Shown here: positions 1-64,000 of the stretch, piece after piece
Layout of the letters: every line of letters begins with the position of its first letter
How positions within the stretch are numbered: position 1 is the stretch's first letter
From: Betaproteobacteria bacterium
GTDB taxonomy: Bacteria > Pseudomonadota > Gammaproteobacteria > Burkholderiales > SG8-39
Assembly: GCA_947479645.1 (NCBI GenBank)
Contig: CANKAJ010000003.1
Span: 16,584-80,583 of the forward strand
Reading direction: 5' to 3'
DNA length: 64,000 nt
Position numbers and translations under genes: made by a program
Notes under the pieces: generated by a model
Database searches by the model: none
Seen by the model: only the letters and a program-made list of their open reading frames with translations
Told to the model about the DNA's origin: nothing

Positions 1-171
1 TATTTCAGGAGCCGAGCCGACAATACTGCCGCTATTGTGATGTTCGGATACCCAGAATCGGTTGTACCCCAACGCATCGCAGTGGCGGGCGAGTGCGAGG
101 GTTTCCCTGATGGCGGCCTGCTGACCGCGCCCCTTTGACGCTGTGGATTGATCGAGAACTGACAACCTCAT
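1..171 (-). CDS. LLM class (luciferase-like) flavin-dependent oxidoreductase, N-terminal part, truncated by window edge
   Basis: Reverse-strand translation from ATG at 171: MRLSVLDQSTASKGRGQQAAIRETLALARHCDALGYNRFWVSEHHNSGSIVGSAPEI, with the typical FWVSEHHN motif. Not in the ORF track because fewer than 60 aa lie in the window. Confidence 0.85.
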   Translation of the reverse strand, partial: MRLSVLDQSTASKGRGQQAAIRETLALARHCDALGYNRFWVSEHHNSGSIVGSAPEI

Positions 172-401
172 AGCCGATTCCTGGCTCGCGCTTCTTGGAT
201 GGAGGCCCCGTCAGGCGGGTACGCAAGGGCACCGGAGGCATTCGGGGCAGATTACCAAGCGGGTAAGCACGTTGTGCTTGCCGAACCAGTCACTCGTTCA
301 GAACAACCGGCAGAAAAACCGGCCGCCCGCCAGGGATTGCGATGCCCAGGGAATTGCGATGCAATGGGCGGTGAATCCGCCCATCTTCATACAAAACCAG
401 C

Positions 402-671
402 CTAGTTATCCGCCTTGTTCATGGCCTTGGTTTCTGCCTTGGACTTTCTGCCCGGACTGGCAGGAGGGATATAGCCAGAAACCCGGCACAGCCAACCTTC
501 GCTCGCCTTGCCGCCCTCAAACCGGGTCAACCTGCACATAATGACATCACCGCTGGCAGCCAAGCCGGAAACGCCCAGACGTACTTTTTCCAGGGAAATT
601 CCCGTTGCTTTCGCGATATCCGAGTCAAGACGTTCGCCGTGTGCTTTCAGATACTTCAGGATTTCATGCAC
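402..671 (-). CDS. small putative winged-helix/HTH protein
   Basis: 89-aa ORF MHEILKYLKAHGERLDSDIAKATGISLEKVRLGVSGLAASGDVIMC..., resembling a winged-helix N-terminus. Confidence 0.55.
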   Translation of the reverse strand: MHEILKYLKAHGERLDSDIAKATGISLEKVRLGVSGLAASGDVIMCRLTRFEGGKASEGWLCRVSGYIPPASPGRKSKAETKAMNKADN

Positions 672-1066
672 CTTGATTACTCCTTCAAAAATAAGCCGCC
701 TTGCGACTCCAAGGCTTGGGTTTCCGGTACCACTCTCGTCAATTTGACGTGGATAAAGCCAAGCGTGAACTTGCGTCAGAGGCAGGATTCCTTATCCACA
801 AGATCCTGCCTGAAGCGGCCAGATGTACCGCTCACTGCATTCATTTTGTCCGGCAATCGCCAAATTGAGACCGGCAGGATACGGGGAAGTTCGCGTCCCC
901 GATACCCCAAAAATCAAACAATCGTAAGAAAAGTCGGCCAATTCGAGGGAACCTGCGGACGGCATTGAACAGCAGATTCATTCAAATACTTGAAAAATAC
1001 CCATCAAGTATTTGATATAAAAGCACATATACCACTTCAACCGGAAGAAAAACTATCCAGAATTTC

Positions 1067-1156
1067 TGGCGGAGAGGGAGGGATTCGAACCCTCGACAGA
1101 GTTGCCCCTGTGCCACCTTTCCAGGGTGGTGACTTAAACCGCTCATCCACCTCTCC
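1067..1156 (-). tRNA. tRNA-Ser(GGA)
   Basis: Reverse strand GGAGAGGTGGATGAGCGGTTTAAGTCACCACCCTGGAAAGGTGGCACAGGGGCAACTCTGTCGAGGGTTCGAATCCCTCCCTCTCCGCCA. Acceptor stem pairs, long variable arm, TTCGAAT T-loop, CTGGAAA anticodon loop, encoded CCA. Confidence 0.95.
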
Positions 1157-1281
1157 GAAACTCATCCGTCAGCCGCCAAATACTTGTGCTATCGGGGCCA
1201 AAAAGCGCAGTTCCCGGACATACGGAACCGCGGAGCATAAACCAGACGCGAACTATGGGCAACTCCGCGTTTGTATCGGAC

Positions 1282-3252
1282 CTAGCTGGTTTCCTTCAAC
1301 TGATCCAGAATCGCCGGGTTTTCCAGAGTGGAAACGTCCTGGGTAATGGCCTCGCCTTTGGCGATGGAGCGAAGCAAGCGTCGCATAATCTTGCCGGAGC
1401 GGGTCTTCGGCAGGTTTTCACCAAAACGGATGTCCTTGGGCCTGGCAATCGGGCCAATTTCCTTGGCCACCCAGTCACGCAACTCCTGCGCCACTTTTTT
1501 GGCTTCATCGCCGTAAGGTCGCGCTCCCTTGAGCACCACGAATGCGCAAACCGCCTCTCCGGTCAGATCATCGGGACGCCCTACGACGGCTGCCTCAGCC
1601 ACCAGCGAAGTATGTGAAACCAGCGCCGATTCAATCTCCATCGTGCCCAACCGGTGACCAGAGACATTGAGCACATCGTCGATGCGACCCATGATGCGGA
1701 AATAGCCATCCTTGTCACGGCTTGCGCCATCGCCTGCAAGGTAATACTTCCCCTGAAAGTCGTCAGGGTAATAACTCTTCTTGAATCGGTCCGGGTCGCC
1801 CCAGATGGTGCGGATCATGGAAGGCCAGGGTCGTTTGATGACCAGAATCCCCCCCTTGCCCTTCTCTAACTCTTGTCCCGTCTCATCAACAATGGCCGCC
1901 ATGATGCCGGGTAGCGGCAACGTGCATGATCCCGGTTTTGTCGCCGTAACGCCGGGCAGTGGTGTAATCAGGTGCCCTCCGGTCTCGGTCTGCCACCACG
2001 TATCAACAATGGGGCAACGCTCGCCACCCACCGTGCGGTGATACCACATCCATGCCTCAGGATTGATTGGCTCCCCCACTGTCCCGAGGATGCGCAGCGA
2101 CTTGAGGTCATATTTATTCGGCAGATCGCCCCCGGCCTTGATTAGCGACCGAATAGCCGTCGGTGCGGTATAGAACACGCTCACCTTGTGATCCTGAATC
2201 ATCTTCCAGAAACGGCCCGCATCCGGATAGGTCGGCACACCTTCAAAAATCACCTCAGTCGCCCCCGCGGCCAATGGACCATAGACGATATAGGTATGCC
2301 CGGTAACCCAGCCTACATCTGCCGTGCACCAGAAAATATCGTCCGGCTTGTAGTCGAACGTCCACTTCATGGTAAGGAGAGCATGCAACAGATAGCCAGC
2401 GGTGGAATGTTGCACTCCCTTGGGTTTGCCCGTCGAACCCGAGGTGTAAAGAATGAAAAGCGGGTGCTCCGCATTGACCCAGGTCGGCTCACATTCGTTT
2501 GGTTGGCCCTTTTCGGCGTCATGCCACCACGCATCCCGCGGCGACTGCATCGGTATCGCCGAACCCGAGCGCTTGTATACGACCACCGTCCGGATGCTGT
2601 CGCAACCGCCCATCGCCAGTGCTTCATCGACGGCGGGCTTGAGCGGAATTTCCCGCCCTCCGCGAAACTGCCCATCCGCAGTAATGACTGCAATGGCGCC
2701 GGCATCGATGATGCGCTCATGCAGGCTCTTGGCGGAGAAACCGCCAAACACCACCGAATGGGTTGCAGCAATCCGTGCACATGCCTGCATCGCGACCACG
2801 GCCTCAATCGACATCGGCATGTAGATCAGCACGCGGTCACCCTTGCCAACGCCCCTGGCCTTCAGCGCATTGGCAAAGGTGCACACGCGGTGATACAGAT
2901 CCTTGTACGAGATCTGTGTAATCTTGCCGTCATCGGCTTCAAAAATCAGCGCAATCTTGTCCGGCTGCGTCTTCAGATGACGATCGAGACAGTTATATGA
3001 CGCATTGGTCTCGCCGTCATAGAACCACCTGAAGAAAGGTGCGTTCGATTCATCCAGCACCTTGCTGAAAGGCTTGTGCCAAAGAATATTTTCGCGCGCG
3101 AGTCGCGCCCAGAACCCCTCGAAATCGCGGTCAGCCTCGTCGCAAAGCGCCTGATAGGCAGGCATGCCCGAGATATTGGCCTGCTTGACGAACTCCGGCG
3201 AAGGTGGGAACAGCCGGTCCTCCTGCAAAACCGATTCGATGGTGGCGGACAT
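1282..3252 (-). CDS. acs: acetyl-CoA synthetase (acetate--CoA ligase)
   Basis: 656 aa; [19 protein letters not shown] and [24 protein letters not shown] motifs; C-terminal [14 protein letters not shown]. Confidence 0.97.
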
Positions 3253-3373
3253 CTGTAAATCTCCTTTGGGTCTGGCGATGACTGTGCAAAAAATTACCAG
3301 GTTCGAGAGGCCATTTTCTTCTTATCCGAAATAGATAGCCGCACGAACAATAAGCGAACAACGCGCCAACAAA

Positions 3374-4366
3374 TTATGGCGTAAGTATGGTACTCCCGGT
3401 CGTCTTGCGCGCTTCCAGATCGCGATGCGCCTGCTGCACCTGCGCCATGGGATAACGCTGGTCAATCCTGATCTTCACCTTGCCACTCCCGACAACATCG
3501 AACAGGTCATCAGTCATGACCTGTACATTTTCACGTGAAGAGAGATGCGTGAACAAGGTCTGCCGGGTCATGTACAACGACCCCTTGGCGCCCAGAATGC
3601 CAGGGGCAAACGGCGGAACCACACCCGAAGCATTGCCAAAGCTGGCCATTAACCCGAAGGGAGCAAGACAATCCAGCGACTTCGCCCAGGTGTCCTTGCC
3701 AACCGAGTCATACACCACCTTGACCCCCTTGCCACCGGTAATTTCCTTGACGCGAGCAAGGAAATCCTCATTAGAGTAGTTGATGACGTGAGCGGCGCCA
3801 TGCTCGCGTGCCAGTGCACATTTGGCGTCGGACCCGGCAGTGCCAATCAACTGCAATCCCAATGCCCTGGCCCATTGGCAGGCAATCAGCCCGACGCCAC
3901 CGGCCGCGGCATGAAACAGCACATGGTCACCCGCCTGCAAGCCGGCTTGAGGCAGCGTGCGTTTTAGCAGGTACTGCGCGGTGAGTCCCTTGAGCATCAT
4001 TGCAGCGCCCGTCTCAAATGAAATGGCATCAGGCAGGCGGCAGACGCACCAGGCCGGCATCACGCGCGCTTCGCTATAGCTTCCCGGCGGCAGACTGGCA
4101 TAGGCGGCGCGATCCCCCGCCTTCAAGTGCGTGACGCCTTCGCCCACCGCCTCGATCACGCCGGCTCCCTCCATACCCAGTCGCAACGGCAATGGCAGTG
4201 CATAGATTCCGGTGCGCTGATAAACGTCGATGTAATTCAAGCCGATGGCGTGATGGCGGATGCGGATTTCACCCGGCCCCGGATCACCCACCATGACATC
4301 GACGAGCCTGAGTTGCTCGGGCCCGCCAATCTGATCGATCTGAACCGCCTTAACTGAATATTGGGT
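3374..4366 (-). CDS. NADPH:quinone oxidoreductase (zinc-independent MDR family)
   Basis: Likely start MTQYSVKAVQIDQIGGPEQL; HAAAGGVGLIACQWA nucleotide-binding motif. Confidence 0.9.
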   Translation of the reverse strand, partial: TQYSVKAVQIDQIGGPEQLRLVDVMVGDPGPGEIRIRHHAIGLNYIDVYQRTGIYALPLPLRLGMEGAGVIEAVGEGVTHLKAGDRAAYASLPPGSYSEARVMPAWCVCRLPDAISFETGAAMMLKGLTAQYLLKRTLPQAGLQAGDHVLFHAAAGGVGLIACQWARALGLQLIGTAGSDAKCALAREHGAAHVINYSNEDFLARVKEITGGKGVKVVYDSVGKDTWAKSLDCLAPFGLMASFGNASGVVPPFAPGILGAKGSLYMTRQTLFTHLSSRENVQVMTDDLFDVVGSGKVKIRIDQRYPMAQVQQAHRDLEARKTTGSTILTP

Positions 4367-4558
4367 CATGCTGATGCTCCGACATTGAATGTGAGTGGAT
4401 TCTGGAACGACATCTTGCCACAAGTATATTCATGCTTTATGCCCCCTCCTTCCGGCTCGCGCTATCGGATAAACTTCGGCCTGCAAAGCAGTCCGAAAAA
4501 CCAGTCCGAAAAATATTTCTCGGCTCTCAAACCTTTTTCACCCGACACAGGAATCCCC

Positions 4559-5326
4559 ATGCCCATCAACAGCCTGCCCCTCAAGGGCCAGACCGCCATC
4601 ATCACCGGATCCGGACAAAATCTCGGACGCGGCATTGCCCTCACCTTCGCCCGTGCCGGCGCCAATGTTGTGGTCAACGGCCATCGCAATCAGGCCGCCA
4701 TCGAGGCAGTCGCCGCAGAAGCCGAAAAAGAAGGCGTACAGGCCCTGGCAATACTGGCCGATGTCACCAACCCGGACGAAGTACAAGGCCTGGTTGACAA
4801 GACCATGACGAAATTCGGGCGAGTGGATATCGCCGTATCCAATGTCGGCATGCGCCTGCATCAGCCATTCCTGGATATCACCGTTGATGACTGGCACAAG
4901 GTCATGAACGCCAGCCTGAACTCGGCTTTCTACTTGGCGCGTTCCGTACTGCCGCTGATGAAGCAACAACGCCATGGCCGCATCATTCATATCTCCGGCC
5001 GCGACGGCTTCTTCACCCTGCCCAATCGCGCCCATAACGTGACAGCCAAGGCCGGCATGCACTCGCTGGCCAAGGCCATCGCACTGGAGTTTGGTCCATT
5101 CGGAATCACCGCCAATACCGTTGCGCCCGGGCTGATGGACACGACGCGTGACCTCACTCAATACCCTGACTGGGCACGCGTCTCGGAGCAGCGCCGCCTG
5201 CAAATCCCCATGCGCCGCTTCGGCACCGGTGAGGACATGGGCGAAGCCTGTCTGTATCTGGCCGCCGGCGGGTCCTATGTGAGCGGCCAGTTGATCCAGG
5301 TTTGTGGAGCGGAATTCCTGTACTAA
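4559..5326 (+). CDS. SDR family NAD(P)-dependent oxidoreductase
   Basis: Start MPINSLPLKGQTAIITGSGQNLGRGIALTFARAGANVVVNG; NVG motif; C-terminal YVSGQLIQVCGA. Confidence 0.9.
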   Translation: MPINSLPLKGQTAIITGSGQNLGRGIALTFARAGANVVVNGHRNQAAIEAVAAEAEKEGVQALAILADVTNPDEVQGLVDKTMTKFGRVDIAVSNVGMRLHQPFLDITVDDWHKVMNASLNSAFYLARSVLPLMKQQRHGRIIHISGRDGFFTLPNRAHNVTAKAGMHSLAKAIALEFGPFGITANTVAPGLMDTTRDLTQYPDWARVSEQRRLQIPMRRFGTGEDMGEACLYLAAGGSYVSGQLIQVCGAEFLY

Positions 5327-5442
5327 TCGACGCAAAGCTGCCAATCGCTGCCGGTCGGCCGGCAGACCATGAATACTGTCACGGGCCGCCCGCGGAAAAT
5401 CGACTAAAATTCCCGCTCCCGATATCCTCCCATCAGACAAAA

Positions 5443-5976
5443 ATGAATCAACCAAAAACACCGCCTGAATTGCGCACTCTACCCCGCTGGATTTTTGCCA
5501 GCCGCTGGTTGCAGGCGCCGCTGTATATCGGCCTGATCGTCGCCCAGGCAGTCTATGTCTGGCAGTTCTGGGTGGAACTGATCCATCTCATCGGCATTAC
5601 CGCAACCAAGGGCACCACCGAGTCCGAGATCATGCTGGTGGTGCTGGGTCTGATCGATGTAGTGATGATCTCGAATCTGCTGGTCATGGTTATTGTCGGC
5701 GGCTGGGAAACCTTTGTATCGCGCCTTGAACTTGACCAGCACCCTGACGAGCCGGAGTGGCTATCGCATGTCAACGCCGGCATGCTCAAGGTCAAGCTGG
5801 CCACCGCCATCATCGGCATCTCTTCCATTCATCTGCTGAAAACCTTTATCAATGCGCCGGCCTACGATGAAAAAACCCTGATGTGGCAGACCATCATTCA
5901 CTGCGCCTTTCTCTTATCTGCCCTATCCATTGCGTGGACCGAACGCCTGACCGCAAAGCACGGAAGTGAACATTAG
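5443..5976 (+). CDS. YqhA family / TIGR00645 membrane protein
   Basis: MNQPKTPPELRTLPRWIFASRWLQAPLYIGLIVAQAVYVWQFWVELIHL... matches recalled YqhA family pattern. Confidence 0.85.
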   Translation: MNQPKTPPELRTLPRWIFASRWLQAPLYIGLIVAQAVYVWQFWVELIHLIGITATKGTTESEIMLVVLGLIDVVMISNLLVMVIVGGWETFVSRLELDQHPDEPEWLSHVNAGMLKVKLATAIIGISSIHLLKTFINAPAYDEKTLMWQTIIHCAFLLSALSIAWTERLTAKHGSEH

Positions 5977-6024
5977 CCTGATCTGCCCGGCGCTCGCAGC
6001 GCCGAAAACTGAAAAGAGAAGACC

Positions 6025-7551
6025 ATGACCGTCATCAAACAGGAAGACCTGACCCAGAGCGTAGCTGATGCCTTGCAATACATCAGCTACTATCATCCGA
6101 AGGATTTCATCCAGCATCTGGCGCGCGCCTATGAGCGCGAGCAATCGCCCGCCGCCAAGGATGCCATCGCCCAGATCCTGACCAACTCGCGCATGTGCGC
6201 CGAGGGCCGTCGGCCACTGTGCCAGGACACCGGTATCGTCAATGTCTTTCTGAAAATCGGCATGGACGTGCGCTGGGAGGGGTTTTCCGGATCAATAGCC
6301 GACGCCATCAACGCCGGTGTGCGACGTGCCTATACCCACCCGGACAATCCGCTGCGCGCCTCAATACTGTCCGACCCGATCTTTACGCGCAAGGACACCA
6401 AGGACAACACCCCAGCAGTGATCCACACCGAGGTTGTCCCTGGCAATACGGTGGAAGTAACCGTTGCCGCAAAAGGCGGCGGCTCGGAAAACAAATCGAA
6501 ACTGGCCATGCTCAACCCGTCGGATTCCATCATTGACTGGGTATTGAAGACGGTACCCACAATGGGTGCCGGCTGGTGCCCGCCAGGAATGCTGGGCATC
6601 GGCGTGGGTGGCACCGCCGAGAAGGCCGTACTGATGGCCAAGGAGTCCCTGATGGCGCCGCTGGACATGCATGAACTGCTCGCCCGCGGCCCACAATCGA
6701 AGATCGAGGAACTGCGCATCGAACTCTTTACCAAGGTGAATGCACTCGGCATCGGCGCGCAGGGTCTGGGCGGTCTTTCCACGGTGCTTGACGTCAAGAT
6801 TCTGGACTATCCGACGCATGCCGCATCAAAACCGATTGCCATGATTCCGAACTGCGCCGCGACACGCCACGTGCACTTTGTGCTGGATGGCTCGGGCGTC
6901 GCGGAGTTCGACCCGCCTTCACTGGAAGACTGGCCCAAGGTTGGCTGGACCGCTGCGCCGACGTCCAAGCGCGTCAATCTTGATACGCTGACCCCGGCCG
7001 AGGTGGCTGCCTGGAAGCCGGGTGAGATCCTGTTGCTCAACGGCAAGATGCTGACCGGCCGCGATGCCGCCCACAAGCGCATTGAAGGCATGCTTGAAAA
7101 AGGCGAGAAGCTGCCGGTGGACTTTACCAACCGGGTGATCTACTACGTCGGTCCGGTTGATCCGGTACGCGATGAAGTCGTCGGCCCTGCCGGCCCCACC
7201 ACTTCCACGCGCATGGACAAATTCACAGACATGATGCTGGCCAAAACCGGATTGATCGCGATGATCGGCAAGGCTGAGCGCGGTCCGGTTGCCATCGAAG
7301 CGATCAGCAGGAACAAGGCTGCCTATCTGATGGCGGTGGGCGGAGCCGCTTACCTGGTTGCCAAGGCCATCCGCAAGCAGAAAACGCTGGCCTTTGCCGA
7401 TCTGGGCATGGAGGCGATTTACGAGTTCGAAGTCAAGGATATGCCGGTCACAGTCGCAGTGGACTCCCAGGGAACGTCGGTGCATAACACCGGTCCTGCC
7501 GAATGGAAAAAGAAAATCCGCGAGTTCAAGATCCCGGTTGCTGTCGCCTAG
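6025..7551 (+). CDS. fumarate hydratase, class I
   Basis: 508 aa; CQDTGIVNVF, KGGGSENKSKLAMLNPSD and GPTTSTRMDKFTDMML motifs typical of single-chain Fe-S fumarases. Confidence 0.95.
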   Translation: MTVIKQEDLTQSVADALQYISYYHPKDFIQHLARAYEREQSPAAKDAIAQILTNSRMCAEGRRPLCQDTGIVNVFLKIGMDVRWEGFSGSIADAINAGVRRAYTHPDNPLRASILSDPIFTRKDTKDNTPAVIHTEVVPGNTVEVTVAAKGGGSENKSKLAMLNPSDSIIDWVLKTVPTMGAGWCPPGMLGIGVGGTAEKAVLMAKESLMAPLDMHELLARGPQSKIEELRIELFTKVNALGIGAQGLGGLSTVLDVKILDYPTHAASKPIAMIPNCAATRHVHFVLDGSGVAEFDPPSLEDWPKVGWTAAPTSKRVNLDTLTPAEVAAWKPGEILLLNGKMLTGRDAAHKRIEGMLEKGEKLPVDFTNRVIYYVGPVDPVRDEVVGPAGPTTSTRMDKFTDMMLAKTGLIAMIGKAERGPVAIEAISRNKAAYLMAVGGAAYLVAKAIRKQKTLAFADLGMEAIYEFEVKDMPVTVAVDSQGTSVHNTGPAEWKKKIREFKIPVAVA

Positions 7552-7577
7552 CGACACATTCCGCCGCAGGATTGCCC

Positions 7578-8336
7578 ATGCCCGCTTTCATGTCACCGGG
7601 AAAGCTGCGGGCCTTCCTGATTCATCTTGGCCTCAGCGCCGGCATTGTCGGCGTGGTCGCCATCCTGATGCTGTCGATCTGGTACCCGCAACCCTGGTTC
7701 CAGCACGATGGCGGTTGGACGGTGTTCCAGCTGATCATGGCGGTCGACGTGGTGTTGGGTCCCTTGCTGACCTTGATTGTTTTCAGACGCGGCAAGCCCG
7801 AACTGGCGCGCGACCTGACCATCATTGCCACCATACAACTGGGCGCCCTCGCCTTTGGCGTCACCACGATGATGCAGCATCGACCGGCCTTCATCGTCTA
7901 TGCTGAACAAAATTTCTTTGCCGTGACCTGGCATCAGGTAAAGCACGGTACCCGGGACATCGACCGCCTGAGCCAGCTGAGCCAGTCAACTCCGATACGG
8001 CAATTGAAGCTCGTCTACCTGCAATTGCCCGCAGATCCGGAGCAGCGCGACGCACTTCGGCGTGAACAGAATAATAATGGACCGCTCATCGTCAGCCGCG
8101 GCGACTATTTCCAGGAATTGACGCCTAAATACTGGGAAGAGATCCTTGGCCACGGATCGAGCGTGACTGAAATTGCCCGCAATGACCCGGACATTCAGGC
8201 AGCGCTGGAAAAGTTTCGCCAGCGCCACCCCGAACCGCTGGAAACATTTGCGTTCCTGCCCGTGGTCTGTCGCAACGATGTGGTGATGCTGGTTTTCGAT
8301 CGCAAGACAAAAGCGCTCATTGATTGGCTGGAATGA
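7578..8336 (+). CDS. TfpX/TfpZ family type IV pilin accessory protein
   Basis: MPAFMSPGKLRAFLIHLGLSAGIVGVVAILMLSIWYPQPWFQHDGGWTVFQLIMAVDVVLGPLLTLIVF; recalled TfpX/TfpZ pattern. Confidence 0.8.
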   Translation: MPAFMSPGKLRAFLIHLGLSAGIVGVVAILMLSIWYPQPWFQHDGGWTVFQLIMAVDVVLGPLLTLIVFRRGKPELARDLTIIATIQLGALAFGVTTMMQHRPAFIVYAEQNFFAVTWHQVKHGTRDIDRLSQLSQSTPIRQLKLVYLQLPADPEQRDALRREQNNNGPLIVSRGDYFQELTPKYWEEILGHGSSVTEIARNDPDIQAALEKFRQRHPEPLETFAFLPVVCRNDVVMLVFDRKTKALIDWLE

Positions 8337-8359
8337 GCACGCGCCATACCTGAGTGAGA

Positions 8360-9319
8360 TTAATCCTCCGCCGTGGCACCCGATGCCTTGACGACCTCCG
8401 CCCAGGTGCTGACTTCAGCACGCAGAATCCTGGCAAACTCCTCAGGCTTGTTAGCCAGTGGTTCCGCGCCCAGATCGATCAGCCGCTTCTTGATTTCCGG
8501 GTCATGAGCGACACGGGCAATCTGCTCGGCCAGACGGTTGACGATCGGTCGCGGAGTCGCTGCCGGAGCCAATACTCCGTACCAGACATCGACTTCCATA
8601 TTGACACCCGATTCCTTCATCGTCGGAACATCCGGCATGAGTTCGCTGCGCTTGGCACCGGTCAGTGCCAGCGCACGCAGTCGCCCCGCCTTTACGTGTG
8701 AGGAAATGGCCGGAATATTGGCAAAGCTCAACTGCACCTCGGCGGCCACCAGCGCCGTCAACGAGGGCGCGCTACCCTTATAAGGTATGTGGGTCAGACT
8801 GGTCTTGGTCAGCGTCTTCAGCAATTCACCGGCCAGATGCTGGGTGGTGCCACTGCCGGCTGAAGAATAATTGAGCTGGCCGGGCTGTGAACGCGCCAGT
8901 TCGAGAAATTCCGCCACGTTCCTTGCCGGAACCTTGGCATTCACGACCATGACGTTGGGGCTGGTTGAAAAAATGGTCACGGCTGTAAAGTCGCGCAAAG
9001 TATCGAATCCGACCTTTTTGTACAGCGACATGTTGATGGCGACGGCTGCCGTGTTCATCAATAGCGTATAGCCGTCAGGGGCGGCCTTGGCCACCAGTTC
9101 GTTGGCGATATTGGTGCCGGCACCGGGTCGGTTCTCCACCAGCACCTGCTGGCCCAGAAATTCGGACAGTTTGGGAGCCATCAAACGCGCATTGATGTCC
9201 ACACCACCACCCGGCGTGAAACCAAGAATGATGCGCACCGGCTTGGTTGGGTAGGCCTGCGCCAGCGCGGTGATCGGCGCCATCAGGGTCAGCAGCAAAG
9301 CCAGTCGTCTAATGTGCAT
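8360..9319 (-). CDS. Bug/TctC family tripartite tricarboxylate transporter substrate-binding protein
   Basis: MHIRRLALLLTLMAPITALAQAYPTKPVRIILGFTPGGGVDINAR...LVENRPGAGTNIANELVAKAAPDGYTLL. Confidence 0.95.
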   Translation of the reverse strand: MHIRRLALLLTLMAPITALAQAYPTKPVRIILGFTPGGGVDINARLMAPKLSEFLGQQVLVENRPGAGTNIANELVAKAAPDGYTLLMNTAAVAINMSLYKKVGFDTLRDFTAVTIFSTSPNVMVVNAKVPARNVAEFLELARSQPGQLNYSSAGSGTTQHLAGELLKTLTKTSLTHIPYKGSAPSLTALVAAEVQLSFANIPAISSHVKAGRLRALALTGAKRSELMPDVPTMKESGVNMEVDVWYGVLAPAATPRPIVNRLAEQIARVAHDPEIKKRLIDLGAEPLANKPEEFARILRAEVSTWAEVVKASGATAED

Positions 9320-9333
9320 GTTGTTATTCCCAA

Positions 9334-10344
9334 TCAGAATATGAGGAAGCTGAGCCAATAGGCCACCGCCGCAACAAAGGCACTGGCAGGAATGGTGAAT
9401 ATCCAGGCCCAAACGATATTTCCGGCGACACCCCAGCGCACCGCGCTGGCGCGTCGCGTAGCACCCACGCCAACAATGGCCCCGGTGATGGTATGCGTTG
9501 TCGACACCGGAATTCCCAATGCCGTGGCGAGAAACAGTGTAATCGCGCCACCGGTCTCGGCGCAAAAACCGCCGACCGGCTTCAGCTTGGTGATTTTCTG
9601 TCCCATGGTCTTGACGATGCGCCAGCCCCCGAACATCGTGCCCGCGGCAATCGCGATGTAGCAGGAGATGATTGTCCACAGTGGCGGCGATGTATCTGAC
9701 GGAGCAACGTAGCCTGTTGCAATGAGCAACATCCAGATGATGCCGATGGTCTTTTGGGCATCATTCCCTCCATGACCAAGACTGTAGGCCCCGGCTGAAA
9801 CCAGCTGAAGCCGCCGAAACCAGCGATCGACACGAGATGGTGTGGCGCGGCGAAACAACCATGAAACCAATACCACCATCATTGATCCGAGCAGAAACCC
9901 GAGCAATGGCGACACAAAAATAAATGCCACTGTCTTGAGTATGCCGCCGGCATTCAGCGCGCTGGCACCCGCTTTGGCCACCACAGCACCGACAATGCCG
10001 CCAATCAGCGCATGCGACGAACTGCTCGGTATGCCGTAGTACCAGGTCAACACGTTCCAGGTTATCGCCCCCACCAGGGCACCGAACACCACGTGCGGAC
10101 CGACCACTGCAGGATCCACGATGCCCTTGCCGACAGTCGCCGCCACGCTCAGGTGAAAAATGAATATGGCAATGAAATTAAAACAGGCCGCAAACAGTAC
10201 CGCCGTCCCGGGCTTGAGCACCCCGGTGGATACGACTGTTGCGATGGAATTGGCCGCATCATGAAAGCCATTCATGAAATCAAAGACCAGTGCAACCGCC
10301 ACCAGCAGAATAACCACCCACAGCGTCGCTTGAATCGACTCCAC
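9334..10344 (-). CDS. PiT family inorganic phosphate transporter
   Basis: FDFMNGFHDAANSIATVVSTGVLKP and GHGGNDAQKTIGII signature motifs. Confidence 0.95.
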   Translation of the reverse strand: MESIQATLWVVILLVAVALVFDFMNGFHDAANSIATVVSTGVLKPGTAVLFAACFNFIAIFIFHLSVAATVGKGIVDPAVVGPHVVFGALVGAITWNVLTWYYGIPSSSSHALIGGIVGAVVAKAGASALNAGGILKTVAFIFVSPLLGFLLGSMMVVLVSWLFRRATPSRVDRWFRRLQLVSAGAYSLGHGGNDAQKTIGIIWMLLIATGYVAPSDTSPPLWTIISCYIAIAAGTMFGGWRIVKTMGQKITKLKPVGGFCAETGGAITLFLATALGIPVSTTHTITGAIVGVGATRRASAVRWGVAGNIVWAWIFTIPASAFVAAVAYWLSFLIF

Positions 10345-10352
10345 CGTTCGCC

Positions 10353-11000
10353 TCAGGAATTCTCGAGGACAATGCCCTCGATCAGATTGGCAACGTCCTC
10401 ACAGCGATCGGTAATGGTCTCGAGCAGTTCGTATATTGCCTTGAGCTTGATCACTTCGCGCACATCGGGCTCTTCTCGAAACAACTTGCCCATGGCCGAG
10501 CGAAGCACGCGGTCGGCATCCGACTCGAGTTGATCAATCTCCTCGCAGGTCTTGAGCGCCGCTTCGGCGGTGGCGGGCTTTGCCACATCGCCAATCAACG
10601 ACACCGCATGCCGCAAACGCTGACAGCACTTCAAACTGAGTTCGGTCAGTCGCACGATTTCATTGGTCATGCTGCGCATGTCATACAGGATGATGGTCTC
10701 GGCAGAGTCCTGGATCAGGTCAGCCACATCGTCCATGGTGTTGATCAGCGAATGAATCTGCTCGCGATCGATGGGCGTGATGAAGGTCTTGTGCAGGGTG
10801 CGGTTGACTTCGTGGGTAATGCGATCAGCCGCATGCTCGGCATCGTCAACTGCCCGCGCATGTTGTTCCCGCAAATGCGGCGTGCCGTAATTGTCCACCA
10901 GCTGCGACAATGCGACAGCCGACTTGACGATGCAATCAGCGTGCTGATTGAACATCTGAAAAAAATTGCCGTCTTGCGGCAGCAGTTTCGCAAAGATCAT
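10353..11000 (-). CDS. DUF47 / PhoU-like phosphate transport accessory protein
   Basis: MIFAKLLPQDGNFFQMFNQHADCIV...; PiT-adjacent DUF47 pattern. Confidence 0.9.
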   Translation of the reverse strand: MIFAKLLPQDGNFFQMFNQHADCIVKSAVALSQLVDNYGTPHLREQHARAVDDAEHAADRITHEVNRTLHKTFITPIDREQIHSLINTMDDVADLIQDSAETIILYDMRSMTNEIVRLTELSLKCCQRLRHAVSLIGDVAKPATAEAALKTCEEIDQLESDADRVLRSAMGKLFREEPDVREVIKLKAIYELLETITDRCEDVANLIEGIVLENS

Positions 11001-11175
11001 TGTAATTCCTTTGAACTCATCGCCTGGGGCAGCAGCCACGGCGCTTTGAGCTGATGATTTATTCTTGTTTGGAGTCTACACGCGCAGCGCATTTTCGGCT
11101 TGGCGAATGACCGGAATTGCTCTCGTCCATGCTGGACATGAACAGCTTCGAGGCGCAATCTGTTATTTTCCGCTC

Positions 11176-12429
11176 ATGCTTGAAAAGAAACGCCGATTCT
11201 ACTTTTTTTCGCCGCTCCGCAACCGCGCCGCGGCCATGCCTTTTATCATGCTCACCGCGCTGATCGACATGATCTCGATCGGGCTGATCATTCCGGTACT
11301 GCCGGCGCTGGTGGGCAGTTTCACCTCAGCGCCGGCAGACCAGGCTTTCTGGTATGGCGTGGTGACCTTTGCCTTCGGTTTTGCCAATTTCTTTGCCAGC
11401 CCGGTCCTGGGAGCGCTGTCGGACAGTCGGGGCCGTCGTCCGGTGCTGCTGCTCGGCTTCTTCGGTCTGGCATTGACCTTCTTCGGCACTGCGCTGGCCA
11501 CCGCACTATGGATGTTGATCGCCGTTCGGCTGATCAGCGGCGCCATGCAGTCCAATCTGACCATCGCCAATGCCTATGTCGCCGACTTTACGCCGCCCGA
11601 GGATCGTGCCAGGCGTTTTGGCATGCTGGGGGCGATGTTCGGCGTGGGCTTCATCCTGGGCCCGGTCATGGGCGGCGTGCTGGGGGCTATCAATCTGCAC
11701 CTGCCCTTTTATGTCGCCGGCTGCCTTGCCATGGTCAACCTGGCCTACGGCTACCTGGTGCTACCCGAATCGCTGCCCGTCGAACGCAGAAACCGCTTCG
11801 ACTGGAAAGCTGCCACGCCCGTCAATGCACTGCGCGCACTGGCGCAACTAAAGAATGCCGGACGCCTGGCCGCCGTGGTGACCTGCAGCGGACTTGCCCA
11901 ATTCCTGCTGTATACCTGCTGGGTGCTTTATACGACCTTCAAGTTCGGCTGGGGACCGCTGGAGAACGGCTGGTCGCTGGCAGCGATCGGCATTGTCTCG
12001 GCAATCGTGCAGGGCCTGTTGCTGGAACGCCTGCTCAAGCACTTCACCCCTCGCAGACTCGCCACACTCGGACTGGCCTCAACGACAGTCGCCTATGTAT
12101 TGTGGGGCGCGGCCAGCGAGAGCTGGATGATGTTCGCCATTATCTTCTTCAACCTGCTGGGCACCACCGTTTCGGCATCCATTCAAAGCATCATCTCCGG
12201 CTCCGCGGATGAGCACAATCAGGGCAGGATACTGGGCGCAGTCAACGGACTGAACAGCCTGATGGCGGTCATTGCACCAGCGCTCGGTGCACCGCTGCTG
12301 ATGATGATCTCGACCCTGGACAAGGGAGACTGGCGTATCGGCATGCCGTTCTACGTCTGTGCCCTGCTGCAGGGAGCAGCGCTCCTGCTCGCCGTCTGGC
12401 ATTTTCGACGCGAGCGCATGGCGAACTGA
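11176..12429 (+). CDS. MFS transporter, TetA/TCR-like
   Basis: [29 protein letters not shown] and [16 protein letters not shown] motifs. Confidence 0.9.
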
Positions 12430-12535
12430 GGTTTCATCCCCGGTCCAATTCCTCACAGACATGTCATTTTGTCAATAATTTCAATGATGAATGCGATTTG
12501 CACACACATCCCTGACAGGCTATATTGCGCCACAT

Positions 12536-13042
12536 ATGAATTTCAAATATCTCCTGATCGGCGCTATCTTTGCCTGCGTAATGGCTGCGCAGGCTGCATT
12601 CGCCGACGAGTCCTCCACGCAGGCGGGTGACAGCGATTCAGCATTGTTTCGCTATCGCGATGGCGCCCAGAAGATCATTGACCAGGCGCTGGATCTGGTC
12701 GGCATTCGCTATCGCCGTGGTGGCGACACCCCGCAGAGCGGCTTCGACTGTTCGGGCTTTGTGGATCATGTTTTCCAGGAAACGCTGGGACTGATCCTGC
12801 CCCGCAGTTCACGCGAACTCAGCAAGACCGGCACCGAGGTATCCAGGGATGAACTGAAGCCGGGCGACCTGGTATTTTTCCGGACGATCAGAAACGCCAT
12901 TTCGCACGTAGGCATTTACGTCGGCGATCACCGCTTCGTGCATGCGCCACGACCCGGGCAATCAGTCGGTATCACTGACCTGCGCGAGCAGTATTGGGCC
13001 AAGCGCTATTCTGGCGCCCGCCGCGTCGAGCAGCAGCAATAA
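12536..13042 (+). CDS. NlpC/P60 (C40) family peptidase, exported
   Basis: Signal peptide; YRRGGDTPQSGFDCSGFVDHVFQ and HVGIYVGDHRFVHAP. Confidence 0.95.
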   Translation: MNFKYLLIGAIFACVMAAQAAFADESSTQAGDSDSALFRYRDGAQKIIDQALDLVGIRYRRGGDTPQSGFDCSGFVDHVFQETLGLILPRSSRELSKTGTEVSRDELKPGDLVFFRTIRNAISHVGIYVGDHRFVHAPRPGQSVGITDLREQYWAKRYSGARRVEQQQ

Positions 13043-13161
13043 CCACTCGCAACGCGAGTATCACTGGCGCCCCGTCAGAAGCATCAACGACGAGGCATGG
13101 CATGCTGGCAGGATCAGCTTGCCATGCACCGAATTGAATTGATCCGGCGACATCGACCGAA

Positions 13162-14058
13162 GTGCCCACCACTCTCCCCCTGCGTCATTTCATACTTGCC
13201 GTTGTCGTAGTTGCCGTCTGGGGCACCAACTTTGTCGTGATCAAGGTCGCGCTGGGACACCTGCCACCATTTCTGTTCGCGGCGCTGCGCTTCACACTGG
13301 CCCTGCTGCCTGCAGCCTTGTTCCTGAGACCGCCGCCGGTACCATGGCGAAACATGGCGACCTATGGGGTGCTCATCGGCGTAGGGCAGTTTGGTGTCAT
13401 GTATTACGCCATGCAGAGCGATATCACGCCGGGCATGGCATCCCTGGTCGTGCAGACCCAGGCATTCTTCACCATCGGCCTCGCCATGACACTTGCACAC
13501 GAGCGCTTGCGGGGCTTTCAATGCATGGCCCTGCTGCTCGCCGCTGGCGGCCTGGGTGTCATTCTCTCGCACAGCGATGGCAGCACCACCGGGCTGGGAC
13601 TGACTCTCATTCTGATCGCAGCGCTGTCTTGGGGCGGTGGCAACATCGCATCCAAGCAAGCCGGTTCGATCAACATGCTGGCCTACGTCGTGTGGTCAAG
13701 CCTCTTTGCTGTGCCACCGCTACTGGCCCTGTCGCTACTTTTCGAAGGCCCGGATGCCATCGCGAACGGCGTGCTGAATGCGAACTTCGCCACCTGGCTG
13801 GCGGTCGCATGGCAGGCCTGGGGCAACACCCTGTTTGGTTATGGCGCCTGGGCATGGCTGCTCGCACGCCATCCCGCCGTGACCATTGCACCCATTGCGC
13901 TGCTGGTGCCGCTGTTCGGCATGGCGGCTTCGGCACTCTGGTTGGGTGAACCGCTGCCGGCGTGGAAGTTGAGTGCGGCCGGACTGGTCATGGCGGGACT
14001 GGCGGTGAATCTGCTTTGGCCGCTATGGCCAAGCCGCGGTGAACGCAAATTGCGCTGA
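13162..14058 (+). CDS. EamA family (DMT) transporter
   Basis: VVVVAVWGTNFVVIKVALGHLPPFLFAALRF; duplicated EamA pattern; GTG start. Confidence 0.92.
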   Translation: MPTTLPLRHFILAVVVVAVWGTNFVVIKVALGHLPPFLFAALRFTLALLPAALFLRPPPVPWRNMATYGVLIGVGQFGVMYYAMQSDITPGMASLVVQTQAFFTIGLAMTLAHERLRGFQCMALLLAAGGLGVILSHSDGSTTGLGLTLILIAALSWGGGNIASKQAGSINMLAYVVWSSLFAVPPLLALSLLFEGPDAIANGVLNANFATWLAVAWQAWGNTLFGYGAWAWLLARHPAVTIAPIALLVPLFGMAASALWLGEPLPAWKLSAAGLVMAGLAVNLLWPLWPSRGERKLR

Positions 14059-14095
14059 CTTTGCACTGCCAGAACGACAATGCCAGTGCAGACGA

Positions 14096-15328
14096 CTAAT
14101 TTGTCGCCCGCGGCTCCCGCAATACTTTCAAGATCAGCACGGCCAGCCCAAAGAAAAACAATCCCAGTCCGAGGTGGCCGAACTGGAACGACGTTGCCGC
14201 AAACAACGCCGCCAAGGCAGGCCCTGCCATGAACCCCAGCGCCTGCGCCGCGCTGGCCAGACCAAAGGCGGTCCCGCGCCGTGAAGCCGTCACGTTGAAT
14301 GCAATCAACGTGTTGGTGGTCGGCGTCATGGCCGACTGGAGCATGGACAGCAGTGCAAATACGAATACATACACCGCCGTGGTCGTGCTGAAGGCAAGCA
14401 GCACATAGGTCACTCCGCTAAGTACACTGAAGGCGGCCATGGCCGAACGCAGTTGCCCCATCCGGAAATATTTCGTCGACAGCAGGAACACACCGACAAC
14501 ACTGGTCACCCCACCCAGCGTGAATGCAATGCCGGTCATGCTGGTGACATCCGCTCCCGTCATGCTCTTCAACTCGATAGGCACGGCCACGCGGATCAGA
14601 TTGGATGTTGAAAAAAGCACGAAGTACAGGAAGATGGCCATGCATAGCTGGAAGCTCAGATGAAACGGTTCCAGTTCCGTCGCCTTTGGCCTGCCATCCT
14701 TCTTGATCGTCAGTCGCACCTTGTCGTCCGGCACAAAGAAAATGACCGTCGTCGCCACCACCGCCATAATGACCGCCGCCATGAAGATCCCCCCCCGATA
14801 GCCCAGCCAGACGGCCAGCAAAGCGCCAACGCCAGGACCCACGGTCTGCCCCAGATACTGCGCGCTGGTCACCAGATTCAGACTACGCTTGAGCTGTGAA
14901 TCCGGGACCGTGACGCTGGTCAGCGCCACCGCGGCCGGATTGAACCCCGAAAACACACCCACCACACCGAACACGATCACCAGTTGCCATGGCGTCACGA
15001 TGAAGCTGAGCAGCACGTTGGTCAGGGCGGTGCCGTATAAAGCCCGCAGGAACATCAGCCTGCGTCCCATTCGGTCCGACAGCATGCCCCACAGCGGTCC
15101 GGTCACCAGCCTGGCAATGCCCTGCACAGTGAAGGCCATGGCAACCCAGTAAAGCGCATCGGCCTCGTCCGTTGCACCGACCTCCAGTGCGAACAGGGGC
15201 AGGAATGGAAACCACATGTTGTTGGCAAAGGTGGCAATACCCGTTGCCAGCGTGATGCTGATAGTGGCTTTGCCGTAGCCGCGCTTTTCGTCGATCGCTT
15301 CCTGCGAGCGCGCGTCGGGCTGACTCAT
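14096..15328 (-). CDS. MFS transporter
   Basis: 410 aa; GPLWGMLSDRMGRRLMFL motif, about 12 TM segments. Confidence 0.9.
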   Translation of the reverse strand: MSQPDARSQEAIDEKRGYGKATISITLATGIATFANNMWFPFLPLFALEVGATDEADALYWVAMAFTVQGIARLVTGPLWGMLSDRMGRRLMFLRALYGTALTNVLLSFIVTPWQLVIVFGVVGVFSGFNPAAVALTSVTVPDSQLKRSLNLVTSAQYLGQTVGPGVGALLAVWLGYRGGIFMAAVIMAVVATTVIFFVPDDKVRLTIKKDGRPKATELEPFHLSFQLCMAIFLYFVLFSTSNLIRVAVPIELKSMTGADVTSMTGIAFTLGGVTSVVGVFLLSTKYFRMGQLRSAMAAFSVLSGVTYVLLAFSTTTAVYVFVFALLSMLQSAMTPTTNTLIAFNVTASRRGTAFGLASAAQALGFMAGPALAALFAATSFQFGHLGLGLFFFGLAVLILKVLREPRATN

Positions 15329-15331
15329 CGC

Positions 15332-16267
15332 TCAGGAACCCGCACCGAGCAAGGCCAGCGTGAACGGAATAGTCAGTGAAGAAACGGCCGTGGACAACAC
15401 CAGGCTGGATGCAATGGGGCCTTCCAGTGTCTGAAAATGACGTGCCATCATGTACACGTTCGCCCCGGTAGGCAGCGCCGCAATCACCACCACCACCTGG
15501 GTCTGCAGCGGCGGCAGATCGAGCAGACGCGCCAGCAGATAGACGACGAAGGGCTGCACCACCAGCTTCACGACACACAGCACTGCGGATTCACGCCACC
15601 CTTCACGCAAGGCATAGAAGGCCAGTCCCATACCGAGCGCGATCAGTGCCAGCGGTGCCGCCGCCTGCGCCACCAGGCCCAGGGTCTGATCCACAACGCC
15701 GGGCAGCTCAATGCCGGTAAAACCGAATGCCGTGCCGCCCATGATGCTTCCCACCAACGGATTGAGTATCACGTCCTTTGCCGTCTTCGCCACCGCCGAC
15801 CAGGTGGGGGCACTGTTTCTCGCCCACTCCACCGAGATGGTTACCAGCGTCCACAGCAGGAAAGCGTTGAATACCACCAGCAGCGAGACCGCCGGCAGCG
15901 CCCCATCACCCAGCGTCAACCTCGACAGCGGCACACCCAGCATGACGACATTGGAAAACACGCCGCCCAGTCCGAATATCGACTGCGACACGCCATCCAT
16001 GCGAAACAGCAAACGCCCCAGCACGCGACCGATCAGGAAGACCAGCAGGCAACTGCCGAAAAAGGCGATCAGCAATCGCCAGTCCGGCGGCGGCAGTTTG
16101 GAAACGCCGCTCATCATGCGAAACAACAACGCCGGAATGGCCACCGTGAACACAAAGCGCGTCAGCGTGTCGGAGACTTCCTTTTTCCATCCGCCCCAGC
16201 GCCCGAGCGAATAGCCGAGCATCACCAGCAGGAACAGGGGGGCCGTCAGCAGGATCAGATGTTGCAT
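15332..16267 (-). CDS. AEC (auxin efflux carrier) family transporter
   Basis: 311 aa; LFLLVMLGYSLGRWGGWKKEVSDTLTRFVFTVAIPALLFRMMS. Confidence 0.9.
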   Translation of the reverse strand: MQHLILLTAPLFLLVMLGYSLGRWGGWKKEVSDTLTRFVFTVAIPALLFRMMSGVSKLPPPDWRLLIAFFGSCLLVFLIGRVLGRLLFRMDGVSQSIFGLGGVFSNVVMLGVPLSRLTLGDGALPAVSLLVVFNAFLLWTLVTISVEWARNSAPTWSAVAKTAKDVILNPLVGSIMGGTAFGFTGIELPGVVDQTLGLVAQAAAPLALIALGMGLAFYALREGWRESAVLCVVKLVVQPFVVYLLARLLDLPPLQTQVVVVIAALPTGANVYMMARHFQTLEGPIASSLVLSTAVSSLTIPFTLALLGAGS

Positions 16268-16586
16268 TCAGAATCGCTTGAATATCGATTATTTAAAGCA
16301 AAAATCGTAATAATTATTATCAATAGCAGAGTTCGAAATCGACGCTGTCATGGCATTCATGATTTGGCCATTGCGAATTCCCCTGCTCATCAAGGACCGG
16401 CCGGAATCGATATTTTTCTGGTGAGTGCGGGCAAAGATAACATGGGGCGATCGCAAAGCCTAACGACCGACCTACCGACTGGCCAATGCCCTTGGTCCTT
16501 ACAAATCATTACAAGTTCTCCGGCTGCCTTAATACCGCCTTAAGCTTCAGGCCTCACCATGCAACCGTCATTCAAAAACGGGACTC

Positions 16587-16997
16587 ATGATGAGAACAAG
16601 ACTTTTGCTTGCCGGGGCACTGCTCTTGGCGATCTCCGTCGCCACGGCAGCATCACCTGCCGATATCCAGAATGCCTATGGGACGGCCGCCCGCCAGGCC
16701 AATCCGGGCTTTACCGGCTTCTCGGCATCGCGTGGCGAACAATTCTTCAAGACCACCCATGGCGCCGAATGGAGTTGCTCGACCTGTCACGGCGACGCGC
16801 CCATTGCGCCCGGCAAACACGCCAAGACCGGCAAGTCCATCACTGCGCTGGCGCCATCGGCCGATCCGCAACGCTTCAGCGACGCGGCGAGAGTCGAAAA
16901 ATGGTTTCGCCGCAATTGCAACGATGTTGCCGGACGAGAATGCACCGTCGTCGAAAAGGGCGATGTGATGGCCTTCCTGATGCGCTTCGGAAAATAG
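16587..16997 (+). CDS. DUF1924 (SHP-like) monoheme cytochrome c
   Basis: Signal peptide; one CxxCH (CSTCH); FSASRGEQFFKTTHGAEWSCSTCHGDAP. Confidence 0.9.
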   Translation: MMRTRLLLAGALLLAISVATAASPADIQNAYGTAARQANPGFTGFSASRGEQFFKTTHGAEWSCSTCHGDAPIAPGKHAKTGKSITALAPSADPQRFSDAARVEKWFRRNCNDVAGRECTVVEKGDVMAFLMRFGK

Positions 16998-17006
16998 GAG
17001 ACTGAC

Positions 17007-17447
17007 ATGCGCAAGCACCTCATCGCCGCAAGCCTGGCACTGCTCGCGACACTGCCTGCATTCGCCGGAGAGCACGTGTACGACATCACCGGCAAGACCT
17101 ATCAATCCGAATGCGCCAGTTGCCACATCGCCTACCCGCCGCAACTATTGCCGGCGGAATCCTGGCGCAAGCTGATGGCAGGACTGGCCAAACACTTTGG
17201 CACCGATGCCTCGGTGGACGACAGGATCGCCACGGAACTGACTCGCTTCCTGGAACAGAATGCCGGGGGACGGCGCAACGCTGCAGACCCCGCTGCCGCT
17301 GCTGCACCCCCGCGCATCAGCACGACACCATGGTTCATCCGTGAACACCGCAAGATAGCCACCAGCCAGTGGCAAAGCAAGACCATTGGCAGCGCGGCCA
17401 ATTGCAGCGCCTGCCATAGCCGCGCCGACAACGGCGATTATTCCTAG
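17007..17447 (+). CDS. diheme cytochrome c (DHC)
   Basis: Signal peptide; two CxxCH motifs (CASCH, CSACH); YQSECASCHIAYPPQLLPAESWRKLMAGL. Confidence 0.92.
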   Translation: MRKHLIAASLALLATLPAFAGEHVYDITGKTYQSECASCHIAYPPQLLPAESWRKLMAGLAKHFGTDASVDDRIATELTRFLEQNAGGRRNAADPAAAAAPPRISTTPWFIREHRKIATSQWQSKTIGSAANCSACHSRADNGDYS

Positions 17448-17478
17448 CGCTCACTGCGCATTCCACGCTGAGGTCGTC

Positions 17479-18195
17479 ATGAACAATCAACGCATACTCG
17501 TTTGGGACCTGCCGGTCCGTCTGTTTCACTGGCTGCTGGTAGCCGCTTTCGCCGGCGCCTGGCTGACCGCGGAATCGGAGCGCTGGCGCGACGTGCATGT
17601 GCTGCTCGGTTACACGACGCTGGCACTGGTGGCGTTTCGCCTGCTGTGGGGCTTTGCCGGCAGCCGCTATGCCCGCTTCGGCTCATTTGCAGCGGGCCCG
17701 TCACGCGTAGGTCGATACCTGGCATCGCTGCTGCGTCCGGCACCGGAGCGCCACATCGGGCACAATCCTGCCGGTGGCTGGGCCATTTTCCTGCTACTGG
17801 CATTGACCCTGTTGACCGCTTTAACCGGCTACATGAACTATCAGGATATCGGTGGACGCTTGTTTGAGGACTTGCATGAAGGCGCTGCGACAGCCATGCT
17901 GGTGGTGGCCGGCGTGCATGTGGCCGGCGTCATTTTCAGCAGTTTTTTGCATCGCGAGAACCTGGTGAAATCCATGCTTACCGGCATGAAAGAGGGCCAG
18001 CCCGCACAGGGCATCGGCAAGCCACGCCGTATTGTCGCAGCAACACTGCTGCTGGCCCTTGCGGGACTGTGGACAATGTTGCTGCAAGGTAACCTGCCAT
18101 CGCTGTACGATCCAGCACCAACCGTCCAGGCCTCAGCAGGCCAGGCAGCAGCAGGCCACGCCGGACAGTCCCGTCATCATCATGATGACGACTAG
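17479..18195 (+). CDS. cytochrome b/b561 family protein
   Basis: MNNQRILVWDLPVRLFHWLLVAAFAGAWLTAESERWRDVHVLLGYTTLALVAFRLLWGF. Confidence 0.92.
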   Translation: MNNQRILVWDLPVRLFHWLLVAAFAGAWLTAESERWRDVHVLLGYTTLALVAFRLLWGFAGSRYARFGSFAAGPSRVGRYLASLLRPAPERHIGHNPAGGWAIFLLLALTLLTALTGYMNYQDIGGRLFEDLHEGAATAMLVVAGVHVAGVIFSSFLHRENLVKSMLTGMKEGQPAQGIGKPRRIVAATLLLALAGLWTMLLQGNLPSLYDPAPTVQASAGQAAAGHAGQSRHHHDDD

Positions 18196-18350
18196 CAGTT
18201 TGTTGAATTTATCCGTAATACGCTCAGTTCTTGTCATCCTGAGCGTAGCGAAGGATCTGCTGTTGCTTATGATTCAACCACTTGAAAAAGCAGATTCTTC
18301 GTCGCTATGCTCCTCAGAATGACATTTCAGCGAATATCAACAAACTGCTA
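18193..18350. mobile_element. MITE-like / palindromic dispersed element, 158 bp
   Basis: 14-bp perfect terminal inverted repeats TAGCAGTTTGTTGA (18193-18206) and TCAACAAACTGCTA (18337-18350). Internal imperfect palindrome TTGTCATCCTGAGCGTAGCGAAGGATCTGCT ... AGCAGATTCTTCGTCGCTATGCTCCTCAGAATGACA. Confidence 0.8.
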
Positions 18351-18376
18351 AAGAGATAGTCAGCTGAGCCCCCCCA

Positions 18377-19045
18377 ATGCGCATACTGGTCGTTGAAGAT
18401 GATTTGATGCTGGGACGGGGCATTCAGGCCGGGCTCGGCGAACTCGGATTCGCCGCCGACTGGGTGCACGACGGCCTGCAAGCGCAAGCGGCAATAAGCA
18501 CAACGGCATTTGCCGCTGTGGTGCTCGACCTCGGTCTGCCCCGCCTGTCCGGACTCGACCTGCTCAAGCGCCTGCGGGCCAAGGGCGATCGCACGCCGGT
18601 GCTGATCCTGACTGCGCAGGATGCGATGGAGCAGCGCATCAGCGGTCTGGACAGCGGCGCCGACGATTACATGGTCAAGCCCTTCGACCTCAATGAACTG
18701 GCTGCCCGTTTGCGTGCATTGATCCGGCGCGCCCATGGCCAGGCTGATCCCCTGCTCAGCATCGCCGGCATCCAGCTTGACCCGGCTACCCACGCGGTCC
18801 GCTATCAGGGCCACCCGGTTGAGCTATCCGGACGCGAGTTTGATGTACTGCGCGAATTGATGCTGGCGGCAGGACGGGTTTTGTCGCGCGACCAGCTTGT
18901 GGAACGCGTGTATTCCTCCGGCGAAGCGGTCGAGAGCAACGCCATTGAAGTTCATATTCATCACCTGCGCCGCAAGCTCGCCCCCGAGCTCATACGCACT
19001 CTTCGCGGCGTCGGTTACCTGCTGCCGCGCGACACGCATGCCTGA
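18377..19045 (+). CDS. OmpR-family response regulator (QseB/PmrA-like)
   Basis: MRILVVEDDLMLGRGIQAGL; VVLDLGLPRLSGLDLL; C-terminal winged helix. Confidence 0.95.
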   Translation: MRILVVEDDLMLGRGIQAGLGELGFAADWVHDGLQAQAAISTTAFAAVVLDLGLPRLSGLDLLKRLRAKGDRTPVLILTAQDAMEQRISGLDSGADDYMVKPFDLNELAARLRALIRRAHGQADPLLSIAGIQLDPATHAVRYQGHPVELSGREFDVLRELMLAAGRVLSRDQLVERVYSSGEAVESNAIEVHIHHLRRKLAPELIRTLRGVGYLLPRDTHA

Positions 19046-20519
19046 GACGCGCCCGCCATCGCTGCGAAGCCGGCTGCTGGCATTGCTGCTCGGCGTGACT
19101 GCCATCGGCTGGCTGGCCATGGGCGCCATCGGGATCATGGATGTGCGTCACGAGGCGCGTGAAATACTGGATGGCCATCTGGCACAGACCGCTGCGCTGC
19201 TGCTCGCGCAGCGGGGCGACGAGCTGGACGAAATCGACACCGAGCATGCTCCTTCGCTGCACCGCTACAGTCTCAAGGTGGCATTTCAGGTGTGGGAGCG
19301 CGGCAGGGCGCTGCGACTGCATTCGACCAATGCGCCGGACGTACACCTGTCAACGCTGCAGCAGGGATACAGCGACGTCACGCATGCGGGTGTGGACTGG
19401 CGCGTGTTCAGCGCCTGGGATGCCCATCATGAAATACTGGTGCAGGTTGCCGAGCGCCAGGAATCGCGCGATGAAATCGCCACTGCGCTGGCGAAGAGCC
19501 TGGGACTTTGGCTGCTGGCGGTGCTGGTCTTTATCGGTATCGCGACCTGGCTGGCGGTCACGCACGGGCTGCGACCGCTGGGCGCATTGCAACGCGAACT
19601 GTCCACTCGCGATCCCGCGCGCCTGGCGCCGCTGCCACTGCAGGGCGTTCCTGCTGAAACGCTGCCACTGGTCACCGAAATAAACCGCCTGTTCGCGCGC
19701 ATTGATACGATGATCGAACGTGAGCGCCGCTTTACCGCTGACGCAGCCCACGAATTGCGCACACCGCTGGCGGTATTGCGCACCCAGGCGCAGGTTGCGC
19801 TGGCCGCGCGCGGCGAATCAGTCAGACAGGAGGCGCTGGCGGCGCTGATCGGCGGCACCGATCGCGCCACGCGACTGATCGAACAAATGCTCATGCTGGC
19901 ACGCATCGAATCGGGCCACCGCGAGGCTCCGCAGTTGCCTGTCGAGCTGCGCGAAATTGTGCGCGCCGAAGCGGCCGCGATCGCCCCCCGTGCAATCGAA
20001 AAAGGCCTCGACCTGGAAATTGCCGGCGACAGCACCATTGTCATTCCGGGGCAGCCGGAACTGCTCTCGATTCTGGCGCGCAACCTGCTGGACAATGCCG
20101 TGCGCTACTCGCCCCCCGGCGGAAACATTGGCGTCAGCGTGACGAATGAGAACGGAACCGGGCAATTGCGCGTGACAAATGTCGGAGCAGCGGTCGGATC
20201 AGCGGTCGGAGCAGCGGTCGGAGCAGCGGTCGGAGCAGCGGTCGGGTCAGCGGTCGGGTCAGCGGCCGGGTCAGCGGCCGGCTCAGTAGCCGGCCCAGCG
20301 CTGACTGCGGAAGAATTGGCACGCCTGGGCGAGCGCTTCCACCGCATCCCGGGCAGCGGCGAATCAGGCAGCGGCCTGGGACTGTCCATCGTGCAGCGCA
20401 TCGCCGAGTTGCATGGTGCCACCATTCAATTCAACGCCACGGCTGGCGGTGGACTTGCCGTGACAGTCAGCTTCCCCAAGTTGGGGACCAAACCGCAGCA
20501 GCAGACATCACTGATTTGA
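19039..20519 (+). CDS. sensor histidine kinase (QseC-like)
   Basis: MPETRPPSLRSRLLALLLG; ERRFTADAAHELRTPLAVLRTQAQVA H-box; LLDNAVRYSPPGG N-box; GSGLGLSIVQRI G-box; contains a VG[AS]A repeat. Confidence 0.93.
20181..20300 (+). repeat. in-frame minisatellite, 10 x 12 bp (consensus GTCGGAGCAGCG)
   Basis: Ten consecutive 12-mers: GTCGGAGCAGCG, GTCGGATCAGCG, GTCGGAGCAGCG x3, GTCGGGTCAGCG x2, GCCGGGTCAGCG, GCCGGCTCAGTA, GCCGGCCCAGCG. Confidence 0.97.
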
Positions 20520-20521
20520 AT

Positions 20522-20938
20522 TCAGCCTGGCGCCGATACCGTGGGTTTCAGGTCGAGCCGGCGGGCAACCTTTGAAAACTGCCTATCGAAAGTTGCCAGG
20601 CCAGTGCATAGGCCGGATTGGGCCAGATGCAGTGCGTCGGAGAAATCCAGCCCTCGGCGATACCAGGCGATGGCCTGGCTGACCGCGCCGACGCGATCGA
20701 CGGTCAGATTCTCGACGGATAGCATGTCCTCAAACAAGGCCGCAATTTCATCAGGCGGCATGCCATAGGCACCCCGCAGCACCCATTCAAGTTCCTCTAT
20801 CACGGTAATCGGCACAAAGAGCTGACGGCCGGACGACAACAAGGCCTGGGCGCGCTTTGTTTGCAACTTTGTCGCGGCATCGGCATCGCTCTCGGCCGCA
20901 ATGGCGCGAACAAGAACATTGGTGTCCAGGGAGATCAT
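20522..20938 (-). CDS. type II TA toxin, PIN domain (VapC-like)
   Basis: MISLDTNVLVRAIAAE...; overlaps upstream antitoxin by 4 bp. Confidence 0.92.
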   Translation of the reverse strand: MISLDTNVLVRAIAAESDADAATKLQTKRAQALLSSGRQLFVPITVIEELEWVLRGAYGMPPDEIAALFEDMLSVENLTVDRVGAVSQAIAWYRRGLDFSDALHLAQSGLCTGLATFDRQFSKVARRLDLKPTVSAPG

Positions 20939-21192
20939 GTCTTGCCTTGCCGCTTCGCCACCGACAGGCCCTGCAACGCTTCAACTGCAAGCGGTTTGCC
21001 GCGGTGAACCATCCGGTCGAACAGCACGGACGCGGGTTTCTTTGCTCCGGCGCTGTCGGGGCGCACCAGAATGCCATCGCCATTCGGCGCCAACTCGACG
21101 CGAACGCGGGCGCCCGGCGCAAGAGCAACCTGCCGGCAAAGCGCGGCGGGCAATACCACTTGCCGTTTACCCGAAAGAATCATGGTACTCAT
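20935..21192 (-). CDS. AbrB/MazE/SpoVT-type antitoxin
   Basis: MSTMILSGKRQVVLPAALCRQVALAPGARVRVELAPNGDGILVRP, swapped-hairpin AbrB pattern. Confidence 0.88.
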   Translation of the reverse strand: MSTMILSGKRQVVLPAALCRQVALAPGARVRVELAPNGDGILVRPDSAGAKKPASVLFDRMVHRGKPLAVEALQGLSVAKRQGKT

Positions 21193-21511
21193 AATCGCCT
21201 CCAGAGGATATACGCTTGGCAGTTTAGGCTATTTGCCATTACCGTTCAACCGCGTTGAACGCGGTGAATCGTGTCTCACACTCACTCATCAGCGAACTCG
21301 CGACGCGGATTTGCATGCGAATTTGCATGCATCATGCCCATCAAAATCTGTGTGGAAAAGGCCCTGTTTATGACCGTTTATGACCGGTCACACCCGCCAT
21401 TTCTTGATCCACCTCAAGTTGCTTGCAAATTGGCGCCACAAAGGTGCTTGCCAGCCTGCGCATTGTGTGCAAACGAGCATGAACTATGTGCATCCAACTC
21501 GATGCACTTCC

Positions 21512-22630
21512 ATGACTGCCAACACCACCGCCACCATCCTGATCATCGATGATGCTCCGGAAAACCTGCACGTGCTGGGCGAACTACTGAGACCGCTTTA
21601 CCGCGTGCTCGCGGCCACCTCCGGCGAAGCCGGCTTGCGTGTGGCGGGTGGAAAACCCAAACCTGACCTGATTCTGCTCGATGTCATGATGCCGGGAATG
21701 GACGGTTATGCAGTGCTGGCGCGTCTGCGCGAGAACCCGGCCACCCGCGATATCCCGGTGGTGTTCCTCACCGCGCTGTCCTCCCCGCAGGATGAAGAGC
21801 GCGGGCTGAAACTCGGCGCGGCCGACTACATCACCAAGCCCATCCAGCCCGCCATCGTCAATGCGCGTGTGCGCACGCAACTCCAAGCAAAGCAATCGCG
21901 CGACTGGATGGCAGACCAGAACGCGGCGCTCGAGGCCGAAGTGGCGCGGCGCATGTCCGAAAATGATCTGACCCAGCAAGTCGGCATTCGCGCGCTGGCG
22001 CACCTGGCCGAACTGCGCGACCCGGAGACCGGAAACCATATTTTGCGCACGTCGGGTTACGTGCGGCTGCTGGCGACTGGTTTGCAACATCATCCAAAAT
22101 TTTCAGCCGCGCTCAGCAAGCGCCAGATCGACCTGCTGGCCCGCTCAGCACCGCTGCATGACATCGGCAAGGTCGGCATTCCCGATCACATCCTGCTCAA
22201 GCCTGGCAAACTGACGCCGGACGAATGGGCCGTCATGCAGACGCACGCCAAACTGGGCAGCGACGCCATTGAGCAGGCCGAGCACGACATCGAGATACCG
22301 CTGGCGTTCCTGACCGTTGCCAAGGAAATTGCCCACTGGCATCACGAAAAATGGGACGGCAGCGGCTACCCCGACGGCCTCGCTGGCGAAGCCATTCCGC
22401 TGTCGGCACGCCTGATGGCCGTGGCCGACGTGTTCGATGCGCTGATTTCATCGCGTGTCTACAAACCGCCGATGAGCTTTGCAGAAGCCCGCGCCATCAT
22501 CGCTGCCGGGCGCGGCAAGCATTTTGATCCGGACATGATTGATGCCTTCCTGGCCGGATTCGACGATTTTGCAGCCATTGCCGAGCGCTTTCGGGACGAG
22601 AGCAGCGGGACCAGGCCGGCAAGTAATTGA
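21512..22630 (+). CDS. response regulator with HD-GYP phosphodiesterase domain (RpfG-like)
   Basis: REC: ILIIDDAPENLHVLGELL...LILLDVMMPGMDGY; HD-GYP: LHDIGKVGIPDHILLKPGKL, HHEKWDGSGYPDGL. Confidence 0.95.
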   Translation: MTANTTATILIIDDAPENLHVLGELLRPLYRVLAATSGEAGLRVAGGKPKPDLILLDVMMPGMDGYAVLARLRENPATRDIPVVFLTALSSPQDEERGLKLGAADYITKPIQPAIVNARVRTQLQAKQSRDWMADQNAALEAEVARRMSENDLTQQVGIRALAHLAELRDPETGNHILRTSGYVRLLATGLQHHPKFSAALSKRQIDLLARSAPLHDIGKVGIPDHILLKPGKLTPDEWAVMQTHAKLGSDAIEQAEHDIEIPLAFLTVAKEIAHWHHEKWDGSGYPDGLAGEAIPLSARLMAVADVFDALISSRVYKPPMSFAEARAIIAAGRGKHFDPDMIDAFLAGFDDFAAIAERFRDESSGTRPASN

Positions 22631-22663
22631 CGCGCCTGGCCAGATTGAAAATCGCACAAGACC

Positions 22664-24385
22664 ATGGCCCCGATTACAAAATCGAAGTCTGCGAATTCCC
22701 GCACCCTCGCGCAGGAATTGCGCCGCCTCATCCTGCTGTCGGCGCTGCCCCTGACGCTGATCATCGCCACGCAAAGCTTTTGGGTTTATCACACCGCAAT
22801 CGAACAGGCGCAGGAATTTCTGCGCGATTACGCCGTCGATATTGAAAACGACGCAACGCGGTTTTTCGGGGATACCGCGCGCGGACTGAATATGATCGCC
22901 GGGCGTCCCGCTGTGATCAGGATGGACCCGGCGCATTGCGACCCGGGCTTGGGCGATCTGATTGCAATCCGGACGCGCTACGCCAATACCAACGTCACGG
23001 ATCGCAACGGCTGGGTCATCTGCGGCGCGACGCCGCCGACCGGCGGCCCGCGTTCGATCAATGTCTCGGAGCGTGACTGGTTCCAGGCCGCCATGGCGGG
23101 ACAACCGTTTGCGCTCGGCGCAGCGCGCAAGGGGCCGATTTTCGGTCGCTGGGTCATCACCGCCGCGGCGCCGGTAAAAACAGGCAGTGGCAACATCGTC
23201 GGGGTGGTTTCAGTTGCCATTGATCTGGAGAAATGGTTTGAGTCGACTGATCAGCCGACACTGGCGCCTGCCACGATTCAGGGCATCATCGACCAGACCG
23301 GCATGGTGATCATGCGAACGCCGGAGCCTGAAAAATGGGTGGGCACCGCCAATCCCGATCGGCAGTTGCTCGACAGGATGATCAGCGTTCGCAACGGGAC
23401 CTTCAACGCGAAAGGCAGGCAAGGATTCGAGCGCATCTGGTCGGTCAAATCGATCCCGAATACGAACTGGATCGCATTTGCCGGCGTTAGCGCCAATCTC
23501 GCCCTCGCGACGCCGACCCGTTACGCGGCGCTTGCGGCAATCGCTCTCGCGATCATTCTGCTCACAGTCATTTTCCTGTCCATTCTCTCTTTGCGCAGGA
23601 TTTCCTCATCCATCGCCGCGCTTGCCACGACTTCCCAGAAAGTCACCTCCGGGGACCGCAGCGCCCGTGCCGCAATCAGCGGGCCCCATGAAATAACCAC
23701 CGTCGCGCGGCAATTCAACCGCATGCTGGATGCGCTCGAACAGAATGAGCAGGCCCTGCGCGAGAGCGAGTCCCGCTGGAAATTCGCCATCGAAGGATCA
23801 GGCGACGGCCTGTGGGACTGGAACGTGGCGGAAAGCACGGTATTTTTCAGCGAGCGCTGGAAGGAAATGCTCGGCTATTCCGAAGACGAAGTCGGCAATG
23901 GGCTGGAGGAATGGGAGATGCGCATCCACCCTGATGACAAGCCACTCACCCTCGTCACGGTGCAGGCCCATCTCGAGGGCAGGACGCCGATGTACAACAG
24001 TGAACACCGCGTCCGCTGCAAGGATGGCAGTTACAAATGGATACTCGACCGCGGCATGATTATCAGCCGCAACGAAGACGGAAAACCCTTGCGCATGATC
24101 GGTACGCACGCCGATATCACCGCAAAAAGACTGACCATAGAGGCACTGCAACGGCAAGGCCAGCAACTGCTGCAACGCAATGAAGATCTCGACCACTTCA
24201 ACCGTGTCATGGTCGGTCGTGAGCTGGACATGATTGATCTGAAGCGGCAGGTGAATGCGCTGTCGCTCGAACTCGGGCGCGCGGCGCCGTTCAACCTGGA
24301 CTTCTCCGACCCACCGCCATCCCCGCCCGCCCCGACCTGCGAGGTGAAGGATGCAAGCCCGCTCGCCGCGGGAGCGCCGCGATGA
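22664..24385 (+). CDS. membrane Cache-HAMP-PAS sensor protein without recognizable output domain
   Basis: N-terminal TM, dCache-like periplasmic region, second TM, HAMP-like RRISSSIAALATTSQKVTSGDRSARA, PAS with PAC, tail HFNRVMVGRELDMIDLKRQVNAL. Confidence 0.8.
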   Translation: MAPITKSKSANSRTLAQELRRLILLSALPLTLIIATQSFWVYHTAIEQAQEFLRDYAVDIENDATRFFGDTARGLNMIAGRPAVIRMDPAHCDPGLGDLIAIRTRYANTNVTDRNGWVICGATPPTGGPRSINVSERDWFQAAMAGQPFALGAARKGPIFGRWVITAAAPVKTGSGNIVGVVSVAIDLEKWFESTDQPTLAPATIQGIIDQTGMVIMRTPEPEKWVGTANPDRQLLDRMISVRNGTFNAKGRQGFERIWSVKSIPNTNWIAFAGVSANLALATPTRYAALAAIALAIILLTVIFLSILSLRRISSSIAALATTSQKVTSGDRSARAAISGPHEITTVARQFNRMLDALEQNEQALRESESRWKFAIEGSGDGLWDWNVAESTVFFSERWKEMLGYSEDEVGNGLEEWEMRIHPDDKPLTLVTVQAHLEGRTPMYNSEHRVRCKDGSYKWILDRGMIISRNEDGKPLRMIGTHADITAKRLTIEALQRQGQQLLQRNEDLDHFNRVMVGRELDMIDLKRQVNALSLELGRAAPFNLDFSDPPPSPPAPTCEVKDASPLAAGAPR

Positions 24386-24401
24386 GCGCGCTCTGGTCGA
24401 A

Positions 24402-24623
24402 CTACCGCTGTGCGGCCCGGTCGAGTTTTGCCAGCAAGCGCAGACCGCGTTTTGCGTCGCCGCGCGCAGCGCGAATGCGGAAGCGCGCTTCGGCGTCGAA
24501 CTCGGCCAATGCGGCAATGGAGAACTCCTCGATCAGCTTGTTCATGCTGACGCTGCGTGTCGTGGCGAGATGCTTGAGCCGCTCGTGTGTATCGTCGGGC
24601 ATGCGAATGGTGAGGGTAGCCAT
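24402..24623 (-). CDS. ribbon-helix-helix antitoxin-like protein
   Basis: MATLTIRMPDDTHERLKHLATTRSVSMNKLIEEFSIAALAEFDAEARF; RHH/Arc pattern. Confidence 0.85.
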   Translation of the reverse strand: MATLTIRMPDDTHERLKHLATTRSVSMNKLIEEFSIAALAEFDAEARFRIRAARGDAKRGLRLLAKLDRAAQR

Positions 24624-24627
24624 GTTT

Positions 24628-25047
24628 TCACTCCTTGATGAAACGCTCCGGGCGCAGGATGCGCAAATTCGGAAAGCGCAATTGCGCGCCCCCGAAATCC
24701 CGGATGTTGCGCGTAATCAGCGCGTCCGCGGCACCCGCGACCGCCAGCTCGAGCACGTGATTGTCGGTCTCGTCGGGCAGGTTCGGCCGCCACAAATAGT
24801 AGATGCGGGTCCAGCGGCAGGCGCGCAGGAATGCGTCGAGCAGCGCTTCGCGCTCGGGCGCCGACAGGACGCAGCCGCGAAACAGCTCCCGGCGCGAAAG
24901 CACGGATTCGAACTCGCTGTAAAGCGCCGTTCCCATGAGCGGTCGGTGTACGCCCGCCAGACAGCGCCGCAGCACTTCGCGGCTTGCGCCGCCAGGGCCA
25001 AGCAGCGCCGCAACGAAAACATCGGTATCGACGACAACGGTTGCCAT
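24628..25047 (-). CDS. putative toxin component, PIN family
   Basis: MATVVVDTDVFVAALLGPGGASREVLRRCLAG...DETDNHVLELAVAGAADALITRNIRDF. Confidence 0.88.
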   Translation of the reverse strand: MATVVVDTDVFVAALLGPGGASREVLRRCLAGVHRPLMGTALYSEFESVLSRRELFRGCVLSAPEREALLDAFLRACRWTRIYYLWRPNLPDETDNHVLELAVAGAADALITRNIRDFGGAQLRFPNLRILRPERFIKE

Positions 25048-25109
25048 GGAAAAATGATAGCACATACGCTATCAGCTTTCAGCCGCCCAGTCACACGGTG
25101 GCCCACCGC

Positions 25110-27551
25110 ATGACCCCACCACTTCTTTCCCCGGCCCTTGCGCTGCTCGCCACCCTGCTGGGGCTGTCGGCATTGCTGGGGTGGACCTTGGATATCGACG
25201 CCCTCAAGCAGGGCCTGGCCACGAGCGTCGCCATGAATCCCGCCACGGCCGTGTGCATGACGCTGCTCGGGCTTGAAGCGGTGCGCATGAATGCATGGAA
25301 CGCGCATGCCGCCCTCGCCAAAGCCGGGCAACTGGTCATCCTTGTGGTGATCGCCGCCGGTCTGGGCAAGCTCTGCGATCTCATCTTCGGCACCTCCTTC
25401 GCCATCGATCAAATGCTCTTTGGCGCCGCGCTCAACGCGGAGTCGCGCTTCCCGAGCAGAATGGCGCCCAATACGGCGGCCTGCCTGGTATTGCTCGGCG
25501 TGGCCATGCAGTTCATGCGTGGCGGCACGGACAGTCGCGTGCGTAACGCACAACTGCTCGCCATGCTGGCCCTGCTGGCTGGATTGCTGGCCCTGGCCGG
25601 CAACCTGTTCAGCGTCCGGGAACTGTCCGGGCCGTTGCAGTACATCCCCATGGCGGTCAACACGGCGGTCGCCATCTGTTGCATTGGCGCAAGCATCCTG
25701 TCGTCCAGCCCGCGAAAAGGCCTGATGAAGTTTTTCCGGTGGGAATCGATCCAGACCCGGGTGACCGTGGCTTCAATGGCCATCTTTGTGACAGGCGTCT
25801 GGTCACTGACGCTCTATTCCAGCTCGGTGTTGCGCGATGATTTGCAGCGCCAGTTGGGCGCGCAGCAGTTTGCGACGGTTTCAGTGCTGGCCGAGGAAAT
25901 CGATCAGGACATGGGCGACCGTTTCAGCGCGCTAGAAACCATCGCCGCGGAAATCACCCCGGCCATGCTGGCCAATGCGACAGTCCTGCAGCGGCTCCTG
26001 CAAAGTCGCCCCATATTTAACCGTCTTTTTAACGGCGGCGTTTTCGCCACCCGCCTCGATGGAATCTCGATCGCCGCCATGCCGCTGGAGGCACGACGGC
26101 TCAGCGTCGATTACGCGGAAAGAGATTTCATGGTCGCGGCGCTCAAGGAGGGCAAGCTGGCAGTAGGCCGGCCAACCCTCGGCAGGGTGCTGAAGGTGCC
26201 GACTTTCGGCATGGCAGTGCCCATCCGCAATCCCGAGGGCAAAACGATCGGGGTACTGGTCGGCGCGACCGATCTCTCGCAGCCCGGCTTTCTGAATCGT
26301 ATTTTCACAAAGACCTATGGCAAGACCGGCGACCTCTATCTGATCGCGCCACAGCACCGGCTGATCGTCAACGCCACCGACAAGAGCCGTGTCATGGAGA
26401 CCTTGCCCGCGGCGGGAAAGAATCCGGGCCTCGACCGCTTTATCGGGGGTTACGACGGCTCCGATCTGTACGTCAATGCGATTGGCGTGGAAGTCCTGAC
26501 GACGGCCAAGCACATGTCGGTGACCGATTGGTACCTGGCGATCGCAATGCCCACCGAAGAAGCCTTCGCCCCGATCCGCGAGCTGAATCAGCGCTACCTG
26601 CTGAGCGCGTTGCTCCTCACCGTGCTGGCGGGCGCCTTGACCTGGTGGTTGATGCGACGCCAACTCGCGCCGCTGTTCGCCACCGTGCATACGCTGGCTG
26701 GCCTGGCGGACTCAGATCGGCCGATGCCGCCCCTGCCCGTGGTAAGTCAGGATGAAATCGGCGAACTGATCGGCGCCTTCAATGGCCTGCTGGAAAAGTT
26801 GGCGCGGCGCACCGCCGATTTGGCCGAGAGTGCAGCGCGCTATGAACGCGCCGTCAACGGCATCAACGACGGCGTCTGGGAGTGGATTCCGGCGACCGGC
26901 GAGGACTACCTGTCGCCGCGCTGGAAGGCGCTGCTCGGTTATGAAGATCATGAATTGCCCAACGTGCAGGGAACGTTCTTCCACCAGATTCATGCCGAAG
27001 ACCTCGGGAAGGTGCAAGAGGCGGTTCGCGCGCATCTCGAAGAGCGCAAGCCTTTTCAGGTCGAGTTTCGCATGCGCCACAAGAGCGGCGAATACCGCTG
27101 GTTCTCCTCGCGCGGCAATACCGAGTGGGATGAACAAGGTCGGCCGTTACGCATGGCGGGGGCCATTTCCGACATCACCGAACGCAAAGAGGCCGAGGCG
27201 GCGCTGCAGGCAATCAACGCTCGGCGTGCCGCCGAACAGGCCGCCGCCCTCGAAGCCCAGCGCCAGTCGCGGCTGGCGGCGCTGAACCTGCTGGAGGACG
27301 CCCGCGCGGCCCGCGCCCAGACCGAGGCCGCGGCGGCGGCCCTGGCTAGGCGCAACGAAGAACTCAGCCGCTTCAACAGCGTGGCGGTCGACCGCGAGCT
27401 AGACATGATCGCGCTGAAAAAACAGGTCAACGCGCTGGCGCGTGAACTCGGACGAGCCGAACCGTTCAACCTGGCCTTCGCCGCCTCGCTGCCGGGCGCC
27501 GGCAGCGAGGCGACAGATTCACTTCCGCCCGCCGCAGGAAAGCAAACATGA
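25110..27551 (+). CDS. membrane Cache-HAMP-PAS sensor protein without recognizable output domain
   Basis: N-terminal multi-TM region, Cache-like domain, HAMP-like, PAS/PAC, coiled coil, tail [33 protein letters not shown]. Confidence 0.8.
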
Positions 27552-30500
27552 GCGCGCACCCGCCCGCCGAGACCAGCGACAAGGCGACCAACACGGCCGC
27601 CCGCGCGCCGGTCGATGTGCTGCGCGTCGTGCTCGCCTACGCCATCTTCGCCAGCCTGTGGATACTGCTTTCCGACACGGCGGTCAGCTGGCTGTTCAGC
27701 GACCCGGCCCGGATTGTCCTGGTCAGCACGATAAAGGGTTGGCTGTTCGTCGTCGTCACCTCAGTGCTGCTCTACGTTCTGATACGCCGCCTGCGTGACC
27801 AGGCCCTAGCCGGGGCGCGACAGGAACTTGCCGCACAGGCGGAGGCGGCGGGCGCCCAGCAGTTGCTGGCCGCAATCGCCGACAACTCGTCCGATGCCAT
27901 CTTCGCCAAGGACCGCGAAGGCCGCTACCTGCTCGCCAATCGCTCGGTCGAACGCGTCATCGGCAAGACGGCAGCGCAGATAGTGGGTCAGGACGATTCG
28001 GCGCTCTTTCCGCTGCAGGCCGAAATGATTCGCGCCAACGACCGCCGCGTGATGGACGAGAACCGCCGCATGACCTACGAGGAAACCATCGACACTGTCG
28101 AGGGCGAGCGCACTTTCCTGGCCACCAAGGGGCCGCTGCGCGATGCGCGGGGGCAGGTCAGCGGAATGTTCGGCATTTCCCGCGACATCACAGAACGCCA
28201 CCAGGCCGCCCTCCAACTAGCCAAAAGCCAAGGGCACCTGGAGCGCCTCAGCCGGCTCTACCTCACTCTCAGCCAAAGCAACCAGGCCATCGTGCGCTGC
28301 GATAGCGAGAATGCCTTGTTCCCGCAAATCTGTCGCGAAGCGGTCAACTTTGGCGGCCTGAAAATGGCGTGGATCGGCCTGGCGGATGAAACCGGGCAAA
28401 AGGTCGTGCCTGTCGCCTCGTTTGGCGACGCCAACGACTATCTGACAAACGCCCTCATCTCGATGGATGCCGAAAATCCGCGCGGCCAGGGCCCGACAGC
28501 CACCGCAATCCGGGAAAACCAGCCTGTGTGGTGCCAGGATTTTCTTCACGACCTGCGCACCGCGCCCTGGCATGAGCGCGGCGCACGCGCCGGATGGATG
28601 GCCTCGGCAGCCTTGCCGCTGCGCCGCAAGGGCGTCGCCGTCGGCGCCTTGACCCTGTACGCGGGCGAAGCGGATTTCTTCGACGACCCGATCCAAAAGC
28701 TGCTGATTGAGATGGCCACCGATGTCAGTTTCGCCATGGACAGCTATGCCGCGGCGACTGAGCGCAAGGCGGCCGAGGCGCGTCGCCTTGAAAGCGAAGC
28801 GCTGCGCATCAGCGAACAGGCCGCCGCCCTCGAAGCGCAGCGCCGTTCAGAGCTGGCGGCGCTGAACCTGCTGGAGGACACCCGAGCAGCCCGCGCTGAC
28901 GCCGAGGCGGCGGCCATGGCGCTCGCGACCAGCGAGGCGCGCAGTCGCGCCGTCACCCAGACGGCCTTCGATGCCATCGTCACTTCGGACAGCGAGGGCA
29001 ATATCGCCGGCTGGAATAACGGCGCGCAGCGCATGTTCGGCTACGCCGAGGCCCAGGTCATGGGGCAACCGATGACGCTGCTGATGCCGCAACGCTATCG
29101 CGAAGGACATCTGGCGGGAATGAATCGCCTGCGTGCCGGCGAGACGATGCGCCACTCGGGCAAGACCATTGAATTGCATGGGCTGCGCCAGGACCGCAGC
29201 GAGTTTCCGCTCGAATTCACCCTTGCACGATGGGAGAGCGACTCGGACTGGTTCGTCACCGCCATCATGAGCGACATCAGCGAACGCAAGGCCGCCGAAG
29301 ATCAGTTGCGCAAGCTGTCGCAGGCGGTGGAGCAAAGCCCGGAGAGCATCCTGATCACCGATGTCAACGCGCACATCGAATACGTCAATCAGGCCTTTGT
29401 CGATTCGACCGGCTACAGCCGCGAGGAACTGCTCGGCAAGAACCCGCGCGTGCTGCACTCGGGCAAGACACCACCCGAGGCCTACGCGGAGATGTGGCGC
29501 GAACTGGGCAACGGCCGGCCGTGGAAGGGCCATTTGCACAACCGCAGAAAAGACGGCAGCGAATATGACGAGTTCGCCATCATCACGCCGTTGCGCGGGC
29601 CCGATGGGACGGTGACGCACTACGTGGGGGTTAAGGACGACGTCACCGAGAAGAAACGCATCGGCGAGGAACTCGACCGGTATCGTTTCCACCTTGTAGA
29701 GTTGGTGAATACGCGCACGACGGAGCTGAATTTCGCACGCCAGCAAGCTGACGCGGCCAATCTGGCCAAAAGCGCCTTTCTCGCCAACATGAGCCACGAG
29801 ATCCGCACACCGATGAACGCGATCATCGGGCTCTCCCATCTGATGCGGCGAAGCGGCGTGACGCCGGAACAGGCGCAGAGGCTGGACAAGATCGATGGCG
29901 CCGGACGACACCTGCTGTCCATCATCAATGACATCCTCGACCTGTCCAAAATCGAGGCTGACCGGCTGCAGCTGGAAAGCACTGACTTTCACCTGAGTGA
30001 CATACTCGATGCCGTCGCATCCATCATCACCGAGCCGGCCCGCGACAAGGGACTGCATATCGAAGTCGACGCCGGCAGCGTGCCTCGGTGGTTGCATGGT
30101 GATCCGACGCGGGTACGCCAGGCCTTTCTCAACTATGCCGGCAATGCGGTCAAGTTTACCGACAAGGGCACGATCAGCCTGCGTGCCAGGCTATTACGCA
30201 ACGAAAGTCTGCCCGGGGCGCCGGAACACAAGGCGGGCGAATTGCTGGTGCGCTTCGAGGTCCAGGATACCGGCATCGGCATCCCCTCCGAGATGAGGGG
30301 CCGCTTGTTTCGCGCGTTCGAGCAGGGTGATGCTTCGACAGCGCGCACTTTCGGCGGCAGCGGCCTCGGGCTGGCGATCAGCCGGCGGCTGGCGCGCCTG
30401 ATGGGCGGCGATGTCGGTGTCGACAGCGAACCCGGGATGGGCAGCACCTTCTGGTTCACCGCCCGACTGCAACCGGGTCTTGGCGCCCAGCCCGCTGAAA

Positions 30501-31639
30501 CGGCGGCATCCAAGACAAAGGATGTCGAGCAGCAATTGCTTCTGCGCCATCGCGGCGCACGCATCCTGCTGGCGGAAGACAACCCCATCAATCGCGAGGT
30601 TGCAGGGGAACTGCTGCTCGCCGTGGGTATGGTGGTGGATACCGCGGAAGATGGGCGGCTGGCGGTGGCGATGGCACAAGCCCATCCCTACGATCTGATT
30701 CTGATGGACATTCAGATGCCGCATATGGACGGGCTGACAGCGGCCCGTGCCATCCGTACTTTACCGGGCTGGGAGAGTCGACCAATACTGGCATTGACCG
30801 CCGATGCTTTCGAAGAGGATCGCAGCGCCAGCGCGGCTGCAGGCATGAATGACTTCATCGTCAAGCCGGTGGACCCGGCCCTGCTCTATGCCAAGTTGCT
30901 GCAATGGCTGCCTATCAGGTCCGGCGACCACTCCGACGATGCCGCTGCAGCAATGCCTGCCCGCGTTCGAATACCGGCTACAGCGCCGGTATTCGAACGC
31001 GACCTCAAAGCAACGCTCGCCGGCCTGGCCAGCGAGTTCGACCTTGACGTGGAGCGAGGCCTGACGTTGATGGGTGGCGATGCCGTCAAGTACCTCGAAC
31101 TGCTGTGCCGGTTCGCCGAGACACATGCCGATGACATGACACGGCTGGCTGCGAGCCTGGCCAAAGGCGACCAGGAAACCGCCCGACGGCTGGTGCACAC
31201 CCTCAAGGGCACGGCAGGCATGTTTGGCTTTGCCAGGCTGAGGGAAAGGGTGGTGAGACTGGAAGCAACGCTGCGGGAAAATCCACCAGGCAGCCAGCGC
31301 GACGCCAGAATGCGCCCTGACATGGATGCCATCAGCCTCGATCTTGCTGCCCTGGTCGGGGCGCTGCCACCGCCCGCCGCAGTGCCTGCTGCAAAGGGCG
31401 GCGCGCCGCTGTCGCTGCAAGCCCTGCGCTCCGTGCTCGACCAGCTCGACACACTGCTGGCGCAGAGCGACACCGGCGCCATCGCGCTGTTCGAAAAAAA
31501 TGCCGCCACGCTGTGCGCCAGGCTGGGCAAGCCCGGCGCGCAACTCGCGCGCGCGATCGGGCAGTTTGAGTTCGAGGCAGCGAGGAATACATTGCGCTTG
31601 GCACGGCTGCAGCTTGCAGAACCGGAGCAGGGAAAATGA
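27548..31639 (+). CDS. hybrid sensor histidine kinase (2 TM, PAS, GAF, PAS, PAS, HisKA, HATPase, REC, HPt)
   Basis: [24 protein letters not shown]-box; [40 protein letters not shown]...[14 protein letters not shown]; HPt [19 protein letters not shown] overlap with the upstream gene. Confidence 0.95.
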
Positions 31640-31803
31640 TTGTTGCGTTAAGCCGTTTTACCATTCGCTGCAACGATGAGCAAAGCTACCGCCAATGGCA
31701 CCGCGAACATGCCTGCCATGAGGCGCACAAGAGCATTCCCAAGGAACTCAAACTGGTACCCGGCAGCGCCGAGGTCCGGTTGCTTGAAATATTCACTGAT
31801 TGA
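31636..31803 (+). CDS. small protein of unknown function (55 aa)
   Basis: [59 protein letters not shown] overlap with the hybrid kinase stop. Not in ORF track (<60 aa). Confidence 0.55.
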
Positions 31804-31817
31804 CAAAGGAAAACCCT

Positions 31818-32884
31818 GTGAGCATGGATGAATCACAGAAATTACTGGGGCCGGACGCACTGCAGCGCTTCCACGCCATGCGCAGCGATGCGGTCAGCGC
31901 GGTGACAGCGCGCTTTTACGCCACACCGGGTTCGGCTTATGAGCGATTCGGGCCGCGCGGACGCGAGGCCTGCCAAGAGGATCTGGCATTTCATCTGGAG
32001 TTTCTGCGGCCGGCGCTGGAGTTCGGACTGCTGCAGAATATTTGATCTGGCTGGGCAGTGTGCTCGCCGCTCGCGCGGTTCCAACCGAACATCTGGCACT
32101 GTCACTGGAATGGCTGGCTGAATTTTTCGTCTCGCACATGAATGCCGAGGATGGCGCGTTGGTCAGCGCCAGGCTGCACGCGGCGCGGATTAAATTTCTG
32201 AATGCCGGATCTACACCAGCGCAGCCTCCCGTGCCACCGGACGCCTGGCCGGAGACCGCTGAATTCGAAGCCGCATTGCTGGCGGGCAATCAGCGCGAGG
32301 CATTGTCCGTCCTCACCCGTTGCCTGGATCGCGGCCACAGCCTCGTTCAGGCCGAACTGCACATCATCCAGCCTGCGCTCTACCACATTGGAGCGCAATG
32401 GCAGGCGAACCAGGTCTCCGTGGCGCAGGAGCACATGGCGACGGCCATCGCGCAGTCGGTGATGACCGTGGGTTTGCTGCGTTCGGTGCTGCCGGCGCCG
32501 GTCAACAAACGCGTACTGCTCGCCTGTGTCGAGGGCAACAACCACACCGTCGGCCTGCGCATGGTGGCCGATGCCTTTGAACTCGCCGGCTGGGACGTAC
32601 AGTATCTCGGCGCCAATGTGCCCACGGTGGCACTGGTAAAACAGGCGGCGGAATGGAAGCCCGATCTGGTTGGATTGTCGGTTTCTTTTGCGCAGCAAAT
32701 GTCGGCGGTCAGAGCAGCCATCACCCAACTTGATGAGCGCCTGGGTGATGCGCGACCGGCGGTAATGATAGGAGGCCTCGCCATCAACCGATTCAGGCCG
32801 CTGGCCGGCGTGGCGGGTGCGGATGGATACAGCGCGGATGCGCAGGCCGCGGTGGACAATGCCGGCCAGGTTGTGCGCAAGTAG
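31818..32884 (+). pseudogene. cobalamin (B12)-binding domain regulator, split by a frameshift near 32040
   Basis: ORF 31800-32045 (...QEDLAFHLEFLRPALEFGLLQNI*) and ORF 32042-32884 (IWLGSVLAARAVPTEHLALSLEWLAEFF... LGANVPTVALVKQAAEWKPDLVGLSVSF) read as consecutive parts of one protein in different frames. Confidence 0.75.
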
Positions 32885-32885
32885 C

Positions 32886-33873
32886 CCTTTCCTGATCCCG
32901 ACTGAACTTGGTCCATTGCTCGCTGTCGCGGCAGCGACGCTGAGTGAAGATGGCATTCTGCTCAAAGGCAATGCCGGTTTTCTCAGACTGATCGGCACGG
33001 ACAGACCGCAGCCGATCGGAACGCACGTGGCCGAACTTTTCATTCAGCCGGATTTTGCCACTCTACTGCATGCCTGCCCTGGTACGAACGGAGAAATTCA
33101 CCACGGGCTGCTGAAGCTGGGAGAATAAACTGTTATTTTCCAGTGAAGTTGATCCGGCACTACCCCTCCTTCTGTGCGGGGATGCCCGCGACTGGGCCTG
33201 GTGCTCACCAATCTGGCCGACAACGCCGTCAAATACTCCGATCACGGTCGCATCACTTTGCGCGCGAGCCTCGCCGAGCCCGCTGCCCATGTCAAAACTA
33301 GCGTGAATGCGGAACCCCACGCCGACAGCTTGCAGGTACGCTTCGAGATCGAAGATCAGGGCATCGGCATCAGCACGGAGCACCAGGCAATCCTGTTCAA
33401 TGCCTTCGAGCAAGCGGACATCTCTTCCACGCGCAAGTATGGCGGCCTCGGCCTGGGACTGGCGCTGTGCAAGCGCCTGACCGAACTGATGGGAGGCACA
33501 ATCGATGTCCGCTGCATACCAGGGCAAGGCAGCACCTTCTGGATTACGGTCCCGCTGCGGCGAGCAATGGATGCCCACTCGGCCAAAGGCGTCGCCCCTG
33601 CAGACCGCTCAAAGGAGATATCTACTCCATTTACGCCGGCCCCCTCCTGCTGACACTCCGAGTCTGGACGCGCAATCACTGAGTGCGCTGCTTGACCAGC
33701 TTGACGCGCTGTTGACGCAAGGCGATATCACCGCCATATCGCTGCTTGATGCGCATGCCGTCGCGCTGCGAGTCGCCCTCGGCACCGCTTATGGGGAACT
33801 CGCAGGCAACATCAGGCAGTATCAGTTTGAAGCAGCACAATCAGTCTTGCGGGCCACACGGTCCGGCCCATGA
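32886..33873 (+). pseudogene. decayed hybrid histidine kinase (PAS-like fragment, HATPase fragment, C-terminal tail)
   Basis: Fragments: SPFLIPTELGPLLAVAAATLSEDGILLKGNAGFLRLIG...; LVLTNLADNAVKYSDHGRITLRA...YGGLGLGLALCKRLTELMGGTIDV; SLSALLDQLDALLTQGDITAISLLDAHAVALRVALG...YQFEAAQSVLRATR. Stops and frameshifts between them; HisKA, REC and HPt absent. Confidence 0.8.
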
Positions 33874-34035
33874 TGGTGCCAACAAACACACTTCATTTCG
33901 CAAAACCATCAGCCGCCTAAAAGGCGACATATTTGATAATAATAATCTCATTAATACTTGTATTACATTGCAATATTATTGAATTTGATCACTTCCATTC
34001 AATTCACTGCCAACCCGGGTGGTTGATGCTTTCTT

Positions 34036-35340
34036 TCAGATGGTCTTCCGATTGCCTTGGACTAACAGCGGGAAGAAGCTCCGGTCTGCAGAAAAAAGAT
34101 GGTGCGCAACAACATCATTGGCCAGAAACTCAATGAGACCGCCCAGCGTTCCCTTGCCGGCAGTCGCATCCGCCTTCAACTCGTATGCTCGTTTCAGCAG
34201 GGCAGCATGCGCGCGCTTGTGCGCCCCCAGATGGACATAATGGTGCTGCTCCAGCAGCGCTTCCTCGTGAGTGAAGTGATGCACGATGTGGGTAATCAGC
34301 CGATCCAGCGCGGCATCGAATACGTCGGGGGAAGCTTCCTTGTTGAAGGATGCGGCCATGAGCGCATTGGCCAGATTAAAAAGCTCACGATGCTGTCCGT
34401 CGATGGTCGGCTCGCCGCATTCGTAGGCTTCGGTCCACACCAGATGCAGCGCGGAAGCACCACTGGCCGCCGCCCACCTGTCGGAACTGCCCCTGCGATC
34501 GACGCGGATGCAGTTGCGTCCGCTTTCCTTGGCCGAATACAAGGCCGCGTCAACCCTGGAAAACCATTCCTGCACACTTTCGCTTCCCACATGTTCGGCC
34601 ACGCCCAGGCTGATGGTGACCTGACCGACCGTCGCAAAGGAGTGCCGCTCAACCTTTGCTCTCAAGGCATCGGCCATGAGAGCCGCATGCCGGTAGCCCG
34701 TGGCCGCGGTAAGCACGACAAATTCTTCACCTCCCCATCTGAACAAGGTATCCGCGCTACGGATGGACTCCTTGACGAAATTGACCATCTCGACCAATAC
34801 CGAGTCACCGACCTGATGGCCAAAGCGATCATTGACTCGTTTGAAATGATCAATATCGATCAGCACCAGAGACAAGGGCTGCCTGAACCGCAGGCTGCGG
34901 CTGAGTTCGGACTCCACCATTCGATCCAGATGCGCCCGGTTCCAGGCCCCGGTCAATTGGTCGGTGGCGCTGAGTTTTTCCAGTTCAAGAATTCGCTGGT
35001 AAAGATGTTCAACGTCGGCGCCCCGGGCAACGCCGGGAAACTCATTAATGACCAGCAGCACGCCATTGTGCAGCCGGGAAGAATGCGCCCGCGCCTCGCA
35101 TTCGTGTCCATTGCGGTCCACAAGTCGCAGCACGTACTCCTTGTCTGCAGCGTGCTCCATCACCGAGCGCAGAAAATCGTGAGTAAGGCTACCCACCTCA
35201 CAATAGCGATTGAATTGGTCGTTCGAGATCTCGATACGACCGTTCGCATCAAGCAGTGCCAAGGGGAGAGGAAAGTCCCGGACAAGTTCCTGCACATCGG
35301 GATTGGGTCCAGTGGAAGCACCAGTCCTATTCATTTCCAT
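34036..35340 (-). CDS. diguanylate cyclase with PAS-like N-terminus and C-terminal hemerythrin domain
   Basis: FRWGGEEFVVL GGDEF motif with upstream RSAD I-site; hemerythrin motifs DGQHRELF, HHFTHEEALLEQHHYVHLGAHKRAH, HHLFSADRSF. Confidence 0.94.
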   Translation of the reverse strand: MEMNRTGASTGPNPDVQELVRDFPLPLALLDANGRIEISNDQFNRYCEVGSLTHDFLRSVMEHAADKEYVLRLVDRNGHECEARAHSSRLHNGVLLVINEFPGVARGADVEHLYQRILELEKLSATDQLTGAWNRAHLDRMVESELSRSLRFRQPLSLVLIDIDHFKRVNDRFGHQVGDSVLVEMVNFVKESIRSADTLFRWGGEEFVVLTAATGYRHAALMADALRAKVERHSFATVGQVTISLGVAEHVGSESVQEWFSRVDAALYSAKESGRNCIRVDRRGSSDRWAAASGASALHLVWTEAYECGEPTIDGQHRELFNLANALMAASFNKEASPDVFDAALDRLITHIVHHFTHEEALLEQHHYVHLGAHKRAHAALLKRAYELKADATAGKGTLGGLIEFLANDVVAHHLFSADRSFFPLLVQGNRKTI

Positions 35341-35385
35341 CCGAAGTTCTCTCTGTGCTCTGAAGCCCCAAAACCCGAGTCTGGC

Positions 35386-36420
35386 TCAGCCCAATTTATG
35401 CAGACCAACCCGCTGTTCGATGGCACGCCGCCCGGCTGGCGTGGTCATCAGAACCAGCGTATTACCCCCAGCCACCGCAAAGTGTTCCTCCGGATTGAAC
35501 ACCCACTCGCCACCGGCCTTCACTGCCATCAGCACGTAGTCGCGACTTTTTGGCACCAGCCTCGCCAGGGTCTCGCCTGCGAATTCTTCCGGCACTTCGA
35601 CCTCCTCAACGCGCAAGCCACGGTCCGTACGCAGCATTTCGTCAAGAAAGCTCACCACCTGCGGACGGATCATGGATGAGGCGATGCGCATGCCTCCGGT
35701 AAAGTCAGGCGACACAATGGCATCCGCGCCGACTCTGCGAATCTTTTCGATGTAATTCACCTCGTGGCAGCGGGCCACGATGCGGGCAGCCCCATTGAGT
35801 TGCTTGGCCGACAGGGTGATGACCAGATTCTTGGCGTCATCCCCCGTGACGGCAAACACACCGGCTGCGCGCTGAATGCCAGCCTGCTCGAGCAACTCGT
35901 CCTCGCTGGCATCACCATGCAGGAAGGAGGTGTCCGGAAAACGCTCCCGATAGGCGTCAATATGCGCCTGATTGGTGTCAATGACGATGTAGTGACGCCC
36001 GGTCAGCGCCAATTCATGCGCGACGTTGCTGCCCACCCGGCCGATGCCGCACACAATGTAATGCTGCTTCAGTTCCGACATGCGCTTGAGCATCTTCTGC
36101 CTCCTCAGTATCAAATTGAGCTCACCTGCAACCAGGGACGTGGTCATTTTCGCCATCATGTAATACACGATGGCCATGCCAGTCGCGGCAATGAACACCG
36201 TAAACAACCGCCCCACCTCACTATGAGTCAGATCGACGATCTCACCATAGCCGATGGTCGCGACCGTAATAAAGGTCATGTAAAAGCAGTCCACCATCGA
36301 GTACTGCGGTCCACCGATAATCCGATAGCCGATGGTTCCAACGACATGGACGAGCACCAGCGCCGCCAGTGGCCCGGCGAAGGTGGCATAGAAGGACTTG
36401 ATCAGCGAGTTCATTTGCAA
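35386..36420 (-). CDS. potassium channel protein with TrkA-N (RCK) domain
   Basis: Selectivity filter ITVATIGYGE; HYIVCGIGRVGSNVAHEL Rossmann motif. Confidence 0.93.
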   Translation of the reverse strand: MQMNSLIKSFYATFAGPLAALVLVHVVGTIGYRIIGGPQYSMVDCFYMTFITVATIGYGEIVDLTHSEVGRLFTVFIAATGMAIVYYMMAKMTTSLVAGELNLILRRQKMLKRMSELKQHYIVCGIGRVGSNVAHELALTGRHYIVIDTNQAHIDAYRERFPDTSFLHGDASEDELLEQAGIQRAAGVFAVTGDDAKNLVITLSAKQLNGAARIVARCHEVNYIEKIRRVGADAIVSPDFTGGMRIASSMIRPQVVSFLDEMLRTDRGLRVEEVEVPEEFAGETLARLVPKSRDYVLMAVKAGGEWVFNPEEHFAVAGGNTLVLMTTPAGRRAIEQRVGLHKLG

Positions 36421-36626
36421 TAACTGGGTTTATCTCACGCGACCCGACATCCTAAGCTTACGAATAGGCTTCCAGCAAGCATTGATCCGAATCAAAATAA
36501 CTGCTCAGTGGCATGGCGGGGCATCAAGACGTGTATTTGGCGATTGACTGCAACGTCCGGCAGCGTAGATACTTCGCGCCTGTTGTCGATATTTATGGCC
36601 CATTATTTCAATACTGGAAAATTGGC

Positions 36627-37610
36627 ATGTTCATACATAAACACAGCCGCAGAAACATGCTTTCCCTGCTTATTGCCGCCCTGCCAGTCCTGATTCCGAG
36701 GCCAGCGGTCGCACAAGCCTTTCCGGGAAAGGCCATTCACGCGATCATTCCATTCTCTGCCGGTGGCGCTGTCGATGTGCCTGCACGCGTACTCGGCCCC
36801 AAGCTCCAGGAAATCTGGGGCCGTCCCTTCGTCATGGACAATCGGCCTGGCGCGGGAGGAACCATCGGCGCCGCGGAAGTGGCTCGCTCGGCACCCGATG
36901 GGCATACTCTGCTGTTCGTGTCCAACACGCATCTGATCAGCGCCAGTCTCTACCCCAACCTGCCTTATGACGGCGTGCGTGACTTCACGCCCATCATCGA
37001 AATGGGATCAGCACCCAATGTGGTGGTGGTCAACCCGGCGCTCGGACCACGCACGCTGGTGGAACTGTTTGCACTCGCCAAGACCCGGCCCGGCCAGATC
37101 AGCTATGCCTCCTCCGGCAACGGCAGCACCCAGCATCTGCTGGGGGCGCACCTGTGGTCATTGGGCGGAGTAAGCCTGCTGCACGTGCCCTACAAGGGCA
37201 GCGGCCCTGCCACTCAGGATTTGCTGGGTGGACGCGTGGATGCCAGCGTGCCGGGCGTCAACAACGTGTTGCAGCACATCAAGAGCGGAAAACTGCGTGC
37301 GCTGGCAGTGACCGGGGCAAATAGATCACGCGACCTGCCGGATGTGCCGTCGGTCGCGGAGACCTTTCCGGGATACGAGGGTTCGCTGTGGATGGGTTTG
37401 CTGGGTCCGGCCAACATGCCGCGTGAACTGGTGACCCGCATACACAGGGATGTTTCCACCGCGCTGGCGTCCGAGGACGTCAAGCGCGGCATCAATGGAG
37501 CGGGCTTCGACATCGAAATCCGCTCTCCGGAGCAGTTCAGCAAGCTGTTGCTCAGTGAGCAGCAGCGCTGGTCCAAAGTCATTAAAGAAACAGGAGCGAA
37601 GGTTGACTGA
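36627..37610 (+). CDS. Bug/TctC family substrate-binding protein
   Basis: Signal peptide; FPGKAIHAIIPFSAGGAVDVPARVL...MDNRPGAGGTIGAAEVARSAPDGHTLLF. Confidence 0.95.
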   Translation: MFIHKHSRRNMLSLLIAALPVLIPRPAVAQAFPGKAIHAIIPFSAGGAVDVPARVLGPKLQEIWGRPFVMDNRPGAGGTIGAAEVARSAPDGHTLLFVSNTHLISASLYPNLPYDGVRDFTPIIEMGSAPNVVVVNPALGPRTLVELFALAKTRPGQISYASSGNGSTQHLLGAHLWSLGGVSLLHVPYKGSGPATQDLLGGRVDASVPGVNNVLQHIKSGKLRALAVTGANRSRDLPDVPSVAETFPGYEGSLWMGLLGPANMPRELVTRIHRDVSTALASEDVKRGINGAGFDIEIRSPEQFSKLLLSEQQRWSKVIKETGAKVD

Positions 37611-38538
37611 TAATCTGAATACTGTAGTTGGCATATCGGAAGTACGCGGCACCGAACATTGGACCAAGAAGGGTGATGTCCGCCTGTTCATGTGGCACAA
37701 GGTCGCCGTTGCGCCCGCCCAGGTGCGTGGCACCATACTGTTCGTGCATGGCTCGTCCATGGCCTCACAGCCCACTTTTGATCTGAAGGTGCCCGGGCGT
37801 GACGACGCATCCGTCATGGACTGGTTCGCACAGCGCGGATTTGAGTGCTGGTGCGTGGATATGGAAGGCTACGGCCGCTCGGACAAGACCAGACCGATCA
37901 ACAGCGACATTGCCAACGGCGCCGATGATCTGGCGGCAGCGAGCGAGTACATCCTGAAACTCAATGGCGGCAAGGCACTGCTCGTCTATGGCATCTCATC
38001 AGGAGCCCTGCGCGCGGCAGCATTCGCAGCGCAGCATCCGGACAGGGTCAAGCGCATTGCGCTGGACGCATTTGTCTGGACCGGCGAAGGCAGCCCGACG
38101 CTGGCCGATCGAAAGAAGAAATTGCCCGATTTCATCGCAAAGAATCGCCGTCCAATCGACCGCGCTTTCGTGCAGTCGATCTTCGAGCGCGATCACCCCG
38201 GCTGCGCCGAGGAGGAAGTGATCGAAGCCTTCGCCCAGGCGATCCTGGCGCTGGACGACTCCATGCCCACAGGCACATATGTGGACATGTGCTCGAGGCT
38301 GCCATTGATGCAACCTGAACAACTCACCATGTCGGTCATGATCATGCGCGGCCAATGGGATGGCATTGCCAGTTTTGATGACCTGATCGAGTTCTTCCGG
38401 CGCTTACCCAACCCGGACAAGCAGTTCTCGGTCATGCCTGGCATTTCACACGCGAGCTTTCAGCAAAAAAATTACCTGCTGGTGTATGACTTGCTGTACG
38501 CCTATTTCACGCGAGCCGACCCGGTCTATCTGGGCTGA
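37603..38538 (+). CDS. alpha/beta hydrolase
   Basis: ILFVHGSSMASQ; LLVYGISSGALRAAAFAAQHPDRV. TTG start overlapping the upstream stop, with an AGGAG-like RBS. Confidence 0.88.
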   Translation: MTDNLNTVVGISEVRGTEHWTKKGDVRLFMWHKVAVAPAQVRGTILFVHGSSMASQPTFDLKVPGRDDASVMDWFAQRGFECWCVDMEGYGRSDKTRPINSDIANGADDLAAASEYILKLNGGKALLVYGISSGALRAAAFAAQHPDRVKRIALDAFVWTGEGSPTLADRKKKLPDFIAKNRRPIDRAFVQSIFERDHPGCAEEEVIEAFAQAILALDDSMPTGTYVDMCSRLPLMQPEQLTMSVMIMRGQWDGIASFDDLIEFFRRLPNPDKQFSVMPGISHASFQQKNYLLVYDLLYAYFTRADPVYLG

Positions 38539-38888
38539 GCGCTAATACCACAAAGGTACGCAACAGAAATGCTTACCTTTGTGCGGTTGCGAACATATCG
38601 CACCCGCCTTCAGGCCTATGCTCGTTTCATGTGGTCCAACCGCTATTGGTGAAAACCATGAAACGCACCGCAAGCCGCAGCACCAAATCAGTCAAGTTGC
38701 CTGTCACCTGGCGCGCGCAGGTTGATTGCATCATTCACTCGATGCCATTTGAAGCCAGTTGAAGTCACCGCCATAGAGAAGCTCATCAGAATGGCCGGCC
38801 CCCTCTGGTTCTTCACCTGCCTCATTGTTTGCCATGGCGACGCCTGACAAAAGCATTGCAAGTACTACCAGAACAGGCTCTTTGTCAT

Positions 38889-40127
38889 CTATGCGACCAA
38901 GCGCAATGCGCCCTTTTCAACCAATTGCGAAACAACATCCTCGGCGAATCCGGCGTCACGTGCGATTTCGGCGGTGTGCTCGCCCAACCGGGGAGCAACA
39001 CCTTGGATCTGCGGCTTAAGCCGTGAAAATCGCACAGGAAACCCGCGCACTCTCTGACTGCTGCCGTCACGTCCCGGCACGTCCTGCACAATACCCAGCG
39101 CAACGGTTTGCGCATGCGCAACCGTCTCGTCAGCACGCATGTAGCGAGCGGCATTGCCCGTATGCTTGCGGATAATATCGACCAGGGTATCAGCCGAGAA
39201 TCGGGCAAACTCCTTTTCATAGACCTGCCGCAACGCATTTACATCCGTACCGTGGCCGGTCGAATTGCGCCCCCGGTGATCGAAGCGCTTGTCCTGCAGA
39301 AGATGTTCCGCGCCGATTTCCTTGACGAACTCCACCCAGCCGGGCCGCCCTTCAGCGCCCACCGATCCGCCAAAAGAAAAAAAGATGGGCTCGTCCCTGG
39401 TTTTCCAACCTCGCTCGGGAGGGAAATTGGCCCCACCGACACGTGGCCCCGCATAGACATCCGGATCGCATTGCGCAGCGATGTGAATGCTCTTCATGGA
39501 CAATAGTGAATTCAGCAGCGAAAGGTCAACGCGCTGTCCCTTGCCGGTGCGTCCGCGCGCGAAAATGGCGGCCAATACCGCCTGGACAGCGAACATGCCA
39601 GTCCCGGTCGATGCCACGTCGGCGCCAAGGCGGCGCGCCGGCTGCCCATGCGTGCCGAGGTATCGTGTATATCCCGCCATGGCCTGTGATGTGAGCTCCG
39701 AGCCTTGGTAGTTTCTTATCGGACCATGGCGACCCAGTGGAGAAATATGCACTCGCACCAGGCGTGGATTTGGCAAATAGGCGTCTTCGCAAAGATCCTC
39801 AAGACCCAGCGCGCGCAGTTCCTCATCGCTACGATCGGTGATCAGAACATCAGCCTTGTGCAACAGCGCGTCGAACAATGCGCGCGCCGACGCAGGATTG
39901 GGTCCAAGTGCCAGCGAGCGCTTTCCGCGATTCAGATGAAAGAAAGACGCGCTGTCGCCACCGCTTTCCCCGTTATTGTCAGGCATGGCCGGGGCGGCGC
40001 CTCGCAGCCAGTCTCCTTCGGCGCCTTCGATTTTGATGACACTGGCCCCCAGTTCAACCAGTCGCGCGCCTGCCATCGGACCAGCAATACCTTGCGCGAA
40101 TTCGATGATCTGCAGCCCCTTGCTCAC
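38889..40127 (-). CDS. CoA transferase, CaiB/BaiF family
   Basis: GTG start; KGLQIIEFAQGIAGPMAGARLVELGASVIKIEGAEGDWLRG. Confidence 0.93.
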   Translation of the reverse strand: MSKGLQIIEFAQGIAGPMAGARLVELGASVIKIEGAEGDWLRGAAPAMPDNNGESGGDSASFFHLNRGKRSLALGPNPASARALFDALLHKADVLITDRSDEELRALGLEDLCEDAYLPNPRLVRVHISPLGRHGPIRNYQGSELTSQAMAGYTRYLGTHGQPARRLGADVASTGTGMFAVQAVLAAIFARGRTGKGQRVDLSLLNSLLSMKSIHIAAQCDPDVYAGPRVGGANFPPERGWKTRDEPIFFSFGGSVGAEGRPGWVEFVKEIGAEHLLQDKRFDHRGRNSTGHGTDVNALRQVYEKEFARFSADTLVDIIRKHTGNAARYMRADETVAHAQTVALGIVQDVPGRDGSSQRVRGFPVRFSRLKPQIQGVAPRLGEHTAEIARDAGFAEDVVSQLVEKGALRLVA

Positions 40128-41308
40128 TTTGCCTCCTCCACCGTGGCCTGCAAGCCATGCAACTCTTCCAGCACTTCCTGTGTGTGTTCTCCTGATTGCG
40201 GCGGCGCCTGCACGCTGCAGGGGGTCTCCGAAAAATGCCAGGGCAGCCCCCCCACGAAAAACTCGCCCCACAATGGCGTATCAAACCGGGCGATCATGTC
40301 GTTGGCCAGTATTTGCGCGTGATGGCGATAGGTTTCAAAATGATGCGCCATACTGCTCGGCACACCGTGACGCTGCAGAACCCGCAGCCACCAGAAGGCC
40401 GGTCGTGAGCGTATGACTGGCACAATCAAGGCACTCAAAGCCTGTCGATGCGACACCCGCTTGCGGTTATCGGCAAAACGCGGATCAGCAAGCCAATCAG
40501 GCTTTTCCAATGCAGCACAGAATCCCTTCCATTGCGATTCATTGTGCACAGTGATAAAGATTTCACGATCCTGTCCCAGATAGGCGCCATCTGGCACAAA
40601 GGCCGCAGACTCACTTCCCCGCGGCGACGGCACGAGCCCGGTACCCAGCAATTCGGCATAACGCGTGTACTGGACTTCAAGTGCTGCCTCCAGCATGGAG
40701 ACTTCAACTTTTTGGCCCTCTCCGCATACTTCGCGGTCCAGCAGCGCAGCCAGGATCCCCTCGGTGGCAACGGCCGCAGTGGCCAGGTCGATAAATCCGG
40801 TGAATCGGAGGGCTTCCACACCCTCTTGCGGAACGCCATTGGAGCGCGCGAAGCCGGAGAAAGCCTGCATGATCGGGTCGGCGCAGCCTGCGGTGGACAA
40901 TGGCCCGGTTTCACCGAATCCGCAAATCGCGCAATAGATCAAGCGCGGATTGCGTGCCTTCACTGATTCGTAATCAAGCTTGAGGCGCTCGATCACACCA
41001 CCGCGAAAATTCTGCACGAACACATCGCAAGTGGCCATGAGATCAAGCGCATCACGGCGCCCTTGCTCGGTCTTGAAATCGAGCACGATGTCCTTCTTGT
41101 TGACGTTCATCGAGACATAGTTGGTACCCATGCCCCGTTGCGTCGGCATGACCCAGCGGGTGCCATCACCCGCCGGTGGTTCGACCTTGATGACCTCGGC
41201 GCCCAGCATACCAAGCAGCGCACCGGTCCACGGGCCTGCCGCCATGATGCTGACATCCATTACACGCAGCCCCGTCAGCGGCCCTTGCTGTTTTACTTGC
41301 ATTTCCAC
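40124..41308 (-). CDS. CoA transferase, CaiB/BaiF family
   Basis: LTGLRVMDVSIMAAGPWTGALLGMLGAEVIKVEPPAGDGTRW; GTGA overlap with the next gene. Confidence 0.94.
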   Translation of the reverse strand: MEMQVKQQGPLTGLRVMDVSIMAAGPWTGALLGMLGAEVIKVEPPAGDGTRWVMPTQRGMGTNYVSMNVNKKDIVLDFKTEQGRRDALDLMATCDVFVQNFRGGVIERLKLDYESVKARNPRLIYCAICGFGETGPLSTAGCADPIMQAFSGFARSNGVPQEGVEALRFTGFIDLATAAVATEGILAALLDREVCGEGQKVEVSMLEAALEVQYTRYAELLGTGLVPSPRGSESAAFVPDGAYLGQDREIFITVHNESQWKGFCAALEKPDWLADPRFADNRKRVSHRQALSALIVPVIRSRPAFWWLRVLQRHGVPSSMAHHFETYRHHAQILANDMIARFDTPLWGEFFVGGLPWHFSETPCSVQAPPQSGEHTQEVLEELHGLQATVEEAK

Positions 41309-41318
41309 CCTCTCCCGC

Positions 41319-42344
41319 CTACAAGGCCTTCAATGAATCGACCACCTTGCGCTCGATCACGATACCTTCCTTGAGGCGACGCTCCCGTTCGCGATAAGCC
41401 CGCTCTGACGGGATGCGAATCTCGTCAACGCCCGGCTGGCGTGGTGTCGCCTTGACCTTGCGCACCAGTTCGGACATCTGCTTTTCAAATTCGCCCCCGG
41501 GCAGCATGATCGACGGATTGACCGCCCAGAACAGGAATCCGTAATCCTGCACATCACCCCGCGTCAACGCAGCACCCGCGAGCAGCCCCAGCGCCTGGAT
41601 CGCAAAGGACAAGCCGAAACCCTTGTAACCGCCAAATGTGCCGACGCCCCCCTTGATGACCGCAGCCGCATCACGCGTCGGGCGCCCATCCTCATCGAAA
41701 CCCACGCCCTCGGGCAAAGGCTCTCCGATATGGGCGTGCAACAACACATCCCCCCACATCAGCGAGGCAGTCCCCATGTCGATGATCACCGGCCCATCCT
41801 GCGATGGAAATCCAAAGCAGATCGGATTGGTCCCCAATGCCGGGCGCTTGCCGCCCAGCGGCAGCACCCGCGGCACCGCACTGGCCACATGCATGGCTAC
41901 ATAGCCCGCTTTGACAATCTTCTCGACAAAATAGGCATTGCGGCCACTGTAATAGCTGTTATAGGCACCCACCGATGCCATGCCGGATGTACGCACCTTG
42001 TCGATGGTGATCTCGGCCGCCCTATAGGCTGCGATATAACCAACATTGTTACCGCCATCGATCAGCGCGGACCCCGGCGTTTCATTGACAACGTGTACGG
42101 GCGTACGTGTCTTGCTCGTCTTGTCGTCCCCGGCAATGGCCAGTATGCGCGGCAGGCCGGCAAACTTGTATCCGCACAATGCATTGTCAACCAACTGATC
42201 AACGATGATGCGTGCATCCTCGCCGCTGTAGCCTACGCGCTGCAGCGCTGCCTCGCCAAGCTGGGCGGCTTCGGCCGCGCTGAGTCGCACGGTGTCCGGG
42301 CCATCGGCATCCAGCATGCCCTGAGTTGCATTCGGATTTTGCAC
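41319..42344 (-). CDS. Ldh family (malate/L-lactate/ureidoglycolate type) oxidoreductase
   Basis: Family 2 Ldh pattern: NPICFGFPSQDGPVIIDMGTA...GGYKGFGLSFAIQALGLLAGA. Confidence 0.92.
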   Translation of the reverse strand: MQNPNATQGMLDADGPDTVRLSAAEAAQLGEAALQRVGYSGEDARIIVDQLVDNALCGYKFAGLPRILAIAGDDKTSKTRTPVHVVNETPGSALIDGGNNVGYIAAYRAAEITIDKVRTSGMASVGAYNSYYSGRNAYFVEKIVKAGYVAMHVASAVPRVLPLGGKRPALGTNPICFGFPSQDGPVIIDMGTASLMWGDVLLHAHIGEPLPEGVGFDEDGRPTRDAAAVIKGGVGTFGGYKGFGLSFAIQALGLLAGAALTRGDVQDYGFLFWAVNPSIMLPGGEFEKQMSELVRKVKATPRQPGVDEIRIPSERAYRERERRLKEGIVIERKVVDSLKAL

Positions 42345-42391
42345 AGACTGTCCTCATAAGTAGTTTCAAAATGAACACCCGGTAATAATTA

Positions 42392-42472
42392 TGTCATTCC
42401 GAGCGCAGCGAGGAATCTGCTGTTAATTCAAACCATAAAGCAGATTCCTCACCCTTCGGGTTCGGAATGACA
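42392..42472. repeat. palindromic dispersed repeat (TGTCATTCCGAGCGCAGCGAGGAATCTGCT type)
   Basis: Inverted arms TGTCATTCCGAGCGCAGCGAGGAATCTGCT ... AGCAGATTCCTCACCCTTCGGGTTCGGAATGACA; same core as the element at 18193-18350. Confidence 0.85.
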
Positions 42473-42492
42473 AATATCTTTGATTCCGGTTC

Positions 42493-42933
42493 TTATTTTT
42501 TGCCCGGCCGGAATTGCACCAGGGTGATGTCGGAAGTAATGTCTTCGAATACCGCTTCAACCGGCATGCCGATCTTGATGTCCTTGACAGCGCAGTCCAG
42601 GAAGTTCGTCGTCAGTCGCGGCCCCTCCTCCAGTTGAATCTGCACAACCGCATACGGAACCTTGCTCTCAAACCATTTGGTCCAGGGCTTGTGGAATACG
42701 ACGTAATTATGCAATGTGCCTCGACCGCTCATGCGGTCCCACTTGAATGACATCGAAAAGCAATGCGGGCAGGCGGGGCCGATCGGATACCAGGATTTCG
42801 CACACGAGTTGCAACGTTGCAAAATGATTTCGTGCTTGCGCGCCCCCTCCCAGAAGGGAAGTTCTTCCGGGTAGATGACAGGGAGGTATCGGCCGGTCTT
42901 CTCTTCGACCACTTTGTAGGATGGTTCCATCAC
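42493..42933 (-). CDS. Zn-ribbon domain-containing OB-fold protein (DUF35 type)
   Basis: LQRCNSCAKSWYPIGPACPHCFS zinc ribbon followed by OB-fold; adjacent to a thiolase. Confidence 0.92.
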   Translation of the reverse strand: MMEPSYKVVEEKTGRYLPVIYPEELPFWEGARKHEIILQRCNSCAKSWYPIGPACPHCFSMSFKWDRMSGRGTLHNYVVFHKPWTKWFESKVPYAVVQIQLEEGPRLTTNFLDCAVKDIKIGMPVEAVFEDITSDITLVQFRPGKK

Positions 42934-44094
42934 TTATCTCCTGAAAATCACGGTTTCGCCAAGGAAGCTGCCGTACTGGCACACCTCGGCATCCTTCACC
43001 TGCCTGGGTCCGCACTCATGCCGCAATTGCCTGATTGCTTCAATGAAAAGGTTCCACCCGACGACATGCCCCTCTGACAGCAGCCCACCGGAAGTATTGA
43101 TGGGCAGTTCTCCGCCAAGCTCGATGCGTCCATCCTTGATGAAGTCCTTGGCCTCGCCTGGACCGCAGAAACCAAAGCGCTCAAGACCAAACAGAACCAA
43201 TGGCGAAAATGCGTCGTAGGTAATCAGGAAGTCGATGTCCTTCTGAGTCACGCCCGCCATCTGGTAGGCATACAGATCCTCTTTCTGGGGCCTGTAGTTG
43301 AATACTTCCTGCTGCGCAACACCCAGACCAGGCAGGGTCAGATTGTGGAATTGCGGACCGGCATGCACGCCTTGCATCCCCGAGATATAGACCGGCGGCT
43401 TCTTGCAATCCCTGGCCCGTTCGGCCGACGTAATAATCAGGCACGCTCCGCCATCATTGTTCTGGCAGCAATCGAAAAGTCGCAGCGGCTCAACGATCCA
43501 GCGCGAATTCAGGTAATCCTCGCGCGTCATCGGACTGGTGCGACAGGCCAGCGGATTGAGTTGGGCGTGCTTGCGGAAAGCCATCGCAATCGGCGCGAGA
43601 TCATCGCCACTACCTCCATACATGTGGAAATAGCGCTGGGCAGCAATGGCTGCCCCAAACACCGGCCCCATCGCACCATAAGCCGGCGACTCGCCATGGG
43701 GTCCCAACCCCTGACGCCACATTTCAGTGTCCGCAAGCTGCCCGAAAGCCCTGCGCCTGCGGCCATGTACGATAGCCACGGCCTTTGCCATGCCGCTGGC
43801 TACCACCATGGCTGCCTGCTGCAGCATGGGCGCAATAAAGCGGCCATGACTCCAGCCCTGGTAGGCATAGCGCACGTCTGTGCCCACTGCTTCCAGAAAA
43901 CGGTCGTAATCGTTGCCAAACGACAACTGAATCAAGCCGTCAACGTCCTTGCGCTCCAGACCTGCATCTTCCAGCGCCAGATCGTAGGCTTCCACAGACA
44001 GCGCCAGCGCGCTCTTGTCCTGAAAGTTTCCGAGTGTCAGACCAACTCCGCAAACGGCCGTCTTATCGCGCATTGCCTGCGCCACTTGAGTCAT
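42934..44094 (-). CDS. thiolase family protein (non-specific lipid-transfer type)
   Basis: YDLALEDAGLERKDVDGLIQLS...GGACLIITSAERARD...ELPINTSGGLLSEGHVVGWN. Confidence 0.92.
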   Translation of the reverse strand: MTQVAQAMRDKTAVCGVGLTLGNFQDKSALALSVEAYDLALEDAGLERKDVDGLIQLSFGNDYDRFLEAVGTDVRYAYQGWSHGRFIAPMLQQAAMVVASGMAKAVAIVHGRRRRAFGQLADTEMWRQGLGPHGESPAYGAMGPVFGAAIAAQRYFHMYGGSGDDLAPIAMAFRKHAQLNPLACRTSPMTREDYLNSRWIVEPLRLFDCCQNNDGGACLIITSAERARDCKKPPVYISGMQGVHAGPQFHNLTLPGLGVAQQEVFNYRPQKEDLYAYQMAGVTQKDIDFLITYDAFSPLVLFGLERFGFCGPGEAKDFIKDGRIELGGELPINTSGGLLSEGHVVGWNLFIEAIRQLRHECGPRQVKDAEVCQYGSFLGETVIFRR

Positions 44095-44118
44095 GTTTCT
44101 CTTCCTTCCTGGTTGGAT

Positions 44119-45198
44119 TCAAATAACGATACAAGATTCTGCGGGCAGCCAGACACGTACGCGGTCTCCTGGAACCGGGAGACCAGGGCGTGCCGGCACT
44201 TCCGAAATCAAGATGCAGTTTTCCGAAATTCGGAGCGAATAACGAACGCGGTCGCCGAGAAAATCGGCCTCGTCAACAGTACCTTCAAAAACATTGTCCG
44301 GGGCACGATCGTCTGCAGTCAGAAGGTGGACCTGATGGTGCCGGATGATCAGGTTGCGCTGTTTGCCGGAGGCGCCATCCCCAATTTCGGTAACCCGCAA
44401 TCCCATTCCGCCGGCCAAGCGAAGCATGCCTGAAGCGTCCGTCAATTCAACCTGCAGCACATTGGCCTGACCAACAAACTCGGCCACAAACAAATGGGTT
44501 GGCCGGTCATACAGTTCGCGAGGCGTGCCTTCCTGAATGATTTCTCCATGATTCATCACACAGACACGGTCGGACAACACCATCGCTTCGATCTGGTCAT
44601 GAGTCACATAGACGGCCGTTACATTGAGCTCGTTGTGAATACGGCGAAGCAGGATGCGCATGGAATCGCGCAGGCGGGCATCCAGATTGGACAGGGGTTC
44701 GTCATAAAGAATAACGTCAGGATCAGCCACCAGAGCGCGTGCCAGCGCCACGCGCTGCTGCTGCCCACCCGAGAGCTGGGCGGGATAGCGCTCTGCATAG
44801 GCACTTACCGGCAGTTCCACCAGTTCCATCATGCGCTCCACCCGCTTGCGCTCATCAGTTCCACCAATATTCTTGATCTTCAGCGGGAACGCGATATTTT
44901 CATACACCGTCTTGTGCGGCCAGACCGCGTAGCTCTGGAACACCATGCCCATGTTGCGCTTGTAAGCAGGAACCGGTTTGCCTTTTCCGCTGACCGGGCG
45001 CCCCTGGATCTCGATCACCCCTTCATCGGGCACCTCCAGTCCGGCAATCATGCGCAATGTCGTGGTCTTTCCGGATCCACTGGGACCGAGCAAGGTTACG
45101 AATTCGCCTTTCTCAACGGTGAGATTGATGCCCTTGACTGCGGCAACCTCTCCGTAACGTTTCCACAGGTTGGTCAGCCTGATTCCTTCTGATGCCAT
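44119..45198 (-). CDS. ABC transporter ATP-binding protein (Fe3+/spermidine-putrescine type, TOBE domain)
   Basis: LLGPSGSGKTTTLRMIAGL Walker A; LSGGQQQRVALARAL; VILYDEPLSNLD. Confidence 0.95.
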   Translation of the reverse strand: MASEGIRLTNLWKRYGEVAAVKGINLTVEKGEFVTLLGPSGSGKTTTLRMIAGLEVPDEGVIEIQGRPVSGKGKPVPAYKRNMGMVFQSYAVWPHKTVYENIAFPLKIKNIGGTDERKRVERMMELVELPVSAYAERYPAQLSGGQQQRVALARALVADPDVILYDEPLSNLDARLRDSMRILLRRIHNELNVTAVYVTHDQIEAMVLSDRVCVMNHGEIIQEGTPRELYDRPTHLFVAEFVGQANVLQVELTDASGMLRLAGGMGLRVTEIGDGASGKQRNLIIRHHQVHLLTADDRAPDNVFEGTVDEADFLGDRVRYSLRISENCILISEVPARPGLPVPGDRVRVWLPAESCIVI

Positions 45199-45210
45199 GT
45201 ATTCTTCCCG

Positions 45211-46932
45211 TCAGTCGTGTGATCGAGTTCGGACGTCGGCCCCGAAGACCCATCGGAATACCACCACGATGGCACCCACGATCAGCAGTTGGACAATGGC
45301 CAATGCGCTGGCTATGCCATAGGATCCGTCAATCAGATAGGACCAGGTCAGTATCGGCAATGTCACCGACTTGACCCCGTAAAGAATGACCGACGTGCTG
45401 ATCTCCCGCATCACGATCATGAATATCAGCAGCCATGTCGAGGCCAGCACCGGTTTCAGCAAGGGCATGTTGACGAACATGAAAGTGCGCAGCGGCGAAG
45501 CCCCTGACACGGTTGCCGCCTCCTCGAGGCTACGGTCAATCTGCGACAGGCCCGAACTGGTCGTTCTGACGCCATACACGAGATAGCGAATCACAAAAGC
45601 CAGCATCAGAATCCAGACGGTCAGATACAGCGGCGTTCCAACATAAGCCCACAGCATACCGACACCAAATACGGTACCAGGAATTCCAATGGGCATCGCA
45701 ATCAGATAGTCCGCAAACGCCAGTGGACCACTCTTGCGCCTGACCATGCGATAGGCCAGCAGCAATCCGAGCACGGCGCAAATGGTGGCGGCTCCTGTTG
45801 CCAGATAGACTGAATTGCGCAAACCCAGCATCATGTCTTCGGCTACAAACAGTTGCTGAAAATTCTGCAATCCAAGCTGCGCGATCGTCAGTCCGGTGGT
45901 GCGAACCGGGATGAGCGCGCGTAACAACACCGCCCCCAGCGGCACGGCAACCCCGACAATGAATACGGCCGCGCAAACCGCAAACACGACCGGACGCAGC
46001 GGCCCAAGACGGGTGACGGCCGGCTTGTAGCCTCGCGCAGTCACCGTGACAAACCGCTCCGAACTGCGGGTCATGCGCCGGTACCAGTACAGGCCTATCG
46101 CCGAAATGATCAACAGCAGTGTTCCTGCCGCAGCAGCACCCGGCAGATCTGAGGGATACGCATTGGTTCTCTGATAGATCGCATAGGCGAGCGTGTCATA
46201 ACGAATGTGCGACCCCAGAAAGCCTGGTATCGCAAACTGCTCAAGAGCAAGCGTAAAAATAAACAGCCCGGCGGCGCCAATGCTGCCCACCATGATCGGC
46301 ACGGTAATGCGCATCAGTCGCTGCCACAGATTGGCACCCGACATTTCAGCAGCCTCTTCCAGCGCCGGATCCATGGCCCTGAATGTGCCAACATTCAGGA
46401 TGAATGCGTACGGAATGAAGTAAAACACCATCACGGCAATGATCCCGCCGTATGAGTAGATGTTTATGATCGGTTCAACCGCACCGGTCAGCGCCTGCCA
46501 CCACACATTGAGCAATCCGGCCCGCGGATCAGCCAGAACCGACCAACCGATTACACCGACCAGCGGCGAATAGAGCATGGGAAGGAGGAACAGCATTTCA
46601 AACGTCCGCTTCCCGTACACGTCGGTGCGTGTCACCGCCCAGGCCAGAAACACACCCAATCCACAGGCAATGATCATGACCGGCACCGCCAGGCTGATCG
46701 AATTGATGGTCGCCGACTGCGTCCATCCGTTATCGAACAGTCCGGCATAAACCGACTGAAGATTATCGAGCGTCCAGGTTGCTCTGCGTGAACCGGGACT
46801 GTGCGTGCGCAAGGCGCCATACAACAAGGCACCCAGCGGCGTCAGAACAAGGCCGGCGACGACTGCAAGCAGCCCCCATGACCATACGCGCGCACTCGTC
46901 GAGGTCGGCGCCGCCAATGTGGATGTACTCAC
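45211..46932 (-). CDS. ABC transporter permease (FbpB-like fused permease)
   Basis: 573 aa, two BPD permease modules, EEAAEMSGANLWQRLMRITVPIM and EEAATVSGASPLRTFMFVNMPLLKP EAA loops. Confidence 0.95.
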   Translation of the reverse strand: MSTSTLAAPTSTSARVWSWGLLAVVAGLVLTPLGALLYGALRTHSPGSRRATWTLDNLQSVYAGLFDNGWTQSATINSISLAVPVMIIACGLGVFLAWAVTRTDVYGKRTFEMLFLLPMLYSPLVGVIGWSVLADPRAGLLNVWWQALTGAVEPIINIYSYGGIIAVMVFYFIPYAFILNVGTFRAMDPALEEAAEMSGANLWQRLMRITVPIMVGSIGAAGLFIFTLALEQFAIPGFLGSHIRYDTLAYAIYQRTNAYPSDLPGAAAAGTLLLIISAIGLYWYRRMTRSSERFVTVTARGYKPAVTRLGPLRPVVFAVCAAVFIVGVAVPLGAVLLRALIPVRTTGLTIAQLGLQNFQQLFVAEDMMLGLRNSVYLATGAATICAVLGLLLAYRMVRRKSGPLAFADYLIAMPIGIPGTVFGVGMLWAYVGTPLYLTVWILMLAFVIRYLVYGVRTTSSGLSQIDRSLEEAATVSGASPLRTFMFVNMPLLKPVLASTWLLIFMIVMREISTSVILYGVKSVTLPILTWSYLIDGSYGIASALAIVQLLIVGAIVVVFRWVFGADVRTRSHD

Positions 46933-46962
46933 CTTTTAATACTTAAGCCGTCAGACTTCTGG

Positions 46963-48099
46963 TCAACGTTTCCAGCCGAGGATTCGTCTCATCTCCGGCA
47001 TCAACTTCTCGTAGTTCTTGTCCCAGTCATCCATATCCGGAATCCAGCGCGCTTTCGCCGGGTAAGGCTGCCACCAACTGGTCTGCTTGAGCTTTGCAAT
47101 GGCCGAGCGCTGCTCGACCGCCCCCTTCAGGGTCGGTCGAGCCTGAACCGTCTCCACCGCTTTGGCGCCCTCGGGCGTAAAGAACCACGCGCTGAACAGC
47201 CGCGCAGCCGCAGGGTGCGGTGCCTGCTTGGAAATGGCCATGTAGGTGTTAGTAAATGATGGGGCGACATCCGGATAGGTCCAGGCGGTCTTGTCCCCTT
47301 TCAGAAACTCGATCATCGCCACGGAATCCCAGTTCGGGATAAACACCGAGATGGCACCGGCAGCCAGATCCTCCCGCCCCGGCGCCGAACCGGGATACAA
47401 ACGCGGGTTTTGTGCCGCCAGTTGTTCAACGAACTTGCGGCCGTATTCCGGCCTGCGATAGAACATCAGAAAAGTCGCAAACGCGACCCCGCCACCGGCC
47501 GGCTCATTAATACCGATCTTGCCCTTCAATTTGGGATTTAGCAGACCATTCCAGGTCTTGAACATTTCCTTGGCTTCTGCGTGCGGAATATGATCGGGAT
47601 TGTAGGAGATGACAATGTCAGTCCACTTTGGACTGTACGCGATGCCAGGCAGGTAGGTTCCCTTGTCCAACTTCTTGTCCAGATCGGCGAGGGTATACCT
47701 CAGGTACAAGCCCTCCTCGGCCAGGTCGCGCATGCCGGCGGGATCGGCCGAATAATTCACGTCCATCACGTGCTGACCGGCACGCTCCTCGGTCATGAAC
47801 TGCTGGGTTCCCAGAACGCCTACCTTACGATCCGATTGCACCTTGATGCCAAATCGAGCGGTAAAAGCTCGCGCAAATTCGGCCATTTCATCAACGGGTG
47901 AACTGTAGCGCACCAGCAACGTGCCTTCGCGCTTGGCTGCATCAATCAGACGCGGCGTAATTTCGACGGTTTCGACAGCTTGTGCGTGTGCGGACTGGGA
48001 TTGCACGCCAAGAATACCGCCCGCGCCGGCTGCTGCAAGCGCGGTACCGGCCCGCAAAAATGAACGGCGACCGGGCAAGATGATTTTGGAATCTGACAT
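46963..48099 (-). CDS. ABC transporter extracellular substrate-binding protein (Fe3+ type), Tat-like signal
   Basis: GRRSFLRAGTALAAAGAGGILGVQ leader; solute-binding family 1/6-like sequence. Confidence 0.9.
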   Translation of the reverse strand: MSDSKIILPGRRSFLRAGTALAAAGAGGILGVQSQSAHAQAVETVEITPRLIDAAKREGTLLVRYSSPVDEMAEFARAFTARFGIKVQSDRKVGVLGTQQFMTEERAGQHVMDVNYSADPAGMRDLAEEGLYLRYTLADLDKKLDKGTYLPGIAYSPKWTDIVISYNPDHIPHAEAKEMFKTWNGLLNPKLKGKIGINEPAGGGVAFATFLMFYRRPEYGRKFVEQLAAQNPRLYPGSAPGREDLAAGAISVFIPNWDSVAMIEFLKGDKTAWTYPDVAPSFTNTYMAISKQAPHPAAARLFSAWFFTPEGAKAVETVQARPTLKGAVEQRSAIAKLKQTSWWQPYPAKARWIPDMDDWDKNYEKLMPEMRRILGWKR

Positions 48100-48207
48100 A
48101 GCTGCTCCTCCGAGGGGGACTACGCTAGTTTAGAGTTCTTATTTTTAGACCAACGATCGTAAGCGTATCACTTTCTGACTGTCAAGCTTTCGGCTAACGT
48201 TGCCGCT

Positions 48208-50013
48208 TCATCCTGCGCGCAGCGCTTTCCATTTCTTCGGCAGTTGAATTTCCCTTGCCGTCGGATAACCATCCAGACCGTTGTGCAAGAAAATATAGGC
48301 ACTGTTGCGTGCCGGGTCACCCGTCACAACGACCATGTAGTCATCTGCCTCCCACACGATGGGAACCAGTCGCTTTGGATCATCGGACTCATGGAACACC
48401 CGCGGCAGGCGGCCCAGGCGCGCTTCGCTCGCCAGGTTCCAGGTCGGTTTTTGCGTCCAGTCGCGCAGAATGGTCTCAACCTCGCCTGCCGGCCTGCGCG
48501 CAAGGCGAAACAGCTCACGCTTGAAATCCTGCTTGGACCAGCCGCTGGCGGCCATGGTCTGCGCAAGTATCGGCGACAACATCACCAGCGGGCGCAAAGA
48601 GCCTCCGGTCGTGCCAACGGTAAAGGTGAGATGCCAGAAGTGCTGACTTGCCATCGCCGCTGCGAGATAGGGCATCATCTGTTCCGGCGTGCTGCCCGAT
48701 ACCGAGCCGATATGATTGCCGCCGGCAAATCGTGTAACCGTCACCACATTGCTTCCGGCGGGAAAACCCATTTCCTCACTATTGGATTCCCAGCCGATCC
48801 TGGAGATGACATCCTCATTCTCGGCAACCACCACACGCCAGGTATTGCCAAAAGTCGCCTTGTCATTGCGATGAGGCAGAAAGCCCGCGACATTGCGCAG
48901 ATAGAGTCTCCAGAATCGGCCGATGGTTGTATTGGCCCGAAAACCATCGCGCATGACACCTTGCGTGAAATTGAATCCGAGTTCCTTGATAATCGGCCCA
49001 TTGATCAGTATCAGCGTGTCACTGCCAGGGGTGTTACCGCTATGCTCCACTCCATAGTACGGATCTGCCATCGCTTCGATCAGTGCGACCAATATGGGCA
49101 TGTACTCCGGACGACAACCGGCCATGACACCATTGACCGCCACGCTCCAGACCGTCGCCGCTCGTCGATCAGGCAGCATCACGCCGAGCACATCTCCAGG
49201 ATCGCGATCGGTATAGCGCAGGAATGCCTCTACCCGCTGGCGCGTCGGAATGTGTATGGGCAGACCGTCGGAGAGTTCGTTCCGGTAAAAGTAGTCTTCG
49301 ATCTCATCGGCCGTGCCATGAACGACGATGTCACGTGCGCCAGGCTCGACATCGGCATCGGCCTGTTCAGGCTGCGTCAGCAGATTGGAGATAACCCTGT
49401 CCAGGGTGGATTCGATGATATTGCGCTTCAGCGTCTCGCTGCTCTGAACACCGGGGTGGCCAGGCACTGCGGCAACCGGAAGATTGGGCATGCCCTGCCC
49501 CATTGCAGCTGCCGAAGCCAGGCCCAGAAAGCCATCGCAAACCAGTGAAGAAGTCGGAACGCCCAGCGCTTCACACGCTGCACTGGCCCGCAACACGGCG
49601 GGCGTGCAGCTGCCTCAACAGCCCATGCCGCAAATGACGGCATCGACCCCCAGTTCACGAAATCGTCGTGGCAGCGACGCGAGTATGGCCTTCTCATCGG
49701 AGCCCTGAATGCTGCCGAACTCGCGCCAGCTTATGAAACGCACCCCCGGAAAGCGATCGCGCAGCCCATCTTCAAGACAGGCGAACACCTCGTCACCGCG
49801 AAACAGATAATCCCAGAGCTGGACAACAGTCTTTCCTTCAAGCGTATCCAGACGCCGTGCCAGCGGTCTGGCGGCAGTCTGGCGTGGACTGCGGGGCCAG
49901 AATGCCTCCAGTTGCTCGCCCTCTTCAGGCAACACGCTGACACTCAGCTTGCGGCCATCGCTTTGGGCACCGCCTTGGGCAGCCTGGCTGATCTTTGTTT
50001 TTGACGCCCGCAT
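48208..50013 (-). CDS. UGSC-family selenoprotein (in-frame TGA = selenocysteine at 49615-49617)
   Basis: ORFs 49615-50013 and 48208-49596 share one frame. Continuous translation ...GVDAVICGMGC-(TGA)-GSCTPAVLRASAACEALGVPTSSLVCDGFLGLASAAAMGQGMPNLPVAAVPGHPG... A SECIS-like hairpin follows the TGA. Confidence 0.88.
49577..49610 (-). promoter_or_regulatory. bacterial SECIS-like hairpin
   Basis: 5'-GCUGCAC GCCCGC [CGUGUU] GCGGGC (CA) GUGCAGC-3'. 7-bp and 6-bp perfect helices, 2-nt bulge, 6-nt loop with G at loop position 2; loop starts 18 nt after the UGA. Confidence 0.8.
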
Positions 50014-50157
50014 CCTGCCCCCTTTTGACCGCTTCCAGTCAAACTCAGAATGATCTTCTGCATCCTTGATGCAACAGATAAGTCAGCCTCCACATCCCGA
50101 CTGATAGCTCTGATGATAACCGGGATGGCGGGTGCCGGTGGCACGATTGCGGTAACT

Positions 50158-51405
50158 TCAATTGACTGGTTTGGCAATTTCCAACTTGATGCCACGGGCA
50201 CCTGGCGCCATTGGCGACGAAACAGCCTCAAGGTCGCCTTTCTGTGGCGTCGCAAGGCCGGATTTGGAAACACGCGCCACAACCACCACGCGTGGAAATG
50301 CGGAAACTTTCAGGGTTGGCGTCATTGCCATGGAATCGTCCAGCGAAAAATCAAAAGGCAGGTCTTTGACCTGGCGACGCATCACCGCCAGCGGCATGCG
50401 TGGTCCTTCTGCCGCTCTTGCAAAAACAAACACGGAATCTTCCGGCCCCACCTTTGACCCCGCTGAAGGGGAAAGAACGACACGACCACTGAGTGAAGCT
50501 ACAGGACTCGCCGATACCCCGGGACTCGCCTCAGCTTCCTTGGACGCTGACTTGGCTGGCGGCACGCCCATGCGGCTTTCCGCTTCGGCGATACTGCTGC
50601 GGACCGAGCCGGCAAATTCCGACTCAGGAGGAACCAATGCCAGCGCGCGCTTCCAGGATTTGGCTGCGCCGCTGAAGTCATTGCGATTAAAAGCAATGGT
50701 GCCGGCAATGGAGAGCGCTTTCACGTTATCGGGATCGATGGCGAGCGCTCGCGTAATCAGTGCCGCCGGCTCGCCCTCCAGTTTTTTGCCTTGCGCCATG
50801 GCAAGCACGTCGGCAAAATCCGCCAGTAGCTGGGCATCCTTCGGCTGCAGGCTGACAGCCTTCGCATATGCCCGTGCAGCGTCGTCGTAACGACCGACTG
50901 CGGCCTTGGAGCGCCCCAGAAGAATCCAGCCATCAATATCGTCGGGCCTCTCCTTCAGTCGCTCGGCCAGCCGGTTGACCATGCCTTCGATCTGCTCGGC
51001 AGTCACCGCATGCGGACTGCCCGAATTGGCTACTGCTGCTTGAGGGGAAAACGCGTCGGGATTGCCAAGCCAGGAATACAGGCCCGCTGCGAAAAGCGGA
51101 ACCGCAATGGCAACAACGATGGCTGCCCGCGCCGAGCGCGTGCGCGTCCCGATTGCTGCGTCCGCGCCATCGTCCAGGACACGTCGCTCAATCTCGCCAC
51201 GCGCCATTTCCCACTGCTCGCGGGTAAGAATGCCGGCTGCAAGTTCTGCATCGAGTTCGGCCATCTGCTCGCGATAGATGCCGACATTGCTCGCCAGCAT
51301 ACCGGAAGAAGAAGCACCCTTGCCATCACGGGAAAGCAATGGCCACAACAACAAGGCAAGCACCAGTGCTACCAGCAAAACGGAAAAAACAACAAAGAGC
51401 ATCAC
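50158..51405 (-). CDS. ccmI: c-type cytochrome biogenesis protein CcmI
   Basis: N-terminal 2 TM, LTREQWEMARGEIERRVLDD, TPR region; terminal position in the ccm operon. Confidence 0.92.
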   Translation of the reverse strand: MMLFVVFSVLLVALVLALLLWPLLSRDGKGASSSGMLASNVGIYREQMAELDAELAAGILTREQWEMARGEIERRVLDDGADAAIGTRTRSARAAIVVAIAVPLFAAGLYSWLGNPDAFSPQAAVANSGSPHAVTAEQIEGMVNRLAERLKERPDDIDGWILLGRSKAAVGRYDDAARAYAKAVSLQPKDAQLLADFADVLAMAQGKKLEGEPAALITRALAIDPDNVKALSIAGTIAFNRNDFSGAAKSWKRALALVPPESEFAGSVRSSIAEAESRMGVPPAKSASKEAEASPGVSASPVASLSGRVVLSPSAGSKVGPEDSVFVFARAAEGPRMPLAVMRRQVKDLPFDFSLDDSMAMTPTLKVSAFPRVVVVARVSKSGLATPQKGDLEAVSSPMAPGARGIKLEIAKPVN

Positions 51406-51872
51406 TCGGGTTGTACTCCAGATTCCAGAATTTTCTTGGCGCGCGCACGCTCCGCGTCATCGAGCGGCACTTCCTCGATTTGGGACGTCCGGCGTCGCCG
51501 CAGGACAACGAAAAGAAAGACGAACGCGCCGGCAAGCAATGCAAATGGACCAAACCAGAGTAGCATCGTCGTCGCTTTCACCGGTGGACGGTAGAGCACG
51601 AAGTCACCATAGCGCTCCACCATGAATGAAATAATGGCTTCATTGCTGGCGCCTGCTTTGAGCTTCTCGCGAACCTGATTCTTGAGATCAATTGCCAGCG
51701 GCGCGTGCGAGTCGGCGATGGTCTGGTTCTGACACACGAGACAGCGCAACTCCTCGGAAATGGCGGTAACACGCTTTTCAAGCTCGGGGTCTTCTGCAGC
51801 AGGTGCCGCTTCCTTCCCGAAGCTGGTACCTGCAAACAGGCAGATCAGGAGCAAGAGCAATAGTTTATGCAT
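51402..51872 (-). CDS. ccmH: cytochrome c-type biogenesis protein CcmH
   Basis: ISEELRCLVCQNQTIADSHAPLAIDLKNQVREKL motif. Confidence 0.96.
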   Translation of the reverse strand: MHKLLLLLLICLFAGTSFGKEAAPAAEDPELEKRVTAISEELRCLVCQNQTIADSHAPLAIDLKNQVREKLKAGASNEAIISFMVERYGDFVLYRPPVKATTMLLWFGPFALLAGAFVFLFVVLRRRRTSQIEEVPLDDAERARAKKILESGVQPE

Positions 51873-52398
51873 TGCCTTGAAGCTCCCGCACCAATGGCAC
51901 AATGGTGTCACGCAGCAGCTCCGGCGTCAGTATGCCGATTCGCTTGTAGCGGATGACCCCGCGCTTGTCGATGACAAACGTCTCAGGCACGCCATACACA
52001 CCATAATCGATGCCCACCAGGCCATCGTGGTCGTACAAGGACTGCTGATAGGGATTGCCGAACTGTTTCAGCCAACCGAGTCCATCGCTGCGTTCATCCT
52101 TGTAGTTCAGGCCCAGCACCGGCACCACTCCGGTCTTGGAGAACTGCAGCAGCGTTTCATGTTCTTCACGGCAAGCGACACACCAGGAAGCCCAGACATT
52201 CAATACCCATACCTTTCCCAGCATCTCCGTGTGCTTGAACGCAACCTCAGGATGATTGAGGTCCGGCAACGTAAATGCTGGTGCGGGCTTTCCAATCAGC
52301 GGTGAAGGCACCTCGCGCGGATTGAGATTGAGTCCGATCCCGAGGAAAACCAGCAGTCCCATAAAAATACCCAACGGAGCAAGGTAGCGCGCCTTCAT
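51865..52398 (-). CDS. ccmG: DsbE/CcmG thiol:disulfide interchange protein
   Basis: GKVWVLNVWASWCVACREEHETLLQF thioredoxin-like WCVAC motif. Confidence 0.95.
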   Translation of the reverse strand: MKARYLAPLGIFMGLLVFLGIGLNLNPREVPSPLIGKPAPAFTLPDLNHPEVAFKHTEMLGKVWVLNVWASWCVACREEHETLLQFSKTGVVPVLGLNYKDERSDGLGWLKQFGNPYQQSLYDHDGLVGIDYGVYGVPETFVIDKRGVIRYKRIGILTPELLRDTIVPLVRELQGNA

Positions 52399-52402
52399 CG
52401 AA

Positions 52403-54391
52403 TCACCCCGCTACCGCAGCGGCAGGCAGGGCCTGTGCTGCGCTTCGACGGTTGAGCCGGTAGCGCTTGTCCATGGCGGCCAGAATGCCTCCCAGCGCCA
52501 TCAACAGGCAGCCGCCCCAGATGCATCCGATCAGGGGCTTGTACTGAAACTTGAGCAGCCACGCATTCTTTCCCGGTGCATCCGACACTTGCTCTCCTAT
52601 CGAAACGTAAAGGTGACGCGCCACATTCGCATCGATTGCCGCCTCGGTCATCGGCATGTCCTGTACCGTGTACAGGCGCTTTTCCGGAAACATGACGGTC
52701 ATGTGTTCGGTACCGCGCAGCACCTCGATGACCCCGCGTATCGCCCGGTAATTGGGACCTTCGACCTCACGCAATCCTGAAAGCGTAAAGGTGTAGCCCG
52801 CCAATTGCGCGCTATCCCCCAATTCCATTTTTACATCGGTATCCGTTTCATATCCCCGCGAGATCGTCACTCCAAGAATGAATACGGCAACACCCAGATG
52901 AGCCAGCAACATGCCGAAATAGGCGCGTGGTTGCGAATTCAGGCGTACCAGCATGCCTGAACCGAGCGTAGCGCCCAGTCGCAAACGCAAACCGGTGACA
53001 GTGGACACAACGACCCAGAAGGACAGCAGCAAACCGAGAAATACCATGGGACTCCAGTGCCCCATCAGAAACGGCACGACACCGGCAAGCGTCAATGCCC
53101 CGAGCGCCGGCCACCGCAACTTGATTACGAGGTTGAGGACTTCGTCTTTTTTCCACTTTACCAGCGGACCAATGCCCATCAGGATAATGGCTGGCGCCAT
53201 CAACGGCACGAATACCGTCTCGAAATAGGGAGGGCCGACAGACAGCTTTCCCAGACCCAGCGCATCCAGCAGCAACGGGTACAGCGTGCCCAGCAGGACC
53301 GCCGCCGCCGCCACACTCAGCAGCACGTTATTGGCCAGCAGCATCGTTTCTCTCGACACCAGTTCAAACCGCCCGCCCAGCCCCACCCGATGAGCCCGTA
53401 CGGCGAATAATGCCAACGAAGCGCCAATGACGATCGCCAGAAAAGCAAGAATGAAAATGCCACGTTTAGGGTCGGTCGCAAAGGCGTGAACCGATGTCAG
53501 CACACCCGAGCGCACCAGGAAAGTGCCGAGCAGGCTGAGCGAGAAGGCGATGATGGCCAGCAGCACTGTCCAGGCCTTGAAGCCGCCGCGCTTCTCCGCA
53601 ACCGCCAGTGTATGCACCAGCGCCGTACCCACCAGCCATGGCATGAAGGAGGCATTTTCAACCGGGTCCCAAAACCACCATCCCCCCCAACCCAGTTCGT
53701 AGTAGGCCCAGAAACTGCCCAAGGCAATCCCCAAGGTCAATGAAGACCACGCAGCGATGGTCCAGGGCCGCGACCAGCGCGCCCAGGTGGCATCCAGCCT
53801 GCCATCGATCAATGCAGCAATCGCAAATGCAAACGCCACGGAAAACCCGACATAGCCCATGTACAGCAGCGGCGGATGGAAGATCATGCCCAGATCCTGC
53901 AGCAGGGGATTCAGGTCCCTGCCATCGGCGGCGGGAGGAAAGATGCGTTCGAACGGATTGGAAGTAAACAGCATGAAGGCCAGGAAACCGACACTCACCA
54001 GCGCCATGACACCAAGCACACGGGCGACCATGCGCTCTGGCAGGTGCCGGCTGAATGCAGCCACCGCCACGGACCAGAAGCAAAGCATCAGAGTCCACAG
54101 CAGCAGCGATCCCTCATGTCCGCCCCACACGCCCGCGATACGATAGGCAAGCGGTAATTTGCTGTTGGAATGCTGAGCCACGTAAAGCACTGAAAAGTCG
54201 TTCGCAATGAATGACTGCGACAGGCAGCCAAACGCAATGACCACCAGGGCGCACTGCGCCAATGCTGCAGGACGCGCCAGTGCCATCCATGCAGCCTGAC
54301 CTCTGGCCGCACCCGCAATCGGCAGTATGCCCTGCACCGCCGCGACGCAAAGCGCCAGGATAAGTGCGAAATGTCCCAGTTCCGGAATCAT
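52403..54391 (-). CDS. ccmF: heme lyase CcmF/NrfE family subunit
   Basis: 662 aa; [11 protein letters not shown] and [19 protein letters not shown] motifs. Confidence 0.97.
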
Positions 54392-54834
54392 TGAATCACC
54401 GTTTTGGCCGCTTTCTGCGCCTGATCCACTGCATGTTTTGCCTCGGGAGGCATATAGTTCTCATCATGTTTGGCGAGAACCTCGTCAGCCTGAAAAACAC
54501 CATCCTGCCCCAACTGACCTTGCGCTACGACGCCCTTGCCCTCGCGAAAAAGATCGGGCAGGGATCCGCGGAATTCGACCGGCACTACTTTTGCCGTGTC
54601 TGTAACGACAAAGCGCACCGTCACGCCGTCTGCCTGTCGCTTCACGCTGCCGGCTTCAACCATACCGCCAATACGAAAACGCTTGCCTGTGGGCGCTTCC
54701 TTGGCCGCGATTTGTGACGGTGTGAAGAAAAATACCAGGTTCTTCTGGAAGGCCGACAGCACGAGACCGGCTGCAACAGCCAGCGTCGTCAAGCCGCCCC
54801 CAATGAGTAGGAATCGTTTATGCCGCGGTTTCAC
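54388..54834 (-). CDS. ccmE: cytochrome c maturation protein CcmE
   Basis: [34 protein letters not shown] heme-binding motif. GTG start with GGAGG RBS. Confidence 0.95.
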
Positions 54835-54967
54835 TGCCACCTCCATTATTGCGTGCGGATTTTTCAAATACCGCCCGCCGACGGCGACCGAGCATGATCA
54901 TCTCCATTACCAGCACAACCACAACCATCGCCACTGAGCCCCATACATAAAAGCCATATCCCCCCAT
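54818..54967 (-). CDS. ccmD: heme exporter protein CcmD
   Basis: [49 protein letters not shown]; 49 aa, between ccmC and ccmE. Confidence 0.9.
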
Positions 54968-54996
54968 GGCCACGAATTCGCTCCAACTCGACCAGA

Positions 54997-55803
54997 TCAC
55001 GACGCTCTCCGAATTTCTTCCTTGCACCACTGAGTGTGCCATTCCCGCTCTAGGATAATGCTGCGAACACGTGAAAGAATAGTTGCAAGGCTGTACATCC
55101 AGAATGCCAGCGCCATCAATAACATTCCCAGCAGCATGGTCATTGCCATGGTTGGAGCACTCTTCATGCTGATCGAAGCGCCCTGATGCAGCGTATTCCA
55201 CCACACCACCGAAAAATAAATGATAGGCACATTAATGACACCGACCAGGGCAAGGATGGCTCCGGCACGATCGGCGCGCCGCGGGTCATCAATGGCCGCC
55301 TGCAGTGCCATGAAACCGAAATAGAGAAACAGCAGTATCAACTCCGAAGTCAGTCGCGCATCCCAGACCCACCAGGTTCCCCAGGTCGGCTTGCCCCAAA
55401 GTGAACCTGTCCACAGCGCCAGAAAAGTAAAGATTGCGCCGGTCGGCGCAATAGCCGTCGCCAGCATGGAAGACAGTCTCGTATTGAAAACCAGGCCGAC
55501 GCCGGCCCAGAATGCCATGACCACATACAGGAACATGGACATCCATGCCGCAGGAACGTGCAGGAAGATGATGCGGTAGGCGTCACCCTGCTGCGCATCG
55601 GTCGGTGCGATGAAAAAACCCACGTAGGTGCCCGCAATGCACAGCAGCACGGCCAGCCAGACAAACCAAGGGACCATCCGTCCGGCCAGCGGATAGAAGG
55701 TCTGCGGGGATGCAAACCAGAACCAGTGGATGCGTTCGCTGGCGGCGTTATTCACTTGTTTCACTTGTGGACTAGTAGTCAAGGCAGACAATTCAACTTT
55801 CAA
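54997..55803 (-). CDS. ccmC: heme exporter protein CcmC
   Basis: FLHVPAAWMSMFLYVVMAF; GTWWVWDARLTSELILLFLYFG. Confidence 0.97.
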   Translation of the reverse strand: MKVELSALTTSPQVKQVNNAASERIHWFWFASPQTFYPLAGRMVPWFVWLAVLLCIAGTYVGFFIAPTDAQQGDAYRIIFLHVPAAWMSMFLYVVMAFWAGVGLVFNTRLSSMLATAIAPTGAIFTFLALWTGSLWGKPTWGTWWVWDARLTSELILLFLYFGFMALQAAIDDPRRADRAGAILALVGVINVPIIYFSVVWWNTLHQGASISMKSAPTMAMTMLLGMLLMALAFWMYSLATILSRVRSIILEREWHTQWCKEEIRRAS

Positions 55804-55965
55804 TTTCAGACAATCCAGTGACTGATTTTACCTCTATGGCAGCATATGACCTGGAAACGAAGCAAAGATTCACTGATCTGGCCATTGCAGTTACCCAGTA
55901 TGAGATAGACAGCAGTTCAAGTTGAAATGATTTCATCAGAAAAATGTCAATAAATGCCTGCTTAA

Positions 55966-56634
55966 TTAATCCAGCGCAAGCCGCACGGCGCTGGCAGCGG
56001 CCCAGGGCGCTATCACAACTGAGACCAGCAGGAACGCGGCCAACAGTTGCAGATGGGCCGTGGCGTCCAGGCCGGACTCCACCGCGACGACCGCACCGGA
56101 CCCGAAGATCAGCACCGGGATGAACAAAGGCAGCACCAGCAAAGCCGACAGAACCCCTCCACCACGCAGTCCCAGGGTCAGCGCAGCACCCACGGCGCCA
56201 ACAAAACTGAGTGCCGCGGTTCCGATCAGCAGTCCCGCGCAAAGCACGGCAATCGCATCGGCATGCAGATCGAATTGCAATGCCAGAACCGGTGCCAGCA
56301 ATGTCAGCGGCACCCCTGTCAACAACCAATGCGCCAGGATCTTGCCAATCATCAATACGGTGAGCGGCTCGACACTGAGCGCCATCTGCTCCAGGGTTCC
56401 ATCCGCATAGTCGGGCTCGAACAATCGCGCCAGAGAGAGCAAGGCGGACAGCAACGCCGCCACCCACAGGATTCCAGGCGCCATCGACTGCAACAACGCT
56501 CTCTCGGGCCCCACACCGAGAGGGAACAAACTGACCACGATGACGAAAAATACCAGCGTATTGGCCGCGTCCCCCTTGCGTCGCAGCGCCAGCGCCAGGT
56601 CGCGACGCACTACGCAAGCCATCGCGCCAATCAT
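55966..56634 (-). CDS. ccmB: heme exporter protein CcmB
   Basis: VVRRDLALALRRKGDAANTLVFFVIVVSLFPLGVGPE; 6 TM. Confidence 0.96.
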   Translation of the reverse strand: MIGAMACVVRRDLALALRRKGDAANTLVFFVIVVSLFPLGVGPERALLQSMAPGILWVAALLSALLSLARLFEPDYADGTLEQMALSVEPLTVLMIGKILAHWLLTGVPLTLLAPVLALQFDLHADAIAVLCAGLLIGTAALSFVGAVGAALTLGLRGGGVLSALLVLPLFIPVLIFGSGAVVAVESGLDATAHLQLLAAFLLVSVVIAPWAAASAVRLALD

Positions 56635-57266
56635 GCGCGACCTGCCTGTTGGTCCAGATTGACAACGACCGTATCAACTGCCGCAATGGCGACTTCCTGA
56701 TGCGTGGTCAATATCACAATGCCACCACCTGCAACGTGGCCTGCAATCAAATGCCCCAGGCGAGCGACCGCATTCGTATCCAGGGCCGTAAAAGGCTCGT
56801 CCAGTATCCAGATTCGGGCCGCCGCCGGCATCGCCAGCCTCGCCAGCGCGACGCGACGACGCTGCCCCTGGGAAAGGTGGCGCACAGGCAAATCAGCGCA
56901 CTGAGCCACACCGAAGTTGTCCAGCGCATTGAGTCTGGCAGCGGGCTCCGATGCGCCCCCGGCCAGCGTTGACGCGACAGCCAGATTTTCGTGCGGCGTC
57001 ATGTCGTCTTTCAATCCGTTCAGATGACCGATATAGGCCAGTTCCCGATGGTACTCGTCACGTATGCTTGAAATTGGCCGGGCCCTCCATAACACCTCAC
57101 CCTGACTCGGCGTAAGCAACCCGCACAGGATGCGCAACAGGCTGGTCTTTCCGCTCCCGTTGGCCCCGGCAACGCGCAGCAAGCGGCCGTCGGCAATAGA
57201 GAATCCGAGTCCGGTGAAAAGGCTGCGCTCCCCGCGCATGCAACCGAGTGCCTTCACTTCAAGCAT
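56631..57266 (-). CDS. ccmA: heme ABC exporter ATP-binding protein CcmA
   Basis: RVAGANGSGKTSLLRILCGLL; LSQGQRRRVALARL; IWILDEPFTALD. Confidence 0.97.
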   Translation of the reverse strand: MLEVKALGCMRGERSLFTGLGFSIADGRLLRVAGANGSGKTSLLRILCGLLTPSQGEVLWRARPISSIRDEYHRELAYIGHLNGLKDDMTPHENLAVASTLAGGASEPAARLNALDNFGVAQCADLPVRHLSQGQRRRVALARLAMPAAARIWILDEPFTALDTNAVARLGHLIAGHVAGGGIVILTTHQEVAIAAVDTVVVNLDQQAGRA

Positions 57267-57429
57267 GGATGGCCCGTGCTACCAGAATGCGGCCGTGCGA
57301 AAAACGCTGACCGAATTCGGTATCGTCTATGTCTGATAACGATGAATACATCAATGAATCTCTAAATTGACAAACCGGTAACGATGGATATGCGAGTGCG
57401 GCAGCGTATCCAGCTTCGCACCGAGGAAA

Positions 57430-57443
57430 TTGATCTGCATCAA
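57430..57443. promoter_or_regulatory. perfect FNR-type palindrome TTGATctgcATCAA
   Basis: Exact TTGAT-N4-ATCAA, 164 bp upstream of the ccmA start. Confidence 0.7.
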
Positions 57444-57672
57444 ACCATCTGCATCAAACCTGAACGCAATCCTTGACCGAACCGCGCACGCAATCCACAT
57501 ACAACTCGCGCACAGCTACGCTGCCCTGCACCCTCAGCACAAGCTAATGACCACCACTCATTTTGGCAGGCCGCCACTGTACAGCACCTTGCAAGTACTC
57601 TGTTTTACTTCCGGTATTGCTTCAACGATTGATCTCAGCCCAGCGAAATCAGGACCGGAGATAACGTGCATC

Positions 57673-57686
57673 TTGATCTGGATCAA
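57673..57686. promoter_or_regulatory. perfect FNR-type palindrome TTGATctggATCAA
   Basis: Exact TTGAT-N4-ATCAA, extended by C/G to cTTGATctggATCAAg. Confidence 0.7.
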
Positions 57687-57853
57687 GTTCCCATAAACAC
57701 AAAGTAAGAAGATTAGGCCATGGATGCCGCTAACAAAACACAGATCAAAGTGCATCGCAACCCTTGTTCCCGTCAATGGATGCGCTCCGACGGGAACAGG
57801 GCACCTCCTTCAGAGTATTGCAAATTCAGAGTCATCCCACTGACAAGGACGCA

Positions 57854-58750
57854 ATGAACCAACTTCCCGACATTCTGCGCAACAGCGCGCAACGCTTTAT
57901 AGCCGAAATCATTGAACTGGAGCTTGATCATTTTCTGAAGCAATTTACACAACAGCAAAATGTGGATGGCCATCAAAAAGTGGTTCGAAACGGCCACCAT
58001 CCGGAACGTCGTGTTCTCACCGGCATCGGTCCGGTTCCAGTGAGCTTGCCCAAGATCCGCAGTCGCAGCGAAAAATCGGCAAAGTTTCGATCGGCATTAG
58101 TCCCTGCCTACATGCGCCAGGCGTACCAGCGTCATTCCATATCACATCCCCCAAGACTTTATTTGTCCGCCGTTGCACGCCGGGATTACGAATGTGCGCT
58201 CACCGCGCTGTTCGGCTCGGGAACGTGCCACATACCCCAGGCAATTGGAACAAGGATCGAAGAAGCCTGGCGCATTCAATGGGAAAACTGGTTCAAACGA
58301 TCACTAGACGGATCCACATGGTCGGAGTTGTGGATCGACAAAGTACAAGGGTTGATTCACAACGGTAATGCACACGCATGCATGCTTGTGGCTACTGGCG
58401 TGGATAACGCCTGCAACAGTCAACTGCTGTCAGTCCGGGAATGTTCAGGCAATATCGACTTTGACTTGCGGGAACTCCTGCTTGATCTCAAGACTCGCGA
58501 ATTTACCGCTCCCAAAAATCTCGTCCTCGGAAAAAAACTGGCCCGATTCGCGCAATCCCTGGAACCCCTGCCCCTACCTTCTGACCTGCAATTGAGGTTG
58601 GAATCAATCATGGACTACTCAGACGCAGACGCCGCTGTTGATGCTGCGTTCGCCTCATTTCTGGATACAGTGACCGGAACCGGGCGCTGCTCCCAGAATT
58701 GCAGCGCTGGGAACGCCTGCCAGCCAAACAAAATCGTGTTTCAGGAATAA
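57854..58750 (+). pseudogene. IS256/mutator-family transposase relic
   Basis: RNGHHPERRVLTGIGPVPVSLPKIRSRS...LVPAYMRQAYQ matches the IS256 N-terminal pattern. Later catalytic region degraded (LVLGKKLARF in place of a GDG-type motif), C-terminal half missing. Confidence 0.75.
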
Positions 58751-58933
58751 GCCAGCTAGTTACCCTTTAGTCGATTTTTCCAGCCCTACAACACCAAACC
58801 AGAATAGCCATACACCAAAATTGATTAATACTTACAGATGGTTACACTTTTACTTAGTGGGGTTACAATTCTGGTTAAGCTGTAAAAGACTTATTATTTT
58901 CTAGCAACTACCCATAGGCACATAGGGGATAAA

Positions 58934-59917
58934 ATGAAGAAAACAGGGCAGTTAATTGCAACAATTGCAGTCCTTCTGGGAGCTTGGCTCTCACCGGGTG
59001 CGATTGCAGCCGACCTACCCAATCTGGGCGCGACATCCACATCAGCACAGGCTCAGGCAGCCCTGAAAAAGGATGCGGTCTGTACGCGTTGCCACGATGA
59101 ATCGGAGGGGGCGCCCATACTCGCCCTGTATCAGACCAAACACGGCGTCAGGGGCGATGCCCGCACGCCGACCTGCCAGTCCTGCCACGGCGAGAGCGAT
59201 AGCCACGTCAAGGGCGCGGCCAACGCCAAGGTGCGGCCACAGCCGGATATCGTGTTCAAGAAAGGCGTCTACCAGCCAAGCGACGACAAGGAACGCGCCG
59301 GAGCCTGCCTGACCTGCCATAAAGGCGGTGCGCGCACCAACTGGGACGGCGGTCAGCACCAGAACAATCAGGTCTCCTGCAACGACTGCCACAAGGTGCA
59401 TGCACCGACGGACAGGATGCTGTCCAAGAAGAGCCAGACAGAAACCTGCTTCAACTGCCACAAGAACCAGCGTGCCGACACTCACAAGATCTCTACCCAT
59501 CCGCTTGATGCCGGCAAGGTCAGCTGCTCCGACTGCCATAATCCTCACGGCTCGGTGGCACCGAACATGCTCAAGCGCAATACCGTGACCGAGACCTGCT
59601 ACACCTGCCACGCAGAAAAGCGCGGTCCGTTCCTGTTCGAGCACCCCTCTGTCACCGACAGTTGCACCAACTGCCACACGCCGCATGGTTCCAATATCAC
59701 CCCGTTGCTGAAGGCACGCACGCCCTGGCTGTGCCAGGAGTGCCATGACGGAACACACGCCAGCGGGTCGCCAGCCGGGCGCAATGCCGCAGGCATCCAG
59801 GGCGGATTGGCCATTGGCAACAATCCGAGTGCCAATGTGACGGGCCGTGGCTGTATCAATTGCCACAGCGTAATCCACGGGTCAAACAGCCCGGCCGGCG
59901 GTTACTTCCAGCGCTAA
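58934..59917 (+). CDS. mtoA: decaheme c-type cytochrome (MtrA/MtoA/DmsE family)
   Basis: Signal peptide; exactly ten CxxCH: CTRCH, CQSCH, CLTCH, CNDCH, CFNCH, CSDCH, CYTCH, CTNCH, CQECH, CINCH. Confidence 0.92.
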   Translation: MKKTGQLIATIAVLLGAWLSPGAIAADLPNLGATSTSAQAQAALKKDAVCTRCHDESEGAPILALYQTKHGVRGDARTPTCQSCHGESDSHVKGAANAKVRPQPDIVFKKGVYQPSDDKERAGACLTCHKGGARTNWDGGQHQNNQVSCNDCHKVHAPTDRMLSKKSQTETCFNCHKNQRADTHKISTHPLDAGKVSCSDCHNPHGSVAPNMLKRNTVTETCYTCHAEKRGPFLFEHPSVTDSCTNCHTPHGSNITPLLKARTPWLCQECHDGTHASGSPAGRNAAGIQGGLAIGNNPSANVTGRGCINCHSVIHGSNSPAGGYFQR

Positions 59918-59939
59918 TTCAGGGAAATTGGAGACGATC

Positions 59940-62264
59940 ATGACAAAACAACACAGGAACTTGAAGATCAGCGCGCTGGCCATCGCCGTCGAGGGTGTTT
60001 TCCTCGCCCTGAGTGCCATGCCAGCCCATGCCGATGAGGCGGAAGCAGCGGCACTGAAAAACCCGACCAATTCAGTCGAAGTCGGGATTTCCAGCACCTC
60101 GCAGAACTCCGCCAAATATGGCGAATATAACGGCCAGCCCAAATCCGGCGTCAATGTCAACGGCGGTTTCAGCGTGCGCGGCGGCGACGGTTACGGTGGT
60201 GGCAACGGAACCACACGCTGGTCCTTCTCGGGCAACAATCTGGGCCTGACCACCCGCGAACTGGGCGCATCCCTCACCGACCAGGGCAAGTGGAGCTTGG
60301 GTATCAAGTACGATGAACTCAAGCACAATCTGTCCGACAGCTACCAGACCCCCTACCTGGGAACGATGGGTGGCGACAATTTCATACTGCCGCCGGGCTT
60401 TGGCCTTGCGCCAACCACCCGGGCCATGACTGCCGGGCAACTCGGCGCCTTACAAACCGTCAACATCAGCAGCACCCGACACAACACCGGGATCACTGCC
60501 GGCCTGGTGCTGAATCGTGAATGGGACATCAAGTTTGACTACAACCAGTTGCAGCAGTCCGGCGCGAAACTGCAAGGTGTCGGTGCGGCCGGCTTTGGTG
60601 GAGCCACCGGCGAGAAAGTGTCCATCCTGCCGATGCCCACGAACTACAAGACGCACACCATCAATCTGGGCCTGAACTGGATGGGAGACAAGGGTCATGC
60701 CACGGGCTCCTACTTTGGCTCACTGTTCCGTGACAACTACAACGGCGTGCAGTTCCAGACCTTCGCGGGCGCGAACAACATCCAGACCATGAGCACCCCG
60801 CCCAGCAATGATTTCCACCAGGCAAACCTGACGGCGGGCTACGTCTTCTCGCCCAGAACGAAACTGTCGGGCGGCTTGTCCTATGGACGCAATACCCAGA
60901 ACGCCGCGTATGTATATGACTCCGGTATCGCGCCGGCCGGCATGATGGTTACGCCCTCCCCGACCACATCGCTGAATGGCGTGGTGGTGACCAAGCATGC
61001 CGACATGCGTCTCACCGATCAGACCACCCGGGATCTGACGCTGTCGGCCATGATCAAACACGACGCCCGCGAGAATCGCACCTCATCGAACATTTACAAT
61101 TTCAATGCCATCAGCGGTGCGCACACGGCCGCCTATCCGAATACCCCGCTGAATACCAAGAAAACGCTGCTGGAATTCGCGGGGGATTACCGCATTGACA
61201 AGAAACAGCAGGTTCGCCTGTCCTGGAGCCAGGAACAGCAGAAGCGCTGGTGTGACCAGTATGCGGTGAATGCCAACTATCCGGCTGGTACCAATTGCAC
61301 CACTTTCACCGGCAGTCGGGACAGCAAGCTCAGCGCCACCTACCGACGCAAGATTCTTGATGATGTCGGTTTGAACCTCGGCTATATCTACAGCAATCGC
61401 CGGTCGGACTTCGATCCGTTGTCGCGCGGGCCATTTATCAGCACCAACGGCAACGCCATCGTGGCGGGCGCGACCATCACCGGTATCAACGCCGGCGACT
61501 TCCTCGGATTCCACCCATCCTTCGCGGCCTCCCGCAAGGAACAGACGCTCAAAGCCGGCCTCAACTGGGATGCCACCGAGCAACTGTCCTTTGTGCTCGG
61601 CGGGCGCTACATGGTGGATATCTACAACACCGATTACGGCATCCAGAACGGCTACGGTTGGAGCCTGAATTTTGACTCGACCTACGCCTACAGCGAAAAC
61701 GGCTCGGTAACCGCCTATGTAACCCGCCAGAGTCGCTACAAGAAAATCACGGACCAGCAGCGCTCCCCGACCGCCGCCGCGGCCGGTGCCCCTTCAGCAA
61801 CCGCAATTGGCATTCCGCTCGGAGCCACCTGGAACAATGTCCTGACGGATGACGACAGCACCGTCGGCGTCAACTTCAAGCAGGGCGGACTGATGTCGAA
61901 CAAGCTGGATATCAGTGGTGATTTCACCTATTCGCTGGCCAAGACCGGTGAGAACACCAGCCTGAATTACAACGCCTTCACCACGGGCGGTTTGGGCTGC
62001 GAGGCGAACATCATCATGTCCTGCGGCGCCCTCCCGGACATCCACAACCGGATGGTGCAACTCAAGCTCACCGGCAACTACCAACTCGACAAGAAGTCCA
62101 AGGTCTCCGTTGGTTATCTCCACCGGCGCCTGCGTTCCGAGGACTACTACTTCAATGGACTGCAGTATCCGTTCACCCCATCCGGGCTAATGCCGACCAA
62201 CCAGACGGCGCCGAACTACGCCGTCAATGTGATCTCGGCGACTTATTCCTACAGCTTCCAATGA
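59940..62264 (+). CDS. mtoB: MtrB/PioB family decaheme-associated outer membrane beta-barrel protein
   Basis: About 774 aa, signal peptide, alternating beta-barrel pattern, C-terminal NVISATYSYSFQ; directly downstream of the decaheme gene. Confidence 0.92.
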   Translation: MTKQHRNLKISALAIAVEGVFLALSAMPAHADEAEAAALKNPTNSVEVGISSTSQNSAKYGEYNGQPKSGVNVNGGFSVRGGDGYGGGNGTTRWSFSGNNLGLTTRELGASLTDQGKWSLGIKYDELKHNLSDSYQTPYLGTMGGDNFILPPGFGLAPTTRAMTAGQLGALQTVNISSTRHNTGITAGLVLNREWDIKFDYNQLQQSGAKLQGVGAAGFGGATGEKVSILPMPTNYKTHTINLGLNWMGDKGHATGSYFGSLFRDNYNGVQFQTFAGANNIQTMSTPPSNDFHQANLTAGYVFSPRTKLSGGLSYGRNTQNAAYVYDSGIAPAGMMVTPSPTTSLNGVVVTKHADMRLTDQTTRDLTLSAMIKHDARENRTSSNIYNFNAISGAHTAAYPNTPLNTKKTLLEFAGDYRIDKKQQVRLSWSQEQQKRWCDQYAVNANYPAGTNCTTFTGSRDSKLSATYRRKILDDVGLNLGYIYSNRRSDFDPLSRGPFISTNGNAIVAGATITGINAGDFLGFHPSFAASRKEQTLKAGLNWDATEQLSFVLGGRYMVDIYNTDYGIQNGYGWSLNFDSTYAYSENGSVTAYVTRQSRYKKITDQQRSPTAAAAGAPSATAIGIPLGATWNNVLTDDDSTVGVNFKQGGLMSNKLDISGDFTYSLAKTGENTSLNYNAFTTGGLGCEANIIMSCGALPDIHNRMVQLKLTGNYQLDKKSKVSVGYLHRRLRSEDYYFNGLQYPFTPSGLMPTNQTAPNYAVNVISATYSYSFQ

Positions 62265-62294
62265 GCTGGACGACAATGCGGGCATGACAAATTG

Positions 62295-62323
62295 GGGGCC
62301 GATCATATCGGCCCCTTTTACTT
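62295..62323 (+). terminator. intrinsic terminator-like hairpin downstream of mtoB
   Basis: GGGGCCGAT-CAT-ATCGGCCCC perfect 9-bp stem followed by TTTTACTTT. Confidence 0.7.
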
Positions 62324-62353
62324 TCTGTAACATCCTTTCCGGAGCATCACAAT

Positions 62354-62950
62354 ATGGACAACAGCAAACCTGGCCGGCTGAAACGCATCTGGGCCATTCT
62401 CAAAACACCAAGCGCCAAGTATTCCCTGCTGGCCCTGCTGAGCGTCGGCTTTGTTTCCGGCATCCTGTTCTGGGGCGCCTTCAATACCGGCATGGAAGCC
62501 ACCAACACGATGGAATTCTGTACCGGTTGCCACGAGATGCGCGACACGGTGTATCAGGAGTACAAGGAGACAATTCACTACAGCAACCGCACCGGCGTGC
62601 GCGCGGTCTGTTCCGATTGCCATGTGCCCAAGGACTGGACCCACAAGCTGATCCGCAAGACCAAGGCCAGCATGGAAATCTGGGGCAAGCTGACCGGCAG
62701 CATCGATACCAAGGAAAAGTTCGAAGCCAAGCGAATGGAGCTCGCCGGCCACGAATGGGAACGCATGAAAGCGCGCGACTCCATCGAATGCCGCAACTGC
62801 CACAGCTTCGATGCCATGAGCCCCGAGTTGCAGAAGCAGACACCCTACAAAAAGCACATGAAGGCCAAGGCAGACGGAAAGTCGTGCATTGACTGCCACA
62901 AGGGCATTGCTCACCAGTTGCCCAAGGAATATGTGGAACCGGACGAGTGA
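62354..62950 (+). CDS. cymA: NapC/NirT family tetraheme cytochrome c (CymA-like)
   Basis: N-terminal TM anchor; four CxxCH: CTGCH, CSDCH, CRNCH, CIDCH. Confidence 0.93.
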   Translation: MDNSKPGRLKRIWAILKTPSAKYSLLALLSVGFVSGILFWGAFNTGMEATNTMEFCTGCHEMRDTVYQEYKETIHYSNRTGVRAVCSDCHVPKDWTHKLIRKTKASMEIWGKLTGSIDTKEKFEAKRMELAGHEWERMKARDSIECRNCHSFDAMSPELQKQTPYKKHMKAKADGKSCIDCHKGIAHQLPKEYVEPDE

Positions 62951-63141
62951 TCCGGTGTCTGACCGCTACTGAGTGAGTGGTTCTGTCAGTCGGGACCGAT
63001 CGGGAATGGCGAGTAATCAGGCCGGTAGGAGAAGTCCTACACGAGAATGAATCCCCGGCTGATATACACGGCAAGCCAGTGAGCACAGAATCCACTCATG
63101 ATCAATATCTTTAATTGTTGAAATTAGACTGGAGAATTTAG

Positions 63142-63498
63142 ATGCGAATCAGCAAATTGAGCGGCTCGACAGCCATTGCCGTCGCGATCCTTGCAGCCAC
63201 CCTTTCCACCGCCGCACGGGCGGTGGACGATGATGCGGCCAAAAAACTGGCCCAGCAGAACAATTGTCTGAAATGCCACAGCGTGGACAAGGACAAGGAC
63301 GGCCCGGCTTTCAAGAAAGTGGCTCAGAAATACAAGGGCAAGGCCGATGCCGAGTCGCGCCTGATGACGCACATTATGTCCGGCGAGAAAGCCAAGTTCC
63401 CCGATGGGCACGAGGAAGAGCACAAAATTGTCAAGACATCTCCCGCCAAGGACATGGCGCAGATCAAGAATCTGGTGCAATGGGTTCTCGCACAGTAG
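63142..63498 (+). CDS. mtoD: monoheme class I cytochrome c (MtoD-like)
   Basis: Signal peptide; CLKCH; GPAFKKVAQKYKGKADAESRLMTHIMSGEKAKFPDGHEEEHKI. Confidence 0.8.
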   Translation: MRISKLSGSTAIAVAILAATLSTAARAVDDDAAKKLAQQNNCLKCHSVDKDKDGPAFKKVAQKYKGKADAESRLMTHIMSGEKAKFPDGHEEEHKIVKTSPAKDMAQIKNLVQWVLAQ

Positions 63499-63558
63499 TC
63501 AGATTCGTTTAAGGGGCTATTTCAGTCAATTCTGAAACAGCCCTGCTGCACAAGCATA

Positions 63559-63586
63559 CGAGGGGATTTCCCCTCGTTTTGTTTTT
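63559..63586 (+). terminator. intrinsic terminator
   Basis: CGAGGGGA-TT-TCCCCTCG perfect stem followed by TTTTGTTTTT. Confidence 0.85.
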
Positions 63587-63636
63587 GGACAGCCGGTATG
63601 TATTGAAATCGGCCAGCGCCGCAGCCGCGCGCCGGC

Positions 63637-64000
63637 TCACACCCAGCCCAGCCCTCCCAGTACCGCACCCGCGCCCAGCAGCCACAGTATATGGATGCGG
63701 GTCTTCCACACCAGCAAGGCTGCCACCACCGACACCAGCCACAAGGGCCAGTCGGTGGCGGGATTATTGTGCGCGGAGCTGAGCAGCCATACGGTGGAGA
63801 GCAGCAAGGCAACCACAATGGGCCCCATGCCCTGCTTGAATGCGCGCAACACACGCAGTTCGCGATTGCGGTGCAACCAGCGCGTCACCAGCAGCGTCGA
63901 CAGACTGCTGGGGATCAACACACCGAGCAGACACACCAGCACGCCAAACAAGGCATAGGCATAGCCACCGGGCCCGAATCCGACGCTCCAGCCCAGCAGA
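63637..64000 (-). CDS. chromate transporter (ChrA family), C-terminal part, truncated by window edge
   Basis: Frame stays open to the window edge (LLGWSVGFGPGGYAYALFGVLVCLLGVLIPSSLSTLLVTRWLHRNRELRVLRAFKQGMGPIVVALLL). Confidence 0.8.
   Translation of the reverse strand, partial: LLGWSVGFGPGGYAYALFGVLVCLLGVLIPSSLSTLLVTRWLHRNRELRVLRAFKQGMGPIVVALLLSTVWLLSSAHNNPATDWPLWLVSVVAALLVWKTRIHILWLLGAGAVLGGLGWV

Follow-up and report, generated by a model that had tools for sequence, protein, structure and literature searches.

A UGSC-family selenoprotein gene from a betaproteobacterium with 31 TGA-containing copies of the family

We analyzed a 64,000-nucleotide stretch of betaproteobacterial DNA (the window), the minus strand of which almost certainly carries a selenoprotein gene at 48208..50013. 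This gene, a fusion of a UGSC domain with a second, C-terminal domain, specifies a 601-aa protein with selenocysteine (Sec) at codon 133 and has homologous copies elsewhere in the genome. The UGSC family and its fusion, "UGSC/Unknown_1," have been known since the survey of Zhang and Gladyshev in 2008 (PMC2398784), and the gene itself is not of a new kind. What is unusual here is the scale, 31 Sec copies in one genome, and the genomic setting.

Results

As for the reading frame, re-reading of the sequence bears out the initial annotation. A single minus-strand frame runs from an ATG at 50013 to a TGA terminator at 48210-48208, with one internal TGA in its 601 codons (codon 133, 49617-49615) in the context VICGMGC-U-GSCTPA. 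Mechanical ORF calling splits this frame into 132-aa and 462-aa products, as had been noted. By itself, the open frame is not beyond chance expectation for this GC-rich DNA, since six TGA codons of the window are preceded by at least 100 open codons and followed by at least 400. Since such arrangements are not rare, the case for a selenoprotein rests on conservation, and it is lifted above chance by a Pfam domain that extends across the TGA, by the 31 genomic TGA copies, and by frozen synonymous codons downstream. The Pfam UGSC model (PF24696) matches residues 38-211, spanning the TGA, with 95.4 bits against a gathering threshold of 25 (5.7e-27). The gene had been called unannotated, which holds for naive gene calling but not otherwise, since Pfam and NCBI already have UGSC models.

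The rest of the host genome strengthens the prediction of a 601-codon UGSC-family selenoprotein. A profile search with the family returned 34 matches, 31 of which contain exactly one TGA; the three without it consist of two partial matches and one under the cut-off, and none of the full-length matches has Cys at the Sec position. Sequencing error, against which the initial annotation had cautioned, is excluded by these 31 copies together with orthologues in other species that have the identical TGA. Homologues do not end at this position but run on through it, and some relatives have Cys in the Sec column (SDCGSC in L123, HCSTC in L120-L122), in keeping with the reading of the in-frame TGA at 49615..49617 (minus strand) as Sec. 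The genome also has the complete set of Sec genes whose presence had been posed as a check: tRNA-Sec (80 bits) directly adjoins selA on contig C54, while selB and selD are on contigs C13 and C40, respectively. One host UGSC gene adjoins selC-selA; the end of another is ~140 bases upstream of selB. Across genomes, selA is present in 19 of the 24 that have UGSC and in 7 of the 37 that do not (Fisher 4e-6). Completeness is below 90% in four of the five UGSC genomes lacking selA; the fifth (G020), which is 97% complete, has TGA-containing UGSC genes and no selA match. Together, these findings make Sec recoding of the window gene well supported.

Just 3' of the UGA lies a probable bacterial SECIS hairpin, GCCCGC-CGUGUU-GCGGGC (49586..49603, minus strand), with a G in its apical loop, for which synonymous freeze, covariation, and a covariance model provide the evidence. 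We divided UGSC genes into class A (33 genes, UGSCTPAVLR, the type of the window gene) and class B (56 genes, mostly UGSCTSWSVHD), and compared modal codon use with family codon usage from codons -12 to +44 at a threshold of p 0.004. Class A shows freezing well past expectation at codons +2 and +4 to +9 (for example, +7 is GTG in 29 of 29), and no further codon tested in that range falls under the threshold. In class B, the frozen codons are +2, +4, +5, and +7 to +10, together with three isolated ones (+17, +38, and +41). The frozen codons form a hairpin, its stem starting 14 nt past the TGA's first base. For class B, pairing holds in 97% of cells, compensatory changes occur in five of eight stem pairs, double-change cells number 24 vs. 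4.7 in shuffles, and slid structures fail. Covariation in class A is weak, with one compensatory pair, and these sequences are too uniform for a strong test. Folded on its own, the window hairpin shows no unusual stability (z -0.6), and stability alone would therefore not have revealed it. When the class B covariance model was run on the whole host genome with E up to 1, 26 of its 28 hits fell at UGSC TGAs, and it finds the window site with an E value of 0.067; these hits count as support rather than independent proof, since the model carries sequence too and the protein is conserved on either side. We regard the two extra hits (C93 and C182) as chance, a convincing in-frame TGA gene being seen at neither. 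A search of the SECIS region against Rfam gave no family match.

The full-length structural model of the window protein is confident (pLDDT of 91, pTM of 0.89), and so is that of the C-terminal domain. The UGSC domain (49381..49902, minus strand; residues 38-211) is predicted to be Rossmann/flavodoxin-like, with an alternating β/α order and the Sec immediately before a helix. The 2008 survey had guessed a thioredoxin-like fold and a redox function for UGSC (PMC2398784), but thioredoxin topology was not found around the Sec in our predicted model, where the N-terminal domain is unlike the fold proposed then. Foldseek searches with the N-terminal part matched MetH, FtsZ, and flavodiiron proteins, none at an E value below 0.001. 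Those with the full model matched generic Rossmann-like domains only, which we did not take as homology, and searching PDB sequences with the family profile gave FtsZ as the sole hit, judged to be chance.

The C-terminal domain (48211..49368, minus strand; residues 216-601) probably corresponds to "Unknown_1" of the 2008 survey (PMC2398784). This domain of ~310 aa, which is fused in the window protein and encoded by a separate adjacent gene at other loci, carries many near-invariant residues, including conserved DGLPxxPPT, NGP, GR, and ENE motifs. It matched no Pfam or NCBIfam family, and its sequence found nothing in the PDB. Foldseek matched it to class I fumarase/Toblerone structures only, with a TM score of 0.24 or less among the top hits listed, and these matches were not taken as homology.

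The window protein resembles known UGSC selenoproteins (PF24696, NF041046, and the 2008 fusion) in its U-G-S-C motif, Sec-encoding TGA, and second domain. It differs from the shorter form described by NCBIfam NF041046, against which it scores 44.2 bits with a curated cut-off of 125. In the wider family, PrdB models match 27 of 66 members (best 1.5e-6) and GrdB models match 22 of 66. The PrdB match of the window protein covers residues 114-207 and spans the Sec, while its score against TIGR04483 is 16.4 bits for a family cut-off of 300. At the level of sequence, the UGSC N-terminal domain is distantly similar to PrdB/GrdB rather than a member of either family. The shared traits are a Sec in U-x-x-C, this distant similarity in the Sec region, a larger second subunit or domain as partner, and copies that in the UGSC family are putatively substrate-specific. 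In contrast to PrdB and GrdB (D-proline reductase; glycine, sarcosine, and betaine reductase), the scores are far under the cut-offs, the C-terminal domain is not recognized as GrdE/PrdA, and the host is a betaproteobacterium instead of an amino-acid-fermenting anaerobe. We identified no partner of the pyruvoyl type (GrdE/PrdA); the C-terminal domain has no Pfam or NCBIfam match, and a Cys at position 300 is found in 56 of the 66 family members.

Downstream of the selenoprotein gene, on the same strand, the next gene encodes an ABC solute-binding protein (46963..48099), followed by an ABC permease (45211..46932), an ABC ATPase (44119..45198), a thiolase-like/lipid-transfer protein (42934..44094), a ChsH2-type Zn-ribbon OB-fold protein (42493..42933), and an Ldh_2 malate/L-lactate dehydrogenase family protein (41319..42344). 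Cotranscription with the ABC transporter is uncertain because a sigma-70-like site (10/12; 48185-48156) intervenes between the selenoprotein and solute-binding protein genes. Immediately upstream and also on the same strand (50158-56634), ORF translations resemble a cytochrome c maturation (ccm) cluster. The window copy has neither a TctC gene nor a thioredoxin-reductase-like gene next door. Around the host UGSC genes as a whole, TctC/Bug receptors account for 54 of 124 neighboring genes, the others including acyl-CoA dehydrogenases, enoyl-CoA hydratases, CoA-transferases, and MmgE/PrpD proteins. The odds ratio for TctC enrichment is 5.6 even with ~700 TctC and an assumed ~5,500 genes, part of this adjacency being background because TctC genes are so abundant in the host genome. 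The TctC/Bug set of this genome (G000) is indeed very large, with at least 150 members (150 scored, all below 5e-68) and 701 first-look candidates. At seven loci belonging to the closest orthologues, the gene directly downstream is thioredoxin-reductase-like and encodes a CAxC motif. The host has a thioredoxin-reductase-like gene of its own (CADC; L060:8458-9363, G000:C54), which is near selA and tRNA-Sec.

The ~31 UGSC genes of the host are divergent, and a tree built from 104 UGSC domains scatters them among its main clades, where they often have orthologues from other species. We therefore reject a strain mixture in the metagenome-assembled genome (MAG) as the source of the copy number; the divergent copies have separate orthologues, and contamination is 1.8%. 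Within the TSW clade, fused and split forms are intermixed. Only 2 of 228 other genomes in a class-wide sample have a UGSC match, whereas other genomes of the same genus have from 1 to 25 copies, and a genome from another family of the same order (G041) has 19. Those database relatives of the window protein that carry names come mostly from betaproteobacterial MAGs.

Discussion

The best reading of the UGSC expansion is a family of substrate-specific Sec reductases, to which the similarity to PrdB/GrdB, the neighboring genes, and the thioredoxin-reductase-like gene in orthologue loci all point. These enzymes may act on imported organic acids. For the window protein, we give an even chance to a 601-aa Sec protein whose N-terminal domain is a Sec substrate reductase, re-reduced in a thioredoxin-reductase-like manner and with substrates specific to each paralogue. 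In this mechanism, SelB/SECIS-directed decoding of UGA as Sec, its well-supported step, would yield one 601-aa selenoprotein. The UGSC domain, distantly PrdB/GrdB-like, would present a reactive selenolate where a helix begins, as the predicted Sec position and fold suggest, and the C-terminal domain, whether fused or the product of an adjacent gene, would bind a small carboxylate-type substrate. The Sec would then attack the substrate and break one bond reductively, after which the resolving Cys of U-x-x-C would form a Se–S bond. Re-reduction of this bond would fall to a thioredoxin-reductase-like flavoprotein fed by NAD(P)H, a role suggested by gene linkage in orthologues. Paralogues would differ in substrate, adjacent TctC/Bug or ABC receptors importing each one. 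More tentatively, the whole set could form a betaproteobacterial Sec catabolic toolkit of ~31 selenoenzymes, each serving one imported organic acid, with a new substrate-binding fold, PrdB-like chemistry, and a thioredoxin-reductase-like feed.

The same UxxC motif and the same linked flavoprotein gene would also suit a general thiol-disulfide or peroxide-type redox protein, as would the thioredoxin-like fold and redox role guessed in 2008 (PMC2398784). There, the U-x-x-C would cycle through a selenenylsulfide, the C-terminal domain would do no more than assist docking, and the expansion would reflect stress or partner specificity rather than carbon catabolism. We consider this unlikely, though worth keeping in mind, for the predicted domain is parallel β/α and Rossmann/flavodoxin-like, not thioredoxin-like, its distant similarity is to PrdB/GrdB, and its neighbors are transporter and acyl-CoA enzyme genes. 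It is improbable that catalysis resides instead in the C-terminal domain, for example as a carboxylate hydratase or isomerase, with the Sec domain in a regulatory, activating, or repair role. Although many of its residues are near-invariant and its fold comes closest, if unconvincingly, to class I fumarases, the fold matches are poor (rmsd of 17-19 Å at the TM scores given above), and retention of Sec in 31 of 31 copies suggests a central role for Sec.

Two explanations do away with Sec altogether. Naive ORF calling is what two separate genes, or a pseudogene, stopping at the TGA and restarting at a GTG would predict, but protein homology spans the TGA, fused Cys homologues read on past it, codon freeze and a hairpin follow it, and orthologues in other species share it, which makes this highly improbable. 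General reassignment or readthrough of TGA (e.g., as Trp or Cys), under which the frame would likewise be open, has a negligible chance, since more confident host genes end in TGA than in either other stop (128, vs. 65 TAG and 50 TAA) and the in-frame TGA occupies one homologous codon, after which comes a hairpin.

Substrate-specific Sec reductases in multiple copies would have a precedent in the fluoroacetate reductase farACEB of Cloacibacillus, where duplicated GrdB-type selenoproteins are linked to transporters and one substrate is proposed for each copy (PMC10838667). However, Cloacibacillus has true GrdB/GrdE homologues and eight grdB copies only (PMC10838667). The window family also departs from UGSC as described in 2008, not only by its 31 Sec copies in one genome but by its linkage to receptors, to selA/selB, and to a thioredoxin-reductase-like gene. 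In the open papers searched, we found no report of the 31-copy expansion or its neighborhood; Haft and Gwadz 2023 and Haft and Tolstoy 2025, on selenoprotein neighborhoods, may cover part of it. Record bacterial selenoproteomes comprise ~57-63 genes over many families, and betaproteobacteria are absent from the selenoprotein-rich lineages listed (PMC13188914). That one betaproteobacterium should hold 31 Sec copies of a single family is unexpected, and ~31 versions in an uncultured host suggest an extensive, unexplored repertoire of selenium-dependent enzymes. Under naive annotation, each of the 31 genes would be split or truncated and so hidden from metabolic reconstruction. With this set, a question dating from 2008, the role of the UGSC fusion proteins, becomes testable. 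Not every relative has kept the active residue: one UGSC/C-domain paralogue in another genome (L124:2698-4449, G006:C101) lacks Sec and Cys alike at this site (ITGNGAGGEG) and has possibly changed function.
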